A DNA stretch of 64,000 bases from an uncultured Pelagibacteraceae bacterium (GTDB lineage: Bacteria; Pseudomonadota; Alphaproteobacteria; Pelagibacterales; Pelagibacteraceae), in contig CACLNT010000004.1 of the NCBI GenBank assembly GCA_902608385.1, forward strand, positions 31,165 to 95,164, written 5' to 3'. The translations under genes were made by a program, and so were the position numbers. The notes under the pieces were generated by a model that ran no database searches, was not told the origin of the DNA, and worked only from the letters and a program-made list of their open reading frames with translations. Of this stretch, positions 1-64,000 are shown in pieces (positions within the stretch are counted from its first letter, which is position 1; every line of letters starts with the position of its first letter).

Positions 1-690
1 TCGAGTAGCGGTAGGATCAATTAAACTTTCAATTCCATCATTTAATTTATGTGAGTCAAAAGCTAAAAAATCTGAACATTGTCTTCCAGAAGTATCAATA
101 ATTTGAATGTATTCACCTGCTTTTACTTCATAAGTTTCTGCAGTTCTTCTTTTAATAAATTTTTCATTTAGTGGATCATAAAGAGGTTCTGGCAAAACAT
201 ATTGTTCTTCTGATACTTCAAACTTAGATTTATTTAAAAAGATTGTTAAATCTGTAGGAGGATTTTGTTTATGTACATCCATTTGTTCACCTGGAGCTGC
301 AATCATAACTGTACATTTATCTTTTGATTGCAAAGTTATTTTTTCTCCCATTACACAATCTTCATCAAATATTATTGATGATTTAGCTTTGTCTAAGTTA
401 AATTTTTTATGTTTAAATAATTTAGAAATTTTTTCATCACGCGAAATTGTTTTTTTTGAAAAATTAGCGTTAGAATTTTCTTTTAAATTTAATATAGATA
501 AATCGCTTTGACCTTTTGAATTAAAAACAACTATTTCACAAGTTTGTTTGCCTTCTTCATTAATAATTTCTATTTTGTCTTCAGGAAAAACTTCTATTAC
601 AGATAATCCTCCACCTTTTACATAGTATCTTTCAACTCCAGGTGGTAAAGTTCTTAAACCAGGATTTTTTATGTCAAGACTTGTTTGCAT
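1..690 (-). CDS. DUF1989 (urea carboxylase-associated) family protein, 3' end cut by window edge
   Basis: This open frame is missing from the ORF track because it runs off the window. It starts at an ATG on the minus strand and gives 230 residues beginning MQTSLDIKNPGL. Two segments look alike: 'VIEVFPEDKIEIINEEGKQ' near residues 31-49, and 'YEVKAGEYIQIIDTSGRQ' near residues 187-205. The second is typical of a DUF1989 beta-domain, so the protein may carry tandem copies of that fold. The visible part ends at 'DPTATR'. I recall marine alphaproteobacterial proteins that join DUF1989 to a GcvT aminomethyltransferase. That would suit a gene divergent from a betaine transporter, but the C-terminus is outside the window, so this is inference. 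Confidence 0.7.
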   Translation of the reverse strand, partial: MQTSLDIKNPGLRTLPPGVERYYVKGGGLSVIEVFPEDKIEIINEEGKQTCEIVVFNSKGQSDLSILNLKENSNANFSKKTISRDEKISKLFKHKKFNLDKAKSSIIFDEDCVMGEKITLQSKDKCTVMIAAPGEQMDVHKQNPPTDLTIFLNKSKFEVSEEQYVLPEPLYDPLNEKFIKRRTAETYEVKAGEYIQIIDTSGRQCSDFLAFDSHKLNDGIESLIDPTATR

Positions 691-782
691 TTTTTTAGTT
701 AAAGCTAACCCTATCAAGACATTTTGATTAAGTAAAATAACTAAATTTTTTTGTCCGTTTTGGGTTCTGTTGGTCAAATACG

Positions 783-812
783 TTGACTATGGTTTTAAAA
801 TAGGTGCATAAT
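783..812 (+). promoter_or_regulatory. Candidate sigma-70 promoter for the betaine-binding protein gene
   Basis: A TTGACT -35 element and a CATAAT -10 element are separated by 18 bases. They lie about 47 bases upstream of a strong ribosome-binding site (AAGGAGGGG) and the ATG of the substrate-binding protein gene. The position in the 169-base divergent intergenic region suits high expression of a periplasmic binding protein. Prediction from consensus only. Confidence 0.5.
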
Positions 813-859
813 TAAATATATTAATAATTATTAATACTAATAAATATAAAGGAGGGGTA

Positions 860-1801
860 ATGAGAAAAATATTATCTTTAATATCTGCTGTTTTGATATC
901 ATTAGCAAGTTTTGCTACTGTTCAGGCAGCTGACAGTAAAAAACCTACTCGAATCCCAACACACAATTGGTCAAGCCAAGTTGTTATGGCTTATGTAATT
1001 GGTGGAATTATAGAAGACATGGGTGGAAATGTAGAATATGTACCAGCTGACTCTCAAGCTGTTTATGAGTCAATTCGAATAGGTGATGTAGATATATCAC
1101 ACGAAGTTTGGGAATCTGCTTTTGGTAAATCATTTACTACAGCTCTTGATGCTGGTGGTTTACTTGACTGGGGAGATCACGAAGCAAGAACTCTTGAGGA
1201 CATGGGATATCCTAATTGGGTAACTGATAAAGGATTATGTCCAGGTCTTCCAGATTGGACTGCTTTAAAAAATCCTGATTGTGCTAAAAACTTTGTAACA
1301 CCTGACTCAGATGGAAAAGGAAGAATGTTAGAAGGTCCACAAACTTGGCATGGAGACTTAATACCTCAAAGAATTGATGCATTAGGTTTAGGAAATCTTT
1401 GGTGGGTTAAATTTGCAGGAAGTGCAGATGCACTTTGGGCAGAATTAGCAGCAGCAAAGAAAGAAGGAAGAGGAACTATAATCTTTAACTGGACACCAAA
1501 CTTTACAGATGGTGCTGGTTTTACATTTATAGACTTCCCGCCATACAGTGCTGGTTGTAGACCAGAAGACGGTGGTGATGGAAAATGTGGTTCACCAGAT
1601 GGTTATTTGAAAAAGGCTGTAAATGCAGACTGGACAAAAACTCATCCAGCAGCAGCTAAAATGTTCAAAAAACTTTCATTTTCTACAGGTCAAATTGGTG
1701 CAATGGCAGCTTTAGTTGACGTTGACAAAATGACTCACGAAGATGCAGGTAAAAAATGGTTAGCTGATAACAAGTCTGTTTGGAAAGCTTGGACTAAATA
1801 A
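860..1801 (+). CDS. proX: Glycine betaine/proline-type ABC transporter substrate-binding protein
   Basis: A 313-residue periplasmic binding protein of the ProX/OpuAC family. Residues 1-23 are a Sec signal peptide with a VQA-A cleavage site. The mature part is rich in tryptophan ('HNWSSQ', 'NLWWVKF', 'FNWTPNF'), as expected for an aromatic cage around a quaternary amine. Four cysteines lie in two C-containing loops (GLCPGL/PDCAKN and GCRPED/GKCGS) and could form disulfides. A very strong Shine-Dalgarno (AAGGAGGGG) precedes the ATG. The ATPase and permease follow after three unrelated small genes and a terminator, so binding protein and channel may be transcribed separately. Betaine is the likely ligand; choline, proline or another osmolyte cannot be excluded. 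Confidence 0.9.
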   Translation: MRKILSLISAVLISLASFATVQAADSKKPTRIPTHNWSSQVVMAYVIGGIIEDMGGNVEYVPADSQAVYESIRIGDVDISHEVWESAFGKSFTTALDAGGLLDWGDHEARTLEDMGYPNWVTDKGLCPGLPDWTALKNPDCAKNFVTPDSDGKGRMLEGPQTWHGDLIPQRIDALGLGNLWWVKFAGSADALWAELAAAKKEGRGTIIFNWTPNFTDGAGFTFIDFPPYSAGCRPEDGGDGKCGSPDGYLKKAVNADWTKTHPAAAKMFKKLSFSTGQIGAMAALVDVDKMTHEDAGKKWLADNKSVWKAWTK

Positions 1802-1822
1802 GCACAAAAGCTAATAAATTAT

Positions 1823-1859
1823 AAATCTCTCCCAACAATGTTGGGGGAGATTTTTTTTT
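1823..1859 (+). terminator. Strong intrinsic terminator after the binding-protein gene
   Basis: A near-perfect hairpin (AAATCTCtCCCAACA / TGTTGGGgGAGATTT, with one wobble pair) is followed directly by a run of T. It lies 21 bases after the stop codon. It should stop most transcription from the binding-protein promoter and so uncouple it from the downstream ATPase and permease genes. Confidence 0.9.
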
Positions 1860-1906
1860 AAGTTTGTAAATCCACATGGATTAGAATTAGAAAAGAAATT
1901 AGTTAA

Positions 1907-2368
1907 ATGTTAAAGTTTTTTTTATATATCTCTCTCAGCTTATTATTCTTTACTATATCATTTGCTAAAAATGTTAATATACAAGAGGATATTGAACTTG
2001 GTTTTGTATGCGAGTTAGAAAAGAAAATACTAAAGAATTCAGAATATAATTATACAACTTTTCTAGCCAAAGATTTAGATGAAAAAGGGTTAGATAAATT
2101 TGAAATTTTTGCAAAACAACCAGAAACACTATTGATTAATGGACTATCATTGTTCCTTTCAAAAACCGTAAAATTTGATGTCAAAGTTGTAAATAAAGAC
2201 GTAGTTTTATTTAAAGCTTTTAATAAAGAAAAGAATTACTCAGAGTCAGGCATAATAACTAGAAAATCTGGTGAATTGGTTCATGAAATTACAAGAAATT
2301 TAAAAAGTGATAACTTAGAAAAAAATATTTCCTTTTATTTTTGTAGAAAAAAGGAGAATAAAGTCTGA
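1907..2368 (+). CDS. Small secreted protein of unknown function
   Basis: A 153-residue protein with a clear N-terminal signal peptide (MLKFFLYISLSLLFFTISFA) and a mature part rich in lysine and acidic residues. The mature part has one cysteine near the start (GFVCELEKK) and one near the end (FYFCRKK), which could form a disulfide. I do not recognise a family. It follows the terminator of the binding-protein gene and precedes another small exported protein. Spacing to the next gene is 35 bases. The location inside a transporter locus may be incidental. Confidence 0.65.
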   Translation: MLKFFLYISLSLLFFTISFAKNVNIQEDIELGFVCELEKKILKNSEYNYTTFLAKDLDEKGLDKFEIFAKQPETLLINGLSLFLSKTVKFDVKVVNKDVVLFKAFNKEKNYSESGIITRKSGELVHEITRNLKSDNLEKNISFYFCRKKENKV

Positions 2369-2403
2369 TTTTTTTTTTATATAATTTAGTGTAAAATATA
2401 ATT

Positions 2404-2778
2404 ATGAAAAAATATATCTTTTGTATAATTTTAAGTTTTTTAATTACAAATTCAGTATTAGCTAGAAAAACAGGTTGCGAGGGAAACTGTGTAAATGGTT
2501 TTGGTAAATGGACCTATACAGATAAAACAACCTATGAAGGGAATTGGGTTGGTACAAAAAAAAATGGTCAAGGGACTGAAATTTGGCCAAATAGATATAT
2601 TTATAAAGGTGAATTTAAAAATAGCGAGTGGAGCGGTCAAGGAATTTTAACTTTTCCAGATGGTGCAACTTATGAAGGAGAGTGGGTCAATGGTTTTATG
2701 AATGGTAAAGGAACGTTTACTTGGTCTGATGGAAAAGAAAAAACAGGAATTTGGAAAAACGGTGAATTACAAGAATAA
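2404..2778 (+). CDS. Exported MORN-repeat protein
   Basis: A 124-residue protein with a signal peptide (cleavage near LA-RKTGC) followed by about three MORN repeats. Their cores are 'YEGNWVGTKKNGQGTEIW', 'YKGEFKNSEWSGQGILTF' and 'YEGEWVNGFMNGKGTFTW'. Two cysteines lie just before the repeats (GCEGNC). MORN repeats form elongated beta-hairpin rods, usually for protein or membrane contact. No enzymatic domain is present. It is followed after 8 bases by another small gene, so the two are probably cotranscribed. The partner is unknown. Confidence 0.8.
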   Translation: MKKYIFCIILSFLITNSVLARKTGCEGNCVNGFGKWTYTDKTTYEGNWVGTKKNGQGTEIWPNRYIYKGEFKNSEWSGQGILTFPDGATYEGEWVNGFMNGKGTFTWSDGKEKTGIWKNGELQE

Positions 2779-2786
2779 TTAAAATA

Positions 2787-3338
2787 ATGCTACAAGATAG
2801 ATATTTAAATAAATTAAAGGAGTTACCCGAACCAGTTAGACAATTTGGTGGTCTTGTTATTATAACAGTTATTGTAATTTTATCTTTTGCTATTTTAAAT
2901 ATTTTTTGGGGTGGAGGCGATGAATTAGTTAGAAAAATGAAATTAGAGGAGGAAAGAATTGCACAAGAAAAAAAACTAAGCAAACTGATTTCAAGCCTTC
3001 CATCAGGTATTTTAGTAACCTTTGAAGGAACTGATGATCATAGATTGTCTGAAGAACAATACGAAGCAGTTTGCAATGCAACAAAAATTGTAAGTCAGCG
3101 TTCTGTTATGGGCGCCAATTTAACAAATTTTAAAGCTAAACATATATATACTATTAACGGTAATGATATTAAAGAAACATTTGTTAAGTGGGACAAAGAG
3201 AAAAATAAATGCTTTGCTGGTTTTGTTTTAACTGGAAGCAATGTTGGAGTAAATGAAACAATTACTGTTAGTGGAGAAGCTTTAAGTTTTTTTAACACTG
3301 GAATTGATACAAGAGTTTATTTTATTAGAAATTTTTAA
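2787..3338 (+). CDS. Membrane-anchored protein of unknown function
   Basis: A 183-residue protein with a single hydrophobic segment near residues 20-44 (LVIITVIVILSFAILNIFWGG). A lysine/glutamate-rich stretch follows, then a globular domain with two cysteines (YEAVCNATK, KNKCFAGF). This predicts a single-pass inner-membrane protein with a soluble domain on one side. I do not recognise a family. It lies 8 bases after the MORN gene and before the transporter ATPase gene. Confidence 0.65.
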   Translation: MLQDRYLNKLKELPEPVRQFGGLVIITVIVILSFAILNIFWGGGDELVRKMKLEEERIAQEKKLSKLISSLPSGILVTFEGTDDHRLSEEQYEAVCNATKIVSQRSVMGANLTNFKAKHIYTINGNDIKETFVKWDKEKNKCFAGFVLTGSNVGVNETITVSGEALSFFNTGIDTRVYFIRNF

Positions 3339-3403
3339 GGGGGAAAAACAACAATTATATAGATTTTATTTTTACTGAATTTCGTATAACTTGTTAAAAG
3401 ATT

Positions 3404-4432
3404 ATGACTGATGCGGTAATTAAGTGTGAATCTGTTTATAAGATTTTTGGAGCAAATGCTAAAAAAATGCTCCAAGAAGCAAGCGGAAATGTTGATGCAA
3501 AAACATTCCAAGAAAATGGATGCATTGTAGGTGTAAACAATGCTTCTTTTGAAGTTGCAAAAGGAGAAATGTTGGTTGTTATGGGTTTATCAGGCTCAGG
3601 AAAATCAACATTATTAAGATGTATTTCTAGATTAACAGATGCCACGGATGGAAAAATTTTTATAGAAGGTCAAGATTTGCTTTCATTAAAAAACAAAGAA
3701 CTAATTGAACTTAGAAGAAATAAAATGGGAATGGTTTTTCAAAGTTTTGCTTTACTTCCACACAAAACAGTTTTGGAAAATATTGCTTTCCCACTTCAAA
3801 TTAAAGGAATTAAAACTGAAGATAGTATCAATAAAGCTATGGACATGGTTAAACTTGTTGGTCTTGATGGAAGAGAAAATTATTTTCCAAGAGAACTTTC
3901 AGGTGGACAACAACAAAGAGTAGGTATTGCTCGTTCATTGGCTGTTGAACCTGATATTTGGTTTTTAGACGAACCTTTCTCTGCTCTTGATCCATTGATT
4001 AGAAAAGAAATGCAAGATGAATTTTTAAGACTGCAAGGTGTTTTAAAAAAAACAATTATGTTTATTACTCATGATTTTGATGAAGCTCTTAGGCTTGCGG
4101 ATAGAATAGCAATAATGAAGGATGGCATAATAGAGCAATTAGATACTCCAGCCAAAATTGTTTTAAATCCAGCCACAGAATATGTAAAAAAATTTACAGA
4201 AGAGGTTCCTAGAGAAAAAGTATTGAAAATAGAGGCGGTAATGGATCCCGTTGATGATGTTAAAAATTTAAGTGATTTAAAAGTTTCAAAAAATGAAATA
4301 ATTGAAAACGTAGCTGAAAAGATTTTAACTCAAGAAAAATCTGTAGCTGTAATTGATGAAAATAATAAAATTGTTGGAACTGTTCATCCTTCAAAAATAA
4401 TTCATACTGTTTTTGGGGGGGAGAAAAAATAA
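3404..4432 (+). CDS. proV: Glycine betaine/proline ABC transporter ATP-binding protein
   Basis: A 342-residue ATPase of the ProV/OpuAA type. Walker A is GLSGSGKST, the signature is LSGGQQQRVGIARSLA and Walker B is DIWFLDEPFSALDPL, followed by the switch histidine in FITHDFDEAL. The N-terminal extension before Walker A (KIFGANAKKMLQEAS) is typical of ProV. The C-terminal ~90 residues contain only one recognisable CBS-like unit ('KSVAVIDENNKIVGTVHPS'). In OpuA-type transporters tandem CBS domains sense ionic strength, so this reduced tail could alter osmotic gating. It is followed after 10 bases by the fused permease gene, which must be its partner. Confidence 0.92.
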   Translation: MTDAVIKCESVYKIFGANAKKMLQEASGNVDAKTFQENGCIVGVNNASFEVAKGEMLVVMGLSGSGKSTLLRCISRLTDATDGKIFIEGQDLLSLKNKELIELRRNKMGMVFQSFALLPHKTVLENIAFPLQIKGIKTEDSINKAMDMVKLVGLDGRENYFPRELSGGQQQRVGIARSLAVEPDIWFLDEPFSALDPLIRKEMQDEFLRLQGVLKKTIMFITHDFDEALRLADRIAIMKDGIIEQLDTPAKIVLNPATEYVKKFTEEVPREKVLKIEAVMDPVDDVKNLSDLKVSKNEIIENVAEKILTQEKSVAVIDENNKIVGTVHPSKIIHTVFGGEKK

Positions 4433-4442
4433 CGATTAAAAT

Positions 4443-6596
4443 ATGGAATTATTAAAAAAATATCCAAAATTATTTCAATGGTTATTCTTGTTAGTTATAT
4501 TTTTTGCCTTATGCTTTGCAATTGATGTTCCTGAAACCTACAAATTTATAAGAGGTCAAGCTGAATTTATTAAAGACCCAAATCAAAGTACTTACACACT
4601 ATTTGGCGCAGAAGTAAGATATTATGCATTTGATACCCTTTGGCGACTACCTCCTTTACTTGGATGGTTACCTATTTGGGTAAATGACTCTTTGTTTTTC
4701 TTATTAAATGAATGGATGCCAATGGAGTTTTGGAATGAAGATCTTCAAGAATACAGAACTCGACCTTTAGTACTACAAATAACAAGAAATATAACTGCAT
4801 CTATGACATTTCTTATTGAATTGATTAGAGAAATTTTATTAGGTGGTTCTAAAACAGTTGTCGCATTTACCAGTTGGGACTGGATAGATAAAAATCCATG
4901 GGCAGAACTGCCAGGGTTACCGTGGACAATCGTTGCAGCGGGTGCAGTAATATTATGTTACAAACTGAGTGGCAAGGGTCTGGCTATATTCGCTGGTTTA
5001 GTCATGATTTATATTTCTGTATTTGGTCAATGGAAACCTTCGATGCAAACACTTTCTTTTATATTGGTTGCAGCACCACTTTCTTTTATTTTTGGTTTGA
5101 GCTTAGGCATTATGGCTTACAAAAGCAAACGTGTTGAGAAAGCTTTATATCCATTACTCCTAGTGATGCAGACTATGCCACAATATGCAGTTCTAGTTCC
5201 TGCAATGGTTCTGTTTGGCATTGGCGATCATGCTGCAGTTATTATAACAATGGTTGTTGCTATTCCTCCAATGATCTTATTAACCTTGTTAGGTCTTAGA
5301 GCAGTACCTTCCGAAGTTATTGAAGCTGGCAAAATGAGTGGATGTAATAATTGGCAACTTATGACCAAAGTATTAATTCCAACAGCAAGAAGAGACATTT
5401 TAATTGGAGTGAACCAGGTCATAATGGTGTGTTTCTCTATGGCGGTTATTGCAGCTTTTATAGGTGCTAAAGGATTAGGGTGGAATTTATTGTTAGCTTT
5501 AAATCAGCTAAATATTGGATTAGCATTAGAAGCCGGCTTATGTATTAGCATGATTGCAATACTGTTAGATAAAATGTCATTGGCTTGGGCAAATAAACAA
5601 GAAGATTATTTTGGTAACCTGACTTTTTTTCAGCGTTATAAAAATACATTGTTTTTTGCTGGAGCAGTATTAATAGGAGTGACATTTGCCTATGTTGGAA
5701 CCTTTTTGTTTAAAGATAATTTTAATTACTTTTCTGAAATTCCACATAATAAAGGATTATCATTTGCAGATTTCTGGAATAAAGGTGTTGATTGGATTTG
5801 GGATACTTTCTTTCAAACTTTAAAAATATTCAATACTTGGCTAATAACAGAAGTTCTTCAACCAATGAGAGCCTTGTATCTAAGAATGCCAGCAGTTGCT
5901 ACTTTAGTATTAGTTATTGGAGCAGGTTATATAATTGGTGGAATTCGTTCAGCTTTTACAGTAGGTGGATTAGCATTATTTATAGCGCTAAGTCCATGGT
6001 GGGATAGAGCTTTAGTCACAACATACATGGCAACTTTTGGAGTTATTGCATCTTGCACAATTGGATTAACTGTTGGAACTTTATGTCAACAAAACAAATA
6101 TACCACAAAATTTATGTTGGCAGTTTGTGATATTTTTCAAACATTTCCTTCTTTTGTATATTTAATTCCAGTAATGATGCTTTTTGGTATAACGGATACA
6201 TCGGTATTAATTGCAGTAATTGTTTATGCAACTATACCTGCTACAAGGTATACTATTGAGGGATTAAGAAGTGTTCCACCTGCTTTGCATGACGCAGCCA
6301 CAATGTCAGGTGTAACTAAATTCCAAAGATTAATAAATATAGAATTTCCAATAGCGTTTCCTCACATGATGCTTGGTGTAAATCAAACAATCGTATTTGC
6401 TTTGTTTATGGTAATTATAGGAGCATTTATTGGAACAGAAGATTTAGGACAATATATTCTAAAAGCTTTATCTGATAAAAAAGGTGGGGGCAAAGGATTA
6501 ATACTTGGTATTTGTGTCGCCTTTATAGCTCTGATATTTGATAATTTAATTCGAACTTGGGTAGAAAAAAGAAAGAAGCACCTTGGTATAGATTAA
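4443..6596 (+). CDS. proW: Glycine betaine-type ABC permease with two fused membrane domains
   Basis: A 717-residue polytopic membrane protein, about twice the usual length of ProW. It contains two separate binding-protein-dependent permease domains. The ATPase-coupling EAA-type motifs are visible in each: 'EAGKMSGCNNWQLMTKVLIP' near residue 294 and 'DAATMSGVTKFQRLINIEFP' near residue 616. The two halves are joined by a segment with further helices and a tryptophan-rich loop. A single polypeptide could therefore supply both channel halves that normally come from a homodimer. It sits between proV and glpK with gaps of 10 and 4 bases, consistent with one transcript. Confidence 0.9.
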   Translation: MELLKKYPKLFQWLFLLVIFFALCFAIDVPETYKFIRGQAEFIKDPNQSTYTLFGAEVRYYAFDTLWRLPPLLGWLPIWVNDSLFFLLNEWMPMEFWNEDLQEYRTRPLVLQITRNITASMTFLIELIREILLGGSKTVVAFTSWDWIDKNPWAELPGLPWTIVAAGAVILCYKLSGKGLAIFAGLVMIYISVFGQWKPSMQTLSFILVAAPLSFIFGLSLGIMAYKSKRVEKALYPLLLVMQTMPQYAVLVPAMVLFGIGDHAAVIITMVVAIPPMILLTLLGLRAVPSEVIEAGKMSGCNNWQLMTKVLIPTARRDILIGVNQVIMVCFSMAVIAAFIGAKGLGWNLLLALNQLNIGLALEAGLCISMIAILLDKMSLAWANKQEDYFGNLTFFQRYKNTLFFAGAVLIGVTFAYVGTFLFKDNFNYFSEIPHNKGLSFADFWNKGVDWIWDTFFQTLKIFNTWLITEVLQPMRALYLRMPAVATLVLVIGAGYIIGGIRSAFTVGGLALFIALSPWWDRALVTTYMATFGVIASCTIGLTVGTLCQQNKYTTKFMLAVCDIFQTFPSFVYLIPVMMLFGITDTSVLIAVIVYATIPATRYTIEGLRSVPPALHDAATMSGVTKFQRLINIEFPIAFPHMMLGVNQTIVFALFMVIIGAFIGTEDLGQYILKALSDKKGGGKGLILGICVAFIALIFDNLIRTWVEKRKKHLGID

Positions 6597-6600
6597 AATT

Positions 6601-8079
6601 GTGAAAAAATTTTTAGTCGCTATTGATCAAGGCACTACGTCAACAAGAGTAATATTGTTTGATGTAACAGGTAATGTAAAATTTATATCACAATTTGAGT
6701 TTAAACAATATTTTCCAAAAAATGGTTGGGTAGAACATAATCCAAATGAAATTTGGCTAACTACTCTTAAAGCACTAAGAAAAGTTATAAAAAAAGCCTC
6801 ACAGTTAAAAGGCAATATAATAAGCATTGGAATAACCAATCAGAGAGAAACCACCATTCTATGGAACAAGAAAACTGGCAAACCAATTTACAATGCTATT
6901 GTTTGGCAAGATAGAAGAACTCAACAATATTGTGAAAAACTTAAAAAAAGAAGGTATGAAAAAAGTTTTAGAAAAAAAACTGGACTATTTATAGATCCAT
7001 ATTTTTCTGCAACAAAAATAAAATGGATTTTGGAGAATGTAAAAGATTCAAAAAAATTATTAAAATCTAATAATTTATTGTTTGGTACTGTAGATACTTT
7101 TTTGATATGGAAACTTACTAAAGGTAAAAAACATTTAACGGAAGCTACTAACGCAAGTAGAACAATGTTATTTAATATAAATAACAACAAATGGGATAAA
7201 GAAATTTTAAGGAAATTAAATATTCCAAAAAATATTTTACCAGAGGTAAAAAATTCTACTGATGATTTTGGCATCACAAATAAAAAAATTATCGGAAAAG
7301 AAATTCCTATATCAGCTGTTTTAGGAGACCAACAGGCGGCTGCAGTTGGTCAAGCATGTTTTGAAAAAGGATCAATTAAAAGCACTTACGGAACTGGTGC
7401 ATTTGTAATAATAAATACTGGATCAAAAAAAATCTATTCAAATAATAAATTATTGACAACAATTTGTTACAGATTAAATGGAAAAAACACTTACGCTTTA
7501 GAAGGTTCAATCTTTATCGCTGGAGCAGGAGTACAGTGGCTTAGAGATAAAGTAAAATTAATTAATAATGCTTACGAAACTGAGAAAATAGCAAAATCTA
7601 AAAAGAATAATGATGGTGTTTACATAGTACCAGCTTTTAGTGGTATGGGAGCTCCATATTGGAGACCGGACGCTAGAGGATTAATAACAGGCTTAACAAG
7701 AGATAGTGATTGGAAAAGTTTAGTAAGAGCAGTTGTGGAGTCCGTCGCATATCAAAGCTATGATTTATTTAATTCAATGAAAAAAGATGGTTTAAAACCT
7801 AGAATCGTAAAAGTTGATGGAGGTATGGTATCAAATAATTGGTTTTCTCAATTTTTATCTGACACTATTAATCTTAATGTAGTTAGACCACGAGTTTTAG
7901 AAACAACTGCTTTAGGAGTTGCGCTATTTGCAGGGTATCAAGTTGGAGAATTTAAATCTTTAAACGAAATAAAGCATATATGGAAAAAAGATAGAGTTTT
8001 TTCTCCAAAAATAAATAAATCATTGAGAAATAACCTATTGCAAGGATGGAAAGTAGCAATTAGAAAAACTTTAGCATAA
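6601..8079 (+). CDS. glpK: Glycerol kinase
   Basis: A 492-residue FGGY-family kinase that phosphorylates glycerol to sn-glycerol 3-phosphate. The start is GTG, four bases after the permease stop. Diagnostic glycerol kinase motifs are all present: DQGTTSTR, GWVEHNP, NQRETT (Arg/Glu for glycerol), DPYFSATK (Tyr), LGDQQAA (catalytic Asp), TYGTGAF and DGGMVSNNW. Length and motifs match true GlpK rather than another sugar kinase. It lies between a betaine-type permease and a GpsA-like dehydrogenase. This suggests glycerol or glycerol phosphate arises from the same substrate supply, for example from glycerophosphodiester headgroups; that link is inference. Confidence 0.93.
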   Translation: MKKFLVAIDQGTTSTRVILFDVTGNVKFISQFEFKQYFPKNGWVEHNPNEIWLTTLKALRKVIKKASQLKGNIISIGITNQRETTILWNKKTGKPIYNAIVWQDRRTQQYCEKLKKRRYEKSFRKKTGLFIDPYFSATKIKWILENVKDSKKLLKSNNLLFGTVDTFLIWKLTKGKKHLTEATNASRTMLFNINNNKWDKEILRKLNIPKNILPEVKNSTDDFGITNKKIIGKEIPISAVLGDQQAAAVGQACFEKGSIKSTYGTGAFVIINTGSKKIYSNNKLLTTICYRLNGKNTYALEGSIFIAGAGVQWLRDKVKLINNAYETEKIAKSKKNNDGVYIVPAFSGMGAPYWRPDARGLITGLTRDSDWKSLVRAVVESVAYQSYDLFNSMKKDGLKPRIVKVDGGMVSNNWFSQFLSDTINLNVVRPRVLETTALGVALFAGYQVGEFKSLNEIKHIWKKDRVFSPKINKSLRNNLLQGWKVAIRKTLA

Positions 8080-8087
8080 TTTAAACT

Positions 8088-9122
8088 ATGAAAAAAATTT
8101 TAATCATTGGAGCTGGAGCTATGGGTTCAGCATTTACAATTCCATGTGCGGATAATAATAATGAAGTAACGTTAGTTGGTACGCATTTAGAGAATGAACT
8201 AATAACATCTATTAAAAAAAATAAAAATTTTCATCCATCATTAAAAACTAGTTTACCTTCAAAAATTAACATAGAAAGATTTGACAACTTAAAACCTACA
8301 ATGGAAAAAGGTGCAGATGTAATAGTTGCAGGAATAAGTTCAGTAGGAATAAAGTGGTTTGCTGAAGAAATTTCTAAATATTACAAAAAAAAACTTCCTA
8401 TAGTTTTGTTAACAAAAGGCCTATCTGTAGAAAATGACGAGTTAATTACTCTGTCAGAAAAAATAAAAATATTGTTAAAAGAAAAAGGACATAATGATAA
8501 TGAAATTAATATATCAGCAATTAAAGGACCTTGTTTAGCAACTGGTTTAGCAAACAAAATGAGAACAGGAACTGTAATAGCTAATCCAGATATAAAAGAA
8601 GCACAATTTTTAAAAAAAATTATCTCAACTAATTATTATTCGACAGAACTTTCAACCGATCTTCAAGGTGTTGAATTTTCAGGAGCAATTAAAAATATTT
8701 ATTCAATGTTGATTGGTGCTGCTGAAGGCCTAAGCAACTCAAAGGCTCCAATTGAGATTCAATCTAAATATTATTTAAATACTTCAGCATCATTAATACA
8801 TAGATCAATTTCTGAAATGGCAGAGTTTGTATCTTGCTATGGAGGAACTGCAGAAACAGTTTATGGACTAGCTGGACTTGGAGATCTTTATGTCAGTGCT
8901 ATTGGAGGAAGAAATAGTTTAATGGGAAAGTATCTTGGACAAGGACATTTATATAAAGATGCAAAAGAATTATACATGAAGGACATAACTGTAGAAGGTG
9001 CTGAACTTGCATTTGAAATAGGTCCAAAAATTTTTAAAGACCTTAAAGCAGAAAAATTCCCTTTAATGTTTAGTGTTTTAAAGTCTATATGTGAAAACAA
9101 AAAATTAGAAATTAGCTGGTAA
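8088..9122 (+). CDS. NAD(P)-dependent glycerol-3-phosphate dehydrogenase-like protein
   Basis: A 344-residue protein of the GpsA fold. The N-terminal Rossmann motif is GAGAMGSAF. Other GpsA hallmarks are 'KGPCLATGLANKMRTG', 'EFSGAIKNIYSMLIGAAEG' (containing the catalytic lysine region) and 'GLAGLGDLYVSAIGGRNS'. It interconverts glycerol 3-phosphate and dihydroxyacetone phosphate. It diverges from housekeeping GpsA and follows glpK by 8 bases, so a catabolic role oxidising the GlpK product is plausible where no GlpD is seen. The exact substrate is not proven by sequence. Confidence 0.8.
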   Translation: MKKILIIGAGAMGSAFTIPCADNNNEVTLVGTHLENELITSIKKNKNFHPSLKTSLPSKINIERFDNLKPTMEKGADVIVAGISSVGIKWFAEEISKYYKKKLPIVLLTKGLSVENDELITLSEKIKILLKEKGHNDNEINISAIKGPCLATGLANKMRTGTVIANPDIKEAQFLKKIISTNYYSTELSTDLQGVEFSGAIKNIYSMLIGAAEGLSNSKAPIEIQSKYYLNTSASLIHRSISEMAEFVSCYGGTAETVYGLAGLGDLYVSAIGGRNSLMGKYLGQGHLYKDAKELYMKDITVEGAELAFEIGPKIFKDLKAEKFPLMFSVLKSICENKKLEISW

Positions 9123-9123
9123 A

Positions 9124-9282
9124 ATGAATATTAAAACTATAAATATTATTGGTTGGGTTTTATTTTTAATTTCTTCAATTGGTTTTATTATGTCTAGCCT
9201 TGGAAATTTTTGGGCTATGTTTGGAAGTCTTTTCTTTTTAGCCGGTTGTGTAGTTTTTTTGATACCTTATTTTTTTGATTGA
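9124..9282 (+). CDS. Small two-helix membrane protein (52 aa)
   Basis: Too short for the ORF track. The ATG lies one base after the GpsA-like stop and gives 52 residues (MNIKTINIIGWVLFLISS...). There are two hydrophobic helices separated by a short loop, and the protein ends PYFFD. Its 3' end overlaps the 3' end of the convergent trimethylamine monooxygenase gene by 16 bases. Tight coupling to the upstream gene and an uninterrupted hydrophobic pattern support a real gene. Function is unknown. Confidence 0.6.
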   Translation: MNIKTINIIGWVLFLISSIGFIMSSLGNFWAMFGSLFFLAGCVVFLIPYFFD

Positions 9283-10607
9283 TTTAAAAAAGTTTTTGAA
9301 GAATCATCCATTGCGGAAGCCCATGGGGTATGATGAATTGGTGCAACAGACCCAGTAACCGGGGATGAAAAAGATTTGTTTCTATAAGTCATGATATCTT
9401 CTACTTTATGATGTTCCCATTCTTTGAAATGTTTTCTAATTAATTCAAAATCAATTTTTGGATAATCAGACAATCCATGAAGTTCTTTAGTATATTCAGT
9501 TTGAAAGTCTATCATTTGATCTGGATTTTCTAATTTTTCTTCCATAGCAACCCATTTATCTATATCTTTTTTGATTTCTGAACTACTTGGAATTTTAATT
9601 TTACCCATTATTACATCTCTTGCGTACCAAGCCTGACAATCAAACATGTTAAAGGTATGAAATTGATCCTGCATACCCAAGTACAACAATTTATGATTAT
9701 TTTCCCAAACCACACCTTTGTACAATTTTGGTGGATATAATCTGTTTCTAGTTTTTAGTTTAAGGTCTTCAGTTAAAAAAGGGAAATGATGAAGATAACC
9801 AGAAGCCAAAATTATCACATCAGCTTCTTGCTCGTGACCATCTTTGAAGATTGCTTTATTTCCTTCTAGCCTGTCTAAATAATGGACTTCTTTCATTCCG
9901 TTGGGCCATTTAAAACCCATTGGGTTATTTCTATAACCTATGGTTACACTTTTTGCTCCATACTTGTGACATTGAAGGGCAACATCTTCAGCCGAATAAC
10001 TACTTCCTAAAACAATAACATTTTTACCTCTGAATTCTTCCGCATCTCTAAAATCATGCGAATGTAATATTCTTCCCGGAAAAGATTTCATTCCCGGATA
10101 TTCTGGAATATAAGGAACTGAAAAATGTCCTGAAGATACAACCACATAATCAAATGTATCTTTTGAAAATTTATCATTTTTTTTATCATGTGAAGTTACT
10201 TCAAAATTTTTTCCATTATAAGTTACAGTAATAACAGTTGTGTTAAATCTTATTTTGTTTTTAAGATTCCCTTTTTTTACTCTACCAATTATATAATCAT
10301 ATAAAACTTCTCTTGGCGGAAATGATGGAATTGGATGTCCGAAATGCTCATCAAATGAATAATCAGCAAATTCTAAACATTCTTTAGGACCATTTGACCA
10401 TAGATATCTATACATGCTGTTAGGAACAGGGTCTCCATATTGATCAGATCCGGTTCTCCAATTGTAGTTCCACAATCCTCCCCAATCTTCTTGTTTTTCG
10501 AAACAAACTATTTGAGGTATTTTTTCACCTTTTTTTTCAGCTTGTTCAAAAGATCTTAACATCGAAAGACCACACGGTCCCGTTCCAATAATTGCTACTT
10601 TTGTCAT
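9267..10607 (-). CDS. tmm: Trimethylamine monooxygenase (flavin-containing monooxygenase)
   Basis: A 446-residue class B flavoprotein monooxygenase. It has a FAD motif GTGPCG, the FMO signature 'FPGRILHSHDFRD' and a second NADP-binding motif GSSYSAED. Overall length and sequence match the bacterial Tmm described from SAR11 and methylotrophs, which oxidises trimethylamine to trimethylamine N-oxide using NADPH and O2. A GGAGAAA ribosome-binding site precedes the ATG. It is transcribed divergently from an iron alcohol dehydrogenase. Neighbouring sarcosine and dimethylglycine enzymes fit methylamine use, although the TMAO demethylase is not in this window. Other small tertiary amines or sulfides are possible co-substrates. 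Confidence 0.88.
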   Translation of the reverse strand: MTKVAIIGTGPCGLSMLRSFEQAEKKGEKIPQIVCFEKQEDWGGLWNYNWRTGSDQYGDPVPNSMYRYLWSNGPKECLEFADYSFDEHFGHPIPSFPPREVLYDYIIGRVKKGNLKNKIRFNTTVITVTYNGKNFEVTSHDKKNDKFSKDTFDYVVVSSGHFSVPYIPEYPGMKSFPGRILHSHDFRDAEEFRGKNVIVLGSSYSAEDVALQCHKYGAKSVTIGYRNNPMGFKWPNGMKEVHYLDRLEGNKAIFKDGHEQEADVIILASGYLHHFPFLTEDLKLKTRNRLYPPKLYKGVVWENNHKLLYLGMQDQFHTFNMFDCQAWYARDVIMGKIKIPSSSEIKKDIDKWVAMEEKLENPDQMIDFQTEYTKELHGLSDYPKIDFELIRKHFKEWEHHKVEDIMTYRNKSFSSPVTGSVAPIHHTPWASAMDDSSKTFLNQSKK

Positions 10608-10685
10608 TGAATTTTCTCCATCTATAAATAAATTTATAAATGTACTTTACTAACAAAATAGTAGAAATTGAAATAGTATTTTATT

Positions 10686-11843
10686 ATGAAAATTAATTGG
10701 AATTATCCAACTTCTGTATGGGTAGGGGAAGATAGAATTAAAGATTTGTCTCAAGCTTGCAAAAATTTAAAAATTTCATGCCCACTATTAGTTACCGACA
10801 AAGATCTTATAAACCTTGATATGGTTAAAAATGTTATTTTAGAAATTAAAAAAAACTTTAATAATCTGTCTATTTTTTCAAATTTTTCAGGAAATCCAAT
10901 TGGAGAAAATGTAGAAGAAGGAGTTTCACAATTTCAAAAAAATAAATGTGATGGAGTTATAGCTTTTGGAGGAGGTAGTGGCCTAGATGTTGGTAAAGCT
11001 ATTGCATTTATGTCAGGACAGTCTAGACCTATATGGGATTTTGAAGATATTGGAGATTATTGGAAAAGAGCTAATGATGAAAAAATTGCTCCTATTATTG
11101 CAGTTCCAACTACCGCAGGAACAGGATCAGAAACAGGAAGAGCTTCAGCAATTATAAACAAAGAAACTGGAGTAAAAAAAATTATTTTTCATCCTAAATT
11201 TTTACCATCAATAGTAATTTTAGATCCATGTTTAACAGTTGATCTTTCTCCAAGATTAACTGCTGCAACAGGAATGGATGCACTTGCCCATAATCTAGAG
11301 GCATTTTGTGCCCCTGGTTTTCATCCTATGGCTGACGGAATAGCGCTTGAAGGAATGAGGTTAGTTAAAAATTCATTATTAGTTGCTGTAAAAGATGGAA
11401 AAAATATAAATGCAAGATTAGAGATGTTAACCGCAGCAAGCATGGGATCTACTGCATTTCAAAAAGGTTTAGGAGCGATACATTCGCTAAGCCACCCAGT
11501 AAATGCTCAATTTAACCTTCATCATGGATTATCAAATGCAATTTTTATGCCTTATGTTTTAACATTTAACAAAGATGCTATAGTAGAAAAAATTGTTTCG
11601 ATTTGTAATTACTTAAATATTGAAGAAGGTTTTGATGGTTTTATTAGTTGGATTATTGAATTAAGAAAAGATTTAAATATTCCTCATAAATTATCTGAAG
11701 TATTGGATGAAAAAAAATTTGACATAGATAAGCTTTCACAAATGGCGCTTGACGATCCTTCAACAGGAGGTAATCCTAAAAAATTATCTAAATCAGATAT
11801 GAAAATTATGTACGAACATAGTTTGTCTGGAAAATTATTTTAA
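10686..11843 (+). CDS. Iron-containing alcohol dehydrogenase
   Basis: A 385-residue group III alcohol dehydrogenase. The NAD-binding GGGSGLDVGKA motif, GTGSETG, and the iron-site residues in 'GMDALAHNLEAF' (Asp and His) and 'HPVNAQFNLHHG' (two His) are visible. It reversibly oxidises a primary alcohol to an aldehyde in the cytoplasm. Its start is 78 bases from the divergent tmm start. It precedes a glutamine amidotransferase by one base, so it may head the same transcript as the glutathione genes. The alcohol is unknown; the family also covers lactaldehyde, butanol and methanol enzymes. Confidence 0.87.
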   Translation: MKINWNYPTSVWVGEDRIKDLSQACKNLKISCPLLVTDKDLINLDMVKNVILEIKKNFNNLSIFSNFSGNPIGENVEEGVSQFQKNKCDGVIAFGGGSGLDVGKAIAFMSGQSRPIWDFEDIGDYWKRANDEKIAPIIAVPTTAGTGSETGRASAIINKETGVKKIIFHPKFLPSIVILDPCLTVDLSPRLTAATGMDALAHNLEAFCAPGFHPMADGIALEGMRLVKNSLLVAVKDGKNINARLEMLTAASMGSTAFQKGLGAIHSLSHPVNAQFNLHHGLSNAIFMPYVLTFNKDAIVEKIVSICNYLNIEEGFDGFISWIIELRKDLNIPHKLSEVLDEKKFDIDKLSQMALDDPSTGGNPKKLSKSDMKIMYEHSLSGKLF

Positions 11844-11844
11844 A

Positions 11845-12639
11845 ATGAGTCGATTAAAAGTTTTAATAGTTGAAGGTAACACTCATGAAGAAAATTTAAA
11901 ATTTCAAAAATTATCAAATCAACCACAATCTTTTAATTTTAAAGATAATATAAAAAAGTATTATCCCAATACAGAAATAGATATTGTGAATCCATCTACA
12001 GAAAATGAAACAGCAAAATTTATTCCACAACTTAATAAATATGATGGAATAATCTGGGGGGGCAGCACTATGAATATTTATGATAATACCATTGAAATCA
12101 GAAGACAAATTGATTTTGCAAAAAAACTTTTTGAGTTTGAAAAAAAAATTTTTGCTATTTGTTGGGGACTCCAACTAATCGTTACGGCATCTGGTGGAGA
12201 AGTTAAAAAATCAAATACAGGAACCCAAGTTGGCATTGCAATTGATATTGAATTAACTCATGATGGTTTGAATCATCCTGTATATAAATCTAAATTGAAA
12301 AAATTTACAACACCTGCTTTTAATTTTGATGAAGTAGTTAAGGTTCCTAATAATTCTGTACATTTAGCATTTAATAAAACAAATAAAATTCAAGGATTAG
12401 CGTTTAAGTCAGGCAAGTGTAGTATTTGGGGATTACAATACCACCCAGAAATTCATTATGATTATATGATTAGATTAATTAACGATCGAAGAGAAAAATT
12501 GATTAAAAAAAAATGTTTTAAAAATGATGAAGAAATTAATCATCATATTCAATTTATAAAAAAAGAAAGAGATCTTTTGGACGATGATTTTAGATTACTT
12601 GAAATAAAAAATTGGCTACAAAACATAAATGGAAATTAA
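11845..12639 (+). CDS. Class I glutamine amidotransferase-like hydrolase in the glutathione operon
   Basis: A 264-residue free-standing class I GATase. The nucleophile Cys is in FAICWGLQLI, and the catalytic His-Glu pair is in LQYHPEIHYD. No synthetase domain is attached. The gene starts one base after the alcohol dehydrogenase and overlaps gshA by 11 bases. Plant class I GATase-like gamma-glutamyl peptidases cleave glutathione and its conjugates. By analogy this protein may hydrolyse a gamma-glutamyl bond in glutathione or a related thiol. An amidotransferase partner in trans is the alternative. Family is firm, substrate is inferred. Confidence 0.75.
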   Translation: MSRLKVLIVEGNTHEENLKFQKLSNQPQSFNFKDNIKKYYPNTEIDIVNPSTENETAKFIPQLNKYDGIIWGGSTMNIYDNTIEIRRQIDFAKKLFEFEKKIFAICWGLQLIVTASGGEVKKSNTGTQVGIAIDIELTHDGLNHPVYKSKLKKFTTPAFNFDEVVKVPNNSVHLAFNKTNKIQGLAFKSGKCSIWGLQYHPEIHYDYMIRLINDRREKLIKKKCFKNDEEINHHIQFIKKERDLLDDDFRLLEIKNWLQNINGN

Positions 12640-13891
12640 TTCAAAAGACCAAATTATAGATTATTTTTTAAGCGGTGCTAAAAAAAATTTTTTTATAGGG
12701 GTAGAAAATGAGAAATTTTTATTTCAAGAAAACAATAATGTTAGAGCCACTTATTTGGATATGAAAAAAGTTTTTGAAATATTCAAAAAAAATTTTGAAT
12801 GGAAAGAAGTAAATGAGAATGAAAGTATTGTGGGTCTAAAAATTGGTGGAAAATCAATTTCATTAGAACCAGGAAATCAAATTGAGTTATCTGGAGATAA
12901 ATTATCGAATATTCATGAAGTTTGCTCTGAGTCTTATGATTTTCAAAATAAACTAGACCAAGCTTGCAAAGAGCTTGGACTTAAAACTATGTCTATCGGC
13001 TATGATCCGATAACAAAGTTAAGTAATGCTCCAAATAATCCTAAGCAAAGATATAAACTGATGACTAGAGAAATGCCAAAGGGAGGAAAATTAAGTTTAA
13101 ACATGATGTATCAAACATCAGGAACTCAAATTAATTTAGATTATATATCTGAAGAAGATTTTAAAAAAAAATTTAAAATAATTGCTTACTTAACACCAAT
13201 AACAGTAGCCATTTTTGCAAATTCAGCAATTTTAGAAAATAAACCAAGTGGATATCTATCATATAGAGCTAAGGTTTGGCAAAATACATCTAGGGGTGGT
13301 TTGCCAAAAATATTTTTAGAAGATATGGATTTTGAAAAATATGCAGATTTTGCAATTAATTTTCCCTTACTTTTTATTTACAAAAACAAAGAACACAAAA
13401 ATTTAAATAATAAAACTTTCGGTGATTTTATGAAAGGAAGTCTATCTGAAGTTAATAATCATTTACCAAATTTTAAAGATTTAGAACTACATCTGAGCAC
13501 AATTTTTACTGAAATAAGGTTAAAAAAATATATTGAAATGAGATCGTTAGATGCTTGCGAATGGGATTGTCATTGTGCTGGACCTGCATTTTATACTGGA
13601 CTTATTTATGGAAAATTGGATGAATCTTTAGATTTAATTAAAGATTGGAAAAGTGAAGATGTATTAAAAGCATATTTAGATGCTCCAAAGAAAGGTTTAA
13701 AAACAGAAATAAATGGTAAATCGATTTTAGAATGGGGAAAACTTTTGTTAAACATTTCTAACAGGGGATTAATAGGTCGTAATTTTAAAAACAAAACTGG
13801 TAAAGATGAAACTATATACTTAAAAAATATTGAACAAATCTTACAACAAAATAAAACTAAAGCAGAAAAAACGTTAGAAAATTTTAACTAA
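12629..13891 (+). CDS. gshA: Glutamate--cysteine ligase (plant/alphaproteobacterial GCS2 type)
   Basis: A 420-residue ATP-dependent ligase that joins glutamate to cysteine, the first step of glutathione synthesis. Typical segments include 'FIGVENEKF', 'ISLEPGNQIELSG', 'MTREMPKGG', 'MYQTSGTQINLDY' and 'YIEMRSLDAC'. The length is a little shorter than the ~450 residues usual in alphaproteobacteria. It overlaps the GATase gene upstream and is followed by gshB after 10 bases, so the whole pathway is encoded together. Two conserved cysteines near 'DACEWDCHCAG' are noteworthy, since plant enzymes are redox controlled, but I cannot assign that here. Confidence 0.88.
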   Translation: MEINSKDQIIDYFLSGAKKNFFIGVENEKFLFQENNNVRATYLDMKKVFEIFKKNFEWKEVNENESIVGLKIGGKSISLEPGNQIELSGDKLSNIHEVCSESYDFQNKLDQACKELGLKTMSIGYDPITKLSNAPNNPKQRYKLMTREMPKGGKLSLNMMYQTSGTQINLDYISEEDFKKKFKIIAYLTPITVAIFANSAILENKPSGYLSYRAKVWQNTSRGGLPKIFLEDMDFEKYADFAINFPLLFIYKNKEHKNLNNKTFGDFMKGSLSEVNNHLPNFKDLELHLSTIFTEIRLKKYIEMRSLDACEWDCHCAGPAFYTGLIYGKLDESLDLIKDWKSEDVLKAYLDAPKKGLKTEINGKSILEWGKLLLNISNRGLIGRNFKNKTGKDETIYLKNIEQILQQNKTKAEKTLENFN

Positions 13892-13901
13892 AAAAAAAGT
13901 A

Positions 13902-14840
13902 ATGAGTATTAAAAAAATTATTGCAATTCAAGCCGATCCCATAGAAAAAATAAATATTAAAACTGATACAACTTTTTTGTTAGCCCTGGAAGCTCAAAAA
14001 AGAAATTATAGGATTTACTGGTATCAAACTAAAGATCTTCATTTTGTTAACTCAAAACTTTTTGTTAATGCTGAGGAAGTAAAATTTTATGAAAAAAAAA
14101 AAAAATATTTTAAAATAATACAAAAGAATAAATTTGATTTATCAAAAGCAAAATATGTATTAATTAGACAAAATCCTCCTTTTAACATGGATTATATAAC
14201 CTCAACTTTATTTCTAGATACAATTAAAAATAAGACAAAAATAATAAATAACCCAACATCAGTTAGAAATATTTCTGAAAAATTATTTTCTATAAATTTT
14301 CTTAAATTTATGCCTCCAACTATTTTTACAAAAAATATTCAAGAAATTAAAAACTTTAAAAACAAATATAAGAAAGTGGTTATTAAGCCAATACATGGTT
14401 TTGCCGGGAAAGATATTTTGTTTTTAAATGGCAAATTTAATTTAAAAAAAATTAAAAAATATTTGAAAAAATTTAACCATGTAATGGTTCAAAAATTTTT
14501 ACCAGGTATTACAAAAGGAGATAAAAGAGTGTTTATTATTAATGGAATGGTAAAAGGAGCAATAAAAAGAATACCTTCTAAAAATTCAATATTATCAAAT
14601 TTATCCCAAGGAGGTAAAGCTTTTAGAACAATTTTGAATTCAAGAGAATTAAACATTTCAAATCATGTGGCTAAAAAACTAAAAAAACAAAATATTTTTT
14701 TTGCCGGAATTGATTTAGTTTCTAATTATTTAATTGGTGATATTAATGTGACTTCTCCCACAGGTCTAAAAAATCATTATGATTTAACAGGTATAAATTT
14801 AGCAGTAGTTTTTTGGAACACTTTAGAGAAACTAAAATAA
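13902..14840 (+). CDS. gshB: Glutathione synthase (ATP-grasp)
   Basis: A 312-residue ATP-grasp ligase that adds glycine to gamma-glutamylcysteine. The N-terminal pre-ATP-grasp domain contains '[14 protein letters not shown]'. The ATP-binding and catalytic parts show '[14 protein letters not shown]', '[16 protein letters not shown]', 'NLSQGGKA' and '[18 protein letters not shown]'. These match bacterial GshB. It follows gshA directly, and its 3' end overlaps the convergent fhs gene by nine bases. The gene is extremely A-rich, with many lysine codons as AAA. Confidence 0.9.
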
Positions 14841-16517
14841 TCCTTCAGTTTCGCCTTTGTCATTTAATTTAATAGAGTCTGCGGCAGGTACTCTTGGAAG
14901 TCCTGGCATAGTCATTATTGCACCGCATACTACTACAATGAATTCAGCTCCTGAAGAAAGTCTAACTTCTCTTATTGGCAATACGTGTCCTGATGGTGCG
15001 CCTTTTAAACTTGGATCTGTAGAAAAACTAAATTGTGTTTTTGCCACACATATTGGAAGTTCTCCATAGCCATTATCTTGAAAATTTTTCAATTGATCTC
15101 TTATTTTTGTATCTGCCACAACTTCACTTGCATTATAAATTTCTTTAGCAATTGTCTCAATTTTTTTAAATAGTGGAGTTTTATCTTCATATAAAAATTT
15201 AAATTTATTTTCCCCTTTTTCACATAGTTCAACAACATCTTTGGCAAGCTCTTTGGTTCCTTCGCCTCCATTTGACCAATGAGTACAAAGTGTTGCTTTA
15301 ACATTAAGTGTTTTGCAGTAATCAATTAATGCTTTTACTTCTTTATCAGTATCAGTAATGAAGTGATTTACAGCAACTGCAACAGGTAAGCCAAATTTTC
15401 TTATATTAATAATATGTCTTTCCAAATTTACTAAACCTTTTTTAAGAGCTTCAACATTTTCTTTTTTAAGTTCATCTTTTGCTACACCTCCGTGCATTTT
15501 TAAAGCTCTAATTGTTGCAACGATTACTACACAACTTGGTTTTATTCCTGACTTTCTACATTTTATATCTAAAAATTTTTCAGCACCAAGATCAGCGCCA
15601 AATCCTGCTTCTGTAACAACGTAGTCAGCTAATTTTAATCCTGTTTTCGTAGCAATAACTGAATTACAACCATGTGCAATATTTGCAAAAGGACCACCAT
15701 GAATAATTGCAGGATTATTTTCTAAGGTTTGTGTAACATTGGGTCTCATTGCATCTTTTAAAAGAACTGTCATTGGGCCTTGTGCATTTAAATCTTTTGC
15801 ATAAACTGCTTTTTTATCTCTTGTGTAACCAATTGTAATGTTTCCAATTCTTTTCTCTAAATCTTTTAAATCATTAGATAAGCAGAAAATTGCCATGATT
15901 TCTGAAGCTACAGTAATATCAAATCCATCTTCTCTTGGGTAACCATTAGCTACTCCACCTAAGTTAATATTAATTGATCTTAATGATCGATCGTTCATAT
16001 CCATTACTCTTTTCCAAACTATTCTTCTTACATCAATATTTAATTTGTTACCCCAATAAATATGATTATCAATTAAAGCGGATAAAAGATTGTGAGCAGA
16101 AGTGATTGCGTGAAAATCTCCAGTAAAGTGTAAATTAATTTGTTCCATAGGAACTACCTGAGCATATCCACCTCCAGCTGCTCCACCTTTCATTCCAAAT
16201 GAAGGACCTAAACTTGGCTCTCTAAGACAAACAATAGATTTTTTTCCTATTTTATTTAAACCATCAGTTAATCCAACTGATGTTGTGGTTTTTCCTTCAC
16301 CTGCTGGTGTTGGAGTTATAGCAGTAACTAAAATTAGTTTGCCATCTTTTTTTGTTTTTAATTTTTCTAAATATTCGAGTTTAATTTTTGCAATATATCT
16401 ACTTATTGGACTATAAACATCTGCTTGGTCAGGTACATTAATACCATCAAGAATTTCTTTGATGGGTTTCATCTTTGCTGCTCTAGCTATTTCAATATCA
16501 GATTTGACTGCGCTCAT
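14832..16517 (-). CDS. fhs: Formate--tetrahydrofolate ligase
   Basis: A 561-residue ligase that makes 10-formyl-tetrahydrofolate from formate, THF and ATP. The P-loop is [13 protein letters not shown]. Other family blocks are '[20 protein letters not shown]', '[16 protein letters not shown]' and '[17 protein letters not shown]'-like C-terminal sequence. The track frame begins 21 codons upstream. I chose the internal ATG ([19 protein letters not shown]) because it has a GAAGGTGG ribosome-binding site and gives the standard family length. The role is to capture or release C1 units, and it fits the surrounding demethylation enzymes. It is divergent from soxB and convergent with gshB. Confidence 0.93.
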
Positions 16518-16652
16518 TTTGCCACCTTCTATATATTTAAACTTCTTATAGGCTGCTGGATTAATATCCTTTTTTATCAATTTTTTAAAGTTCTAAAAAA
16601 TATATATAAAAAAAATAAGAACTATTTATACTCATTGTTATAAAATTAATTT

Positions 16653-17909
16653 ATGCAAAAGTATTCAGTATTTAGTCTAATTAAAAACGCTTTTAAAGGT
16701 CACAAAGATTGGGAAGTAGCGTGGAAGGATCCAACTCCTAAGGCTGAATATGACGTCATAATTATTGGTGGAGGAGGACATGGTTTAGCTACAGCTTACT
16801 ATCTGGCGAAGGAGCACAACATTACAAATGTTGCTATTGTTGAAAAAGGATGGATAGGCGGAGGCAATGTTGGAAGAAATACTACAATAATTAGATCAAA
16901 TTATATGCACGATGAAAATGCTCTATTTAGTGAGCTTGGAATGAATTTATGGAGAAATATGAGTCAGGAATTAAATTTTAACGTGATGTTTTCCCCAAGG
17001 GGAATAATCAATTTGGCTCATTCTGATGCACAAATGAATGTTTATTCTAGAAGAGGAAACTCAATGAGATTAAATGGAATTGATGCGGTCTTATTAGGAA
17101 GAGAAGAAGTAAAAAAATTAATTCCAATGGCAGACTTTTCAGAAAATGTAAGATTTCCAATTTTTGGTGCATTAATGCAACCAAGCGCTGGAACAGCCAG
17201 ACATGATGGTGTTGCATGGGGTTATGCACGTCAGGCAGACTCAATGGGAGTAGATATCATTCAACACTGTGAAGTTACTGGTTTTGATGTAGCTAATGGA
17301 AAAATAAAAGGAATAAAAACATCTAAAGGTAATATCAAAGCAAAAAAAGTAGGACTGTGTGTAGCAGGAAGCACTTCAGTTTTAGCAGAAATGTTAAACA
17401 TGACACTGCCTGTCGAAACTCACTTGTTGCAAGCATGTGTTTCGGAACCAATTAAACCATTATTGGATCGTGTTGTTACTTTTGGTGCAGGACATTTTTA
17501 TTGTAGCCAATCAGACAAAGGAGAAATGGTTATGGGTGGAGATTTAGATGGATACAATAGTTATGCTCAAAGAGGTAATTTGCCAACATTACAACATGTT
17601 TTAACGGAAGGAATTGCAATGTTTCCATTCCTTAGCAAATTAAAAATGTTAAGAACGTGGGGTGGAATTATGGATATGTCGATGGATGGATCTCCAATCA
17701 TAGACAAAACACATATTGAAGGATTATATTTAAACTGTGGATGGTGTTATGGTGGTTTTAAAGCAACCCCAGCATCAGGATGGACTTTCGCACACACAAT
17801 AGCTCAAGATAGAGTTCATGAATTAAATGCAGGGTATAGTTTAAATAGATTTAGCACTGGTCATTTGATTGATGAAAAAGGTCTTGGCACAAAAACTTGG
17901 ATTTCATAA
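16653..17909 (+). CDS. soxB: Sarcosine oxidase beta subunit
   Basis: A 418-residue FAD-dependent amine oxidase subunit (DAO fold). The dinucleotide motif is GGGGHGLATAYYLA, followed by 'EKGWIGGGNVGRNTTIIRSN', characteristic of heterotetrameric sarcosine oxidase beta. It holds the covalent FMN/FAD site where sarcosine is oxidised to glycine. It heads the compact soxB-soxD-soxA-soxG operon, with zero or two-base gaps and one overlap. In context it completes betaine, dimethylglycine and sarcosine breakdown. Confidence 0.93.
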   Translation: MQKYSVFSLIKNAFKGHKDWEVAWKDPTPKAEYDVIIIGGGGHGLATAYYLAKEHNITNVAIVEKGWIGGGNVGRNTTIIRSNYMHDENALFSELGMNLWRNMSQELNFNVMFSPRGIINLAHSDAQMNVYSRRGNSMRLNGIDAVLLGREEVKKLIPMADFSENVRFPIFGALMQPSAGTARHDGVAWGYARQADSMGVDIIQHCEVTGFDVANGKIKGIKTSKGNIKAKKVGLCVAGSTSVLAEMLNMTLPVETHLLQACVSEPIKPLLDRVVTFGAGHFYCSQSDKGEMVMGGDLDGYNSYAQRGNLPTLQHVLTEGIAMFPFLSKLKMLRTWGGIMDMSMDGSPIIDKTHIEGLYLNCGWCYGGFKATPASGWTFAHTIAQDRVHELNAGYSLNRFSTGHLIDEKGLGTKTWIS

Positions 17910-18176
17910 ATGCTGCATATTAAATGCCCACATTGCGGATTGAGATCACAAAATGAATTTGCATACGGAGGTGACGCAACAGTTAAAAGACCCGAACTAA
18001 ACAAAGAGGTATCTGATAAAGAATGGGATACTTTTGTTTATTTGAGAAAAAGCCCTAGAGGAAAACATTTAGAATTTTGGCATCATATTTCAGGATGTAG
18101 ACAATGGTTTAAGGTTGAAAGAGATACTGTAACACATGAAATATTTAAAACATTAAAACCAAACGAAGATAATTAA
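17910..18176 (+). CDS. soxD: Sarcosine oxidase delta subunit
   Basis: An 88-residue subunit immediately after soxB. A zinc-binding CPHCG motif at the N-terminus and later His/Cys residues (HHISGCRQW) match SoxD. It is a structural part of the alpha-beta-gamma-delta sarcosine oxidase. It has no spacer from soxB and is two bases before soxA, indicating translational coupling. Confidence 0.92.
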   Translation: MLHIKCPHCGLRSQNEFAYGGDATVKRPELNKEVSDKEWDTFVYLRKSPRGKHLEFWHHISGCRQWFKVERDTVTHEIFKTLKPNEDN

Positions 18177-18178
18177 CT

Positions 18179-21175
18179 ATGTCACAAGATTTTCGAATAG
18201 ATAAGATTGGCTTAATTAATAGAGATAAAAAAATTTCATTTAAGTTTAATGGAAAAAATTATTTTGGATATGAAGGGGATACTCTTGCTTCTGCACTAAT
18301 TGCAAATGGAGTTCATTTAGTTGGAAGAAGTTTTAAGTATCATAGGCCAAGAGGTTTTTTTGGTGCTGGCGTAGATGAGCCCTATGCAATAGTTCAATTA
18401 TACAAAAATAATGAAACCGAACCTAATGTTCGTGCCACAGAGCAGGAACTTTTTGAAGGATTAGAGGCAAAAAGTGTAAATTGTTGGCCAAATGTCAATT
18501 TTGATATTGGGGCTATAAATAATTTTTTAAACAAATTCTTTCCAGCAGGCTTTTATTATAAAACTTTTATGTGGCCAAAAAGTTTTTGGTATAAGGTTTA
18601 TGAGCCATTTATTAGAAAAGCAGCAGGATTTGGAGTTGCATCAATAAAACATGACAAAGAAAGATATGAGCATAAATATGAATATTGTGACTTACTAATT
18701 ACAGGTTCAGGTCCATCAGGCTTAGCAAGCGCATATGCTGCAGCAAAAAATGGAGCAAGAGTAATATTAGCTGAAGATAAACCAAGATTTGGTGGAAGTT
18801 TGTTAACAAGCGAAGTTAATATTGGAAACCAAAGTGGAAAAGAATGGGCAGAAAATATTGTAGCTGAACTTAAAGAGATGCCTAATGTGATAGTAAAAAA
18901 TAGATCTCAAGTTTTTGGTTATTATGACCATAACATGCTGGTAATGTCAGAGCGACTAAGCGATCATTTACCGAAATCAAAAAAATACAGCCCAAGGCAA
19001 AGACTCTGGTATATTAGGGCAAAAGAAGTTGTCATTTCTTCAGGTTCAATAGAAAGACCATTAGTTTTTGGGAACAATGATACTCCAGGAGTAGTTTTAT
19101 CTTCCGCAGCTAAAGAATATTTAAAAGTTTATGGAGTTCTAGTTGGCAGAAACCCACTTATATTTACTAACAATGATAGCGGATATGAAACAGCTATTGA
19201 ATTTAAAAAAAATGGAATATGGCCAGTAATTTTAGATACAAGAAGCAACCCAAATTCTGAAGTTATAGATGAGGCGAAAAGAATGGGAATAAATATTAAA
19301 TTTTCGTATGTAGTTGTAGCAGCCAAAGGTTACAAAAAAGTAAAATCAGCTGAAATTGCAAAAATATCAGAAGATAAAAAAGACTTAGGACAAATTGAAA
19401 ATATTAACTGTGACTGTATATGTGTTTCTGGTTTTTGGACTCCCACAATACATTTGGCGTCTCAATCTGGAAATAAAACAAAATTTGATAAAGAAATAGA
19501 TGCCTTTGTTCCTGGTCAGTCAAAACAAGAAGAAACAACAGTTGGATCTGCAAACGGAATATTTACTTTAGAAGAAACTTTGAAAACATCATTTGAAACC
19601 GGTCAAGAATTGTCAAAAAAAATAACTAAAAATGATAACAAAGTTAGCATCCCAACTGTCGTTGAAAAAAAATTAACAAAACACGACAAATTTTGGTGCG
19701 TACCACTTCCTGAAGGAAAAAAATATAAAAGATTTTTAGATTTTCAAAATGATGTTGTTGTTACAGATGTTGAGCTTGCCTTAAGAGAAGGATACAGGTC
19801 AATAGAACATGTTAAGAGATATACCACACTAGGCATGGCAACAGATCAGGGCAAAACAAGTAATCTTAATGGACTACAACTTGTTTCAAATGTTGAAAAC
19901 AAAGTAGTGCCTGCCGTAGGTCATACAACTTTTAGACCACCTTATACTCCTGTTACTATTGGTGCGATTGTGGGAAGAGAAATTGGAAAACACTCTAAAC
20001 CAACTAGAAAATCTCCAATACATTTATGGCATGAAAAAAATAATGCAGTTTTTGTTGACGCTGGTGTTTGGTTAAGACCTAGATATTACAAACAACGTGA
20101 CGAAGGATTGTTTGAAGCATCAAAAAGGGAAGCTGAAAATGTTCGAAAAAATGTTGGCGTATGTGATGTGACTACATTAGGAAAAATTGATATCAAAGGA
20201 CCAGATGTGGCAGAATTTTTAAATAGAGTTTATACAAACGCATGGTTAAAACTTCCTGTTGGAAAAGCAAGATATGGAGTAATGTTGCGTGAAGATGGAA
20301 TTGTAATGGATGATGGTACCACAACAAGAATTTCAGAAAATCATTATCATATGACCACAACTACCGCGCAAGCTGCTAACGTTTTGTCTCATTTAGAATA
20401 TTATCTACAAATTGTTTGGCCTGAATTAAATGTAAACGTAGTTTCCACCACAGAACAGTGGGCTGGTGCTGCAATTGCAGGACCAAAATCTAGAAACGTA
20501 TTGCAAAAATTATTTCCAGACACAGATGTTTCAAATGAGGGATTGCCATTTATGGGATATCTAGAGGGTAATTTATTTGGTGTTTATGCAAGAATTTTCA
20601 GAATTTCATTTTCAGGCGAACTTGCTTATGAAGTTAATGTTCAGTCTGATAATGGAAATTTTATGTGGGAAAAAATAATTGAAATTGGTAAAGAATTTTC
20701 AATTCAGCCGTATGGAACAGAGGCTTTATCTACACTAAGAATAGAAATGGGGCATGTTGCTGGATCAGAATTAGACGGTAGGACGATACCCTATGATAAT
20801 GGTTTACAAGGACTGGTTAGTAAAAAGAAAGATTTTATTGGAAAAAGATCTCTCAATAGATCTGCTTTTACTGCTGAAGATAGACAGAAAGTAGTAGGTG
20901 TGGTTCCACTTGATAAAAAAACAAGTATTCCGGAGGGATCTCATTTAGTTAAAGAAGCAAAATCAAAATTACCAAATCCAAAATTAGGACATGTTTCAGC
21001 CTCTTGTTGGAGTGTAGAGTACAATAATCCATTTTCATTAGCTATTCTTCGCGATGGAAAAAATATGATTGGTGAAAAATTATTTGCTTTATCTCCACTA
21101 AAAAATAAAACAATACCAGTTGAAATTGTTTCATCACATTACGTTGACCCTAAAGGAGAAAGGGTAAGATCATGA
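18179..21175 (+). CDS. soxA: Sarcosine oxidase alpha subunit
   Basis: A 998-residue subunit of normal length. The N-terminal ~110 residues form a ferredoxin-like domain ('LIANGVHLVGRSFKYHRPRG'). A pyridine-nucleotide binding region follows (GSGPSGLASAYAAAKNGA near residue 176). The C-terminal ~400 residues are a GcvT-type folate domain ('VDAGVWLRPRYY', 'KARYGVMLREDGIVMDDGTT'). It passes the N-methyl group of sarcosine to tetrahydrofolate as 5,10-methylene-THF. It overlaps soxG by four bases (ATGA). Product feeds the C1 pool with Fhs and MetF. Confidence 0.94.
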   Translation: MSQDFRIDKIGLINRDKKISFKFNGKNYFGYEGDTLASALIANGVHLVGRSFKYHRPRGFFGAGVDEPYAIVQLYKNNETEPNVRATEQELFEGLEAKSVNCWPNVNFDIGAINNFLNKFFPAGFYYKTFMWPKSFWYKVYEPFIRKAAGFGVASIKHDKERYEHKYEYCDLLITGSGPSGLASAYAAAKNGARVILAEDKPRFGGSLLTSEVNIGNQSGKEWAENIVAELKEMPNVIVKNRSQVFGYYDHNMLVMSERLSDHLPKSKKYSPRQRLWYIRAKEVVISSGSIERPLVFGNNDTPGVVLSSAAKEYLKVYGVLVGRNPLIFTNNDSGYETAIEFKKNGIWPVILDTRSNPNSEVIDEAKRMGINIKFSYVVVAAKGYKKVKSAEIAKISEDKKDLGQIENINCDCICVSGFWTPTIHLASQSGNKTKFDKEIDAFVPGQSKQEETTVGSANGIFTLEETLKTSFETGQELSKKITKNDNKVSIPTVVEKKLTKHDKFWCVPLPEGKKYKRFLDFQNDVVVTDVELALREGYRSIEHVKRYTTLGMATDQGKTSNLNGLQLVSNVENKVVPAVGHTTFRPPYTPVTIGAIVGREIGKHSKPTRKSPIHLWHEKNNAVFVDAGVWLRPRYYKQRDEGLFEASKREAENVRKNVGVCDVTTLGKIDIKGPDVAEFLNRVYTNAWLKLPVGKARYGVMLREDGIVMDDGTTTRISENHYHMTTTTAQAANVLSHLEYYLQIVWPELNVNVVSTTEQWAGAAIAGPKSRNVLQKLFPDTDVSNEGLPFMGYLEGNLFGVYARIFRISFSGELAYEVNVQSDNGNFMWEKIIEIGKEFSIQPYGTEALSTLRIEMGHVAGSELDGRTIPYDNGLQGLVSKKKDFIGKRSLNRSAFTAEDRQKVVGVVPLDKKTSIPEGSHLVKEAKSKLPNPKLGHVSASCWSVEYNNPFSLAILRDGKNMIGEKLFALSPLKNKTIPVEIVSSHYVDPKGERVRS

Positions 21176-21759
21176 CAACAACATCAGCATTAGAAAAAGT
21201 TTATAAAAAAGGTCTTTTTGGAGATCATGACAACAAAAAAGAAGACAGTTTAGTAAAAATTTCAGAGATAAAAAACTTAATAATTTTCCAAATAGTTCAA
21301 TATAAAAACTCATCTATTTCGATAAAAGATATTAATTTTGAAGGACTTCAATTAAATGATGAAGCATCAAAAGTAATAAGCAACAGTGATACTAGAATTT
21401 TATGGTCTGGTCCAAAAAATTGGCTTTTGGTTTCTTCTAAAAAAGAATTGTTAAAATCTATACATTCTTCATTTAAAGAAACTGATTTTGCAATTACGGA
21501 CTTGTCTCATTCAAAAGCAATTATTGAATTAGAAGGAAACAATTCAAAAGAAATATTAAAAAAGGGGTGTCCATTCAATTTTAATGAATTGAGAAAAAAT
21601 AATTGTGTGAATTCAGTATTTAATGGCATAACAATTACAATTGATATGATTGAAGACAATCCAAATAAAATAAGATTATTTGCTCTTAGAAGTTTTGGAG
21701 AATCTTTATACGATTCTATTACGGATGCTTCCTTAGAGTTTGGCTACAAAACACTTTAA
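21172..21759 (+). CDS. soxG: Sarcosine oxidase gamma subunit
   Basis: A 195-residue subunit starting within the last codons of soxA. The pattern 'ILWSGPKNWLLVSS', 'AITDLSHSKAIIELEG' and 'ILKKGCPFNF' matches the SoxG family, which resembles a truncated GcvT fold. It is the last gene of the operon. Only family-level identity and operon position support it, which is sufficient here. Confidence 0.88.
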   Translation: MTTTSALEKVYKKGLFGDHDNKKEDSLVKISEIKNLIIFQIVQYKNSSISIKDINFEGLQLNDEASKVISNSDTRILWSGPKNWLLVSSKKELLKSIHSSFKETDFAITDLSHSKAIIELEGNNSKEILKKGCPFNFNELRKNNCVNSVFNGITITIDMIEDNPNKIRLFALRSFGESLYDSITDASLEFGYKTL

Positions 21760-21778
21760 AAATTAAAAAATTTTTACG

Positions 21779-21813
21779 TTGATAACTCTCATTTCCATCT
21801 TGAGATAGTTATT
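21779..21813 (+). other. Hairpin between soxG and the lipoprotein gene
   Basis: TGATAACTCTCA and TGAGATAGTTATTA pair around a short loop, with a two-base bulge. No T-run follows, so it is not a classical terminator. It lies 25 bases upstream of a GTG-started lipoprotein gene and could be an mRNA processing or regulatory element. Sequence-level prediction only. Confidence 0.35.
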
Positions 21814-21837
21814 AAATGCATATATCAAAAAATTGTT

Positions 21838-22182
21838 GTGCGAATCGATTTATTTAAAAAAATTGCAATGGTATTCTTAAGTTTGTTACTTTTGAACGGA
21901 TGTGTTCAACCAACAGCATTTTTAGGCCCTGCAATTACTGTGGGAACTAGTGGAAATATTTACCAAGCAAGTTTGTCTTATGGAACCAACCAAGTAATCC
22001 AAAAGGCAACTGGTAAATCTCCAGCAGAACATGTTGTAGCATTTTTTGATCCAAAAAATGAACATCAGGGAGATTTAAAGACAATTTTGATTGATGAAGT
22101 AAAAAAAACAAAATCAAAAATAGTAATAAAAGAAGATGATTTTTTTACAATGGCAAAAGAAATATATGAAGCAAAATATTAA
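21838..22182 (+). CDS. Small lipoprotein of unknown function
   Basis: A 114-residue protein starting at GTG. The N-terminus has positive charge, a hydrophobic stretch and a lipobox (LLLNGC), so Cys near residue 22 would be lipidated. The mature part contains 'FLGPAITVGTSGNIYQASL', a motif I associate with uncharacterised marine alphaproteobacterial lipoproteins. I cannot assign a function. The GTG start is preferred over the internal ATG because it keeps the basic n-region of the signal peptide. There is no obvious Shine-Dalgarno. Confidence 0.7.
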   Translation: MRIDLFKKIAMVFLSLLLLNGCVQPTAFLGPAITVGTSGNIYQASLSYGTNQVIQKATGKSPAEHVVAFFDPKNEHQGDLKTILIDEVKKTKSKIVIKEDDFFTMAKEIYEAKY

Positions 22183-22201
22183 TAATTTTAGCAATTTAAA
22201 A

Positions 22202-23116
22202 TTATTTCAGTCTAGAAATTTCTTTTATGTGGGAAGGTCTGATTTCACAACAACCACCTAAAATTGTGGCACCATTTTCCATAAATTTTTTTACATATTT
22301 ATAAAATGTAGGCTCATTTAATTTGGTGTTTCTTCCCAAAACAGTATTAGGATTGCCTGCATTTCCCCAGGCATCTTTTGAAGCTACAGTATAACCTACT
22401 GGTATTTTTTTAAATGCATTTAACTTAAATCCATATGCTATATCTATTTTTTTTAAATCATTAGCAACCGCCTCATAGGCTTTTGGAGAAACACAAGCCA
22501 TAATAACACCAAGCCATTTTTTATTTTTATAATTTTTAACTATCTCTTCAATTTTTTCTCCAGAAGGAAGTTGGCCATTATCTCTTAGATGAACTCCAAC
22601 TAAAACTGGTAGATTAAATGATTCAATTGTTTTAAGTGCAATTTCGCATTCTAATCCGCTGCTCATCACATCGAGATAGTAAAAATCAATTCCATTTCTA
22701 AGACTTTTAGCCTGGTCATAAAAATTTTTTTCTATTAAATTTAAGTCTTTTCCTAGATCGGCAGTATATGTTTGTTTTTGATTAGGCAAACCTCCTGCGA
22801 TTAAAATATTCTTTTTTGATATGTCTCTTGCTTTTTGAGCCAATTCAACAGCCTTAATATTTATTTTTTCAAAATATTTTTCACAATCATTTTGTATCAA
22901 TCTATTTCTTCGAGCAGTAAATGTTGAAGTAACTATCACTTCTGCTCCAGCGTTTATAAAATCTAAATGAGTATCAATAACCATTTGATGGCAATTCTCG
23001 TCAATTAAAGCATGCGCAGACCATAGAGTTCCTTTTGGCTTTAATCCTTTATGAAGGAGTTCTTGACCCATACCTCCATCTAGAATTCGTGTTTTTTTAA
23101 AAAAATTTTTATCCAT
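22202..23116 (-). CDS. Homocysteine S-methyltransferase family protein
   Basis: A 304-residue zinc methyltransferase of the MmuM/BHMT type. The N-terminus shows ILDGGMGQELL. The three zinc cysteines are visible in 'MACVSP' and the C-terminal 'GGCCEIRPSHI'. Such enzymes move a methyl group to homocysteine to form methionine, from S-methylmethionine, SAM, betaine or a sulfonium donor. The donor cannot be read from sequence. The surrounding betaine pathway makes betaine or DMSP attractive candidates. It lies five bases downstream of a TauE/SafE exporter gene and is probably cotranscribed. Confidence 0.85.
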   Translation of the reverse strand: MDKNFFKKTRILDGGMGQELLHKGLKPKGTLWSAHALIDENCHQMVIDTHLDFINAGAEVIVTSTFTARRNRLIQNDCEKYFEKINIKAVELAQKARDISKKNILIAGGLPNQKQTYTADLGKDLNLIEKNFYDQAKSLRNGIDFYYLDVMSSGLECEIALKTIESFNLPVLVGVHLRDNGQLPSGEKIEEIVKNYKNKKWLGVIMACVSPKAYEAVANDLKKIDIAYGFKLNAFKKIPVGYTVASKDAWGNAGNPNTVLGRNTKLNEPTFYKYVKKFMENGATILGGCCEIRPSHIKEISRLK

Positions 23117-23121
23117 AAATA

Positions 23122-23868
23122 TTATATAAATAATTTATAAGCCATTCTAATGGCAACAAATAATACCAATCCCGATGTCACTAAAGCAAGCATTCTTGTT
23201 GGGAATATTTTTAAATTTAAAAAATTTCCAATTTGACCACCAATAATTACGGCTAAAAATAAGTACCAGTAATTCGCCAGATCATTAAAAACTGCATTTT
23301 TTGTTAATTGACCAGTTACTCCAGAAATAGAATTAATAAGAATAAATAAAGAGGCAGCAGTAACTATATGTTTAGATTTTCCTGCTTTAATCAAAAAAAG
23401 AATTGGACTTAAGAATATTCCTCCGCCAATTCCAATTACTCCAGAAACAAAACCTAATACTCCTCCAATTGGAATAGAAATAAAAATTGGAATATTTTTA
23501 TAAGTTTTATCTTCATCATCGTATGACTTAAAGTTTATTAGCAGCATAATTCCAGCAAAAGCTAAAACAAAAAATAAAAAAAATTCGAATAAATTTTTTT
23601 CTATGTGTAAAGATCCTCCAATAAATGCCAAAGGTATTGATCCTATTAAATAAGGCAACAAGAGCTTCAAATTTAAATTTCCAGCTTTTATGTAATTAAA
23701 ACTATTTCCTGAAACCACAAATATGTTACATACTAATGCTATTACAGGAAAAATATAATATGGAACTTCCCATATTAACAATAAAGCAAGATAGGTAGAT
23801 CCACCTCCAAAACCAACACTGGCATATAATATAGCAGTTACAAAAAATAAAATTGATAATATAATCAT
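23122..23868 (-). CDS. TauE/SafE (DUF81) family anion exporter
   Basis: A 248-residue membrane protein with about eight helices. The family's two similar halves are visible: 'YASVGFGGGSTYLALLLI' in the N-half and 'GFVSGVIGIGGGIFLSPIL' in the C-half. Members export sulfite, sulfoacetate or related organic anions. Its start codon is only 10 bases from that of the divergent moaB gene, so its promoter must lie within moaB coding sequence. It probably heads a two-gene unit with the homocysteine methyltransferase. A sulfur anion is the likely substrate, by family only. Confidence 0.85.
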   Translation of the reverse strand: MIILSILFFVTAILYASVGFGGGSTYLALLLIWEVPYYIFPVIALVCNIFVVSGNSFNYIKAGNLNLKLLLPYLIGSIPLAFIGGSLHIEKNLFEFFLFFVLAFAGIMLLINFKSYDDEDKTYKNIPIFISIPIGGVLGFVSGVIGIGGGIFLSPILFLIKAGKSKHIVTAASLFILINSISGVTGQLTKNAVFNDLANYWYLFLAVIIGGQIGNFLNLKIFPTRMLALVTSGLVLFVAIRMAYKLFI

Positions 23869-23878
23869 TTAAAATTTT

Positions 23879-24379
23879 ATGAGAGTAAATATAGCACTAT
23901 TAACAGTTACTGATACAAGAACTTTAAAAACTGATAAATCGGGAAATATTCTTGTAAAAAAAATAGGTAAAGCAAAACACAATTTAGTAAATAGGAAAAT
24001 TTGTAAAGATAGCAAAAAAGCAATTAAAAAAATATTAAAAGACTGGATTAAGAAAAAAAAGATTGATGTAATTATAACAACAGGAGGAACGGGATTAACA
24101 GGAAGAGATATTACACCTGAGGCATTAGAGGAAATAGCAGACAAGCATATCCCAGGATTTGGTGAAGTATTCAGAACAATTAGCTTAAAAACTGTTGGAA
24201 CATCTTCTATCCAATCAAGGGCATGTGCAGTGCTGGCTAATGGTAAATATATATTTGCATTACCAGGATCGTCAGGCGGTGTAACTGATGCGTGGGATAA
24301 AATTTTAATTCATCAATTAGATATTAATCATAAACCTTGTAATTTTGTTGAATTGTTTCCTAGACTTAAAGAAAAATAA
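23879..24379 (+). CDS. moaB: Molybdenum cofactor biosynthesis protein MoaB/MogA
   Basis: A 166-residue MoaB/MogA fold protein that adenylylates molybdopterin before metal insertion. The key 'TTGGTGLTGRDITPEAL' motif and 'LPGSSGGVTDAWDKIL' are present. It is separated from the other molybdenum genes by about 1.7 kb but serves the same cofactor. It is divergent from tauE with a 10-base gap and convergent with an EamA transporter gene three bases away. Confidence 0.9.
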   Translation: MRVNIALLTVTDTRTLKTDKSGNILVKKIGKAKHNLVNRKICKDSKKAIKKILKDWIKKKKIDVIITTGGTGLTGRDITPEALEEIADKHIPGFGEVFRTISLKTVGTSSIQSRACAVLANGKYIFALPGSSGGVTDAWDKILIHQLDINHKPCNFVELFPRLKEK

Positions 24380-24382
24380 AAT

Positions 24383-25240
24383 TTAATTTTTTTCTCTTGT
24401 TGCAATATAAACCCCAAGAGTGGCAATTATAAACCCAAAAATATCAACACTATTTAAACTTTCTCCTAGAAAAAGCCAGGCCATAATCGCTGAGGTAGGA
24501 GGTATTAGAAAAAAAACAGAAACAGTTTTACTAGCTGAGTTTCTTTTAATTAAAAACATTAAAATAGTAAAAGCACCAAAAGAAACTAATAATATTTGAT
24601 GACTCATTGCAATTATAAAGGTTGTTGAAAAGTCTATAAAAGGTTTTTGAATAAAAAAAATAATTACTACTAAATGAAATAGAAACCCTCCAATTGCTTG
24701 ATACATATTGCTCACAGATAAAGGTAAATTATTGCTTATTTTTTTTTGCCAAAGAGTTGCTGAAGTAACAGCAATTAAAGAAATCAAAACAGCTATTATC
24801 CCAGAAAATGGCAATGAACTACCTATATCAAAACCTATAACTAAAGTTGCACCAGTAAATCCAAGCAATACTCCTATCCATTTGTTCAATGTAATTTTTT
24901 CATTTAATATAGGGCCAGCTAATGCATTTGTAAGCACTGGCTGCAGTGTAACAATTAAAGCAGCAATCCCTGTAGGAAGACCAATTGAAATTGAATAAAA
25001 GACTCCCCCAAGATAAAAACCATGAAATAATATTCCTGTAGAAATGGATGGTAAAAGACTTTTAAAACTAACTAAAATTTTTTGTTTTGAAAATAAAGAA
25101 AATAAATAAAAACCTATTGCAACTATTAAAAATCTAAAACTTAAAGCTGCAAAAGGATCACTATAATCAACTATTGGTTTTGTTGTTATAAAAGCTGAAG
25201 ACCATAGTAAAATAAATATTAAAGGCAGAAATTTTATCAC
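24383..25240 (-). CDS. EamA/DMT-family transporter
   Basis: A 285-residue inner-membrane protein with about ten helices arranged as two EamA repeats ('LSFRFLIVAIGFYLFS' in the first, 'GAFTILMFLIKRNSASKT' in the second). Family members usually export amino acids or other metabolites. Substrate unknown. Its start is nine bases from the stop of the DUF1244 gene upstream, so they may share a transcript. Confidence 0.85.
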   Translation of the reverse strand: MIKFLPLIFILLWSSAFITTKPIVDYSDPFAALSFRFLIVAIGFYLFSLFSKQKILVSFKSLLPSISTGILFHGFYLGGVFYSISIGLPTGIAALIVTLQPVLTNALAGPILNEKITLNKWIGVLLGFTGATLVIGFDIGSSLPFSGIIAVLISLIAVTSATLWQKKISNNLPLSVSNMYQAIGGFLFHLVVIIFFIQKPFIDFSTTFIIAMSHQILLVSFGAFTILMFLIKRNSASKTVSVFFLIPPTSAIMAWLFLGESLNSVDIFGFIIATLGVYIATREKN

Positions 25241-25249
25241 TGAAAGAAA

Positions 25250-25495
25250 TTATTTTTGATATTTTTCTTTCCACTCTGCATAAGGCATTCCATAAACATG
25301 TTTTCTAGCATCAGAATCTGACACTGAAATACCCTTTTTTTCTGCTTCTTCCCTGTACCATTTCGATAAACAATTTCTGCAAAAACCAGCTAAGTCCATT
25401 AAATCAATATTTTGAACATCTTTTCTTTCTCTTAGGTGACTAACTAATCTTTCAAAAGCTGCAGATTGTAATTCTTTTTTTATGTTATCATCCAT
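25250..25495 (-). CDS. DUF1244 family protein
   Basis: An 81-residue acidic helical protein. It matches DUF1244 by the central 'DLMDLAGFCRNCLSKWYRE' (two cysteines) and the C-terminal 'VYGMPYAEWKEKYQ'. The family is widespread in proteobacteria with no established function. Its start lies 28 bases from the divergent coxG start. Confidence 0.85.
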   Translation of the reverse strand: MDDNIKKELQSAAFERLVSHLRERKDVQNIDLMDLAGFCRNCLSKWYREEAEKKGISVSDSDARKHVYGMPYAEWKEKYQK

Positions 25496-25523
25496 ATAAA
25501 TTAATATATATATTTAAGTATTT

Positions 25524-26090
25524 ATGAAACTTTCTGGATCATATCAAATTAATTTAGAAAAACAAAAAGTTTGGGAAGCTTTAAATAATCCAGAAATATT
25601 AAAAAAATCTATTCCTGGATGCGAAGAATTTGTAAAAAAATCTGAAACTGAATTTACTGCTACTGCTACAAATAAAATAGGTCCATTTAATGCAACTTTT
25701 ACAGGAGATATTGAACTTAAAGATTTAGACCCTCCAAACAGTTATAAAATTATTGGATCAGGGAATTCCCCTGTAGGATTTGCAAATGGTGAAGCCTCAG
25801 TAACTTTAGAAGATTTTGAAGATGGAACGAATCTTAAATACAGTGTTGAAGCAAATGTAGGAGGAAAAATTGCACAAGTAGGATCACGTTTGATTGATAT
25901 GACAGCAAAAAAAATGGCTGATATTTTTTTTGGAAAATTTGTCGAATTAATTACAACAAAAACTACAACTGAAAAAGTTAAAAAAGTAAATGAAGATAAA
26001 ATTCAAAGTCAAAAAGAACCAATAAATAAAATATTTATTGTTTTACCAGCATTAATAATCATTGGAATTATATTATATTATTTAAACTAA
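25524..26090 (+). CDS. coxG: CoxG-type SRPBCC protein with C-terminal membrane anchor
   Basis: A 188-residue protein. Residues 1-145 are a CoxG/START-like domain ('PGCEEFVKKSETEFTATA', 'SVEANVGGKIAQVGSRLID'). A C-terminal hydrophobic helix (IFIVLPALIIIGIILYYL) would anchor it to the membrane. In carboxydotrophs CoxG recruits CO dehydrogenase to the membrane. Here it precedes the molybdenum hydroxylase genes by about 95 bases on the same strand. That supports membrane association of the enzyme. Confidence 0.85.
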   Translation: MKLSGSYQINLEKQKVWEALNNPEILKKSIPGCEEFVKKSETEFTATATNKIGPFNATFTGDIELKDLDPPNSYKIIGSGNSPVGFANGEASVTLEDFEDGTNLKYSVEANVGGKIAQVGSRLIDMTAKKMADIFFGKFVELITTKTTTEKVKKVNEDKIQSQKEPINKIFIVLPALIIIGIILYYLN

Positions 26091-26109
26091 TCGCGTGTAG
26101 ATAGAATTT

Positions 26110-26137
26110 TTGAATTTTTTATAGTTGTATCTAATAT
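26110..26137 (+). promoter_or_regulatory. Candidate promoter for the molybdenum hydroxylase operon
   Basis: TTGAAT and TAATAT are spaced by 16 bases in the 94-base gap between coxG and coxS. A strong Shine-Dalgarno (AAGGGAGGG) precedes the coxS ATG. The elements are common in AT-rich DNA, so this is only a candidate. Confidence 0.35.
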
Positions 26138-26184
26138 TCTATTATGTTTAAATAAATCAAAAGCATTAAGGGAGGGTAAACTTA

Positions 26185-26646
26185 ATGAGTAAAGTTTCTT
26201 TAGAGATTAACGGGAAAAAAATATCAAAAGAAATTCCCGACCATACAACGTTATCTATATTTTTAAGAGATATATTGAATTTAACAGGAACACATGTTGG
26301 ATGTGATACCAGCCAGTGTGGTGCGTGCGTTGTTCATGTAGATGGCAAATCTATAAAAAGTTGTACAGCATTAGCAGTAGATCTTGATGGATCAAAAATT
26401 ACAACAATTGAAGGTCTTACAACAAATGGAAAAATGCACCCAATGCAAGAAGCCTTTAAAAAGCTTCATGGTTTACAATGCGGTTTTTGTACACCAGGGA
26501 TGGTTATGAGTGCTATCGATTTATTAAAAAGTAAAAAAAATCCTAGTGATACGGAAATAAGAGATTGGTTAGAAGGAAATATCTGTAGATGCACAGGATA
26601 TCAAAATATTGTTGCAGCTGTAAAAGAAGCTGCTTCTAAAATGTAG
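26185..26646 (+). CDS. coxS: Molybdenum hydroxylase small [2Fe-2S] subunit (CoxS-like)
   Basis: A 153-residue subunit with two [2Fe-2S] clusters. The plant-type cluster motif is '[15 protein letters not shown]' with a later Cys (SIKSC). The second cluster is 'GFCTPGM' with '[12 protein letters not shown]'. It passes electrons from the molybdenum site to FAD. A strong ribosome-binding site precedes the ATG. The order small-large-medium is the form II arrangement. Confidence 0.92.
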
Positions 26647-26659
26647 GAGGATAAAAATT

Positions 26660-29032
26660 ATGGCAAGTTTGGTTGGATCAAGAGTTGAAAGAAAAGAAGA
26701 TAAAAAGCTTTTAACAGGTAGAGGAAAGTATACTGCTGATGTAAATTTTATTCACCAAACATATGCTTATTTTGTTCGTTCTCCTCATGCAAGAGCAGAA
26801 ATAAAAAAAGTAGATATCTCTAAAGCATCTAAAGCACCAGGAGTTGTAGCAGTGTTAACGGGTGCAGACATTGCTAATGATAAAATTGGTGGATTAATAG
26901 CTGGATGGAGAATTAAAAGTGAGGATGGATCAGATATGAAGGTTCCAGCACACCCTCCATTAGCCAATGAATCAGTAAACTATGTAGGGGATCACGTTGC
27001 AGTAGTCATCGCGGAAAGTCTTGATGAAGCAAGATCTGCTGCTGATTTAGTTAAAGTTGATTACAAAATTTTAAAAGCAGTTGTTAAAACAAAAGATGCA
27101 ATGGACTCAGAGCAAATTTATAAAGATATACCAAAGAATATGTGCTTTGATTGGTTGTTAGGAGACAGAGCAAAAGTAAAAGAAGCCTTTGAAAAAGCTG
27201 ACAAAGTAATAAAAATTGACATAATTAATAATAGGTTAATTCCAAATGCAATGGAACCAAGAGCAGCAAATGCTGATTACAATCCATCAACTGAAGAAAT
27301 AACTTTATACACAACAAGTCAAAATCCTCATTTAGCAAGAATAATAATTTCTGCATTTAACGGCGTAGCTCCGGAAAATAAATTAAGAGTAATAGCACCA
27401 GATGTTGGTGGAGGTTTTGGATCTAAAATTTATCCTTATGCTGAAGAAGTTGTTTGTAGCTGGGCAGCAAAAAAAATTGAAAGACCAGTAAAATGGGTAG
27501 CTGATAGAACAGAATCTTTTTTATCTGATTGTCATGGAAGAGATCATGTTACTCATGCTGAATTAGCTGTAAAAAATGATGGAACATTTTTAGGTTTTAA
27601 AAATGAAACAATAGCTAACATAGGAGCATATGCATCAGTATTCGGTACTGTGACACCAACTTATCTATTTGGACCTTGCGCAACAGGAGTTTATAAAATG
27701 CCAGCAGCATATACCAATGTAAAAGCAGTTTATACAAATACTGCTCCAGTTGATGCGTACAGAGGAGCTGGAAGACCAGAAGCTACATATACAATAGAAA
27801 CTTTAGTTGAAAAAGCTGCAAGGGAACTTGGGATGGATCCAGCTGAAATAAGAATGAAAAACTTTCCAACAGAATTTCCATACCAACAAACTTTAGTTCA
27901 CTCAGTTGATTCAGGAGATTATAACGCTGGTTTAAAAAAAGTAATGGAATTGGGTGAATATGAAAGTTTTGAAAAAAGAAAAAAAGAATCTGAATCAAGA
28001 GGAAAATTAAGAGGGATAGGTTTTTGCACTTATTTCGAAGCATGCGGTATAGCGCCATCACCAGTTGTTATGATGTTAGGGTGTGGTATAGGCTTATGGG
28101 AATCAGCCGAAGTAAGATTTAATCCAACAGGAAATGTAACTGTTTTTACAGGTTCGCATAGTCATGGACAAGGACATGATACTACGTTTGCACAAATAGC
28201 AGCTGATCAATTAGGTGTACCAATAGAAAGTATTGAAATTGCTCACGGAGATACAGACAAAGGACCTTTTGGATATGGAACGTATGGCTCAAGATCTTTA
28301 ACCGTAGGTGGAACAGCAATAGTTAAAGCATGCGATAAAATAGTAGCTAAAGGAAAAAGAGTAGCAGCTAAAATGCTAGAGGTGAATGAAGATGAAGTTG
28401 ATTTCAATAATGGAGAATTTGTAGTAGCAAAATCAAACAAGAAAAAAACAATAGGAGAAGTAGCTTTTGCTTGTTATTTACCAGGTACTTATGGCGAAGT
28501 AAAATCTCCACTTCCAGATGGAGAAGAACCTGGACTTAAAGAAACATCTTTTTTTGATCCAGCAAACTTTTCTTTTCCTGCAGGCTCTCATATTTGTGAA
28601 GTTGAAGTAGATCAGGATACTGGTGAAACTAAAGTAGTTAAATATACAGCAGTTGATGATTTCGGAACAATTATTAATCCACTTATTGTTGAAGGACAAG
28701 TTCATGGTGGATTAGCACAAGGAATAGGACAAGCACTTTATGAAAACTGTCATTATGATAATTCTGGACAGTTAATAACAGCTTCTTATATGGATTATAC
28801 AATGCCACGAGCTGACAACTTTACAGATTTTAACTTAGGTTTTACATGTACTCCTGCAACATCTAATCCACTGGGGACTAAAGGTTGCGGAGAAGCAGGA
28901 GCAATAGCTGCTCCTCCTGCAGTAATGAATGCAGTTATAGATGCTATAGGTACGGAAATTTCGATGCCTGCTACAGCTGAAAAAGTTTGGACAGCGTGTA
29001 ATAAAAAAAATAAAAATTCTGAAGCAGCTTAA
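26660..29032 (+). CDS. coxL: Form II CO dehydrogenase-like molybdenum hydroxylase large subunit
   Basis: A 790-residue molybdopterin-cytosine-dinucleotide subunit. Cofactor and active-site blocks are visible: 'APDVGGGFGSKIYPY', 'GAYASVFG' and the C-terminal 'GCGEAGAIAAPPAV' with the catalytic Glu. The active-site loop reads AYRGAGR, the form II signature, rather than the AYXCSFR loop that holds the Cu-binding cysteine of true (form I) CO dehydrogenase. The enzyme therefore probably hydroxylates another aldehyde, heterocycle or small carbon compound. 'CO dehydrogenase' is a family label only. Flanked by coxS and coxM. Confidence 0.9.
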   Translation: MASLVGSRVERKEDKKLLTGRGKYTADVNFIHQTYAYFVRSPHARAEIKKVDISKASKAPGVVAVLTGADIANDKIGGLIAGWRIKSEDGSDMKVPAHPPLANESVNYVGDHVAVVIAESLDEARSAADLVKVDYKILKAVVKTKDAMDSEQIYKDIPKNMCFDWLLGDRAKVKEAFEKADKVIKIDIINNRLIPNAMEPRAANADYNPSTEEITLYTTSQNPHLARIIISAFNGVAPENKLRVIAPDVGGGFGSKIYPYAEEVVCSWAAKKIERPVKWVADRTESFLSDCHGRDHVTHAELAVKNDGTFLGFKNETIANIGAYASVFGTVTPTYLFGPCATGVYKMPAAYTNVKAVYTNTAPVDAYRGAGRPEATYTIETLVEKAARELGMDPAEIRMKNFPTEFPYQQTLVHSVDSGDYNAGLKKVMELGEYESFEKRKKESESRGKLRGIGFCTYFEACGIAPSPVVMMLGCGIGLWESAEVRFNPTGNVTVFTGSHSHGQGHDTTFAQIAADQLGVPIESIEIAHGDTDKGPFGYGTYGSRSLTVGGTAIVKACDKIVAKGKRVAAKMLEVNEDEVDFNNGEFVVAKSNKKKTIGEVAFACYLPGTYGEVKSPLPDGEEPGLKETSFFDPANFSFPAGSHICEVEVDQDTGETKVVKYTAVDDFGTIINPLIVEGQVHGGLAQGIGQALYENCHYDNSGQLITASYMDYTMPRADNFTDFNLGFTCTPATSNPLGTKGCGEAGAIAAPPAVMNAVIDAIGTEISMPATAEKVWTACNKKNKNSEAA

Positions 29033-29043
29033 GGAGAAAATTT

Positions 29044-29830
29044 ATGAAAATATTTAATTATCATTCAGCAAAAGATGTAAAAGAAGCTTCTAAACTATCT
29101 TCTTCAAGATCAGCATTTTTAGCAGGTGGTATGACCACCATCCCGTCTATGAAGTTAGGCTTGGCAAGTTATAAGGATATTATAAATATAAAAGGGATTA
29201 AAAAACTTTCTGGGATAAAGATAAGTGGAAAAAAAGTTACAATTGGATCGACAACTAGACATGCAGAAGTTGCTAATTCAAAAGAAATTAAAAAAGCAAT
29301 ACCATCTTTATCAGCTCTTGCAGAAGGAATAGGAGATCCTCAAGTAAGAAATAGAGGAACAATAGGAGGATCTATTGCTAATAATGATCCTGCTGCAGAT
29401 TATCCATCTGCTTGTATTGCGTTAAATGCAGTTATTCATACAAATAATAGAAAAATTGATGCAGAAAAATTTTTTAGAGGCATGTTTGAAACGTCACTTA
29501 AAAGTGGAGAAATTATTGAATCGATTGAATTTGCAATTCCACAAAAATCAAGTTACCAAAAATACCCAAATCCAGCATCAAGATATGCCATTGTTGGTGT
29601 TTATGTAGCTAAACACAAAAGTGGAGTTAATGTAGCTGTAACAGGTGCTAAATCATGCGTTTATAATGATAAAAATTTATCAGATATTTTGTCAAAAAGT
29701 TTTTCAGCGGATGCAATTAATAATACAAAAATTTCTGCATCTGGAATGAATTCTGATATTCATGCATCAGCAGACTATAGAGCAAATATGGTTAAAGTTT
29801 TTTGCTAAAAAAGCTGTTGAAGCTTGCTAA
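29044..29830 (+). CDS. coxM: Molybdenum hydroxylase FAD subunit (CoxM-like), frameshifted near the end
   Basis: The FAD-binding subunit. 'FLAGGMTTIPSMKLGL' and 'GDPQVRNRGTIGGSIANNDP' are the FAD-binding motifs. The intact frame ends early at 29808 with '...DYRANMVKVFC'. Removing one T from the T6 run at 29798-29803 extends it to 'VKVFAKKAVEAC' and a stop at 29830, the conserved end of CoxM proteins, for 261 residues. Coordinates here span the restored frame. Loss of ten C-terminal residues may be harmless, so the gene could still function as written. Confidence 0.88.
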
Positions 29831-29860
29831 TTAGTTCTTTCAGTATTAACTTTAAATCTA

Positions 29861-30190
29861 ATGAAAAACTCATTTGATGAAAAGATTCTGGAAGAAGCAA
29901 ATGATTGGATTAATGCCAACCAAAAAGTAGTCCTTGCAACTGTAATTCAAACTTGGGGATCTTCTCCAAGACCTACGGGCAGCAGAATGATTGTTAATGA
30001 AAATGGAGATTTTTCAGGTTCTGTATCTGGAGGGTGTGTTGAGTCTGCAGTGGTTAGAGAATGTATTGGAATAATAAAAGAAGAAAAACTTTTTAAAAAA
30101 ATTGAATTTAAAGTTTCAAATGAAAGTGCATGGGAAGTAGGACTTGCATGTGGTGGAGAAATTGCAGTTTATTTAGAACAGATTAATTGA
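29861..30190 (+). CDS. XdhC-type molybdenum insertion protein, N-terminal domain
   Basis: A 109-residue protein made of the N-terminal XdhC/CoxI domain alone ('ATVIQTWGSSPRPTGSRMIV', 'SGSVSGGCVESAV'). XdhC proteins bind and sulfurate the molybdenum cofactor and load it into hydroxylases. The C-terminal half is encoded by the next gene, linked by a TGATG stop-start overlap. Such split forms exist elsewhere, so I treat it as a natural two-gene arrangement, not a frameshift. Confidence 0.87.
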   Translation: MKNSFDEKILEEANDWINANQKVVLATVIQTWGSSPRPTGSRMIVNENGDFSGSVSGGCVESAVVRECIGIIKEEKLFKKIEFKVSNESAWEVGLACGGEIAVYLEQIN

Positions 30191-30870
30191 TGCAATTAAA
30201 AACTTTACAAGAAATAATTAAAAAAAAAGAAAACAAGTCTGAATTCGCAATAGTTACAAATCTATTAACAGGCAATAGTGAAATTTTTGAAAAAGGCAAA
30301 TCATTAAGTAAAGATTTTGAAAAATTTGCAGATCAAATAAATGCTTTTTTTCAGTCAAAGAAAAATGGAGTTATTGAAGGCACTGATATCTTTGTAGAAA
30401 GTTATATTAGACCTATCAAAGTTATTATTGTAGGTGCTGTTCATATAGCTCAGTATTTAGTTAATTTTGCGAGTAACTTAAATTTTGAAATATCTGTAAT
30501 TGATCCAAGGGGCTATTTTGCAACTGAACAAAGATTTCCCAATATGAAAATAATTAATAAGTGGCCAGATGAAGCGTTCAAAGAAATAGAAACAAATTCA
30601 AATACAGCATTAATAGCGTTAACTCATGATCCTAAAATTGATGACCCAGCTTTACAACACGCTATAAAGAAAAAATTTTATTATATTGGGGCTTTGGGAA
30701 GTAAAAAAACACATGCTAATAGATGTGAAAGACTAAAAGACGCTGGATTTAGTGATGAAGAAATAAATCAAATTCATGGACCAATCGGAATTAAACTTGG
30801 TGGAAGAGCAGCTCCTGAAATTGCATTATCAATAATTGCTCAACTTGTTGCTGAAACATATAAAAAATAG
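30190..30870 (+). CDS. XdhC-type protein, C-terminal Rossmann domain
   Basis: A 226-residue protein starting at the ATG that overlaps the previous stop. The track uses a TTG one codon earlier. It has the XdhC C-terminal Rossmann domain: 'PIKVIIVGAVHIAQYLVNFA', 'ALTHDPKIDDPALQHA', 'YYIGALGSKKTHANR' and 'GIKLGGRAAPEIALSI'. It works with the preceding half to mature the hydroxylase. It lies nine bases before the MobA-like gene. Confidence 0.88.
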   Translation: MQLKTLQEIIKKKENKSEFAIVTNLLTGNSEIFEKGKSLSKDFEKFADQINAFFQSKKNGVIEGTDIFVESYIRPIKVIIVGAVHIAQYLVNFASNLNFEISVIDPRGYFATEQRFPNMKIINKWPDEAFKEIETNSNTALIALTHDPKIDDPALQHAIKKKFYYIGALGSKKTHANRCERLKDAGFSDEEINQIHGPIGIKLGGRAAPEIALSIIAQLVAETYKK

Positions 30871-30879
30871 AAAAATTTT

Positions 30880-31461
30880 ATGATTTCATCAATTCTTTTA
30901 GCAGCAGGTCAATCTAAGAGGATGCAAGGTGAAAATAAGCTTTTAAAAAAATATAAAAAAAAATATTTAATTAACCATATTTTAAATTCTTTAATTAAAA
31001 GCAAAGTAAATAAAATAATAGTTGTATTGGGCCACGAAAACAGAAAAATTAGAAAAATAGCTTTAAAAAACAAAAAAATAACTTTTGTAATTAATTCACA
31101 GTATTTAAAAGGAATATCAACATCAATTAAGAGTGGATTGAAGAAAATATCTAAAAAAAATATAGGTTTTTTAATTGCACATGCTGATATGCCTCTAGTC
31201 TCAAAAACAATTTTCAACACTTTGTGCTCAGGTTTAAAAAATAAAAAAAAAGAGATTTTTGTACCAGTTTATAAGAAAAAAGTTGGGAACCCTTTAGCTT
31301 TTAAATATTCAATGATTAAATCTCTTAAAAAAATTAAGGGAGACAGAGGAGCTAAAAAATTAATTAGATCAAATAAATCAAAAGTTCAATTGGTAAAAAT
31401 AAAATCTAAATCTATTTTAGTTGATTTTGATCAATTAAAGGATTTCCCTTCAACCATTTAG
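30880..31461 (+). CDS. MobA/MocA-like molybdenum cofactor nucleotidyltransferase
   Basis: A 193-residue NTP transferase fold protein. The nucleotide-binding start is 'ILLAAGQSKRMQGENKLL', and 'AHADMPLV' carries the metal-binding Asp. In hydroxylase clusters this family makes molybdopterin cytosine dinucleotide, the form needed by CoxL. It is very lysine-rich. Its last 50 bases overlap the end of the convergent moaE gene, an unusually long 3' overlap. Confidence 0.83.
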   Translation: MISSILLAAGQSKRMQGENKLLKKYKKKYLINHILNSLIKSKVNKIIVVLGHENRKIRKIALKNKKITFVINSQYLKGISTSIKSGLKKISKKNIGFLIAHADMPLVSKTIFNTLCSGLKNKKKEIFVPVYKKKVGNPLAFKYSMIKSLKKIKGDRGAKKLIRSNKSKVQLVKIKSKSILVDFDQLKDFPSTI

Positions 31462-31870
31462 AATCTTCCCCATCGTAATGTTCTTTTTTCCAGATTGGTG
31501 TTCGTTTTTTTATTTCTTCAATAATATGTCTTGAAAAGTCATATGCTTGAGAACGATGTTTGCATGAAACAGCTATAATTATACTAGTTTCACCAAGTTC
31601 AACGTACCCTTTGATATGTTCAATAAATACAGCAATGTTATTAAAGTTAAATTTTGTTTCTGCTTCTTTATATATTTCTTCAAAACTTTTGATTACTAAA
31701 GCGTCGTGACTATCATAAGTAATCCCAGTAACTTTTTTATTATTATTTTGATCTCTAACAGTGCCAACAAAATATATTGAAGCACCACATTTGCTTGAAG
31801 CTATAAATTTTTGTGCATTGGTAAGATCAATTTTTTCTTTCGTAGCATCTATTACTTTAGCATGAAGCAT
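31412..31870 (-). CDS. moaE: Molybdopterin synthase large subunit MoaE
   Basis: A 152-residue catalytic subunit of molybdopterin synthase. Family blocks are 'GASIYFVGTVRDQNNNKKVTG', 'HRSQAYDFSRHIIEEIKKRTPIWKKEHY' and the terminal 'W' motif. It abuts moaD with a one-base stop-start overlap. The C-terminal ~15 residues are encoded in the 50-base overlap with the convergent MobA-like gene. Confidence 0.92.
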   Translation of the reverse strand: MLHAKVIDATKEKIDLTNAQKFIASSKCGASIYFVGTVRDQNNNKKVTGITYDSHDALVIKSFEEIYKEAETKFNFNNIAVFIEHIKGYVELGETSIIIAVSCKHRSQAYDFSRHIIEEIKKRTPIWKKEHYDGEDSKWLKGNPLIDQNQLK

Positions 31871-32139
31871 TAACCACCTCCTATTGGAGGTATAATTCCA
31901 ATGTTTTGTTCTTTTGTAATTTTATAATCATCACCTACAATATTGTTTTCTTCAGAGCAAAATGCTGAGGATTGAACTAATTTTTTATAATTTTCATTAC
32001 TTTTGAAGTTATTTTCTATAAAAATTAATATTTCATTTCTTAAATCTTTTATGGAGCTTTTTTCTTTTAAATTAAATTCTAAATAATCTTTTTTGCTAAA
32101 GTCACGGCTAGCTCCAAAAAGCTCTAATTTGATTTTCAT
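31870..32139 (-). CDS. moaD: Molybdopterin synthase sulfur carrier MoaD
   Basis: An 89-residue ubiquitin-fold protein ending in the required Gly-Gly ('IPPIGGG'), which is thiocarboxylated and delivers sulfur to precursor Z in complex with MoaE. It lies directly before moaE and 18 bases after moaC. Slightly longer than typical MoaD (about 81-85 residues). Confidence 0.9.
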   Translation of the reverse strand: MKIKLELFGASRDFSKKDYLEFNLKEKSSIKDLRNEILIFIENNFKSNENYKKLVQSSAFCSEENNIVGDDYKITKEQNIGIIPPIGGG

Positions 32140-32157
32140 AAATATTTTTTATTAAAA

Positions 32158-32703
32158 TTAAAATATATTGTCTAGAAACTTTGGTAAACCATCAGGGTTG
32201 GTCCAAAGTCCACTTTTTCCACCTTCTTTAATCAATAGTTTAACATTATCAATTTTTAAATGTGGATTTACAATTTTGCTTAAATCATAAATAGTAATTA
32301 AAGCTGCATTAACTCCCATGATTGCTTCCATCTCAACCCCAGTTTTAGCAACAGCAGACACAACACAAAATACTTCTAAAGAATTATCTTCATCATGCAT
32401 TATAATTTTAGTTGCTGTGTGGTCGATTGGTAATGGATGACACAAAGGAATTAATTCGCTAGTTTTTTTAACACCTAATATAGCGGAAACTTCAGCAAGA
32501 CTAACAGGGTCTCCTTTTGGCATTTCATTATTTTTAATCATATTAAAAACTTTTTTACCGACATAAATTTTTCCTGAAGCTAAAGCTCTTCTAAAAGTTT
32601 CCTTCTTTGAAGACACATCAACCATATTAAAAGAATTTTTCTTGAAAAGGTCTTCAGCCCAATCTTTTAATTGATTTTGATTAACTATTTTTAAATTTTT
32701 CAT
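32158..32703 (-). CDS. moaC: Cyclic pyranopterin monophosphate synthase MoaC
   Basis: A 181-residue enzyme that, with MoaA, makes cyclic pyranopterin from GTP. Typical motifs are 'FNMVDVSSK', 'ELIPLCHPLPIDH' and 'TGVEMEAIMGVNAALITIYD'. It has about 20 extra N-terminal residues and a short C-terminal tail compared with E. coli MoaC. Its start overlaps the moaA stop (GGAGGATAATG), with the Shine-Dalgarno inside moaA, so translation is coupled. Confidence 0.92.
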   Translation of the reverse strand: MKNLKIVNQNQLKDWAEDLFKKNSFNMVDVSSKKETFRRALASGKIYVGKKVFNMIKNNEMPKGDPVSLAEVSAILGVKKTSELIPLCHPLPIDHTATKIIMHDEDNSLEVFCVVSAVAKTGVEMEAIMGVNAALITIYDLSKIVNPHLKIDNVKLLIKEGGKSGLWTNPDGLPKFLDNIF

Positions 32704-33696
32704 TATCCTCCAGTGGTAGATAAATTGTTCATTAGGCCTGTTTCTCCAAGCTCTAAATAATGAGACTCTTTTTTAAAGTTTAATTGTTTAGAGATTAAAT
32801 CTTTTAATTCTTCTAGCTGATCATCTTTTTGTAAAAGATGTCTAATGCTTATTCCAGTATTTCCAAATAAACATAATCTTAAATCACCTCTTGCTGTAAT
32901 TCTAAGTCTATTACAACTTTTGCAAAAATCTTTTGAATAAGGAGCAATAACTCCAAACTTTCCTTTGAAGGAAGGATGTATATAATTTTTTGACGGACCA
33001 GCATCTCTTCCAAGAGTTTGAAAAATCCAACCATTTTTATTTATATAATCAGTAAATACTTTCGCTGGCACATGATATTTTTTAAAGTAATCTAAACCAT
33101 CGCCAGTTTGCATTAACTCTATGTATCTAAAATCAATTTCGTTATTTTTTATAAAATTGCTCCATTCATTAAAATCTTTTTCCTCGTCATTAATTCCTTT
33201 TAACAAGACTGCATTTATTTTTATATTTTTAAAATTAAGTTGTTGTAATTTTTTCAATCCCTTTTAGTATTTCAGGCAATCGATCATGACCTGTAATATT
33301 TTTAAATGTTTCTCTATTTAAGCTATCAATACTTATATTTATTCCATCTAAGCCACTTTCAGCAATTTGATTAGCAATTTTATCTAAACGATAACCATTT
33401 GTAGTAATTACTGTTTTCTTTATTCCAGTTTTATTTTTTAAAATTTTAACAATATCAAAGAAATCTTTTCTTACAGTAGGCTCTCCACCTGTTAATCTAA
33501 TTTTACAAACCCCAAGTTCAGACAAACCTTTTGCAAGCCTTTCAATTTCTACTGAACTAAGAAATTTTCTATTATCACTTTTATTTTTTTGATAACCATT
33601 AGGAAGGCAATAACCACATTTAAAATTACATACATCTGTAATTGACAAGCGTATGTAAGGGAACGTTCTTCCAAAACTATCTCTAAGCATTTTCAT
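32703..33696 (-). CDS. moaA: GTP 3',8-cyclase MoaA (radical SAM), interrupted by a frameshift
   Basis: The track shows two overlapping frames. The first 153 residues hold the radical SAM motif 'CNFKCGYCLPNGY' and GGEPTVRKD. A second frame of 184 residues carries the C-terminal [4Fe-4S] cysteines ('CKSCNRLRITARGDLRLCLF') and the terminal Gly-Gly. Deleting one base from the A6 run (33249-33254) gives 'GIEKLQQLNFKNIKINAV' and a continuous 330-residue protein, the normal MoaA length. Every key residue survives, so I read this as one gene with a +1 error or slippage site. Heads moaACDE. Confidence 0.88.
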
Positions 33697-33740
33697 TTAT
33701 TTTTTTATAATATAAGTTAACATATTAAATATAATATAAC

Positions 33741-34577
33741 ATGAATGAATTTCTTACTAGAAGTGAAATAAATCAATTTAATAAAGATGGAGCTATTTTT
33801 ATTAAAGGAAAATTTGATGTTAAATGGATAGAAAAATTAAAAAAAGGAATTGAAAGAGATATTAAAAATCCGAGTCCTAGATTTAAGAACCATACGTTGG
33901 AAAAAGGTGTTCCTGCTTATTTAGAAGATTATTGGACTTGGGACTTGGTACCTGAATTTAAAGATTTTGTATTTAATTCACCGTATGCGAAAATAGCTGC
34001 TGAACTAATGTCAGCTAAAAAAATAAATCTTGTAATGGACAATTGGTTTTTAAGGGAAGGTGGGTCAAAATCTTCAACACCGTTTCATCATGATATAAGT
34101 TATTTTGATATGGATGGAACCATGTGTGTACTTTGGTTGCCATTACAACCGACAGGAAAAAATGAAGGAGTAGTTTGGGTTAAAGGCTCTCATTTGTGGA
34201 ATAAACTATTTTTAAGAGTTTTATTTAAAGATGGCCATAAAGTAGAAGGAAATGAATGTATTATTAATGGAAAAAAATATGAACTTCCACCAGATATTTT
34301 AGGAAATAAAGATAAATATGAATTTTTACAATGGGATTGTGAATTGGGAGATTGCATTATATTTGATATGAGAACGCTTCATGGAACCTTAAGCTCTTCT
34401 ATTCCAAATAAAACATTAAGCCGTTATACTTTAAGAGTAGCAAAAGAAGATGCAAAAATTAGCTATATAGGCGATTGGACAAGCTACAATTATAGAAAAT
34501 CTATGCAAGATGCAGGATACAAAGATGGCGATCCACTAGATGGAAAAATGTTTCCAGTTCTTTACGATTCAATTTAA
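33741..34577 (+). CDS. Phytanoyl-CoA dioxygenase (PhyH) family protein
   Basis: A 278-residue Fe(II)/2-oxoglutarate dioxygenase fold protein. The iron-binding 'PFHHDISYFDMDG' (HxD) and the distal 'HGTLSSSIPNKTLSRYTLR' (His and the 2-oxoglutarate Arg) are visible. PhyH members hydroxylate diverse small substrates, including lipids, osmolytes and phosphonates. Substrate unknown here. It is a single gene, divergent from moaA and bounded by a hairpin. Confidence 0.85.
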   Translation: MNEFLTRSEINQFNKDGAIFIKGKFDVKWIEKLKKGIERDIKNPSPRFKNHTLEKGVPAYLEDYWTWDLVPEFKDFVFNSPYAKIAAELMSAKKINLVMDNWFLREGGSKSSTPFHHDISYFDMDGTMCVLWLPLQPTGKNEGVVWVKGSHLWNKLFLRVLFKDGHKVEGNECIINGKKYELPPDILGNKDKYEFLQWDCELGDCIIFDMRTLHGTLSSSIPNKTLSRYTLRVAKEDAKISYIGDWTSYNYRKSMQDAGYKDGDPLDGKMFPVLYDSI

Positions 34578-34602
34578 CTTCTGGTATGAAGCCAGAAGTT
34601 AA
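34574..34602 (+). terminator. Hairpin between convergent PhyH and GYD genes
   Basis: TTAACTTCTGG and CCAGAAGTTAA form a perfect 11-bp stem around a seven-base loop at the PhyH stop codon. Only a short ATTT follows. It could act as a bidirectional terminator for the convergent genes. Confidence 0.65.
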
Positions 34603-34614
34603 ATTTGCAATTTA

Positions 34615-34938
34615 CTATTGACCAGGTCCTTTGTAAGCAGCTGCAATTTTTGCTGCATTTACTGCAACATCATTGATATTAATAGCTTCACAGATTGTAA
34701 TATTACAAAGAGCTCCACTTGCTTCTGTTGCCATCTTAATACCGGCGCCTTGTTCAAAAGTTCCTTCGAAGATTACAAAGAAATCGTAAGCTCCTCTTAA
34801 ACCAGTATAAGAAACCATTTTGGCACCAACTGCATCAGCCGCAGCTTGAGCTGCTTTAGATCTATCAGATTTTGGATCTTTAATAAAACCTTGAAACCCT
34901 TGGGTAGTATAATTTCCAAAACAATAAAATTTAGCCAT
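34615..34938 (-). CDS. GYD domain protein
   Basis: A 107-residue small alpha/beta protein with the GYD-family core ('FYCFGNYTTQGFQGFIKDP', 'LRGAYDFFVIFEG'). The family is uncharacterised and resembles dimeric ferredoxin-like barrels. It has one of the strongest ribosome-binding sites in the window (GAAAGGAGGACATATG). Its codon use is richer in alanine than its neighbours, which together suggest high expression. Confidence 0.82.
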   Translation of the reverse strand: MAKFYCFGNYTTQGFQGFIKDPKSDRSKAAQAAADAVGAKMVSYTGLRGAYDFFVIFEGTFEQGAGIKMATEASGALCNITICEAININDVAVNAAKIAAAYKGPGQ

Positions 34939-35035
34939 ATGTCCTCCTTTCTTTTAAACCATCATTATTGCAAATATATTCTAATGCGTAAATTGTATAG
35001 TGGACACAACCTATAGTAATGTTAAATTAAACACC

Positions 35036-36478
35036 ATGTACGAAAAATTTGGACAATTTATTGATGGAAAGTGGCAACAATCATCGGACAAAAAAACTTA
35101 TGAAGTTATAAATCCTGCAACTGAAGAAATTATTGGTCATGCATCAAAAGCATCAATAACTGATGTTGATAAAGCACTTAAATCTGCAGAAAAAGGCTTA
35201 GAAGTTTGGAAAAAAACTCCACCGTGGAAAAGATCTTCTATTATTAGAAATATTGCAGACTTGATAAGAAAAAAACAAGATGTTTTAGCAAAGTGGATGA
35301 CTTTAGAAGTTGGTAAGCCTTTGGCGGAAGGAAAAGCTGAAGCTGGAGGGTCAGCTGATATTTTTGAATGGAATTCAGAAGAAACAAAAAGAATTTATGG
35401 ACAAACAGTTGAAAGTAGATTTGAAGACACAAGAGTGCATGTTTATTATCAGCCAATTGGTGTTGTAGCAGCACTAACACCATGGAATTTTCCATTAGTT
35501 TTAACTGCTAGGAAAATCTCAACAGCTTTGGCGGCAGGCTGTTCAGTAATTGTTAAACCTGATGTAATAACCCCAGGTACAGTTATGGAGCTTGTTGACA
35601 TATGTAGAGAAAGCGGAATACCGCCAGGTGTTGTAAATTTATTGTCAGGAGATCCTCCAAGTATCGCTTCACAATTAATTTCATCAGATATAATTAAAAA
35701 AATTTCACTTACTGGATCAACAAGAGTAGGAAAATTAATATTAAAACAAGCTGCTGATAAAGTTCAAAGAGTTACAATGGAATTAAGCGGACATGCACCA
35801 TTCATTGTTTTTGATGATGCAAATATAGAAAAAGCTACTGATATGGCTATTGCTGCAAAATTTAGGAATAATGGTCAGGTTTGTATTTCACCAAGTAAAT
35901 TTTATATTCAAAATAGTAAGAAAAAAGATTTTGTGAATTTGTTTGTAGAAAAAACTAAAAAACTAAAAATAGGAAATGGTATGGATCTTGATGTTCAATT
36001 AGGTCCAATGACAACAAAAAAAAGACTTACTGAAATTGAAGAACTTGTTGAAAAAACAAAACAAGAAGGAGCAAAAGTACTATTGGGTGGCAAAAGACCT
36101 TCGGGATTTAATAAAGGTTTTTATTATGAACCAACTATTTTTGATGATGTAACAGATGATTTTACAATTATGAAACAAGAACCATTTGGACCTTTATGTC
36201 CAATGTTATCGTTTGAAACATTTGATGAAGTTATTAAGAGAGCAAACAATCATGATCTGGGTCTTGCAAGTTATATTTGCACTAATTCAATGGAACAAGC
36301 TCATCGAGCTTCAGAACAAATTGAAACTGGAACAGTAGCAGTTAATACGCCATTAGTGGCAATTGCAGAGGCACCATTTGGCGGAATTAAACAAACTGGT
36401 TATGGAAGAGAGGGTGGTTCAATGGCAATTAAGGATTATTTAAATGTCAAATATACACACCTTGGAATAAAAGGTTAA
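35036..36478 (+). CDS. NAD(P)-dependent aldehyde dehydrogenase
   Basis: A 480-residue aldehyde dehydrogenase. Motifs are 'PWNFPLVLTARKISTALAAG', 'KISLTGSTRVGK', the general-base Glu in 'MELSGHAPFIVFDDANIEK' and the nucleophile Cys in 'NNGQVCISPSKF'. The track starts at a GTG 12 codons upstream, but the ATG giving MYEKFGQFIDGKWQ matches how family members begin; neither has a good Shine-Dalgarno. It resembles succinate-semialdehyde or glycolaldehyde type enzymes, and the substrate is open. Followed by an FAH-family gene, suggesting a short catabolic unit. Confidence 0.9.
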   Translation: MYEKFGQFIDGKWQQSSDKKTYEVINPATEEIIGHASKASITDVDKALKSAEKGLEVWKKTPPWKRSSIIRNIADLIRKKQDVLAKWMTLEVGKPLAEGKAEAGGSADIFEWNSEETKRIYGQTVESRFEDTRVHVYYQPIGVVAALTPWNFPLVLTARKISTALAAGCSVIVKPDVITPGTVMELVDICRESGIPPGVVNLLSGDPPSIASQLISSDIIKKISLTGSTRVGKLILKQAADKVQRVTMELSGHAPFIVFDDANIEKATDMAIAAKFRNNGQVCISPSKFYIQNSKKKDFVNLFVEKTKKLKIGNGMDLDVQLGPMTTKKRLTEIEELVEKTKQEGAKVLLGGKRPSGFNKGFYYEPTIFDDVTDDFTIMKQEPFGPLCPMLSFETFDEVIKRANNHDLGLASYICTNSMEQAHRASEQIETGTVAVNTPLVAIAEAPFGGIKQTGYGREGGSMAIKDYLNVKYTHLGIKG

Positions 36479-36489
36479 ATTTAAATAGA

Positions 36490-37332
36490 ATGAAACTGTT
36501 AAGAGTTGGAGAAAAAGGAAAGGAGACTCCTGCTATTTTAGATGAAAACAATAAAGTTAGAGACATTAGTTCTCAAATTAAAGATTTAAATCCTGATTAC
36601 CTTAATTTTGAAACACTTTCTAAATTAAAAAGTTTAGATTTAACAAAATTACCAGAAATAGATAATTCTCAAAGAATTGGAGCATGCGTTAGCAAACCAG
36701 GTAAATTTGTTGCAATAGGATTAAACTATTCTGATCATGCAAAAGAAACAGGTGCAAAGATACCTCCAGAACCAATTATTTTTATGAAGGCAACAAGTTC
36801 AATTAGCGGACCAAATGATGATATTGTGAAAGCAAAAAATTCTAACAAACTTGATTGGGAAGTTGAATTAGCTTTTGTAGTTGGAAAAGAAACAAAAAAT
36901 ATATCTGAACAAGAAGCTCCAAATCATATTTTAGGTTATTGTATAGTAAATGATATTAGTGAGAGAGAATGGCAAATTGAAAAAATGGGCCAATGGGTCA
37001 AAGGTAAATCAGGAGATACATTTGGACCAACCGGACCTTACATTGTAACTAAAGATGAAATTTCAAATATTAACAATTTAAATTTAATTTTAGAAGTAAA
37101 TGGAAAAAAAATGCAAAATGGAAACAGCAAAAATATGATTTATAATACAAATTTTTTACTTTCTTATTTAAGCAAATTTATGTCTTTACAACCTGGAGAC
37201 ATTGTAACAACAGGAACACCAGCCGGAGTTGGAATGGGAATGAAGCCACAGGTTTTTCTTAAAACAGGTGATAAAATTAAATTATCTATTGATAATTTAG
37301 GCGAACAAAATTCAAAAGTTGTAACTGAATAA
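36490..37332 (+). CDS. Fumarylacetoacetate hydrolase (FAH) family protein
   Basis: A 280-residue protein. The C-terminal FAH domain begins near residue 70 ('KFVAIGLNYSDHAKETG'), with metal ligands in 'DWEVELAFVVGKET' and 'YCIVNDISEREWQ'. It ends with 'GDIVTTGTPAGVGMG'. It most resembles the ureidoglycolate lyase/acylpyruvate hydrolase group, which cleaves or decarboxylates small oxo acids. It lies 11 bases after the aldehyde dehydrogenase. Confidence 0.87.
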   Translation: MKLLRVGEKGKETPAILDENNKVRDISSQIKDLNPDYLNFETLSKLKSLDLTKLPEIDNSQRIGACVSKPGKFVAIGLNYSDHAKETGAKIPPEPIIFMKATSSISGPNDDIVKAKNSNKLDWEVELAFVVGKETKNISEQEAPNHILGYCIVNDISEREWQIEKMGQWVKGKSGDTFGPTGPYIVTKDEISNINNLNLILEVNGKKMQNGNSKNMIYNTNFLLSYLSKFMSLQPGDIVTTGTPAGVGMGMKPQVFLKTGDKIKLSIDNLGEQNSKVVTE

Positions 37333-37344
37333 AATAAAAAATTT

Positions 37345-38052
37345 ATGATTGAATTATTCATAGCTTTTGGCGCAGGATTAATAAGTTTTTTATCACCTTG
37401 TGTTTTACCGCTTATACCTGGTTATATGTCTTTTATTTCTGGACAATCATTAAATGATTTAATTGAAAGAAAGAAAGTAGATTTATTTCCATTATTTTTA
37501 TTTTCTTTAGGATTTTCATTTGTGTTTATAATTTTTGGAGCTACCGCTTCTGTCTTAGGAAAATTTTTGCTTCAAAATTCAAATCAATTACGGATTGTTG
37601 CAGGATTAATTATCATAATTTTGTCTCTGCAATTACTTGGAATAATTAATATTAAATTTCTTAACTACGAAAAAAAATATTATACGCAGAAATCAACAAA
37701 AAGATTATTTACATTTGTTGTCGGAATGGCTTTTGGTTTTGGATGGACTCCTTGTATTGGTCCTATTTTGGGATCCATTCTTGCTCTTGCATCAACAGAG
37801 GAAAATATTTCAAGAGCAATTCTATTGCTTAGCTTTTATTCTTTGGGTTTAGCTGTTCCATTTATAATATCTGGTTTTTTAATTCAGAATTTTTTAACAT
37901 TTTCAAAAAATTTCAAAAAAAATATTAATAATGTTTTAAAAATAGGAGGAATGATTTTACTAATAACTGGTATTTTGATTATAACAAACAAATTGCAAAT
38001 CTTAGGATATTATCTTTTAAATATCTTTCCATTTTTTCAAAATTTAGGTTAA
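37345..38052 (+). CDS. ccdA: Cytochrome c biogenesis protein CcdA
   Basis: A 235-residue membrane protein with six helices and a conserved cysteine in each half: 'LISFLSPCVLPLIPGYMSF' and 'GFGWTPCIGPILGSI'. It carries reducing equivalents from cytoplasmic thioredoxin to the periplasm for cytochrome c maturation or disulfide reduction. It lies 12 bases after the FAH gene and 12 before metF; no functional link with these is obvious. Confidence 0.92.
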   Translation: MIELFIAFGAGLISFLSPCVLPLIPGYMSFISGQSLNDLIERKKVDLFPLFLFSLGFSFVFIIFGATASVLGKFLLQNSNQLRIVAGLIIIILSLQLLGIINIKFLNYEKKYYTQKSTKRLFTFVVGMAFGFGWTPCIGPILGSILALASTEENISRAILLLSFYSLGLAVPFIISGFLIQNFLTFSKNFKKNINNVLKIGGMILLITGILIITNKLQILGYYLLNIFPFFQNLG

Positions 38053-38064
38053 TAATAGTAGAAC

Positions 38065-38958
38065 ATGGAATATCAAAGTTTACTTCACAAAAAGTTATTA
38101 GATAAAGTTTTTGTATTTACTGCAGAAACAACTCCACCAGACGCATCTGATAAAGAAACTTTGTTAAAAAACGTGATGCCGTTAAAAGGTATTGCTGATG
38201 CTGTTAATGTTACAGATAGTCCAGGTGCAAAAGTTCACATGTCCTCATTAACTGCTTCAATTATTTTAGCTCAGAATGATATAGATCCTATACTACAATT
38301 AACTGTGCGAGACAGAAATCGTTTGGCATTACAAGGTGATTTGGTTGGTGCATCAGCTTTGGGTGTAAATAATATTCTTTGTTTAGGAGGTGATGATCCA
38401 AAAAATGGCGATCAACCAGAAACTAAAATTGTAAATGATGTTGATAGTATAACTTTAGTTGCAACAGCACATATGATGCGTAAAGAAAAAAAATTTCCAT
38501 CTGGAAGAACAATAGATCCAGCTCCAAAAATATTTATAGGAGGAGCTGAAGTTCCAACTAGTGGAAAACCTAATCCTGGTAAAATTTTAAATAAGATAAG
38601 TAAAGGTGTCGATTTTTTTCAAACTCAGTATGTTTTTGATTCAAAAATATTAAGCGAATACATGAAAATTTTGGGTGATGAAGGAATTTTAGAAAAAACA
38701 AATTTTATAATTGGATTAGGACCATTTGCTTCAGCAAAGAGTGCAAAATGGATGAATGAAAATTTATTTGGAGTTGATGTGCCAGATCAAATTATTAAGA
38801 GACTAGAAGGTGCCGAAAATCAAAAAGAAGAAAGTAAAAATATATGCTTAGAGTTAATCGAATCTTTTCGCGACATAAAAGGAGTTAAAGGAGTTCATCT
38901 TATGGGACATAAAAAAGAAGAAGTAATAAGTCAAATAATTAAAGAATCAAAAAAATAA
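38065..38958 (+). CDS. metF: Methylenetetrahydrofolate reductase
   Basis: A 297-residue TIM-barrel FAD enzyme that reduces 5,10-methylene-THF to 5-methyl-THF. 'VFTAETTPPDASD' holds the catalytic Glu, and 'ILQLTVRDRNRLALQGDL' and 'NNILCLGGDDPKNGD' match the family. In this window it links C1 units from sarcosine and dimethylglycine to methyl supply for methionine. Likely cotranscribed with ccdA and the downstream TPR gene. Confidence 0.9.
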   Translation: MEYQSLLHKKLLDKVFVFTAETTPPDASDKETLLKNVMPLKGIADAVNVTDSPGAKVHMSSLTASIILAQNDIDPILQLTVRDRNRLALQGDLVGASALGVNNILCLGGDDPKNGDQPETKIVNDVDSITLVATAHMMRKEKKFPSGRTIDPAPKIFIGGAEVPTSGKPNPGKILNKISKGVDFFQTQYVFDSKILSEYMKILGDEGILEKTNFIIGLGPFASAKSAKWMNENLFGVDVPDQIIKRLEGAENQKEESKNICLELIESFRDIKGVKGVHLMGHKKEEVISQIIKESKK

Positions 38959-38965
38959 AAAATTA

Positions 38966-39520
38966 ATGAACCAAATAGATCCACAACTTAAAAAAGATTT
39001 TTCTGAGGCTCAAGAATTAACTGGTGAAAAAAAATATCACGAGTCTATTGAAAAATATGAATTAATTTTAAAAAAATATCCAAATCTTCTTACAGCAATT
39101 AACAACATTGGTTTAAACTATGAACATTTAGGATTGCTAGACAAATCAATTCATTATTATAAATTGTGCTGTGATAAAGCACCAAAAGAAAAAGTTTTTT
39201 TAAACAATTTGGCAAGTATTTATTATAAACAAATGGATTATTTAAATGCTATTCAAATATTTGAGCAGTCTTATAGTATTAATAACAATCAAGAAGAAGT
39301 GGTTGAAAAATTAGCTTCCTCTTTGATCGATGCTAGACTAACTAAAAAAGCTGATTTATTTTTAAGAGATGTTTTAAAAGTATTTCCAAACAATACACAT
39401 TTAAATTCTTTAATGGGTTATAATTTATTATTACTTAATCGTCACAAAGAAGGTCTTATTTTTTTAAAAAAAGGAACAGGATTTATTGAATTTAACAATG
39501 ATTCTGTAAAAATTGTATAA
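38966..39520 (+). CDS. TPR-repeat protein
   Basis: A 184-residue protein of about four tetratricopeptide repeats. 'AINNIGLNYEHLGLLDKSIHYY' and 'FLNNLASIYYKQMDYLNAIQIF' are clear units. No signal peptide, so cytoplasmic. It is followed after four bases by a 2-oxoglutarate oxygenase-type gene. TPR segments accompany prolyl-hydroxylase-type oxygenases elsewhere as substrate-binding parts, so the two may act together. Confidence 0.82.
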   Translation: MNQIDPQLKKDFSEAQELTGEKKYHESIEKYELILKKYPNLLTAINNIGLNYEHLGLLDKSIHYYKLCCDKAPKEKVFLNNLASIYYKQMDYLNAIQIFEQSYSINNNQEEVVEKLASSLIDARLTKKADLFLRDVLKVFPNNTHLNSLMGYNLLLLNRHKEGLIFLKKGTGFIEFNNDSVKIV

Positions 39521-39524
39521 ATTT

Positions 39525-40124
39525 ATGAAAAAAATTCCCATTGTTAGTAATAAATCTCCAAATTTTATAGGCAGTTGGAATATAGAAAATGAAAAATTGT
39601 GTGATGAAATTATAAAATTTTTTGAAGAAAATAAATCTATGCAAAAAGTAGGAAGAACAGCGCTCGGAGTTGATCCAAAAATTAAGCAGACGACTGATAT
39701 AACTGTCTTGCCTTCCGATTTAAAAGATTCAAAATATTCATCATTTAATTTATATTTTAACTTGTTAAAAGATTGTTTTTTAGATTACAGAAGTCAATAC
39801 CCCTTCTTAAAACATAAGTTTTTTGACAGAACTCAAATCGGTAATTTTAATGTTCAAAAATATATTTCTGGAGATCATTTTTCTCAACTTCATTCAGAAA
39901 GAACGAGCTTAGATTCTATTCATCGATTATTTGCATGGATGACTTATTTGAATGATGTTGAAGATGGAGGCACAACAAATTTTGAGTACTATGACATCAA
40001 AGTTAAACCAGAAATCGGAAAAACACTAATTTGGCCAGCCGAGTGGACACACGCACACACAGGATCAGTTTTAAAAAGTGGCACTAAATATATTGTTACT
40101 GGCTGGATAAACTTTGCGCCTTAG
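39525..40124 (+). CDS. Prolyl 4-hydroxylase-like 2-oxoglutarate/Fe(II) oxygenase
   Basis: A 199-residue protein. The ATG at 39525 (MKKIPIVSN) is preferred to the track's TTG four codons earlier. The double-stranded beta-helix region shows 'GDHFSQLHSERTSLDSIHRL' with an HxE where HxD is usual. 'YLNDVEDGGTTNFEYYDI', and the distal 'AEWTHAHTGSVLKSGTKYIVTGW' with its His and Lys follow. It probably hydroxylates a peptide or small molecule. The HxE ligand pair is a mild departure from consensus. Confidence 0.8.
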   Translation: MKKIPIVSNKSPNFIGSWNIENEKLCDEIIKFFEENKSMQKVGRTALGVDPKIKQTTDITVLPSDLKDSKYSSFNLYFNLLKDCFLDYRSQYPFLKHKFFDRTQIGNFNVQKYISGDHFSQLHSERTSLDSIHRLFAWMTYLNDVEDGGTTNFEYYDIKVKPEIGKTLIWPAEWTHAHTGSVLKSGTKYIVTGWINFAP

Positions 40125-40126
40125 AA

Positions 40127-41269
40127 CTACTTTTTCGATAAAGTTGAAATTGTAGATAAAAGACCATCTTTATCCGCGTAGCATCCTTGTAACCAACGAC
40201 TTCCTTTTGCGAGGTAAGCGGTTCTTGCATGAAGAACTCTGGTATTATCAACGATAAAACAGTCGCCTGGTTTTAATTTAAAATTAATTGCCATTTCTGG
40301 ATCATTAATTATATCGGAAAATTTACGGTAAGCTTTGTAGTAATTTAACATATCTTTGTAAGGAACATCAACAATTGGTGCTACAGAACGATTATTAAAA
40401 TGAATAGATATTAGTTCATTGTCTGGAGTTAATCCAATCATTGGAAAACGTGATTTTAGATGAACATTTTTTTTTCCTTTAAATTCAAAACGTGAACAAT
40501 ACTTAGAAAGTAAATTAAAATATTTTTTATTTCCTTTTTTTAATTTGATAGCCGCATTAAAACCATCTACAACCTTAGAATCTCCACCGTCAGTAGAGTT
40601 TTTTAGACAATGAAGAATTTGTATTGTTGGAACTGGATCTCTATATGGATTATCAGTATGAGCTTGCAAACCAAGATTTGTAAAAGCTAAATTAACCGCA
40701 TTTATTTTTGATCTTACATCAAACCATTTGCCATAGTTAGTTTCGCGAACATATCCAAAAATTTTTGCTATCTTTGTGACAGTTCCAGATTTTTTTTCAC
40801 AGCCAGATATTTTTGCAAAACCAAAACAATGAAGAGATTTAAGCCATCTTAGAAGTAGTTTTTTATTTGATTTTGCAGTTTTGTAATTAATAATCGGAAT
40901 GTTTTTTATTGTTTTGTTTGACCAAACTTTTAAATCAGGATTTATCCAAATTTTTGAATTATTTGATTTTTTGTCGTAAGCATTTGCTTCAAGCCATTTT
41001 GAAGAAAACTTAACCTTTTTTTTATCAGGTAAAAATTTTAATGTTATATTTTTACCCTTTTTATCAAGTAAAGCTGATTCAATATAATTGTTAACAGGTA
41101 TATCCGAAATTGTAATTAGGCGCTGCCCATTATTTTTATCTCTTGTTTTAGAATCTAAAGCATTATCTCGTAACCAGGTGGAGTGATATCTCAGAGGTGT
41201 GCCATATTTTCGATATAAAAGAATAGCTTTTCCAGAATTTATAACTTTAACAGATGTAAATAAACTCAT
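40127..41269 (-). CDS. Gamma-butyrobetaine dioxygenase-like TauD-family oxygenase
   Basis: A 380-residue protein with the two-domain layout of gamma-butyrobetaine dioxygenase. An N-terminal small domain ('KYGTPLRYHSTWLRDNALDS') is followed by a TauD/TfdA oxygenase domain. The iron ligands are in 'LGLQAHTDNPYRDP' (HxD) and 'VDNTRVLHARTAY' (His, with Arg). Such enzymes hydroxylate gamma-butyrobetaine to carnitine or trimethyllysine. The quaternary-amine setting supports such a substrate, but other TauD substrates are possible. Several zinc-binding residues of the eukaryotic N-domain are not evident. Confidence 0.78.
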   Translation of the reverse strand: MSLFTSVKVINSGKAILLYRKYGTPLRYHSTWLRDNALDSKTRDKNNGQRLITISDIPVNNYIESALLDKKGKNITLKFLPDKKKVKFSSKWLEANAYDKKSNNSKIWINPDLKVWSNKTIKNIPIINYKTAKSNKKLLLRWLKSLHCFGFAKISGCEKKSGTVTKIAKIFGYVRETNYGKWFDVRSKINAVNLAFTNLGLQAHTDNPYRDPVPTIQILHCLKNSTDGGDSKVVDGFNAAIKLKKGNKKYFNLLSKYCSRFEFKGKKNVHLKSRFPMIGLTPDNELISIHFNNRSVAPIVDVPYKDMLNYYKAYRKFSDIINDPEMAINFKLKPGDCFIVDNTRVLHARTAYLAKGSRWLQGCYADKDGLLSTISTLSKK

Positions 41270-41290
41270 CTTATTAGTAGTAAGTAATTT

Positions 41291-42148
41291 TTAATTTTTT
41301 TTTTTCTTAAATACTATCATAATCACTCCAATAAGAATAATAACACCACCGATAAATAATTCTTTAGTTGGCTCTTCTCCAAGAATAAAAATGGCTGCCA
41401 ATAATCCTGTAGGAGGTATACCCATAGTAACTATAGGTAGAACTTTGTATATAGGATTATTTTTCAAAACATAATAGAAACAACCATATGATATTGGCTG
41501 CATAATAAATCCTAAAAAAATCACAATTATCCAACTCTCTAGATTTGCTGTTTTAAAATAGTTAATTGTGTTTCCATCGAAAATAGCAGAAAGAGTTATT
41601 AATATTGGACCAGAAAATAAAGCTAACCAAGCAACAAGAGTTACTGAATTTATTTCTTTACTCAATGGCTTGACCAAAACCTGTCCTAAAGCCCAAATAC
41701 CTGCTCCTGTAAACACTAAAGCTGCGCCAGTAAATTTACCATCTAAATTAGGTGTGCCTGTTAAAATATAAATTCCAATAAATGCAATACCTATTCCTAT
41801 TAAGCTTCTAATAGTTGGTTTTTCTTTAAGCATAAAATATGCAAATATTACTCCAAACGGAACTTCCATTTGAACAAGTAACACTGCCGCCGAAGCATCT
41901 ATCATGTTTAAACCCGTGTATGTAATGGAGTATTGCAATGTATTGGCTATTAAAGAGACTAAAAATATTTTTTTAAGGAAACCTTTTGGTATTGGAAACC
42001 ACCAAATTAAAATTGATGCTGCAAAAACAAATCTTAAACCTGTTAAAAGCATAGGAGGAAAATATTCCATTGCAGGTTTAGCAATTACAAACCCAAAACC
42101 TAAAAGAATTGGAACTAGTGAAGCTAAAAGTGTATCTTTAAAATTCAA
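41291..42148 (-). CDS. EamA/DMT-family transporter
   Basis: A 285-residue ten-helix transporter with two EamA repeats ('GLRFVFAASILIWWF', 'YFMLKEKPTIRSLIGIGI' and 'FILGEEPTKELFIGGVII'). It lies between a butyrobetaine dioxygenase-like gene and the DmdA-like gene, all on the minus strand. That suggests transport of a metabolite in methylated-amine use. Substrate unknown. Confidence 0.83.
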   Translation of the reverse strand: MNFKDTLLASLVPILLGFGFVIAKPAMEYFPPMLLTGLRFVFAASILIWWFPIPKGFLKKIFLVSLIANTLQYSITYTGLNMIDASAAVLLVQMEVPFGVIFAYFMLKEKPTIRSLIGIGIAFIGIYILTGTPNLDGKFTGAALVFTGAGIWALGQVLVKPLSKEINSVTLVAWLALFSGPILITLSAIFDGNTINYFKTANLESWIIVIFLGFIMQPISYGCFYYVLKNNPIYKVLPIVTMGIPPTGLLAAIFILGEEPTKELFIGGVIILIGVIMIVFKKKKN

Positions 42149-42189
42149 AATTTACTCTCGTTAATATATATTGTGAGAGCATAAATCTT

Positions 42190-43381
42190 TTATTTTATCG
42201 GAATTTTTTTCTTTGGATCATAAAAAGGCATTGGAACTACTTTTGCCTTAAGATCAGCATATGGTGATCTAATTGTGAATTGAGTTCCTTCTTTTGCATA
42301 TCCTACTGGTATAAATGCATAACCTATATTTTTTTCAAGTCTTGGAGAAAAACATTTTGATGTTACATAGCCAATTTCTTCTTTGTCATCAAACACAGGC
42401 CAATGATCGGGTACAAAATAACCAGGCGTATATTCTGGTGGAACAACTTTGCTAATAGGGTCTCCAAGAATTTCTATTCCAACTAATTTTCTTTTTTATT
42501 CCTTCTTTTTTAATTTTTATAAGCGCTTCTTTCCCCACAAAATCTGCTTCCATTTCAAGATCAACTAATCTATCCATTCCAATTTCAAAAGGATTATCAG
42601 TTACTCTCATATCTTGGAAATAAGAAAAAATTCCCGCTTCAACTCTTCTTATTTGAGAAGGACCAGTTGGTGCAATTTTATGTTTTTCACCAGCGGCCAT
42701 TATCATTTCATAAAGTTCAGCACCTTTTTTTCCATCACGTAGATAAACTTCATAACCAATTTCACCGCTCCAACCTGTTCTAGAAATTACTACAGGAATA
42801 CCTTTGATTTCAGTTTGTTTACACCAGTAATATTTTAAATCATTAATCCATGATCCAAACAACTCAGTCATCAATGCTCTTGATTTTGGACCTTGCACTT
42901 GCAAAGGAGAAACATCTGGTTCTTTTAGTTCGATATCATATTTTCCTTTGCCAGCTACTCCCATAGCCCAAAGCAAAAGATCACTATCAGATATTGAGTA
43001 CCACCAATGATCTTTGCCAATTCTTAACAAAATAGGATCGCTAAGAATTCCACCTTCATAGTTCGTATTTAAAACATATTTACATTGATCAACTTGGCAG
43101 TCAGATAAATTTCTTGGTGTTAATAGTTGGGTAAATTTGGTTGCATCTGGACCTGTAATTTCAACTTGTCTTTCAACTGAAACATCCCAAAGAGTAACAT
43201 CGTTAACTAAACTCCAAAAATCATCCTCAGGTGTATTATAATAAACTGGGAAATACATATGATTGTAAGTAGTATATTCCTTACAGCCCCATTTTAATGT
43301 TGATTCAAAGAAAGGAGATTTTCTAATTCTAGTACCGAATCCCAGATAAGGTTTTGGTGGAGCATTACTTCTTGTTGTCAT
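42190..43381 (-). CDS. DmdA-like GcvT-family methyltransferase, interrupted by a frameshift
   Basis: The first frame encodes 309 residues starting MTTRSNAPPKPYLGFGTRIR. It carries DmdA-family blocks such as 'TTYNHMYFPVYY', 'TLWDVSVERQVEITGPDA' and 'GWSGEIGYEVYLRDG'. It then runs into a short wrong tail (ISWNRNSWRPY). Dropping one A from the run at 42492-42497 restores 'KLVGIEILGDPISKVVPPEY' and joins the downstream frame to make 396 residues. Family members demethylate DMSP or act on N-methyl compounds with THF. I cannot tell DMSP from an amine substrate, and it sits beside dimethylglycine dehydrogenase. Confidence 0.82.
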
Positions 43382-43439
43382 AGATTTTTCCTAAAAATCG
43401 GACGTTGCTTTATTTTTTTTTAACTGTCAATAAAAATAA

Positions 43440-45870
43440 TTATGATCTCAACAGCTTGTTTTCAGGATCATAAGCAGGAACGTTTAAAATTTTTGCTTCT
43501 CTTTTTTGACCTTGGATTTCGACAAATAGTTCAGTTCCTTCTTTAGCTAACTTTGATTTAACATAAGCAAAAGCTAAACTTTTTTTTCACTCTAAATCCG
43601 TAGGCTCCAGAAGTAACCACGCCAACTATTTTATTTTCGTGGTAAACAGGCTCATTCCCTCTTGCATCCGCATCATCAACATCTATCTCAAGATAAACTA
43701 TTTTAATATCAACTCCAGATTGAAGCTTATCTCTAAGAGCTTCAGATCCAATGAAATTACTTTTTTTATTTAAATTAAAAAAACGATCCATGCCTGCTTC
43801 AACCAAGCTAATTTCACCTGTTAATTCAGCACCCCAACCTCGATAAGCTTTTTCTATTCTGAGAGAATTAACAGCATATGTACCAAAATTATTTATTTTT
43901 TCTTTTTTTCCAACCTCATAAATGGCGTCATACAAAGACTCCATTTGTTTCATAGGATGATGTAATTCCCATCCTAATTCTCCCATGTAGTTAATTCTAA
44001 GAGCTCTTACGGGCACTTTGTTTATTTCTATTTCTTTCCCTTTTAGCCATGGAAAATCTTTATTATCTAAACTTTCTGATGTTAATTGAGATAAAACTTT
44101 TCTAGAATTTGGTCCCACCAAAACAAGTACCCCATAATCTTCTGTTATGTTTTTTATTTCAACTTTTTCATTTTTACTGACATTGTGATTAAACCAGTCT
44201 AAATCTCTTATTTCTGATGCAGTAGATGATAGAACATAAAATTTATTATTTGCTAATCGTGTTATGGTAAGTTCACTTTGAATTCTACCTATTTTATTAA
44301 GCGTATGAGCAAGTATAATATTACCTTCTTTTTTTGGAATTGAATTTGCACATAAACGATTTAAGTATGCTTCGCTATCTTCTCCCTCAATTTCATATTT
44401 TGCAAAAGTACTTAAGTCTAAAATGCCAACATTGTTTTGAACGTTTTCACATTCCTTTTGTATATAAGGAAAAGCATTTGATCTTTTAAAACTATATTCT
44501 TCTTTCATTTCAGGTTTTGCAAACCACGCTGGTTTTTCCCAACCATAAGAGTCTAAATATACAGCTCCCATGTCTTTTAATTTTTTATATATAGGGGTAG
44601 TTTTTATTGGTCTACCAACGTCTATACTTTCATTTGGCATTGGAGTTACATACATTCTTGTGTATTGATCGATAGATTTATCAACTGCATACTTTTTATT
44701 TACCCAACTCATGTATCTTCTAGGTTCAAACTCAAGCATATTTATTTCTGAGTCGCCGTGGACAATCCATTGAGCCAAATATTTTCCAACTCCTCCACCT
44801 TGAGCAATTCCAACGCTTGCGGCACACGCCATCCAAAAATTTTTTAATCCAGGTGCAGGACCAGCAAAAAAATTATCATCAGGAGTATGTGTAATGGGTC
44901 CACAAATAATTTTTTTTATTCCAACATCTTTAAACTGAGGAATTCTGTTCATTCCTATTTCAAGATGTTTTTCAATTCTATCAAGTTCAGGTTCTAATAG
45001 TTCCATATCAAACTTCCAATCCATTCCACCTAAAGCCCAAGCTTTTGCATCTTTTTCGTATGGACCAATTAATAAACCTTTGCCTTCTTGTCTTAAATAA
45101 GCTGAAGCTTCAGGATCTCTTGTTACGGGTAATTCTTTTTTTAGTTTTTCTATTTCAGGATGTGACTCAGTGACTAAATAATGATGTATCATATTAATGC
45201 TAGGTACTTGTTTTAATCCAACCATTGCACCAACTTCAGGACAAAAACTTCCTGCAGCATTAACAACATGCTCACAAATTATGTCTCCATTTTCTGTAAA
45301 AACTTTCCACTCTCCAGATGGAAGTTGCTTTATATCTTTTACTCTATTTTTTCTGTAAATTTTTGCGCCACCATTTCTAGCTCCTTTTGCCATAGCGTTT
45401 GTAGTGCTTGTAGGATCTGTATGTCCATCTTCAAGAGTATGAAAGGCTGCAAGTATTCCATCTAATCGAATAAAAGGATGAACGTTTTTTATTTCATTTG
45501 GGGTAATTATTTCAGCAGGGGAACCAACATTGTCCATTATTCCCTTAACGTAATGAAACCAATCAATATCTTCTTTTTTATAAGCTAATCTTAAACTGCC
45601 ACATTCATGAAAACCTGTTGCCTGTCCTGTTTCTTTTTCTAATTGTTTATAGAGATTAGTAGAATGCAGATGAACTTTAGCTAAATTATAACTCCCAACC
45701 ATGTGCGGGCATTGTCCAGCTGCATGCCAAGTAGAGCCAGATGTAAGTTCTCCTTTTTCAATTAAAACTAGGTCTTTCCAACCTTCTTTAGTAAGGTGAT
45801 ACAATAAACTTACCCCCAAGATTCCTCCACCAACTATTACTAATTTGGCATGTGACTGAATTTTTTCCAT
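43440..45870 (-). CDS. Dimethylglycine dehydrogenase-type flavoprotein with GcvT domain, frameshifted near the end
   Basis: The N-half is a DAO-type FAD domain (GGGILGVSLLYHL) with the covalent-FAD motif 'SGSTWHAAGQCPHM'. The C-half is a GcvT/THF domain. It removes a methyl from dimethylglycine (or sarcosine) as methylene-THF. The track frame stops at 43558 after 'FRVKKKFSFCLC'. Removing one A from the A8 run at 43580-43587 gives 'VKKSLAFAYVKSKLAKEGTE' and continues to a stop at 43440, for 809 residues, the family length. The catalytic parts are unaffected. Upstream, 92 bases separate it from the divergent IMPase gene. Confidence 0.87.
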
Positions 45871-45962
45871 GAATTTTATTAGTTCAATTTTAATTATTTT
45901 TTGAAAGAATTATTTAATTTTAAGCTTTAATCAAGTTAAATTAAATAGTATGAAAACAGATC

Positions 45963-46766
45963 ATGTCTAACAAGGAATTCAAAAACTATAGACTTTATTA
46001 CAACTTTCTTAATTCATTAGCTAAAGATCTAACGAGACATTATTACAAAAAATTAAATAAACCTTTCAAAGTAATAAACAAAAGCAGAGGGAAGGGTTAT
46101 GATCCGGTGACTAAAGCGGACAGAGCTTTTGAAAAGTTTATAAGATTTAAAATTAAAAAAAAATTTCCAACTCATGAAATTATTGGTGAAGAATTTGGTC
46201 ACAAAAAAACTAAAAGTGACTTTACTTGGGTGATTGATCCGATAGATGGAACTAGATCATTTATAGTCGGCAATCCAACTTGGAGCAATTTAATAGGTTT
46301 AAATTATAAAGGAAATCCAGTGGTTGGTTTGGCAAATTTTCCAAAATTAAATAAATATTATTATAATACTTCAAAAAATAACTCTTATGTAGTTGAGAAT
46401 GGTAAAAAAAGAAAATTATCAGTAAATAAAAAAGCCACTTTTAAAAATATTAAAGTTGCAGGAGCATTTCATGGTTGGTTATCTTTAAAGAAACAAAGTA
46501 GAATTCCTAGAGTTTTAAAACTTATGCAATTTCCATGTTTTGATGCATTAAGCTATGCCCATTTTTGTGAAGGAAAAATTGATGCAGTTCTGCAATGTCA
46601 AAATAAAATTTGGGATCTACATGCTTTAATTCCTATAATTTCTGCTGCAGGTGGTGTTGCTTCTACCTGGAACAACAAAGATGCCAAATATGCTGGTAAC
46701 GTTTTGTTTTCTGCAAATAAAACTATTCACACAAAAATACTAAAACTTTTAAAACCAGCACTATAA
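45963..46766 (+). CDS. Inositol monophosphatase family phosphatase (HisN/SuhB-like)
   Basis: A 267-residue Mg-dependent phosphatase. The metal site residues are in 'EIIGEEFGHK', 'WVIDPIDGTRSFIVGNPTW' and 'WDLHALIPIISAAGG'. Members act on inositol phosphate, histidinol phosphate or PAP. The pattern fits the HisN-like alphaproteobacterial subgroup, but I cannot assign the substrate. It is lysine-rich and precedes the autotransporter by 15 bases. Confidence 0.87.
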   Translation: MSNKEFKNYRLYYNFLNSLAKDLTRHYYKKLNKPFKVINKSRGKGYDPVTKADRAFEKFIRFKIKKKFPTHEIIGEEFGHKKTKSDFTWVIDPIDGTRSFIVGNPTWSNLIGLNYKGNPVVGLANFPKLNKYYYNTSKNNSYVVENGKKRKLSVNKKATFKNIKVAGAFHGWLSLKKQSRIPRVLKLMQFPCFDALSYAHFCEGKIDAVLQCQNKIWDLHALIPIISAAGGVASTWNNKDAKYAGNVLFSANKTIHTKILKLLKPAL

Positions 46767-46781
46767 ATATTTAATTTTATT

Positions 46782-49112
46782 ATGAGATTATTAATCATTT
46801 TTATTTTATTCTTAACTTTAAACACTGCCAAAGCTGAAGTTGTTTCACCTACTTATGTACAAACTGTTGCTAGCAATGTTACTATGCCCTCAGGTATCAT
46901 ATTAAGTCCTGATGGAACAAAAATTTTCATGAGTAGTTATGATGGGGATGAAAAAATTTATCAGTTTAATTTAACAACTCCTTTTGACATATCTACATTA
47001 GACACTTCAAGCGAAGTAAGTTTAAATTTAAACGATGGGTCTGATGACTTGATGGATACATATATTCAAGGAATTGTATTTAATAATGATGGTACAAAGA
47101 TTTTTGCAATTGATCAAACTGGTTTAATGAATGTTCATTCTCTATCAACCCCTTATGATATTTCAAATTTCACACAAGATGCAGATGATGGACTAGAATG
47201 GGATGAGGATCAGACTTTATATACTGATGACGATGGTGATTTTGAACCTCATGATATAACTTTTAATAACGATGGAACAAAAATGTATCTTTTTGATTAT
47301 AATGGAGACGAAGTAGTTGTTGAGTATCACTTAAGCACTCCATTTCTTCCAAGTTCTGCATCACTTGGTAATGTTTTAGATTTAAATGATGTTAATGAAA
47401 AATTTCTTCAAGATTTAAGGTTTGATGATGATGGAACTAGAATGTACTTAATCGATTCTGGAACAGGCGATGGTGCTTGGAATTTTTATGTTTATAAACT
47501 ATCTACTGGTTTTGATGTTTCAACAGCAACATATGTTGGGAAACTAGCAAACTTTTTTGATGCAAGTGGTGGTCAAGGAACGCCTTTAGGAATGCACTTT
47601 TCTACAGATGGAATGAAATTGTATCAAGTTACATATAGAGGAGACTCTGCGAATAAGATTCACGAGTATAATCTTAGTTGTCCCTATGGAATTGTAATTT
47701 GTGAGGCAGATTCTATTTCTAATGTTGGTGCACAAGTAGAATTTGCAAAACACGTAATACAACAAAATACATCTACTGTTTTTAAAAGATTTGAATGGTT
47801 AAGACGTAATGAGGGTAAAAATAACCTTAATAATCTAACTGCTTCCATCAAATTAGATAACCCATTGTTAAATTACTGGATTAAAAAACTTCCTACCAAA
47901 ATAGTTTCAGTTAATGGCGCAGTGGAAAATGGTCGGTCTATAACTATTGGTCATGAAAATAAAAATAGTAACAACTTAGATAATTTTACGACTGCCATTA
48001 AATCAGATAACCCGTTGTTAAATTCTTGGATGAATAAACTTCCAGAAAAAATAACTGCACATAGAGCGTCCCTTAAAGAGAAGTCAAGTAAAAATAAAAA
48101 AACTATAAAAACCAAAAATAAGAATTGGGCTTACTGGTCTCATGGCGATATTTCATTTGGCAGAAAAGGTGACACCGCAACCTCTAAACCAAAAGAAATA
48201 AGAGTTTCAGGTTTAATGTTTGGTGCAGATAAAAAGATAAATAATAATAAGTTTGTTGGCGCAGCTATTAGATTTGGTAAAGGTGAAATTGAAAACATAT
48301 CCCCCGGTGGTATTGAATTAGACACAGAGTCATTAACATTAAATTTGTATAGCACTCTTCCAGTAAATAATAATTCTAACCTTAATGCTTTAGTTGGTGT
48401 AAGCTTGTTAAGAATAGATCAACTCCTATCAAATGAAATTACTGGTGAAAGAAACGGTAAACAAGTTTTTACAGCTTTTAATTTAGAATCTAAAGATAGT
48501 TATGGGAATTTTAACATAAGACCTACAGGCAAGTTTGAGTTTGGTGTTACTCAGTTTTCTAAATACACAGATTTTGGAACTTCATCAACTAACAGCCAAG
48601 ACACATACGACTCTCTTACATTTAAAACTGGAAATATTGCAGCAGGTTTTAAATTTGATAATTTAATCGATATCAACGATGGTAGACTTAGCCGAAACGG
48701 AAGTCTTGAATATATTAGAGATTTAACATCAAACATTGATTATAACTTTAAAAATAGCTCAGATAATGTTTTAGTAACTAAGACTGCCGAAACACATTCG
48801 ATACATAATATCAAAGGTAATCTTGGCTTTGAGATATTATATGAAAACGGTTATACATTTGCTTTAAATTATGAAAGATTTCAAGGACTAGATGACAGTA
48901 GTCATCAAGATAGTATATTCTTTAAATTTGGCCATCTACGTGAAGAAGATTCTGAGTTTGCCTTCAATTATAAACCATTACAAAATAATCAAATGGAACT
49001 AAGCTATGTTAAAGATGTTAATGGTTTTGATGTTAAAGTTATTTCAAATTACAGTTTAATGAACGAAATACCTGACTATGGAGCAAACATAGAAGTTTCA
49101 AGCACATTCTAG
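46782..49112 (+). CDS. Large outer-membrane autotransporter-like protein with beta-propeller-like repeats
   Basis: A 776-residue secreted protein. Residues 1-18 are a signal peptide. Residues ~30-300 hold five repeats with the core 'xFxxDGTKxYxxD' ('GIILSPDGTKIFMSS', 'DITFNNDGTKMYLFDY', 'LRFDDDGTRMYLIDS'), suggesting a beta-propeller. Residues ~330-420 contain two similar segments ('LTASIKLDNPLLNYWIKKLP' and 'FTTAIKSDNPLLNSWMNKLP'). The last ~320 residues alternate like a 12-strand barrel and end with Phe (SSTF), as autotransporter translocators do. No protease triad is recognised. Probable role: surface display or adhesion. Confidence 0.78.
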   Translation: MRLLIIFILFLTLNTAKAEVVSPTYVQTVASNVTMPSGIILSPDGTKIFMSSYDGDEKIYQFNLTTPFDISTLDTSSEVSLNLNDGSDDLMDTYIQGIVFNNDGTKIFAIDQTGLMNVHSLSTPYDISNFTQDADDGLEWDEDQTLYTDDDGDFEPHDITFNNDGTKMYLFDYNGDEVVVEYHLSTPFLPSSASLGNVLDLNDVNEKFLQDLRFDDDGTRMYLIDSGTGDGAWNFYVYKLSTGFDVSTATYVGKLANFFDASGGQGTPLGMHFSTDGMKLYQVTYRGDSANKIHEYNLSCPYGIVICEADSISNVGAQVEFAKHVIQQNTSTVFKRFEWLRRNEGKNNLNNLTASIKLDNPLLNYWIKKLPTKIVSVNGAVENGRSITIGHENKNSNNLDNFTTAIKSDNPLLNSWMNKLPEKITAHRASLKEKSSKNKKTIKTKNKNWAYWSHGDISFGRKGDTATSKPKEIRVSGLMFGADKKINNNKFVGAAIRFGKGEIENISPGGIELDTESLTLNLYSTLPVNNNSNLNALVGVSLLRIDQLLSNEITGERNGKQVFTAFNLESKDSYGNFNIRPTGKFEFGVTQFSKYTDFGTSSTNSQDTYDSLTFKTGNIAAGFKFDNLIDINDGRLSRNGSLEYIRDLTSNIDYNFKNSSDNVLVTKTAETHSIHNIKGNLGFEILYENGYTFALNYERFQGLDDSSHQDSIFFKFGHLREEDSEFAFNYKPLQNNQMELSYVKDVNGFDVKVISNYSLMNEIPDYGANIEVSSTF

Positions 49113-49130
49113 TATACTCTCATTAAAAAA

Positions 49131-49859
49131 ATGAGAATATTAGTTCTACAACATATTAAAATAGAAGATCCTGGTTTTATAAAAGATTTAATGATCAAGG
49201 ATGGAGCTGAGCTAACAACAATAGAATTAGACGAAGGTGAAAAAATTCCAACTGATCTTTCAAAATTTGATGCCATGTTTTCTATGGGGGGTCCTATGGA
49301 TACTTGGATGGAAAAAGAACATCCATGGTTAGTTGATGAAAAAAAAGCAATAAAAGAATTTGTTGTTGATTTAAAAAAACCTTATTTAGGTTTTTGTCTT
49401 GGCTGCCAACTTTTGGGAGAAGTTGTTGGTGGAAAAGTTGTTAAATCAAGCAATCCAGAAATAGGAATGTTAAATATTAACTTTTCTCAAAACAAAAACA
49501 ATGATCCTTTATTTTCAAAATTTCCTGAAAAGATTACTTCTTTGCAGTGGCATTCATATGAAGTTCAAGGTTTAGAAGACAATAATGATGTAACTCTTTT
49601 AGCATCTTCTCCAGAAACCAAATATCAGATTTTTAAATACCAAAATCATGCTTATGGAATTCAATTTCATATAGAAGTTAAAGATACGACTGTAAATGAG
49701 TGGGGATGTGTTCCAGAATATAAGTCAGCTTTGGAAAAAGAATTAGGTCCGGATGCACTTCAAAAATTTGACAGTGAAGCAAAAGCAAACATGGAAAACA
49801 TGAACAATTATTCTAAAATTTTGTATTCAAAGTTTAAGAGTGATATTCTTAAAATATAA
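49131..49859 (+). CDS. Class I glutamine amidotransferase-like protein
   Basis: A 242-residue free-standing GATase. The nucleophile Cys is in 'YLGFCLGCQLLGEVVGG' and the catalytic His-Glu is in 'GIQFHIEV'. It resembles the GMP-synthase-like subgroup of lone amidotransferases. It is followed after 11 bases by an AhpD-like gene with a good ribosome-binding site (AGGAGG). Substrate unknown. Confidence 0.83.
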   Translation: MRILVLQHIKIEDPGFIKDLMIKDGAELTTIELDEGEKIPTDLSKFDAMFSMGGPMDTWMEKEHPWLVDEKKAIKEFVVDLKKPYLGFCLGCQLLGEVVGGKVVKSSNPEIGMLNINFSQNKNNDPLFSKFPEKITSLQWHSYEVQGLEDNNDVTLLASSPETKYQIFKYQNHAYGIQFHIEVKDTTVNEWGCVPEYKSALEKELGPDALQKFDSEAKANMENMNNYSKILYSKFKSDILKI

Positions 49860-49870
49860 TAGGAGGTAAA

Positions 49871-50263
49871 ATGCCAATATTTAAACCAATTCCTGAAAAC
49901 GAAGCCAAAGGAAAAGTTAAAGAAATATATGACGAAATAAAAAGCACGAGACAAATTACAGAAGTTCCAAACTTTTGGAAAAATCTTGCAAACAACCCTG
50001 AAACATTGGAAAGAACTTGGACTTCATTAAAACAAGTAATGAAAAAAGGTGCTCTTGATCCAGTGATTAAAGAGTTAATATATGTAGCGGTTTCTATAAC
50101 GAATGGTTGTGAGTATTGTATAAAATCTCATAGCTTAGCTGCTAAAAAAAAAGGTGCTACTGATGAGATGTTAAACGAAATGATTGCAGTTGTTGGAATG
50201 GCTAATGAAACAAATAGATTGGTTGAAGGTTATCAAGTAGAAATTGACGAGAATTTTAAATAA
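49871..50263 (+). CDS. AhpD/carboxymuconolactone decarboxylase-like protein
   Basis: A 130-residue helical protein with the redox motif 'NGCEYCIKSHSLAAKKKG' (CxxC followed by His). This is typical of peroxidase-linked AhpD-like proteins in the carboxymuconolactone decarboxylase fold. Likely a thiol-dependent antioxidant or alkylhydroperoxidase. The strong Shine-Dalgarno AGGAGG precedes the ATG. Its stop touches the convergent dehydrogenase gene. Confidence 0.85.
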   Translation: MPIFKPIPENEAKGKVKEIYDEIKSTRQITEVPNFWKNLANNPETLERTWTSLKQVMKKGALDPVIKELIYVAVSITNGCEYCIKSHSLAAKKKGATDEMLNEMIAVVGMANETNRLVEGYQVEIDENFK

Positions 50264-51178
50264 TTAATCTATTGGATAATTCCAAGCATCACCTCCAATA
50301 ATTTTTGATATTGCTGAGAAATCTTTAGCACCATTACCTTCTTCACAAAATTTATTATAAATTTCTAAAGCCATAGTACCAAGAGGAGTGGAAGCTTTAA
50401 CTTGTTTTGCGCACTCATTAGCTAACTTTAAATCTTTATTCATCATACCTGCAGAAAATCCTGCTCGATAACTATTATTAGATGGAGTGCCTTCAATTAA
50501 ACCAGGTAAAGGTGGATAGACAGATATAGGCCAACTATTACCAGATGCATTTTTCATTATTTCGTGAACTTTTTTAATATCGATATTTAATCTTTTTGCT
50601 AACATTAAAGATTCAGAGGCTGCAATCATTGTAATGCCTAAAGACATATTATTACAAATTTTTGCTCCATTGCCACTTCCAAGCTCTCCAGCATGAAAAA
50701 TATTTTTTCCCATAATTTTTAATAAAGGTAGCGCAAGATTAAAAGCTTCTTTCGTTCCACCTGCCATAATATTTAAATTTGCTTTTTGCGCACCCATGAC
50801 ACCACCACTTACTGGGGCATCAATCATTTTAATTCCTTTTTCTGTAGCTTTTTTTCCTATTTCAATTGAAGTTTGAATATCAATTGTAGAGCAATCAATA
50901 AGAAGGCAATTTTTTGATACTTTATTAATTATGCCTTTGTCTCCTAAATAAACTTCTTTTGAGTTTTTACCTTCAGGCAACATTGTTATTACAGTAGTTA
51001 CTTCTTTTGTAATTAAAGCATCTAAGTTTTTTACAACATCAAGTTTTTTTTCTTCTGCTTTTTTGACCATTTTTTTTGAAACATCAAAAACTTTGACTTT
51101 TTTTCCTGCTTTCATTAAATTTTCGGCCATTGGACTTCCCATATTACCAACGCCAATGAACGCTACTTGTTCAGTCAT
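50264..51178 (-). CDS. 3-hydroxyisobutyrate dehydrogenase family protein
   Basis: A 304-residue beta-hydroxyacid dehydrogenase. The NAD(P) motif is 'FIGVGNMGSPMAENLMKAGK', the substrate loop is 'DAPVSGGVMGAQKANL' and the catalytic Lys is in 'GSGNGAKICNNMSL'. Substrates in this family include 3-hydroxyisobutyrate, tartronate semialdehyde and 3-hydroxypropionate. It is the last gene of the minus-strand run of small proteins, 21 bases after an SMR gene, and has a good ribosome-binding site (AAGGAG). Confidence 0.87.
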   Translation of the reverse strand: MTEQVAFIGVGNMGSPMAENLMKAGKKVKVFDVSKKMVKKAEEKKLDVVKNLDALITKEVTTVITMLPEGKNSKEVYLGDKGIINKVSKNCLLIDCSTIDIQTSIEIGKKATEKGIKMIDAPVSGGVMGAQKANLNIMAGGTKEAFNLALPLLKIMGKNIFHAGELGSGNGAKICNNMSLGITMIAASESLMLAKRLNIDIKKVHEIMKNASGNSWPISVYPPLPGLIEGTPSNNSYRAGFSAGMMNKDLKLANECAKQVKASTPLGTMALEIYNKFCEEGNGAKDFSAISKIIGGDAWNYPID

Positions 51179-51199
51179 ATTTCTCTCCTTTTGTTAAAT

Positions 51200-51535
51200 T
51201 TAATTTACTTTACCTAGTAAATTTACAATTAAGACCCCAGCTATAATTAAAGTAATTCCAATCAAACCATACAGATTGGGCATTTGGTTATATTTAATAA
51301 TTCCAAATATTAGTATTGATGCAACTGTAACTGCGCTGTAAGTGGCATAAGCAAAACCAACTGGTATTGCTGACATTCCTTTTGCAAGTGAAAACATAGT
51401 TACACACATTAAAAGTAAACAAGCAATGCTTGGTGCTAATTTTGAAAATCCTTCAGACATTTTTGCAAGACTATTTGCAATTATTCCACATGATATAGCA
51501 ACAAATAAAAAAATATACCCAGTGAGTGGTTTCAT
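51200..51535 (-). CDS. SMR-type small membrane transporter, second of a tandem pair
   Basis: A 111-residue four-helix protein aligning with EmrE/QacE. 'KMSEGFSKLAPS', 'PVGFAYATYSAVTV' and the terminal 'GVLIVNLLGK' match family blocks. By hand alignment the helix-1 glutamate (EmrE Glu14) is replaced by Gly ('AISCGIIANSLAKM'), and the helix-3 tryptophan (Trp63) by Tyr. Without the glutamate the usual proton/substrate exchange should not work. It starts one base after its paralogue ends and probably forms a heterodimer with it. Confidence 0.8.
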   Translation of the reverse strand: MKPLTGYIFLFVAISCGIIANSLAKMSEGFSKLAPSIACLLLMCVTMFSLAKGMSAIPVGFAYATYSAVTVASILIFGIIKYNQMPNLYGLIGITLIIAGVLIVNLLGKVN

Positions 51536-51536
51536 A

Positions 51537-51872
51537 TTAGCTAGTTTTTCCTAACAAGTTTACAATTAAGACACCAGCTATAATTAGCGCGAGTCCTATT
51601 ATTGTATAAAGATCAGGCATTTGTTTGAACTTATACATACCAACAATTGTGGTTGCCACAATACATAATCCTGCAAAAGAAGCGTAAGTTATTCCTACAG
51701 GAATTGTTTTCATGACGAGCGATAAGGTAAACATGCATCCAACAATGGTTATAGCTGTAATAATACTTGGTATTAATAATGTAAAACCTTGAGCACCTTT
51801 AGCAAAACCATTTGATGCAGTTCCTAATACAACTGCAATAATTAAAATTATGTAAGCTGTGATATTACCCAT
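51537..51872 (-). CDS. SMR-type small membrane transporter, first of a tandem pair
   Basis: A 111-residue four-helix paralogue of the next gene. Shared ends ('DLYTIIGLALIIAGVLIVNLLGK') show that the pair arose by duplication. The helix-1 position equivalent to EmrE Glu14 is again Gly ('VVLGTASNGFAKG'), and the Trp63 position is Phe (TYASFAGLC). Both members share the loss, so it is not a one-off mutation. Encoded six bases after a VOC-family gene within the small-protein operon. Confidence 0.8.
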   Translation of the reverse strand: MGNITAYIILIIAVVLGTASNGFAKGAQGFTLLIPSIITAITIVGCMFTLSLVMKTIPVGITYASFAGLCIVATTIVGMYKFKQMPDLYTIIGLALIIAGVLIVNLLGKTS

Positions 51873-51878
51873 TATTTT

Positions 51879-52268
51879 TCATTTACCTACTAAACATCTA
51901 GCTGTGATTTTATTTCCATCTAAATCACGAACATACCCATAATAATTTCCATCAGATCTTGGTCCTGGGTCACCTTCATTAACAGCTCCATTTTCTAGTG
52001 CAGTTGCATGAAATTTGTCGACAGCCTCTTTTGTTTTAGCTGATAGAGCAACCATTGTACCGTTGCCTACAGTAGCAGTTTCTTTATTATGAGGTTTTGT
52101 AATATAAAATTTAACTCCATCATCTTCACTTGAATGACCGTAACCGATATATCTTTCTGTAACAGTAACTCTTTTCATTCCAAGATGAGCCAAGACGGCA
52201 TCGTAAAACTTGCTTGATTTTTCAAGTTCATTAGTCCCTACCATAACAAAACCAATTACTTTATTCAT
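51879..52268 (-). CDS. VOC (glyoxalase/bleomycin resistance) family protein
   Basis: A 129-residue protein with the VOC fold pattern: 'VIGFVMVGTNELEKSSKFYD', 'GNGTMVALSAKTKEAVDKFH' and the C-terminal 'YVRDLDGNKITARCL'. Likely metal-dependent isomerase, dioxygenase or binding role. It overlaps the preceding SnoaL-like gene by one base (stop-start), so translation is coupled. Confidence 0.84.
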   Translation of the reverse strand: MNKVIGFVMVGTNELEKSSKFYDAVLAHLGMKRVTVTERYIGYGHSSEDDGVKFYITKPHNKETATVGNGTMVALSAKTKEAVDKFHATALENGAVNEGDPGPRSDGNYYGYVRDLDGNKITARCLVGK

Positions 52269-52588
52269 TACTTAGGCAACTTTGTTGCTCCAGTTTCCAT
52301 ATAAGCAACTTTTCCATCTTTAAATTTGTAATAAGTCATAACAGCCTCTTTATTACCATCGTTATAGGTCACATAAGCATGTTCAAATCCAACTTCATCA
52401 TTTTCAAAAAGAACTCTAACCTTTTCTTTTTTGACATCTTTCATACCTAGCCATTTTAAAATATCTTGTTTGCCTAATATATTTCCAGATGAATGCATTA
52501 AAAATTGATAATCGTCATGTATCATTTCTTCACCAGCAGCTACATCTCCTTCGTTTACTATTTTTGTCATTTTTTCAATTATTGACAT
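52268..52588 (-). CDS. SnoaL-like (NTF2 fold) protein, copy 2
   Basis: A 106-residue NTF2-like protein ('VNEGDVAAGEEMIHDDYQFL', 'ENDEVGFEHAYVTYNDGNKE', ending 'METGATKLPK'). It is a paralogue of the preceding gene: both share 'ENDE-G--H', 'DG---AV---Y--KDGK' and 'ETGAT'. SnoaL-like proteins act as cyclases, isomerases or binding subunits. No Asp/His pair of polyketide cyclases can be assigned with confidence. Confidence 0.8.
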   Translation of the reverse strand: MSIIEKMTKIVNEGDVAAGEEMIHDDYQFLMHSSGNILGKQDILKWLGMKDVKKEKVRVLFENDEVGFEHAYVTYNDGNKEAVMTYYKFKDGKVAYMETGATKLPK

Positions 52589-52602
52589 ATTTTATCCTTT
52601 CT

Positions 52603-52929
52603 TTATTTTTTTGTTATATTCGTAGCGCCCGTTTCAGATCGAATTATTTTGCCATCCTTTATATTATAGACTGCAAGGACTGCTTGTCTTGAACCATCTG
52701 TAAAAGAAACAAAAAAATGAGCCACTCCTATTTCGTCATTTTCATAGATGATACGAGAATTTTCTGTTTTTGGAGCATCAGGACTAATTAGCCATTTGCT
52801 TAATTCATCTCTTGGAATTTCTTCTCCGGTTGAGTGTTTTACCCAAACATAATCTTCGCTGACTACTTCGTTGTATGCTTGTATGTCTTGATTATTTTGA
52901 GCATCGAAAAGTTTTTGTATAACAGACAT
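52603..52929 (-). CDS. SnoaL-like (NTF2 fold) protein, copy 1
   Basis: A 108-residue NTF2-like protein ('AQNNQDIQAYNEVVSEDYVW', 'YENDEIGVAHFFVSFTDGSR', ending 'SETGATNITKK'). It is the first of a tandem pair with the following gene, 14 bases apart. The copies have diverged considerably, so the duplication is not recent and may reflect a heterodimer or divided substrate range. Confidence 0.8.
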   Translation of the reverse strand: MSVIQKLFDAQNNQDIQAYNEVVSEDYVWVKHSTGEEIPRDELSKWLISPDAPKTENSRIIYENDEIGVAHFFVSFTDGSRQAVLAVYNIKDGKIIRSETGATNITKK

Positions 52930-52933
52930 ATTT

Positions 52934-53227
52934 TTATGCTCCTTTTACTATTATAAAATTTCCAACAGAATTATCTAAACGTATTTGTCTTACTGGTTTA
53001 TATTCTTCAGAGCTATACCATTCCAAAGCTTTTTCGTAAGAAGGGAATTTAATAACCACTGTTCTAGGATATTTCCATTCTCCTTCGAAGCACTGATACT
53101 CTCCACCTCTTACTAAATATTCTCCACCAAATTTAGTAACAATGTCAGTAACTTTTGCTAAATATTCCTTATAGTCCTCTGGATTTGTTACCTCAATTTG
53201 AGTTATGGCGTATCCTGTCATTTTCAT
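52934..53227 (-). CDS. DUF1330 family protein
   Basis: A 97-residue dimeric ferredoxin-like barrel protein. DUF1330 features are 'GYAITQIEVTNPEDYKEYLAK', 'GGEYLVRGGEYQCFEGEW' and 'TVVIKFPSYEKALEWYSSEEYKPV'. Function of the family is unknown; a Glu and an Arg in these blocks are usually conserved. It lies four bases before the first SnoaL-like gene. Confidence 0.87.
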   Translation of the reverse strand: MKMTGYAITQIEVTNPEDYKEYLAKVTDIVTKFGGEYLVRGGEYQCFEGEWKYPRTVVIKFPSYEKALEWYSSEEYKPVRQIRLDNSVGNFIIVKGA

Positions 53228-53233
53228 TAATCC

Positions 53234-53530
53234 TTAAAGATTAACTTTGCTCATTTCCCACATTTGAACGCTTTCGATACATTCATCGAAAATAGGTTTT
53301 GCAATTGGGTTTTGACCAGTAACAAATTGCTTCATATTTTCTTCATTATGAACTGAGACTTTAAACATAACATAACTTTTGTCTGGTGCTACTGCTGGAA
53401 CTGTTTTTTCAACATGAGCAATAGTTTTTCTTACTCCCATTCCTTCATCTGATTGCATAAATCCCATGAATTTTTCAAATTTTCCTTCACCAGATTTAAA
53501 TTTTGCTATTGCAAGCATTTCTTTTTCCAT
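53234..53530 (-). CDS. Small alpha/beta-barrel-like protein of unknown function
   Basis: A 98-residue protein ('MLAIAKFKSGEGKFEKFMGF', 'VMFKVSVHNEENMKQFVTGQ'). The beta-alpha-beta pattern resembles antibiotic-biosynthesis-monooxygenase-type or other dimeric alpha/beta barrels, but I do not recognise the family. It is the first gene of the minus-strand small-protein run and is two bases upstream-adjacent to the epimerase gene end. Translation should start at the first ATG; M1 and M5 are both possible. Confidence 0.65.
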   Translation of the reverse strand: MEKEMLAIAKFKSGEGKFEKFMGFMQSDEGMGVRKTIAHVEKTVPAVAPDKSYVMFKVSVHNEENMKQFVTGQNPIAKPIFDECIESVQMWEMSKVNL

Positions 53531-53532
53531 AA

Positions 53533-54405
53533 TTAATCCTTTCCTTTAAATGTATTAATATATTCTTTTAAACTTTCTTTTCCAAAATATTTATGAATTT
53601 TTTTTGATAAATTCATATTTGTTAAAGCTGAAGCATATCTCTCGCCAGGTCTTTTTGGTAATAATTTAATCTTACTACTGAACATTTTTGCAACTTGAAG
53701 TATAGAATACCTATTTTTATGAGAAATACTGTGATGTCTGCACTTATTCTTTTTCCATGACAAGTAACATACTTTAACCGTATCATCTATATGAGTAAAT
53801 CTTCTTGTTTGATTTCCTGGTCTTACAACTGGCATAGGTTTTTTATTTTTATAACATTTTTCAAAAATTCCTATTACTGTCGCCATTGATCCTTTTGATA
53901 TTTGATTAGGTCCATATACATTGTAAAAGTAGACCACTTCGTATTTAAAGTTAAACCATTTTTTTAAATTTTCTAGTAACTCTAAATTTTTCGCCTTAGT
54001 AAATGCATAAGGTGAAAGATTTTTATCATCCCCTTTATTTCCTAAGGAAGCTGAAGTTGCAGAATAGATAAGTTTTATTTTATTTTTTAAACAATAACTA
54101 AATACAGCATTAGTTCCTATAGAATTTGAATTAATACACTCGTTCATTTTTAAAAAACTTTGATAAATTCTTGCAAATTCACCAAAATGAAACAATGAAT
54201 GAATTTTTTTTGGATTTTTTAAAACTGAAGAAATATTTTTTGTATCAGATTTTATGTATTTAACTCTACTACTTTTGATATGATTTTTTTTACTTCCAGA
54301 ACTATAATTATCGATTGATATAATTTTTTTGTTTGTTTTTTTTAATAATAATTTTATTAAATTTGAACCAACAAAACCAGCACCTCCAGTTATAACAATG
54401 TACAT
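53533..54405 (-). CDS. NAD-dependent sugar epimerase/dehydratase (UDP-glucose 4-epimerase-like)
   Basis: A 290-residue extended short-chain dehydrogenase. The NAD motif is 'VITGGAGFVGSNLIKLL', the catalytic pair is in 'SPYAFTKAKNLEL' (YxxxK) and 'VVYFYNVYGPNQISKGS' and 'RPGNQTRRFTHIDD' are typical of GalE-like enzymes. The track frame starts at a TTG overlapping cysK; I use the ATG seven codons later (MYIVITGG). Role: nucleotide-sugar conversion for surface polysaccharide. Placement after cysteine genes is unexpected. Confidence 0.85.
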   Translation of the reverse strand: MYIVITGGAGFVGSNLIKLLLKKTNKKIISIDNYSSGSKKNHIKSSRVKYIKSDTKNISSVLKNPKKIHSLFHFGEFARIYQSFLKMNECINSNSIGTNAVFSYCLKNKIKLIYSATSASLGNKGDDKNLSPYAFTKAKNLELLENLKKWFNFKYEVVYFYNVYGPNQISKGSMATVIGIFEKCYKNKKPMPVVRPGNQTRRFTHIDDTVKVCYLSWKKNKCRHHSISHKNRYSILQVAKMFSSKIKLLPKRPGERYASALTNMNLSKKIHKYFGKESLKEYINTFKGKD

Positions 54406-54422
54406 ATTATTATTTGTTTTTA

Positions 54423-55424
54423 TCAAATCCAGTTTGGAAAAGGTAATCCTTTTTCTTGAAGAAATGATTTATTAAACAACTTACTATTGTATCTATCAGA
54501 TTTGTCACAAAGAATTGTAACAATTGTATGACCAGGTCCAAGTTCTTTTCCTAATCTTATAGCTCCTGCGATATTAATTCCACAACTTGTACCTAAGCTT
54601 AAACCTTCATTTTGAATTAAATCATATATAATTGGCAAAGATTCTTTGTCATCTATTGAAAAAGCTCCATCAATTTTTGCAGTTGCAAAATTTTTAGTAA
54701 TTCTGCTAGATCCAATTCCTTCAGTGATTGATCCACCCTCACTTTTTAATTCTCCATTAACAATATAATTGTATAAAGCTGACCCTTTAGGATCAGATAA
54801 ATAAATTTTAATATCTTTATTTTTTTCTTTCAAAGCATTACTGACGCCAGCTATTGTTCCTCCTGTACCAGATGAACAAACAAATCCATCAACTTTGCCA
54901 TCTGTTTGGCTCCATATTTCAGGTCCAGTATTTTCGTAATGACCTTTAGAATTTGCAACATTGTCAAATTGATTTGCCCAAACTACACCATTATTATTAT
55001 TTGGTTTTAATTCTTCTGAGAGCCTTCCAGCAACTTTAACAAAATTAGCATCATCTTTATAGGGTTTTGGTGGTACCAATCTAAGTTCCGCACCAATATT
55101 TCTTAAAGTATCTTTTTTTTCTTGAGTTTGATTATCATTCATTACTATTATTGTTTTATAACCTAGGGAATTTCCTAAGAGGCAAAGTCCTATTCCAGTG
55201 TTTCCAGCTGTTCCTTCAACAATAGTTCCACCTTTTGAAATAAGTTTTTTTTCTTCCGCATCTTTAATTAATGCCAATGCTGCTCGATCTTTTACAGATC
55301 CACCTGGATTTAAATATTCAGCTTTACCGTAAACATTACAACCAGTTATCTCTGAAGCTGCTTTGAGTTTTATTAACGGAGTGTTGCCAATACCTTGAAT
55401 AAAACTATTTTGTAAATTTTTCAT
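54423..55424 (-). CDS. cysK: Cysteine synthase (O-acetylserine sulfhydrylase)-like PLP enzyme
   Basis: A 333-residue fold-type II PLP enzyme. The PLP lysine is in 'NPGGSVKDRAALALIKDAE', the substrate loop is 'EGTAGNTGIGL' and the phosphate-binding part is 'SSGTGGTIAGVSNALKE'. It makes cysteine from O-acetylserine and sulfide. The loop residues differ slightly from canonical CysK, so a cystathionine beta-synthase-like or CysM-like activity is possible. Directly downstream of cysE, which supplies O-acetylserine. Confidence 0.87.
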   Translation of the reverse strand: MKNLQNSFIQGIGNTPLIKLKAASEITGCNVYGKAEYLNPGGSVKDRAALALIKDAEEKKLISKGGTIVEGTAGNTGIGLCLLGNSLGYKTIIVMNDNQTQEKKDTLRNIGAELRLVPPKPYKDDANFVKVAGRLSEELKPNNNNGVVWANQFDNVANSKGHYENTGPEIWSQTDGKVDGFVCSSGTGGTIAGVSNALKEKNKDIKIYLSDPKGSALYNYIVNGELKSEGGSITEGIGSSRITKNFATAKIDGAFSIDDKESLPIIYDLIQNEGLSLGTSCGINIAGAIRLGKELGPGHTIVTILCDKSDRYNSKLFNKSFLQEKGLPFPNWI

Positions 55425-55429
55425 TTTTA

Positions 55430-55996
55430 TTAATCACTACTAGAAGCGATACCGTATGGCTTAAATTCTTCTGTGGTAGTTCCAACATTTTTAGCAGGTA
55501 TGCCAACCATTACTGCATTTTCAGGAACATCTTTAGTAACAACTGCATTTGCTCCTATCTTTGCATTTTTACCAACTACAATGGGACCTAGTACTTGAGC
55601 ACCAGAACCAACCACAACATTATCTTTTAATGTTGGATGTCTTTTAACATTTCTTTGATTGTCAGAATCAATGCTTGGAGAAATACCACCTAATGTGACC
55701 ATATGATAAATAGTTACATTATCACAAATTTCAGAAGTTTCTCCAATAACAACTCCCATGCCATGATCAATAAATAAATTTTTTCCAATTTTTGCTTTAG
55801 GATGTATTTCTATTCCCGTCAAAAATCTTGAAAACTGAGATATAATTCTTGCAATAAGATCAAACTTTGCAACACAAAAAAAATTTGCAATTTGGTGAAA
55901 AAAAACTGCTTTAACACCTGGGTAAGTCAAAATTACACTTAATTTTGACTTTGCTGCAGGATCACGATCAATAATTGACTGTAAAAAATCATTCAT
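55430..55996 (-). CDS. cysE: Serine O-acetyltransferase
   Basis: A 188-residue hexapeptide-repeat acyltransferase. It has the short N-terminus of EpsC-type enzymes, catalytic '[14 protein letters not shown]' (Asp/His) and 'HMVTLGG' (His), then left-handed beta-helix repeats ('[20 protein letters not shown]'). It makes O-acetylserine for the adjacent cysK. The C-terminus 'IASSSD' ends without the Ile that binds CysK in some species. Confidence 0.9.
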
Positions 55997-56035
55997 TATG
56001 AAGTTTTATATAAGTATTATTTTTAAAATTAAAAG

Positions 56036-56737
56036 CTAGTTTGAACTAAGCTGATCTAAAGTAAACCCTTTTTTATTAGCTGGTACCGCTATATCAATCA
56101 TTTCAGGGTTCTCTAAATTTAAATTATCCATTATTTTAACATATTCTTCAGGAGAACTGACTTGAAGTCTTGGGTTATTGTTTTTTTCATTTTCAATAGT
56201 TGAATATTTTTTGCCGTTATAATCATGAGCAGGATAAACTAAAGTTTTTTCAGGCAATTTTAATAATTTATTGAAAAGAGAGTCGTATGCATCATAAGAA
56301 TTTCCGTTTTGGAGGTCTGTCCTACCTGTTCCATTAATAAGCAAAGTGTCACCAGTAAAAACTCTGTCGTTCATTAAAAAACTATAAGAACAATCAGTAT
56401 GACCAGGTGTGTATAATGAAATTAGTTCTATATTTTCAATTTTAATTTTTTCATTATCTTTCACCCAAATATCAATAACCTCGGAAGAAGAATGTTCGCC
56501 CATAATTTTTGAACACTTTGTTCTTTTGCTAAGTTCATTCAAACCTGAAACATGATCTGCATGAATATGTGTATCTATTACTTTAACTAGTTTTAAATCC
56601 AAAATTTTTAAAACATTTGTATATTCTTCAGTATTTTCAATGACTGGGTCAATGATTAAAGCTTCCCTACCTTTGCCACTAGAGACAATGTAAGTGTAGG
56701 TTGAAGATTTTTTATCAAATAATTGTTTAAATATCAT
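56036..56737 (-). CDS. ETHE1-type persulfide dioxygenase (metallo-beta-lactamase fold)
   Basis: A 233-residue mononuclear-iron MBL protein. The metal motif is 'DTHIHADHVSGLNEL', then 'YTPGHTDCSYSF' and 'FTGDTLLINGTGRTDLQNG', the ETHE1 hallmark. It oxidises glutathione persulfide to sulfite. The track start is ten codons upstream; MIFKQLFDKKSSTYTY matches family starts. Together with cysK, cysE and the glutathione genes it suggests handling of sulfide or persulfide. Confidence 0.87.
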   Translation of the reverse strand: MIFKQLFDKKSSTYTYIVSSGKGREALIIDPVIENTEEYTNVLKILDLKLVKVIDTHIHADHVSGLNELSKRTKCSKIMGEHSSSEVIDIWVKDNEKIKIENIELISLYTPGHTDCSYSFLMNDRVFTGDTLLINGTGRTDLQNGNSYDAYDSLFNKLLKLPEKTLVYPAHDYNGKKYSTIENEKNNNPRLQVSSPEEYVKIMDNLNLENPEMIDIAVPANKKGFTLDQLSSN

Positions 56738-56761
56738 AGACAATTTGGACACTATAAAAAA

Positions 56762-56790
56762 TTGCATAGCAAATCAATCTTGCTTATAAT
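56762..56790 (+). promoter_or_regulatory. Strong candidate promoter for the peroxiredoxin gene
   Basis: TTGCAT and a perfect TATAAT are separated by 17 bases, 32 bases upstream of the peroxiredoxin ATG. An AGAGAGGA ribosome-binding site precedes the start. It overlaps the upstream end of the divergent persulfide dioxygenase gene. Confidence 0.65.
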
Positions 56791-56822
56791 AATTTTAAAA
56801 AACTTTAAGAGAGAGGAAAAAA

Positions 56823-57485
56823 ATGACTTTAAAAATTAATAGCGTAGCTCCAGATTTTACCGCCGAAACTTCAGAGGGAAAATTATCTTTTCATGAGTGG
56901 CTTGGAGATAGCTGGGGAATATTATTTTCGCACCCTAAGGATTTCACGCCAGTTTGTACAACAGAACTTGGTTCATTAGCGAAAATGAAACCTGAGTTTG
57001 AAAAAAGAAATGTAAAAGTGATGGGTTTGAGTGTAGATCCGGTTTCTGATCATATAAAATGGCTTGAAGATATTAAAGATGTTTGTGGTTTAAAACCAAA
57101 TTACCCAATTGTAGCAGACGAAAAACTAGAAGTTGCAAAACTTTACAATATGTTAGAAGGAGATGCTGGAACAACTTCAATGGGTCGTACAGCTGTAGAT
57201 AATGAAACAGTTAGAACAGTATATGTTGTTAGACCAGACAAAAGAATTGGATTGTTTTTAACTTATCCTATGACCACTGGTCGTAATTTTCATGAAATAT
57301 TAAGAACGATAGATTCAATGCAGCGTACAGCAAAACACAAAATTGCTACACCAGCTGACTGGAAACCAGGTGAGGATGTAATTATTGTTCCTAAAGTTAC
57401 AAACGAAGAAGCAAAAAAAATATATCCAGATGGTTGGAAAACTTTAAAACCTTATTTACGTAAGGTTCCAGATCCATCTAAATAG
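56823..57485 (+). CDS. 1-Cys peroxiredoxin (Prx6-like)
   Basis: A 220-residue peroxiredoxin. The peroxidatic Cys is in 'SHPKDFTPVCTTELG' (about residue 46), with the supporting Arg in 'TYPMTTGRNFHEILR'. The long C-terminal domain ('KIATPADWKPGEDVIIVP') is typical of the Prx6 group, in which the resolving Cys is absent. It reduces peroxides in the cytoplasm. It has a strong promoter and Shine-Dalgarno, and is followed immediately by a methyltransferase. Confidence 0.93.
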   Translation: MTLKINSVAPDFTAETSEGKLSFHEWLGDSWGILFSHPKDFTPVCTTELGSLAKMKPEFEKRNVKVMGLSVDPVSDHIKWLEDIKDVCGLKPNYPIVADEKLEVAKLYNMLEGDAGTTSMGRTAVDNETVRTVYVVRPDKRIGLFLTYPMTTGRNFHEILRTIDSMQRTAKHKIATPADWKPGEDVIIVPKVTNEEAKKIYPDGWKTLKPYLRKVPDPSK

Positions 57486-57486
57486 A

Positions 57487-58140
57487 TTGGACCAAAAAAT
57501 ATTAAACCAACAATCTCAGCATTGGGAAAAAAAATTCTCAAATAAGCCTGAGATGTTTGGTTTAACACCAAGCTTATCAGCAAAAAAAGCTCTAAAATTA
57601 TTTCAAGAAAAAAGGATTGATAAAATAGTTGAGATTGGAGCAGGATTAGGGAGAGACACTATATTCTTTGCAAAAAGTTTAACTCATATTACTGCATTAG
57701 ATTATAGCTCATCAGGAATTAAAACAATTAATCAAAAAACTAATAAAGACAATTTATCTAATCATATTTCAACAAAACTGTTTGATGTTAGAGAAAAGCT
57801 TCCGTTCGAAGATAACTCAATAGAAGCTTGTTATTCTCATATGCTTTATTGCATGGCTTTCACAACAAATGATTTAGAAAAATTAAATAATGAAATTCTA
57901 AGAATTTTAAAGCCAGGTGGTATTAATATTTATACTGTGCGTCATACTAATGATGGAGATTTTCAAAAAGGAATCCATAGAGGAGAAGACCTTTATGAAA
58001 ATGATGGATTTATTGTTCACTATTTTTCAGAAGAAAAAGTTAATTCTTTGCTAAATGGATTTAAAAATATTTCTATAGAGAAATTTGAAGAAGGCACATT
58101 TCCAAGAAAACTATTTTTTGTTGTGAATGAAAAAAAATAA
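57487..58140 (+). CDS. Class I SAM-dependent methyltransferase
   Basis: A 217-residue methyltransferase with a TTG start two bases after the peroxiredoxin stop. The next ATG would remove the conserved 'SQHWEKKFSNKPEMFG' block. SAM motif I is 'IVEIGAGLGRDTIFFAK', then 'ITALDYSSSGI' and 'EACYSHMLYCMAF'. Substrate unknown; the group includes thiol and tellurite/arsenite-type methyltransferases. Cotranscribed with prx and a tiny membrane protein. Confidence 0.83.
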   Translation: MDQKILNQQSQHWEKKFSNKPEMFGLTPSLSAKKALKLFQEKRIDKIVEIGAGLGRDTIFFAKSLTHITALDYSSSGIKTINQKTNKDNLSNHISTKLFDVREKLPFEDNSIEACYSHMLYCMAFTTNDLEKLNNEILRILKPGGINIYTVRHTNDGDFQKGIHRGEDLYENDGFIVHYFSEEKVNSLLNGFKNISIEKFEEGTFPRKLFFVVNEKK

Positions 58141-58143
58141 TTT

Positions 58144-58248
58144 ATGAGTTTAGAATGGGATTTAATTTGGAAAATATTTCAAGTAGTTGCACTATTAATT
58201 ATAGCCAGAGAAATTGATAAAAAAATACGAAGAAAAAGAAAAAAATAA
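58144..58248 (+). CDS. Very small membrane protein (34 aa)
   Basis: Not in the ORF track. The ATG lies three bases after the methyltransferase stop and encodes MSLEWDLIWKIFQVVALLII followed by a basic tail (DKKIRRKRKK). It has one hydrophobic helix with a highly positive C-terminus, expected to face the cytoplasm. Its stop is one base from the convergent racemase gene. Could be a real small protein or a chance frame; no homology can be assessed. Confidence 0.45.
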   Translation: MSLEWDLIWKIFQVVALLIIAREIDKKIRRKRKK

Positions 58249-58249
58249 T

Positions 58250-58945
58250 TTACCTTTTATATTTTTTCATACAAACTTCAGCCAATAATAAATTTGGATC
58301 AATGAAAAGTTTAGATTCCTTGGCTTTTCTAAATGATTTATAAGCAAAAATAGCTATTGGTAGTTCAGTACATCCTAAAATAATTTTTTTGCATTTTTTT
58401 CTTATTAAATGTTTTACAGCAGCTCTTAGTGCTATTTCAGCTTCTCTAACTTTCCCCATTTTAACTAGTTTAATTGATTTATTAACAGAGTTTTTTTGTA
58501 GTTTTTTTTCGGGACTAATTAATTTAAAATTTTTATCAAAATAATTGTTATAAATTTTTGTTTTTAATGTAGCTTCAGTACATAAAATACCAATTGTAGA
58601 ATTTTTTTTACATGTTTTTTTGGTATCAAGGTAAACTTCTTTTGGCATACTTAATAAAGGAATTTTAATTTTTTTTTGTACATCATCCTGCCAATAATGA
58701 GCAGTGTTACAAGGCATAACAATAAACTTACATTTATTTTTTTGTAACATTTTACAACCATCAACAAGAGCCTTTAAGACATTATAGTATTTTTTTAAAT
58801 TCTCTGGTCTTTTTGGAGTGTTAGATTTATTATAAAGCACAAACATTGGGTATTGTTGATCTATTTTGCCTCGGCTTAATTTTGCTAATTTATTACAAAA
58901 ATCTAAACCTGCCTGTGTTCCCATCCCACCTAAAATGCCGATCAT
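58250..58945 (-). CDS. Aspartate/glutamate racemase family protein
   Basis: A 231-residue two-Cys racemase-fold protein. The N-terminus is 'GILGGMGTQAGLDFCNKL', and the two catalytic cysteines are in 'VMPCNTAHYW' and 'ILGCTELPIAI'. Probably aspartate racemase or a related cofactor-independent isomerase. It is nine bases downstream of a cupin gene. Confidence 0.88.
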   Translation of the reverse strand: MIGILGGMGTQAGLDFCNKLAKLSRGKIDQQYPMFVLYNKSNTPKRPENLKKYYNVLKALVDGCKMLQKNKCKFIVMPCNTAHYWQDDVQKKIKIPLLSMPKEVYLDTKKTCKKNSTIGILCTEATLKTKIYNNYFDKNFKLISPEKKLQKNSVNKSIKLVKMGKVREAEIALRAAVKHLIRKKCKKIILGCTELPIAIFAYKSFRKAKESKLFIDPNLLLAEVCMKKYKR

Positions 58946-58953
58946 AAATATAA

Positions 58954-59307
58954 TTATTTTTCTTTGATTTGATTATTGCGTCCTCTCATAAAAGTGAGAA
59001 TTAAACAACCTTTTTTTGTATAAGATGAATGTGATGAGTTAGGTTCGTAAGTAATGAAGTCACCTTTTTTAAAAATAACACCATCTGAATCTATTAGTTC
59101 TCCATCTAAGATCATAAACTCTTCAAAGCCAGTATGAATATGAGGAATGGTTTTAGTTCCAGGTTCTAACTTAGAAACATAAGTTCCAAAATTAGTTTTG
59201 TCGTCATAACTTATTTTGTGCCAGGACATTCCAGGTATAGTTTTTCCATACCTATTAAAAGGCTCAAATTTTAAATCATCAAACTTAGTTATTTTTCTTT
59301 TAGCCAT
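58954..59307 (-). CDS. Cupin-domain protein
   Basis: A 117-residue single-domain cupin. Metal-type residues are in 'GTKTIPHIHTGFEEFMILDG' (two His and Glu) and 'GDFITYEPNSSHSSYTKKG'. Likely a small metal-dependent enzyme or ligand sensor. Its start is 31 bases from the divergent hydrolase start. Confidence 0.83.
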   Translation of the reverse strand: MAKRKITKFDDLKFEPFNRYGKTIPGMSWHKISYDDKTNFGTYVSKLEPGTKTIPHIHTGFEEFMILDGELIDSDGVIFKKGDFITYEPNSSHSSYTKKGCLILTFMRGRNNQIKEK

Positions 59308-59338
59308 AAAGATATAAAACTATAAACTAAAATAATTT

Positions 59339-60091
59339 ATGCAAGAAATATATGTAGATGACATTGGAGAAGGATATCCTTTGATTTTAGTTCATGGATA
59401 CCTTGGATCCTCAGCAATGTGGAAATTTCAAAAAGATTATTTAAAAAATTATTTTAGACTAATTGCGCCAGCATTACCTGGATTTGGAGAAAGTTATAAA
59501 GTTAAATCTTTAAATAGCATAAATGCAATGGCAAAAATTGTTCTTGACTGTGTTAAAGAAAAAAAAATAAACAAATTTAATTTAATGGGTCACTCAATGG
59601 GAGGAATGATTGTGCAAGAAATTGTTAAAATTGCAGGTGATAATGTTAATAAATTAATTTGTTTTGCCACAGGATCTATTGGCAATATTCCAGATAGATT
59701 TGAGAGCTTAGATGTTTCAATCAAAAGGTTAAAAGAGGAGGGAATTAAAGAGACAGTCAAAAGAATACCACCGAAGTGGTTTGTTCATGGAAATAAAGCT
59801 AAAAATTATTATTTATGTGAAGATGCAACAAAGGAAACATCTGAGGAAACAGCATATAACGCACTTAATGCAATGAAAAATTGGAATGGTTTAGAAAATT
59901 TGAAAAATATTAAAAACGAAACATTAATTATTTGGGGAGATAAAGATGTTTCATATAATTTTAATCAAGTCGAAATGTTAAATAAAAATGTACCTAATAG
60001 CAAACTAGAGATTTTTAAAGGTTGTTGTCACAATGTTCACTTAGAAGAACCTGAAAACTTTAATAAAATTATAAAAAATTTTTTAGAATAA
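59339..60091 (+). CDS. Alpha/beta hydrolase
   Basis: A 250-residue alpha/beta hydrolase. The oxyanion motif is 'VHGYLGSSAMW', the nucleophile elbow is 'GHSMGGMI' (Ser), the acid is in 'IWGDKDVSYN' and the terminal His is in 'KGCCHNVHLEEPE'. The substrate is unknown; the fold includes esterases, lactonases and carbon-carbon hydrolases. Lies 18 bases before an exporter gene. Confidence 0.86.
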   Translation: MQEIYVDDIGEGYPLILVHGYLGSSAMWKFQKDYLKNYFRLIAPALPGFGESYKVKSLNSINAMAKIVLDCVKEKKINKFNLMGHSMGGMIVQEIVKIAGDNVNKLICFATGSIGNIPDRFESLDVSIKRLKEEGIKETVKRIPPKWFVHGNKAKNYYLCEDATKETSEETAYNALNAMKNWNGLENLKNIKNETLIIWGDKDVSYNFNQVEMLNKNVPNSKLEIFKGCCHNVHLEEPENFNKIIKNFLE

Positions 60092-60109
60092 AATCTTAAT
60101 ATTTAAAAC

Positions 60110-60724
60110 ATGAATTTTTTAACCCTTGGTTTTTTTACAAGCTTAAGTCTTATATTGGCTCTTGGAGCTCAAAATGTATTTGTGATTGAGCAAGGGTTAA
60201 AAAAACAATATATTTTTTTAGTTTGCTTAATATGTTCAGTATCAGACTTAATTCTAATTTTTTTAGGAATATTTTTATTTGAATATTTTAAAATTTACTT
60301 CACTAAAAATGTTGAATTAATTTTTAATATATTGCTTTTTATCTTCTTGATTTACTTTATTTATAGCAAAGTAAGGTCTTTATATAAAAGATCAGAGATA
60401 AACTTTGAAGGCAGTAATTTATCCCTTAAAAATATAATAATTAAAACTGTAGGATTTACATATTTAAATCCACATGTTTATTCAGATACAGTCTTTTTTT
60501 TAGGAAATTTTTCAAAGAATTTTTTAATTTCTCACAAATATTTTTTTGGAATAGGTGCTGCTATTGCATCATTTTTATTTTTTTTCTCATTAGGTTATTT
60601 GGCTAAATTTTTTTCAAGCTATTTAATAGATTCAAGAGCTTGGAAAATTATAAACTTTTTTATAATTATATTTATGACTGTTTTATTAAGCTACGTATTT
60701 ATAGAGATTATTGATTTAGTTTGA
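60110..60724 (+). CDS. LysE/ArgO-family amino acid exporter
   Basis: A 204-residue membrane protein with six helices. The LysE/ArgO motifs are 'LALGAQNVFVIEQGLKKQY' and 'YLNPHVYSDTVFFLG'. These export basic amino acids such as lysine or arginine. It ends at a hairpin shared with the convergent small gene. Confidence 0.87.
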   Translation: MNFLTLGFFTSLSLILALGAQNVFVIEQGLKKQYIFLVCLICSVSDLILIFLGIFLFEYFKIYFTKNVELIFNILLFIFLIYFIYSKVRSLYKRSEINFEGSNLSLKNIIIKTVGFTYLNPHVYSDTVFFLGNFSKNFLISHKYFFGIGAAIASFLFFFSLGYLAKFFSSYLIDSRAWKIINFFIIIFMTVLLSYVFIEIIDLV

Positions 60725-60771
60725 TAGGAGTGGGGGCATGATCTAATGTTTAGTTTAAAACCCCTATCAAA
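60720..60771 (+). other. Long hairpin at the end of the exporter gene
   Basis: TTTGATAGG and CCTATCAAA pair across a loop of about 34 bases that also contains a G5 run and can pair with the CCCC next to the stem. It lies between convergent genes. There is no run of T directly after it, so it may be a bidirectional terminator or a structured RNA. The loop size is unusual for a terminator. Confidence 0.4.
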
Positions 60772-60780
60772 TTCTACTAT

Positions 60781-60987
60781 TTAACTTTTAAAAAGATCCA
60801 GAGCTTTAATAAGTAGCTCTTCAGATTTAGCATGATCACCTTCTTCATGTGCTTTTTTACCAGCATCTCTTAATTCCATAGCTTGTTGCATTTTTTCATC
60901 TATTTTTCCAACCAGCTTAAGACAAGATCCAGCAAAAGCAGAACTTGAGAAAAGCACCAATGTAATTGTAATTAATATTTTTTTCAT
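60781..60987 (-). CDS. Small exported helical protein
   Basis: A 68-residue protein. The signal peptide MKKILITITLVLFSSSAFAG gives a ~49-residue mature helical peptide with heptad-like pattern ('KIDEKMQQAMELRDAGKKAH'). One cysteine (GSCLKL) follows the cleavage site. It resembles small periplasmic TPR- or Lpp-like coiled proteins, with no firm family. Good ribosome-binding site GAGAGGT. Confidence 0.7.
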   Translation of the reverse strand: MKKILITITLVLFSSSAFAGSCLKLVGKIDEKMQQAMELRDAGKKAHEEGDHAKSEELLIKALDLFKS

Positions 60988-61065
60988 ATTTACCTCTCGT
61001 TAATAACCTTATTATGAATCAAATAATTTTGTGATAATTTTTTGTCACACCACAAATGTGTCAAC

Positions 61066-61094
61066 TTGTTACACTTTTTCTATCTTGTTATAAT
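61066..61094 (+). promoter_or_regulatory. Candidate promoter for the cupredoxin gene
   Basis: TTGTTA and TATAAT are separated by 17 bases in the 174-base divergent intergenic region. Just upstream are partly palindromic segments (GTGATAATTTTTTGTCAC and CACACCACAAATGTG) that could be operator sites for a regulator shared with the divergent small gene. Confidence 0.5.
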
Positions 61095-61161
61095 TAGTTG
61101 CGTACTTAGATGAAGTTATGAGATCTAATAATAAAATTATTTATTTGAAAGGATAAAAAAA

Positions 61162-61602
61162 ATGACAAATAAAAACTTAATTAAAATATTAATTGCATTA
61201 ACCTTTGTTTTTCTCGCAAATCAATCATTTGCTTCAGATGAAATAGTTGAAATGCTTAATAAATCTGGAAAAGAGTCAATGGTTTATTCTAAGAAAATTG
61301 TCAGAATAAACGTTGGAGACACTGTATTATGGAAAGCAACTGACAAAGGACACAATGTTGAGTTTATAAAAGGTGGCGTTCCTGAAGGAGTTAAAAAATT
61401 TAAATCAAAATTTAATAAAGATACTGAATATAAGTTTTCTATACCTGGTATTTATGCCTATTGGTGTACCCCTCATAAAAACATGGGAATGATTGGATTT
61501 GTAGTCGTTGGTAATGACAAGTCTAATTTAGAAGAAATTAAAAAAATTAGATTTGCAGCTAAGTCAAAAAAAATAGCTCCAGATTTAATTAATTCACTAT
61601 AA
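61162..61602 (+). CDS. Periplasmic cupredoxin (pseudoazurin-like)
   Basis: A 146-residue exported blue copper protein. The signal peptide ends near SFA-SDE. Copper ligands are the His in 'ATDKGHNVEFIKG' and the Cys, His and Met in 'AYWCTPHKNMGMIG', in the order of pseudoazurin. It shuttles electrons in the periplasm, for example between the bc1 complex or dehydrogenases and oxidases. The C-terminal ~20 residues are an extra basic tail. Good ribosome-binding site (GAAAGGA). Confidence 0.92.
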   Translation: MTNKNLIKILIALTFVFLANQSFASDEIVEMLNKSGKESMVYSKKIVRINVGDTVLWKATDKGHNVEFIKGGVPEGVKKFKSKFNKDTEYKFSIPGIYAYWCTPHKNMGMIGFVVVGNDKSNLEEIKKIRFAAKSKKIAPDLINSL

Positions 61603-61614
61603 TTATTTTAAACC

Positions 61615-61645
61615 ACTAAGGCTGCAGTCTTGTAGCCTTAGTTTA
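61615..61645 (+). terminator. Bidirectional terminator after the cupredoxin gene
   Basis: ACTAAGGCT and AGCCTTAGT form a perfect nine-base stem around a ten-base loop, followed by TTT and preceded by AAACC. It sits between convergent genes whose stops are 13 and 4 bases away, so it can serve both. Confidence 0.75.
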
Positions 61646-61648
61646 ACA

Positions 61649-62935
61649 TCAATTTTTAAAACCGTATTTTTTAAGCCTAACATCTCCAGTTCTTGCATGT
61701 GCTTCCATACCTTCATATCTTGAAAGTCTTGCTGCGGCTGCCCCAACTAATTCAGTAGACTCTTTTGTCATTCTTTGAAAACTTAATGTTTTAATGAATT
61801 TACCTACAAAAAGGCCACCTGTATATCTTCCAGCGCCTTTTGTCGGAAGAATATGATTTGTTCCAGAGCATTTATCTCCATATGCAACAGTTGTTTCTTC
61901 TCCAAGAAAAAGAGATCCATAATTTTTTAATTTTTTTAACCACCAATCTAAATTTTCTGTTTGTACCTCTAAGTGTTCAGGTGCGTATTGATCGCTGATT
62001 TTTACCATTTCTTCATTATTGTCACATAAAACAACTTCACCATAATCTCTCCAAGCAGCTTCAGCATTTGATCTTGGAAATTCTGGAAGATCTTGAATAA
62101 GTTGAGGAACCCTTTTCATAACTGCATCTGCTAAATTTTTGTCAGTCGTAAATAGCCATGCCGGTGAGTTGTAACCATGCTCTGCTTGACCAACCAAATC
62201 ATAAGCAACAATTTCTGGATCAGCATTTTTATCAGCTATTATTGCTATTTCAGTGGGACCAGCAAATAAATCAATACCAACTTTTCCGAATAATATTCTT
62301 TTTGCTTCTGCTACAAATTGATTTCCTGGTCCAACTAGAATATCAGCGGGTGTATTTTTAAAAAAGCCAAATGCCATAGCAGCTATTGCTTGTACGCCAC
62401 CTAAATTTAATATGACATCAGCTCCGCAAAGATCAGCTGTATAAATAATTTTTGGATGCGCACCTACATTTGGTTTTGGTGAACTGCAGCAAATAATATT
62501 TTTTACTCCTGCGACTTTTGCTGTTGTTATACTCATTACAGCAGAAGCTATGTGAGCATACCTACCAGCAGGGACATAACACCCGGCAGTATTTATCGGA
62601 ACTAATGTTTGACCAGCAAACAAGCCTTTTGACAACTCGACTTCAAAATTTTGTCCGTAATTTTTTAGTTGTGCTTCAGCAAACTTTCTTACCCTCTCAT
62701 AAGAAAATTGAATGTCATCTTTTGTTTTTTGATCAATATTTTTTTTTACTTCTTCTATTTTTTCTTTTGAAACAATTATTTCGCCTTCGTACTTATCAAA
62801 TTTTTTTGTTAATTCCTTACAACCTTCTTCTTTAGTTTTTTCCAGCTCAGTTAAAAGATTTTGAACTATTTCTTTTGTTTTAGTTTCATCACTTGATGAT
62901 GTTTTTTTAGCTTTTTTTAAGTATTGAATAGACAT
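61649..62935 (-). CDS. hpsN: Sulfopropanediol 3-dehydrogenase-like (HpsN) member of the histidinol dehydrogenase family
   Basis: A 428-residue protein of the HisD fold. From memory it resembles HpsN more than biosynthetic HisD. HpsN-like segments are 'GRYAHIASAVMS', 'PADILVGPGNQFVAEAKR', 'EHGYNSPAWLFTT' and 'YGSLFLGEETTVAYGDK', and it begins MSIQYLKKA. The catalytic Glu-His ('YAPEHLE') is present. HpsN oxidises (R)-2,3-dihydroxypropane-1-sulfonate to sulfolactate with NAD+. No other his gene is nearby. It stands 31 bases after a phosphotransacetylase-family gene. Confidence 0.75.
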   Translation of the reverse strand: MSIQYLKKAKKTSSSDETKTKEIVQNLLTELEKTKEEGCKELTKKFDKYEGEIIVSKEKIEEVKKNIDQKTKDDIQFSYERVRKFAEAQLKNYGQNFEVELSKGLFAGQTLVPINTAGCYVPAGRYAHIASAVMSITTAKVAGVKNIICCSSPKPNVGAHPKIIYTADLCGADVILNLGGVQAIAAMAFGFFKNTPADILVGPGNQFVAEAKRILFGKVGIDLFAGPTEIAIIADKNADPEIVAYDLVGQAEHGYNSPAWLFTTDKNLADAVMKRVPQLIQDLPEFPRSNAEAAWRDYGEVVLCDNNEEMVKISDQYAPEHLEVQTENLDWWLKKLKNYGSLFLGEETTVAYGDKCSGTNHILPTKGAGRYTGGLFVGKFIKTLSFQRMTKESTELVGAAAARLSRYEGMEAHARTGDVRLKKYGFKN

Positions 62936-62966
62936 TTTATTAAATTTTATCTTTCCATTAAATTAT

Positions 62967-63878
62967 TTAATCTAATGCAACAACAGCAGCAGCCATAGAT
63001 GCCAATCTTGCTGCAGCTTCATCTGATCTGCTTGTAATTACAACTGGAACTTTTCCACCAATAACTACACCGGCTGCACATGCTCCCATAAAGTAAATCA
63101 TCATTTTAACCAAACCATTGCCTGATTCAATATTAGGAACCAGTAATATATCTGCTTGTCCCGCAACAACATTTTTAATTCCTTTAATTGCTGCAGATTT
63201 TTTAGAAATACTATTATCAAATGCCAGAGGACCAAATACATCAGCATTTAGGTTTTCTTTTTTTGCTAATTCAGTAATTTCTTTTGCATCTAAGGAACTT
63301 TGCATGCTATCTAAAACTTCCTCAGTGGCAGACAATACAGCAACTTTTGGTCTTTCAATTCCAATTCTGTTAGAAAAATTAATCACATTTTTTAGGATAT
63401 GCATTTTTGTTTTTACACTTGGCGTAACATTTAAAGCTCCATCTGTAATAATTAATGGTTTATCTTGTTTTTCTAGGGTCATATGCCAGATATGACTTAA
63501 TCTTGTTTTGCTAATAAGATTGTATTCTTTTTTTATAACTTCCTTCATTAAGACATCTGTATGAATGTGACCTTTTACAATTATTTTTATTTTCCCTTTT
63601 GATGCAAGTTTAGCTGCAGCTTTTGCTGTACTATTTTCATCAGGCTCGTGAACGATCTTATATTTTGAAATATCAAATTTAAGATTATCAGCACACTTCT
63701 GTATTTCATCTTTATTTCCAATAAAAATTGGAACAATTAAGTTTTCATTTACAGCATCCATAATAGATAACATTGGCAAAGGTTTGCCAGCATTAACTAT
63801 GCCAGCGGTTACACCTTTTTTATTATGAGCAACATCTAAGAGATTATTAGGACAAACTATTTCTTTAGCTGAAATCAT
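62967..63878 (-). CDS. Phosphate acetyl/butyryltransferase family protein
   Basis: A 303-residue Pta/Ptb-family protein. It begins with 'NNLLDVAHNKKGVTAGIVNA' and contains 'GHIHTDVLMKEVIK', 'ILVPNIESGNGLVKMM' and the C-terminal 'VITSRSDEAAARLASMAAA', typical of the short phosphotransacetylase/phosphotransbutyrylase type. It interconverts acyl-CoA and acyl phosphate. It follows dhaK without a spacer and precedes the HpsN-like gene. In sulfonate pathways such an enzyme handles acetyl phosphate from Xsc, but no xsc is visible here. Confidence 0.85.
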   Translation of the reverse strand: MISAKEIVCPNNLLDVAHNKKGVTAGIVNAGKPLPMLSIMDAVNENLIVPIFIGNKDEIQKCADNLKFDISKYKIVHEPDENSTAKAAAKLASKGKIKIIVKGHIHTDVLMKEVIKKEYNLISKTRLSHIWHMTLEKQDKPLIITDGALNVTPSVKTKMHILKNVINFSNRIGIERPKVAVLSATEEVLDSMQSSLDAKEITELAKKENLNADVFGPLAFDNSISKKSAAIKGIKNVVAGQADILLVPNIESGNGLVKMMIYFMGACAAGVVIGGKVPVVITSRSDEAAARLASMAAAVVALD

Positions 63879-64000
63879 TTAATTATTCCAAAATGGACAT
63901 TCGCATTTATCAAATAGATTTTTTTTTCAGGTTATCTGATAATTTTAATGTAGTAATTGACATACCAGCCATTTCCATTGAAGTTGCATATCTTCCAACA
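63879..64000 (-). CDS. dhaK: Dihydroxyacetone kinase (DhaK) C-terminus, partial and frameshifted
   Basis: Only the last ~40 codons are inside the window. 'GRYATSMEMAGMSITTLKLS' matches the C-terminal block of DhaK-type kinases. As written the frame stops at 63910 in an early TGA. Deleting one base from the A9 run at 63919-63927 gives 'LKKNLFDKCECPFWNN' and a stop at 63879, touching the next start. That resembles the normal 'DAP-TPAF' DhaK ending. The kinase would phosphorylate dihydroxyacetone or a related ketose. Confidence 0.65.

Follow-up and report, generated by a model that had tools for sequence, protein, structure and literature searches.

A pair of SAR11 SMR-family proteins with glycine in place of the helix-1 glutamate Glu14

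The two genes and their family

The window, which is the whole stretch of DNA analysed (64,000 nucleotides from an uncultured Pelagibacteraceae bacterium), contains two tandem genes on its minus strand, B and then A, with 1 bp between the stop codon of B and the start codon of A. Both encode proteins of the SMR family. The features of the locus are listed by window position; names such as Gly14 refer to positions in EmrE.

50264..51178, minus strand: 3-hydroxyisobutyrate-dehydrogenase-like gene, downstream neighbour (above the TIGR01692 cut-off; recurs beside the pair)
51200..51535, minus strand: SMR-family protein A of the Tyr63 type, 111 aa long, with Gly where EmrE has Glu14 (PF00893 6e-18; EmrE by phmmer 6e-17; model pLDDT 91, TM 0.80-0.82 to EmrE)
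51338..51340, minus strand: Tyr66 of A, at EmrE Trp63 (alignment; homologue census)
51473..51475, minus strand: Asn21 of A, at EmrE position 18, codon AAT, Asn invariant in the clade (sequence; homologue census)
51485..51487, minus strand: Gly17 of A, at EmrE position 14, codon GGA (sequence; alignments)
51537..51872, minus strand: SMR-family protein B of the Phe63 type, 111 aa long, with Gly where EmrE has Glu14 (PF00893 1e-14; EmrE by phmmer 2e-13; model pLDDT 92, TM 0.81 to EmrE and 0.78 to Gdx-Clo)
51675..51677, minus strand: Phe66 of B, at EmrE Trp63 (alignment; homologue census)
51810..51812, minus strand: Asn21 of B, at EmrE position 18, codon AAT, Asn invariant in the clade (sequence; homologue census)
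51822..51824, minus strand: Gly17 of B, at EmrE position 14, codon GGA (sequence; alignments)
51879..52268, minus strand: glyoxalase-fold protein, upstream neighbour (PF00903 5.5e-9; recurs beside the pair)

Upstream of the pair, small minus-strand genes encode a DUF1330 protein, two SnoaL-like proteins and the glyoxalase-fold protein. A cysK-like gene and a gene for a 98-aa protein without a Pfam match accompany them on the minus strand between 51879 and 56767; this interval looks like a variable gene region, its genes coming and going from one SAR11 genome to the next. Positions 46782-49112 of the window encode a protein of 776 aa that is repetitive in its N-terminal part and resembles an outer-membrane barrel in its C-terminal part. 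An Rfam scan of the 64-kb window for riboswitch control gave no match, and scans for promoters and terminators gave no more than chance-level results.

Both proteins belong clearly to the SMR family as defined by PF00893 and have the EmrE/Gdx fold. In the profile check recommended with the original prediction, both match PF00893 over its full length and far above the curated cut-off of 23.7 bits, with 65.6 bits for A and 55.3 bits for B. Placement among the EamA half-transporters (PF00892), which had been allowed for, is ruled out, since PF00893 scores clearly higher, A and B (25.8 and 15.3 bits) both fall below the EamA cut-off of 28.2, and the genome's own canonical Glu14 SMR, used as a control, matches EamA equally weakly (25.6 bits). 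The AlphaFold2 monomers, built from family alignments, have pLDDT values of 91-92, and their best matches in the PDB are EmrE and Gdx-Clo, with Foldseek TM values of 0.80-0.82 and 0.77-0.78, respectively; a four-helix EmrE/Gdx fold is predicted for both proteins, with high confidence for the monomers. Among the subtype models, those of the Qac exporters match A and B at 1e-19 to 1e-21, yet the scores lie far under the curated cut-offs of every Qac model. The polyamine models (MdtI/MdtJ) also score far under cut-off, and the ArnE model gives E-values of 0.024 and 0.0015 (14.8 and 18.7 bits, against a cut-off of 92).

Loss of Glu14 and its conservation

The original prediction placed glycine at the position of Glu14 in both tandem proteins, and our alignments bear this out. 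The MAFFT alignment of A and B with EmrE has no gaps and sets Gly17 of each protein on Glu14, as does the hhalign profile-profile alignment with the Glu14 SMRs, which is gapless over 106 columns; the codons were read directly. With phmmer against the EmrE chains, the same placement was confirmed for A, and the local alignment of B has a 3-residue gap within helix 1; B is without a helix-1 acid in any register. The objection raised beforehand, that a better alignment might bring an acid into helix 1, does not hold, as none is available in or near the helix. Thr18 is replaced by Asn in both proteins and the switch residue Tyr60 is retained, while Trp63 is replaced by Tyr in A and by Phe in B, as had been anticipated. 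The only acid of A is Glu28, in loop 1, and the only acid of B is Asp87, in loop 3; neither protein has a histidine.

The orthologue survey proposed with the prediction took the form of a census of distinct sequences, 82 of A type and 102 of B type, almost all of which come from SAR11 genomes. Gly14, Asn18, Lys22 and Tyr60 are invariant in all 184. An acid within the bilayer-spanning core occurs in 0 of the 184, and the search for a buried replacement acid accordingly found none in the TM helices. Position 87, where TM4 starts, is Glu in two of the B sequences, and in 42 of the 184 the stretch from EmrE position 4 to 105 is free of Asp, Glu and His. Near the membrane edges, A has Lys (rarely Arg) at 49 and B has Lys at 52, and TM2 of the family is hydrophobic except for a Lys near its loop-2 end. 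The second glycine (Gly67) of the GXG fulcrum in TM3 is replaced across the 184 homologues by Thr or Cys and, in rare cases, by Ala or Gln; as read from the alignments, its loss shows that the hinge is changed too. Set beside the proton-coupled SMR subtypes (Gdx, Qac and polyamine), the 184 distinct homologues keep the Tyr60 switch in every case and lack the central TM1 glutamate, the tryptophan at 63 and the GXG fulcrum.

All four glycine codons are in use at position 14 and, taken with the invariance of Gly14 and Asn18, this makes the glycine more than a chance occurrence. The median dN/dS is 0.08 for A and 0.08 for B, next to 0.077 for the canonical SAR11 Glu14 SMR, which rules out decaying genes. 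Because of the conservation, the four codons and a dN/dS of about 0.08, we regard the residue change as maintained and not as drift.

Distribution and mutual independence of A and B

In the public genome collection, the label attached to close relatives of the pair is Pelagibacteraceae or Pelagibacterales in nearly every case. At 1e-15, the A/B profile matches 165 of the 198 Pelagibacterales genomes that are at least 85% complete, and about 156 of these 165 are of the Gly14 type, a figure taken from the score gap and not from one-by-one reading; in additional genera whose sequences were read, all are Gly14. Across the class and phylum (about 780 genomes), the next-best matches that were read have Glu14 and Trp63, except for a Gly14-Asn18-Tyr63 protein in G437, outside the order, which is the sole non-SAR11 Gly14 SMR found. 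The viral contigs scanned with an A-type query yielded no relative, and SAR11 SMR proteins without Glu14 were not described in any of the open-access literature that we searched.

In the FastTree phylogeny, the Gly14 proteins are monophyletic (support 0.987) and divide into sub-clades B (0.96) and A (0.70); the outgroup sequences of SugE, MdtI and MdtJ served for rooting only. A and B are paralogues in a SAR11-centred SMR subfamily, and the single Gly14 clade suggests that Glu14 was lost once, ahead of their divergence.

A separate SMR with Glu14 and Trp63 is present in many SAR11 genomes, this one included. This canonical protein (L001:1489-1818) has Pro at EmrE Lys22 in 9 of the 9 sequences read, another departure from EmrE. 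As it is encoded by the genome of the window and by many related ones, A or B could dimerise with it and tune its activity, and a precedent for a partner without Glu14 is the PSMR protein YvaD (PMC2716321). We give this partner role very little credence: the canonical gene is not beside the pair but on a different contig (C19, against C4), several near-complete genomes that bear A, such as G004 and G849, have no canonical SMR match, and purifying selection acts strongly on both A and B, unlike on YvaD.

The original prediction also suggested that A and B might form an obligate heterodimer, in which neither partner would be useful alone. Numbers of A and B per genome and locus were obtained by a six-frame search. 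In genomes with both, the genes are adjacent, B stands ahead of A in most loci, and the frames often abut or overlap, an arrangement that speaks for such a heterodimer. Against it, two one-contig genomes that are 99-100% complete have A without B (G012 and G397) and one that is 98% complete has B without A (G063); A and B both served as queries for G012 and G063, and the A/B profile and B for G397. In some loci (L034, L039 and L148) the two genes of the pair do not share a strand. The Lys/Arg bias, computed by the formula of PMC9574504 for the 73 loci with both genes, is about +1 for A and about 0 to +1 for B, and opposite signs are absent in nearly all of these loci, whereas more than 95% of adjacent SMR pairs show opposite bias (PMC9574504). 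Of the paired SMR (PSMR) traits of adjacent genes and opposite bias, A and B show the first. A and B are independent of each other in some genomes, and obligate heterodimerisation, already contradicted for the A/B family as a whole, has only a slim chance of applying; together with the missing opposite bias, the A-only and B-only genomes leave the fixed-topology form unsupported. The near-zero bias and these same genomes are consistent with dual topology, and dual-topology homodimers, possibly with some mixing, would fit better.

Transport mechanism and known SMR systems

Three SMR subtypes, Gdx, Qac and polyamine, use a pair of central glutamates as the binding site for the cation as well as for the protons exchanged against it (PMC9574504). 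Since A and B have no acid within the membrane, carboxylate-based proton antiport by these proteins appears very unlikely. The original prediction of a different mechanism or substrate is favoured by the loss of Glu14 and the missing replacement acid in the TM helices, and the conservation and purifying selection point to such a change rather than to decay; which mode of transport and which substrate are involved we only infer.

We propose, at about even odds, that A and B are uncoupled SMR carriers. Glu14 would have been lost once, before A and B diverged. The proteins retain the fold of the family and the switch residue Tyr60, and their pocket would be free of charge and lined by Asn18, Tyr60 and Tyr63 or Phe63. 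They would form antiparallel dimers of dual topology, for the most part homodimers, and would work by uncoupled alternating access, that is, by facilitated diffusion or exchange, so that the substrate probably crosses the membrane passively. The candidate substrate class is a small neutral, zwitterionic or amphipathic metabolite. Two observations count against this account: the altered GXG fulcrum (Gly67 to Thr or Cys) may affect or block alternating access, and the genes have no constant operon partner.

Across the SAR11 loci no neighbour gene is constant, and neighbours vary by clade. The recurrent ones are of metabolic and stress type: cysE/cysK-like, DUF1330, SnoaL, glyoxalase, DSBA-fold, DUF2798 and HIBADH-like genes. 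Elsewhere, the SMR gene follows a GFA gene in G085 and lies near a HAD hydrolase gene in G397. The start of the B-type gene of G063 (L213:504-1711) is abutted or overlapped by the gene of a PAP2-superfamily phosphatase. In G437 (L212:8641-10246), the Gly14 SMR gene comes directly after a DddP-like M24 gene (369 bits; DddP cut-off 600), and genes for phosphonoacetate hydrolase and phosphonoacetaldehyde dehydrogenase, both above cut-offs, are nearby. As leads on the substrate, the PAP2, GFA, HAD hydrolase and DddP-like genes diverge in direction.

The PAP2 neighbour, whose gene end the B gene of G063 meets directly, would suit a lipid or glycolipid flippase like ArnE/ArnF, passing an amphipathic lipid down its gradient through a membrane portal in TM2. 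The hydrophobic TM2 would agree with this, and the lipid subtype is the known Glu-less SMR subtype and keeps the Tyr switch (PMC9574504). We nevertheless hold a flippase to be unlikely, because the PAP2 link occurs in one genome only, the annotated recurrent neighbours include no glycosyltransferase or lipid A modification genes, and similarity to ArnE is negligible compared with the Qac models.

The closeness of those Qac cation exporters would instead favour an electrophoretic uniporter, which would take up a cationic nutrient by means of the membrane potential and whose pocket would still hold organic cations through Tyr60, the aromatic residue at 63 and the amides of Asn18; the separate Glu14 SMR retained by SAR11 relatives could then serve for export. 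In Gdx and Qac, however, the cation is bound by glutamates, which are absent here, so that a carboxylate-free pocket would be a poor cation site, and the invariant Lys22 and the lysines near the membrane edges would not help. Cation uniport is, in our judgement, less probable still than the flippase.

Should the uncoupled-carrier reading be right, the family could represent a fifth SMR subtype, naturally uncoupled and nearly acid-free, widespread in SAR11 and serving a neutral or zwitterionic metabolite, in which a proton-driven exporter would have become a facilitator as Gly14 and Asn18 replaced Glu14 and Thr18; we put this somewhat below even odds. Glu14 is the best studied SMR residue and is considered essential in three of the four subtypes, and the SAR11 Gly14 clade offers a ready test of whether a minimal SMR scaffold can act as an uncoupled carrier, and for what. 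As SAR11 is very abundant in the sea, what A and B carry may have a bearing on how dissolved organic matter is cycled.

The Qac SMRs (EmrE, QacC/G/H/J) resemble A and B in best sequence match, length, fold, Tyr60 switch and near-zero bias, and differ from them in Glu14, Trp63, Thr18, the GXG fulcrum and the level of the model scores. An annotation of A and B as proton-driven drug pumps is probably wrong, even though both score above the threshold of PF00893 and, among characterised models, come closest to those of the Qac exporters. The polyamine SMR MdtI/MdtJ is an adjacent gene pair, as A/B is, and MdtI has Ala-Asn at positions 17-18. Unlike A and B, MdtI/MdtJ requires the central Glu and Trp (PMC9574504). 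ArnE/ArnF also lack the central glutamate and are suggested to be uncoupled (PMC9574504); they often have Asn at the Glu14 site, where A and B have Gly, and they differ in sequence and operon context and have a known lipid substrate. In the YvaD/YvaE pair, YvaD is without Glu14 as well (PMC2716321), but it is poorly conserved and under little selection, whereas the paralogues A and B both lack Glu14 and are strongly conserved. SMR proteins without the glutamate are thus already known from ArnE/F and YvaD, and A/B is a further such variant.

Follow-up and report, generated by a model that had tools for sequence, protein, structure and literature searches.

Seven minus-strand genes, each for a protein of 97-129 amino acids, lie nearly end to end within a 64,000-nt stretch of a SAR11 (Pelagibacteraceae) genome, hereafter the window. 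The original prediction took them to be an operon for one undescribed pathway, and the question is whether the locus encodes such a fixed pathway or something more variable. All seven open reading frames were recovered where that prediction had placed them (51200-53530), and they are indeed tiny and nearly touching, with intergenic distances of 1, 6, -1, 14, 4 and 6 nt. The next gene in the row, previously read as a hydroxyacid dehydrogenase, scores 350 bits against the NCBIfam 3-hydroxyisobutyrate dehydrogenase model (cut-off 291.6). The seven-gene row holds up but its limits do not: upstream of BARR the directon continues through the SDR gene, cysK, cysE and an MBL-fold hydrolase, with gaps of 2, -4, 5 and 39 nt, and comprises 12 genes in all (50264-56767; Table 1).

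Table 1. Genes of the directon, with positions in the window and the basis of assignment.
Gene	Product	Position	Strand	Basis
BARR	98-aa protein, predicted dimeric alpha+beta barrel	53234..53530	-	no Pfam family; structure model
DUF1330	97-aa dimeric barrel protein	52934..53227	-	Pfam; solved relatives 2fiu, 3lo3
SNLa	divergent second SnoaL-like (NTF2-fold) copy, 108 aa	52603..52929	-	Pfam SnoaL_2
SNLb	SnoaL-like (NTF2-fold) protein, 106 aa; nearly constant core gene of slot	52268..52588	-	
VOC	glyoxalase-fold protein, 129 aa, subclade-specific	51879..52268	-	Pfam Glyoxalase PF00903
SMRa	small multidrug resistance-type, 111 aa, Gly for Glu14, Asn at position 18	51537..51872	-	
SMRb	second Glu14-less SMR protein, 111 aa	51200..51535	-	Pfam PF00893
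HIBADH	3-hydroxyisobutyrate dehydrogenase-type enzyme	50264..51178	-	NCBIfam
SDR	SDR-type NAD-dependent epimerase/dehydratase	53533..54426	-	
cysK	cysteine synthase A, left border of slot	54423..55424	-	
cysE	serine O-acetyltransferase	55430..55996	-	
MBL	MBL-fold hydrolase, first gene of directon	56036..56767	-	GloB / persulfide dioxygenase-like, below cut-offs

Proteins of the cluster

BARR matched no Pfam or NCBIfam family, and a sequence search against solved structures gave no significant match for either BARR or SNL. The AlphaFold monomer model of BARR, built with 13 relatives, is ferredoxin-like (pLDDT 95) and in Foldseek resembles the dimeric barrels 2bbe, YgiN, SnoaB, OAC and LsrG. 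The model and these matches agree with the earlier guess of a barrel-like protein, and BARR is predicted to have an ABM-type ferredoxin-like barrel fold. This likeness would place it near the dimeric alpha+beta barrel superfamily (ABM proteins such as YgiN, SnoaB, OAC and LsrG, together with DUF1330, GYD and DUF3764), to which several other families at the locus are assigned by Pfam; however, identity is at most 18% to the solved matches listed, and BARR has no named family. The charged positions that never vary among relatives are Lys, Arg and Asp; there is no invariant His of the kind that is catalytic in OAC-type barrels. In our class sample BARR is present only in SAR11 and HIMB59-type genomes. 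The neighboring protein is a DUF1330 member, as first proposed (113.6 bits, gathering cut-off 23), and the VOC protein matches Glyoxalase PF00903 with 36.9 bits, 4qb5 being its closest solved chain.

For the SnoaL-like proteins the SnoaL_2 scores lie around the cut-off of 27, above it for SNLa (29.7) and just below it for SNLb (25.8), and the predicted fold supports an NTF2-like assignment. The fold is near those of small enzymes such as CatM (Foldseek E 1.6e-6), ketosteroid isomerase and limonene epoxide hydrolase, but SNL has invariant residues of its own (H32, R58, E62, N63, H70, E98 and T99) and no polyketide or steroid genes were seen beside it.

Both SMR proteins are members of PF00893 (65.6 and 55.3 bits, cut-off 23.7) and resemble EmrE and the paired subclass of the family in being 111-aa membrane proteins encoded as a tandem pair. 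Unlike EmrE, they carry Gly in place of the essential Glu14, no acidic residue in helix 1, and Asn at position 18. The missing Glu14 had been noticed in the window, and it holds in every relative checked, with Gly in 224/224 SMR copies that have the motif; in the best-matching alphaproteobacterial SMRs from outside SAR11 this position is Glu. Because of the replacement, proton-coupled cation export by the pair is unlikely. Another Glu14-less protein, YvaD, is poorly conserved (PMC2716321), whereas the SAR11 copies are conserved; dN/dS between orthologous SMR copies is 0.01-0.08.

The two paralogue pairs are real, with amino acid identities of 40% (SNLa and SNLb) and 45% (SMRa and SMRb). These values indicate that both duplications are old; recent tandem duplication is ruled out by them and by the tree, in which SNLa branches away from SNLb. 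SNLa also occurs in the near relatives L200 and L202.

A variable slot between cysK and the SMR pair

The association of these genes is not accidental. In a 197-genome gene-order sample, BARR and SNL lie within 3 kb of each other in all 79 genomes that contain the two, at a median distance of 987 nt, and SnoaL and SMR genes do so in 77/77. The composition, in contrast, does not support one fixed pathway: 91 slots between cysK and SMR contain 75 gene orders and 74 gene sets, and when 125 slots are counted from cysK to the first SMR gene, VOC is found in 9, SDR in 3 and HIBADH in 2. The slots share fold classes and recurrent families, with a median of 8 genes and a median protein length of 106 aa, versus 235 aa for other ORFs at the same loci. 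Slot genes are on the cysK strand in 669 of 718 cases, and the gaps between them have a median of 10 nt (97% are 50 nt or less). SNL is nearly constant, being present in 118/125 slots and requiring 4 changes on the cysE+cysK tree; BARR requires 21, DUF1330 19, bar14 17, cup40 21 and aoc25 27.

Only a small subclade has the seven-gene composition. Near relatives (L198-L203) retain BARR, DUF1330, SNL, VOC and SMR, and most also HIBADH, a subclade-specific member which sits upstream of BARR in some relatives; the SDR gene between cysK and BARR is an insertion in the subclade of the window genome. The proposal that the SMR pair belongs to the pathway was not supported, although the pair is a true neighbor: it forms the border of the slot and persists where the SnoaL gene is missing (L130, L135, L136). 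Related clusters also occur away from the slot. HIMB59-type genomes combine BARR, cup40 or bar19 with SNL and lack cysEK and SMR beside them, and another SAR11 genus has a p5-DUF1330-BARR-bar14-tm9-ABM-GYD cluster away from both cysEK and SMR. Our search of the open-access literature found no description of the locus, in line with the earlier statement that no system of such composition was known.

Exchange, selection and the leader

Synonymous divergence drops sharply inside the slot. Relative to L198/L199, and estimated from only some 100 codons in each gene, dS is 0.04-0.06 for BARR, 0.13-0.20 for DUF1330, 0.08-0.24 for SNLb and 0.14-0.17 for VOC, compared with 0.9-1.1 for SMRa, 0.53-0.70 for cysK, 0.46-0.73 for cysE and 0.45-0.50 for HIBADH in the flanks. 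This drop, from 0.45-1.1 to 0.04-0.24, indicates that the BARR-DUF1330-SnoaL-VOC block was recently exchanged by recombination, and is a sign of homologous exchange between diverged lineages. Discordance is also seen in further pairs such as L222/L225, where SNL third positions are 97% identical and those of cysK 54%. Of 32 pairs in which cysK is nearly identical, 13 differ in their small-gene sets. Orthologues within the cassette mostly show dN/dS of 0.01-0.27, that is, purifying selection. No recurrent recombinase-sized ORFs were found among slot genes in a screen by ORF size, and there are no tRNA genes in the window.

A leader of the form CGCATANCWG-N3-TGTAAY-N6-RTTACA follows cysK in 78 loci and may be a promoter, an operator or a weak terminator. 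Its hairpin shows more pairing than slid controls do, but its percentage paired does not surpass that of column shuffles, which makes covariation weak. A genome-wide search of 12 genomes gave a single further recurrent match, CACATAAA(A/T)G..TTGTAATAAAA, which sits in antisense orientation within the sarcosine oxidase alpha-type gene; no second target was thus found, and a regulon reading was dropped. A riboswitch or other known RNA was likewise discarded, there being no Rfam match in 40-64 kb of the window. In about one third of slots tm9 adjoins cysK and the cassette begins some 570-610 nt further on, which means that the cassette need not share a transcript with cysEK.

Interpretation and known systems

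The equivalent position carries different gene content in related lineages, as in a flexible genomic island of the replacement type, and the best reading is such an island with unusual cargo. Replacement flexible islands of aquatic bacteria (PMC4033161) and the SAR11 hypervariable regions HVR1-4 (PMC2217521) likewise have a fixed chromosomal position, lineage-dependent content, and exchange of blocks by homologous recombination, visible as a difference in dS between island and flanks; they need no integrase, and the slot may not need one either. The slot differs from them in spanning only a few kb where they span tens, and in carrying mostly barrel, NTF2 and cupin proteins of 95-160 aa where they carry surface-glycan or transport genes; its content was not found in the published HVR1-4 gene lists (PMC2217521). 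Integron cassette arrays are similar as variable strings of small genes in a single direction, but here no integrase was seen, gaps are about 10 nt and attC-like repeats are lacking. The only shared 14-mers in the window reflect SMR homology, apart from one in the SDR coding sequence.

We suggest that in these seven genes one sees a single version of such an island, carrying a swappable small-molecule kit; the island architecture and its exchange are very probably correct, the small-molecule chemistry is tentative, fold neighbors do not fix function, and the explanation as a whole has about an even chance of being right. The island lies between cysE-cysK and the Glu14-less SMR pair in SAR11, and its small single-domain proteins, encoded in a row on one strand, include one nearly constant NTF2-fold (SnoaL-like) member. 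Barrels (BARR, DUF1330, GYD, DUF3764 and others) rotate around it, as do cupins, VOC, a second NTF2 family, small secreted proteins and a DsbA/HCCA-isomerase-like protein, with genes or blocks gained, lost and swapped via homologous recombination in conserved flanks, as the window genome illustrates. The kit may consist of binding proteins or cofactor-light enzymes for small reactive organic compounds, which they would accept, isomerise, oxidise or detoxify, the NTF2 protein being its common component; swapping members would tune its makeup to local conditions, and the neighboring SMR pair may move an uncharged or anionic compound.

The region after cysK could instead be a tolerant insertion site that gathers unrelated small genes with no shared function. 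High turnover, the many unnamed cargo families and the membrane and secreted proteins of different kinds would all fit, but the cargo is confined to a few small folds on almost always one strand, it is under purifying selection around a nearly constant SNL, and the same families cluster elsewhere in another genus and in HIMB59-type genomes; we regard this as rather unlikely. A thiol-linked detoxification operon, in which the small proteins would use cysteine from cysE-cysK to conjugate or quench electrophiles, is less likely again. It would account for the directon being continuous with cysE-cysK in the window genome, for DsbA18 (a DSBA-type protein, HCCA isomerases being of this type too) in 44/125 slots, mostly directly after SNL, for the GloB/persulfide-dioxygenase-like MBL protein upstream and for a peroxiredoxin and an AhpD-like protein nearby. 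However, the HIMB59-type and second-genus clusters have no cysEK, the cassette is often preceded by a leader of its own or separated by tm9, and in HTCC1062 cysK and cysE were not induced under sulfur limitation (PMC5069961, in a passage that does not mention the cassette).

A fixed pathway for the synthesis or breakdown of one compound by the seven proteins, with export by the SMR pair, is quite improbable, having already been weakened by the neighborhood data: the tight gaps and the shared gene set of L198-L203 speak for it, but the composition differs in nearly every other relative, SMR and SNL are each found without the other, and the SMRs lack Glu14. An anti-phage defence island, suggested by hypervariable single-strand content at a fixed locus, is hardly credible, since none of the seven proteins matched a PADLOC model, the fold types are metabolic and no SNL relative was found in viral contigs. 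Viral origin was rejected on the latter ground as well, PHROGs giving a match only to SMR.

Extending the island explanation, a combinatorial system is conceivable though unlikely, in which the constant NTF2-fold protein would work with interchangeable barrel, cupin or NTF2 partners, each for a different natural compound, so that a streamlined genome tracks local supply, and the Glu14-less SMR pair would transport the products with coupling other than through Glu14. SAR11 cells are among the most abundant in the ocean and their genome is among the most streamlined, yet at a single fixed position most sampled genomes of the genus keep a hypervariable series of small proteins that are uncharacterised. 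The locus also directs attention to a conserved SMR subfamily without a residue regarded as essential for SMR transport, and the neighborhood yields testable predictions, namely that SNL is a common partner, that BARR and SNL form a unit, and that exchange proceeds by recombination. Should the cargo track compounds in the environment, the genes found in a slot could be read as a genetic record of what SAR11 populations consume or detoxify.

Genomic neighborhood of the small-gene slot

SAR11 genomes carry a fixed slot between cysE-cysK and SMR genes, in which a SnoaL-like NTF2-fold gene (SNL) is near-constant and the other small genes (the cargo) rotate, undergo recombinational exchange and evolve under purifying selection. 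The seven window ORFs of the original prediction lie exactly where it had placed them, on the minus strand, with lengths of 97-129 aa and spacing of -1 to 14 nt. In coordinate order they are SMRb, SMRa, VOC, SNLb, SNLa, DUF1330 and BARR, a 98-aa unnamed protein. They belong to a directon of 12 genes, none more than 39 nt from the next; it is longer than the run originally given and has the order MBL hydrolase, cysE, cysK, SDR epimerase, the seven, and a 3-hydroxyisobutyrate dehydrogenase-type gene (HIBADH). The named relatives of the source assembly (1.18 Mb, completeness 85%) belong to Pelagibacteraceae. Confident AlphaFold models (pLDDT 95 for both) are ferredoxin-like for BARR and NTF2-like for SNLb; Foldseek matches BARR to dimeric barrels including 2bbe, YgiN, SnoaB, OAC and LsrG, and SNLb to CatM, ketosteroid isomerase and epoxide hydrolase.

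The original prediction, an undescribed seven-gene pathway, proposed a gene-neighborhood search. In an order-level sample of 197 genomes, BARR is present in 87 and SNL in 97; the two lie within 3 kb (median 987 nt) in all 79 genomes having both, as do SNL and SMRa in 77 of 77 genomes with SNL and a strong SMRa match. Since related genomes are non-independent, these counts describe a conserved neighborhood and not a probability.

We read the surroundings of these genes, in stretches no longer than 20 kb, from about 100 genomes together with 80 named loci; many of the assemblies are drafts from single cells or metagenomes, ORF calling was mechanical, and labels come from profiles built in this analysis (bar14, bar19, bar42, cup40, cup59, aoc25, p5, tm9, tm62, tpr63 and DsbA18 are such protein clusters). 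The genomes were chosen by SNL, BARR or SMR matches, so the SAR11 fraction with the slot is biased upward. The genus-wide order is cysE, cysK, small genes, SNL, then DsbA18, tpr63, tm62 or DUF2798, and one or two SMR genes, with IMPase, DUF924 or DUF952 beyond. Among 91 slots there are 75 distinct gene orders and 74 gene sets, with a median of 8 genes from cysK to the first SMR. Slot ORFs have a median of 106 aa versus 235 aa for the remaining ORFs of these loci, 669 of 718 slot ORFs lie on the cysK strand (the membrane gene tm9 accounts for about half of the exceptions), and small-gene gaps have a median of 10 nt and are at most 50 nt in 97%. Cargo Pfam families are DUF1330, DUF3764, SnoaL_2, cupin, DSBA and DUF2798, with weak matches to GYD, ABM and SCO4226-like; several families, including p5, gave no match in the Pfam search.

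Coordinates of features in the window, the source genome (G000), another genome (G530) and numbered loci (L) of relatives
Feature	Location	Remark
Seven small ORFs	window 51200-53530	minus strand
SMR pair	window 51200-51872
MBL hydrolase	window 56036-56767	first gene of directon
Dimethylglycine dehydrogenase-like ORF	window 43558-45870	C-terminus apparently cut short
Second GcvT/DmdA-like ORF	window 42452-43381	adjoins the preceding ORF
Second DUF1330 gene	G000:C12:26912-27193	elsewhere in source genome; 97 bits
p5	L089:11773-12147	124 aa, signal-like N-terminus; in most slots
aoc25	L070:9061-9537	widespread small protein, signal-like N-terminus, no Pfam family; GGTGKYANISGTG stretch resembles dirigent/allene-oxide-cyclase-like barrels, by eye only
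Broken SMR gene	G530:C1:344922-345248 (L286)	HIMB59-type genome; SAR11-like, stop codon; away from SNL-BARR cluster

Turnover and exchange of the cargo

Presence changes were counted across 125 slots, with a cysE+cysK tree as the reference. SNL changes 4 times, versus 27 for aoc25, 21 each for BARR and cup40, 19 for DUF1330, 17 for bar14 and 12 for GYD; therefore one NTF2 gene is near-constant and the rest rotates. Between the source genome and two near relatives (L198 and L199), dS is low for BARR (0.04-0.06), DUF1330 (0.13-0.20), SNLb (0.08-0.24) and VOC (0.14-0.17), and high for SMRa (0.9-1.1), cysK (0.53-0.70), cysE (0.46-0.73) and HIBADH (0.45-0.50); values from about 100 codons are noisy, though they agree across four neighboring genes and two relatives. 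This contrast indicates that the BARR-DUF1330-SNL-VOC block was recently exchanged inside older flanks. SNLa has counterparts in L200 and L202 and none in L198 or L199. Further pairs are discordant, and there are pairs, such as L140 and L161, in which cysK is near-identical and the cargo differs (bar14 and cup40 in one, bar42 and cup59 in the other). Cassette orthologues have dN/dS mostly of 0.01-0.27, hence purifying selection.

Cargo families group together even without the slot borders. In HIMB59-type genomes (label inferred) BARR and SNL are grouped at a different chromosomal location that has neither cysEK nor SMR (L118, L121, L123, L262, L271, L274); cup40 usually accompanies them, and bar19 does so in one case. 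Across a class-wide sample, BARR was confined to SAR11 and these HIMB59-type genomes. A second SAR11 genus groups p5-DUF1330-BARR-bar14-tm9-ABM-GYD away from cysEK, SNL and SMR, and in other alphaproteobacteria SNL relatives adjoin bar42, DUF1330 or GYD relatives (L120, L126, L129). Part of SAR11 (L239-L246, L102) has a single SNL at another conserved place, without small-protein neighbors.

Where the cassette begins directly after cysK, a leader of about 40-112 nt is conserved whatever gene comes first (78 loci, 59 distinct cores; for example L071, L083, L234), with the consensus CGCATANC(A/T)G-N3-TGTAAY-N6-RTTACA-T-rich (also as CGCATANCWG-N3-TGTAAY-N6-RTTACA). A search of 12 genomes gave no further recurrent noncoding copy of this leader. 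Pairing within it exceeds slid controls but, in percentage paired, not column shuffles, so covariation is weak; it may be a promoter, operator or weak terminator. It is missing in the source genome's subclade and in a clade with tm9 against cysK, where the cassette starts some 570-610 nt past cysK. Gaps of 2 and -4 nt make joint transcription of cassette and cysEK likely in the source genome; given the leader and tm9 arrangements of other clades, it is not general.

Possible roles of the cargo

No scaffold-building ligase, synthase or carrier protein is present, which makes biosynthesis less likely than the handling of reactive compounds that already exist. Judging from the folds, the cargo would comprise small-molecule enzymes or binders forming an exchangeable kit, with oxygenation, isomerisation, and epoxide, quinone or aldehyde handling as candidate chemistry. 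The slot could instead be a tolerant gene sink, an unlikely reading to be set beside its many gene sets on one side and the low dN/dS on the other. Thiol-linked detoxification together with cysEK, which share the source directon, seems less likely still; cysK and cysE of HTCC1062 showed no induction under sulfur limitation (PMC5069961). The originally predicted fixed pathway would account for the seven adjoining genes and has to be held against the rotation of their counterparts, and we consider it improbable; defence is very improbable.

The architecture underlying the putative exchangeable kit fits replacement flexible genomic islands (PMC4033161), and we file the slot as a compact variant of these, with small barrel, NTF2 and cupin proteins as cargo. 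Published gene lists of SAR11 HVR1-4 contain secretion, transport, surface and unknown genes (PMC2217521); slot content is not shown in these lists, though it may overlap with one of their unnamed genes.

The SMR genes at the slot border

The SMR pair had also been proposed to move the compound, but the loci do not support a transport partner as such: SMR and SNL-BARR each occur without the other. SMR is kept in slots where SNL is missing (L130, L135, L136), and SMR genes are solitary in another family of the order. Being separable from SNL and cargo, the pair is thus a border or neighbor of the slot. The predicted absence of Glu14 is borne out, with Gly at the EmrE-14 position in all 224 copies (of 226) with a recognizable motif; position 18 is Asn and helix 1 has no acidic residue. 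This Gly14/Asn18 subfamily occurs throughout SAR11, often in tandem (copies in L063-L277), and among alphaproteobacteria outside SAR11 the SMRs that match best carry Glu at the EmrE-14 position. Bay and Turner mention Glu14 loss for YvaD (PMC2716321), which is divergent, whereas the SAR11 copies are conserved. Gly for Glu14 and the lack of a helix-1 acid make proton-coupled cation export by the EmrE mechanism unlikely. The substrate may be uncharged or anionic, or the proteins may act like flippases. The Glu14-less SMR subfamily possibly represents a transport mechanism that works without the canonical glutamate.
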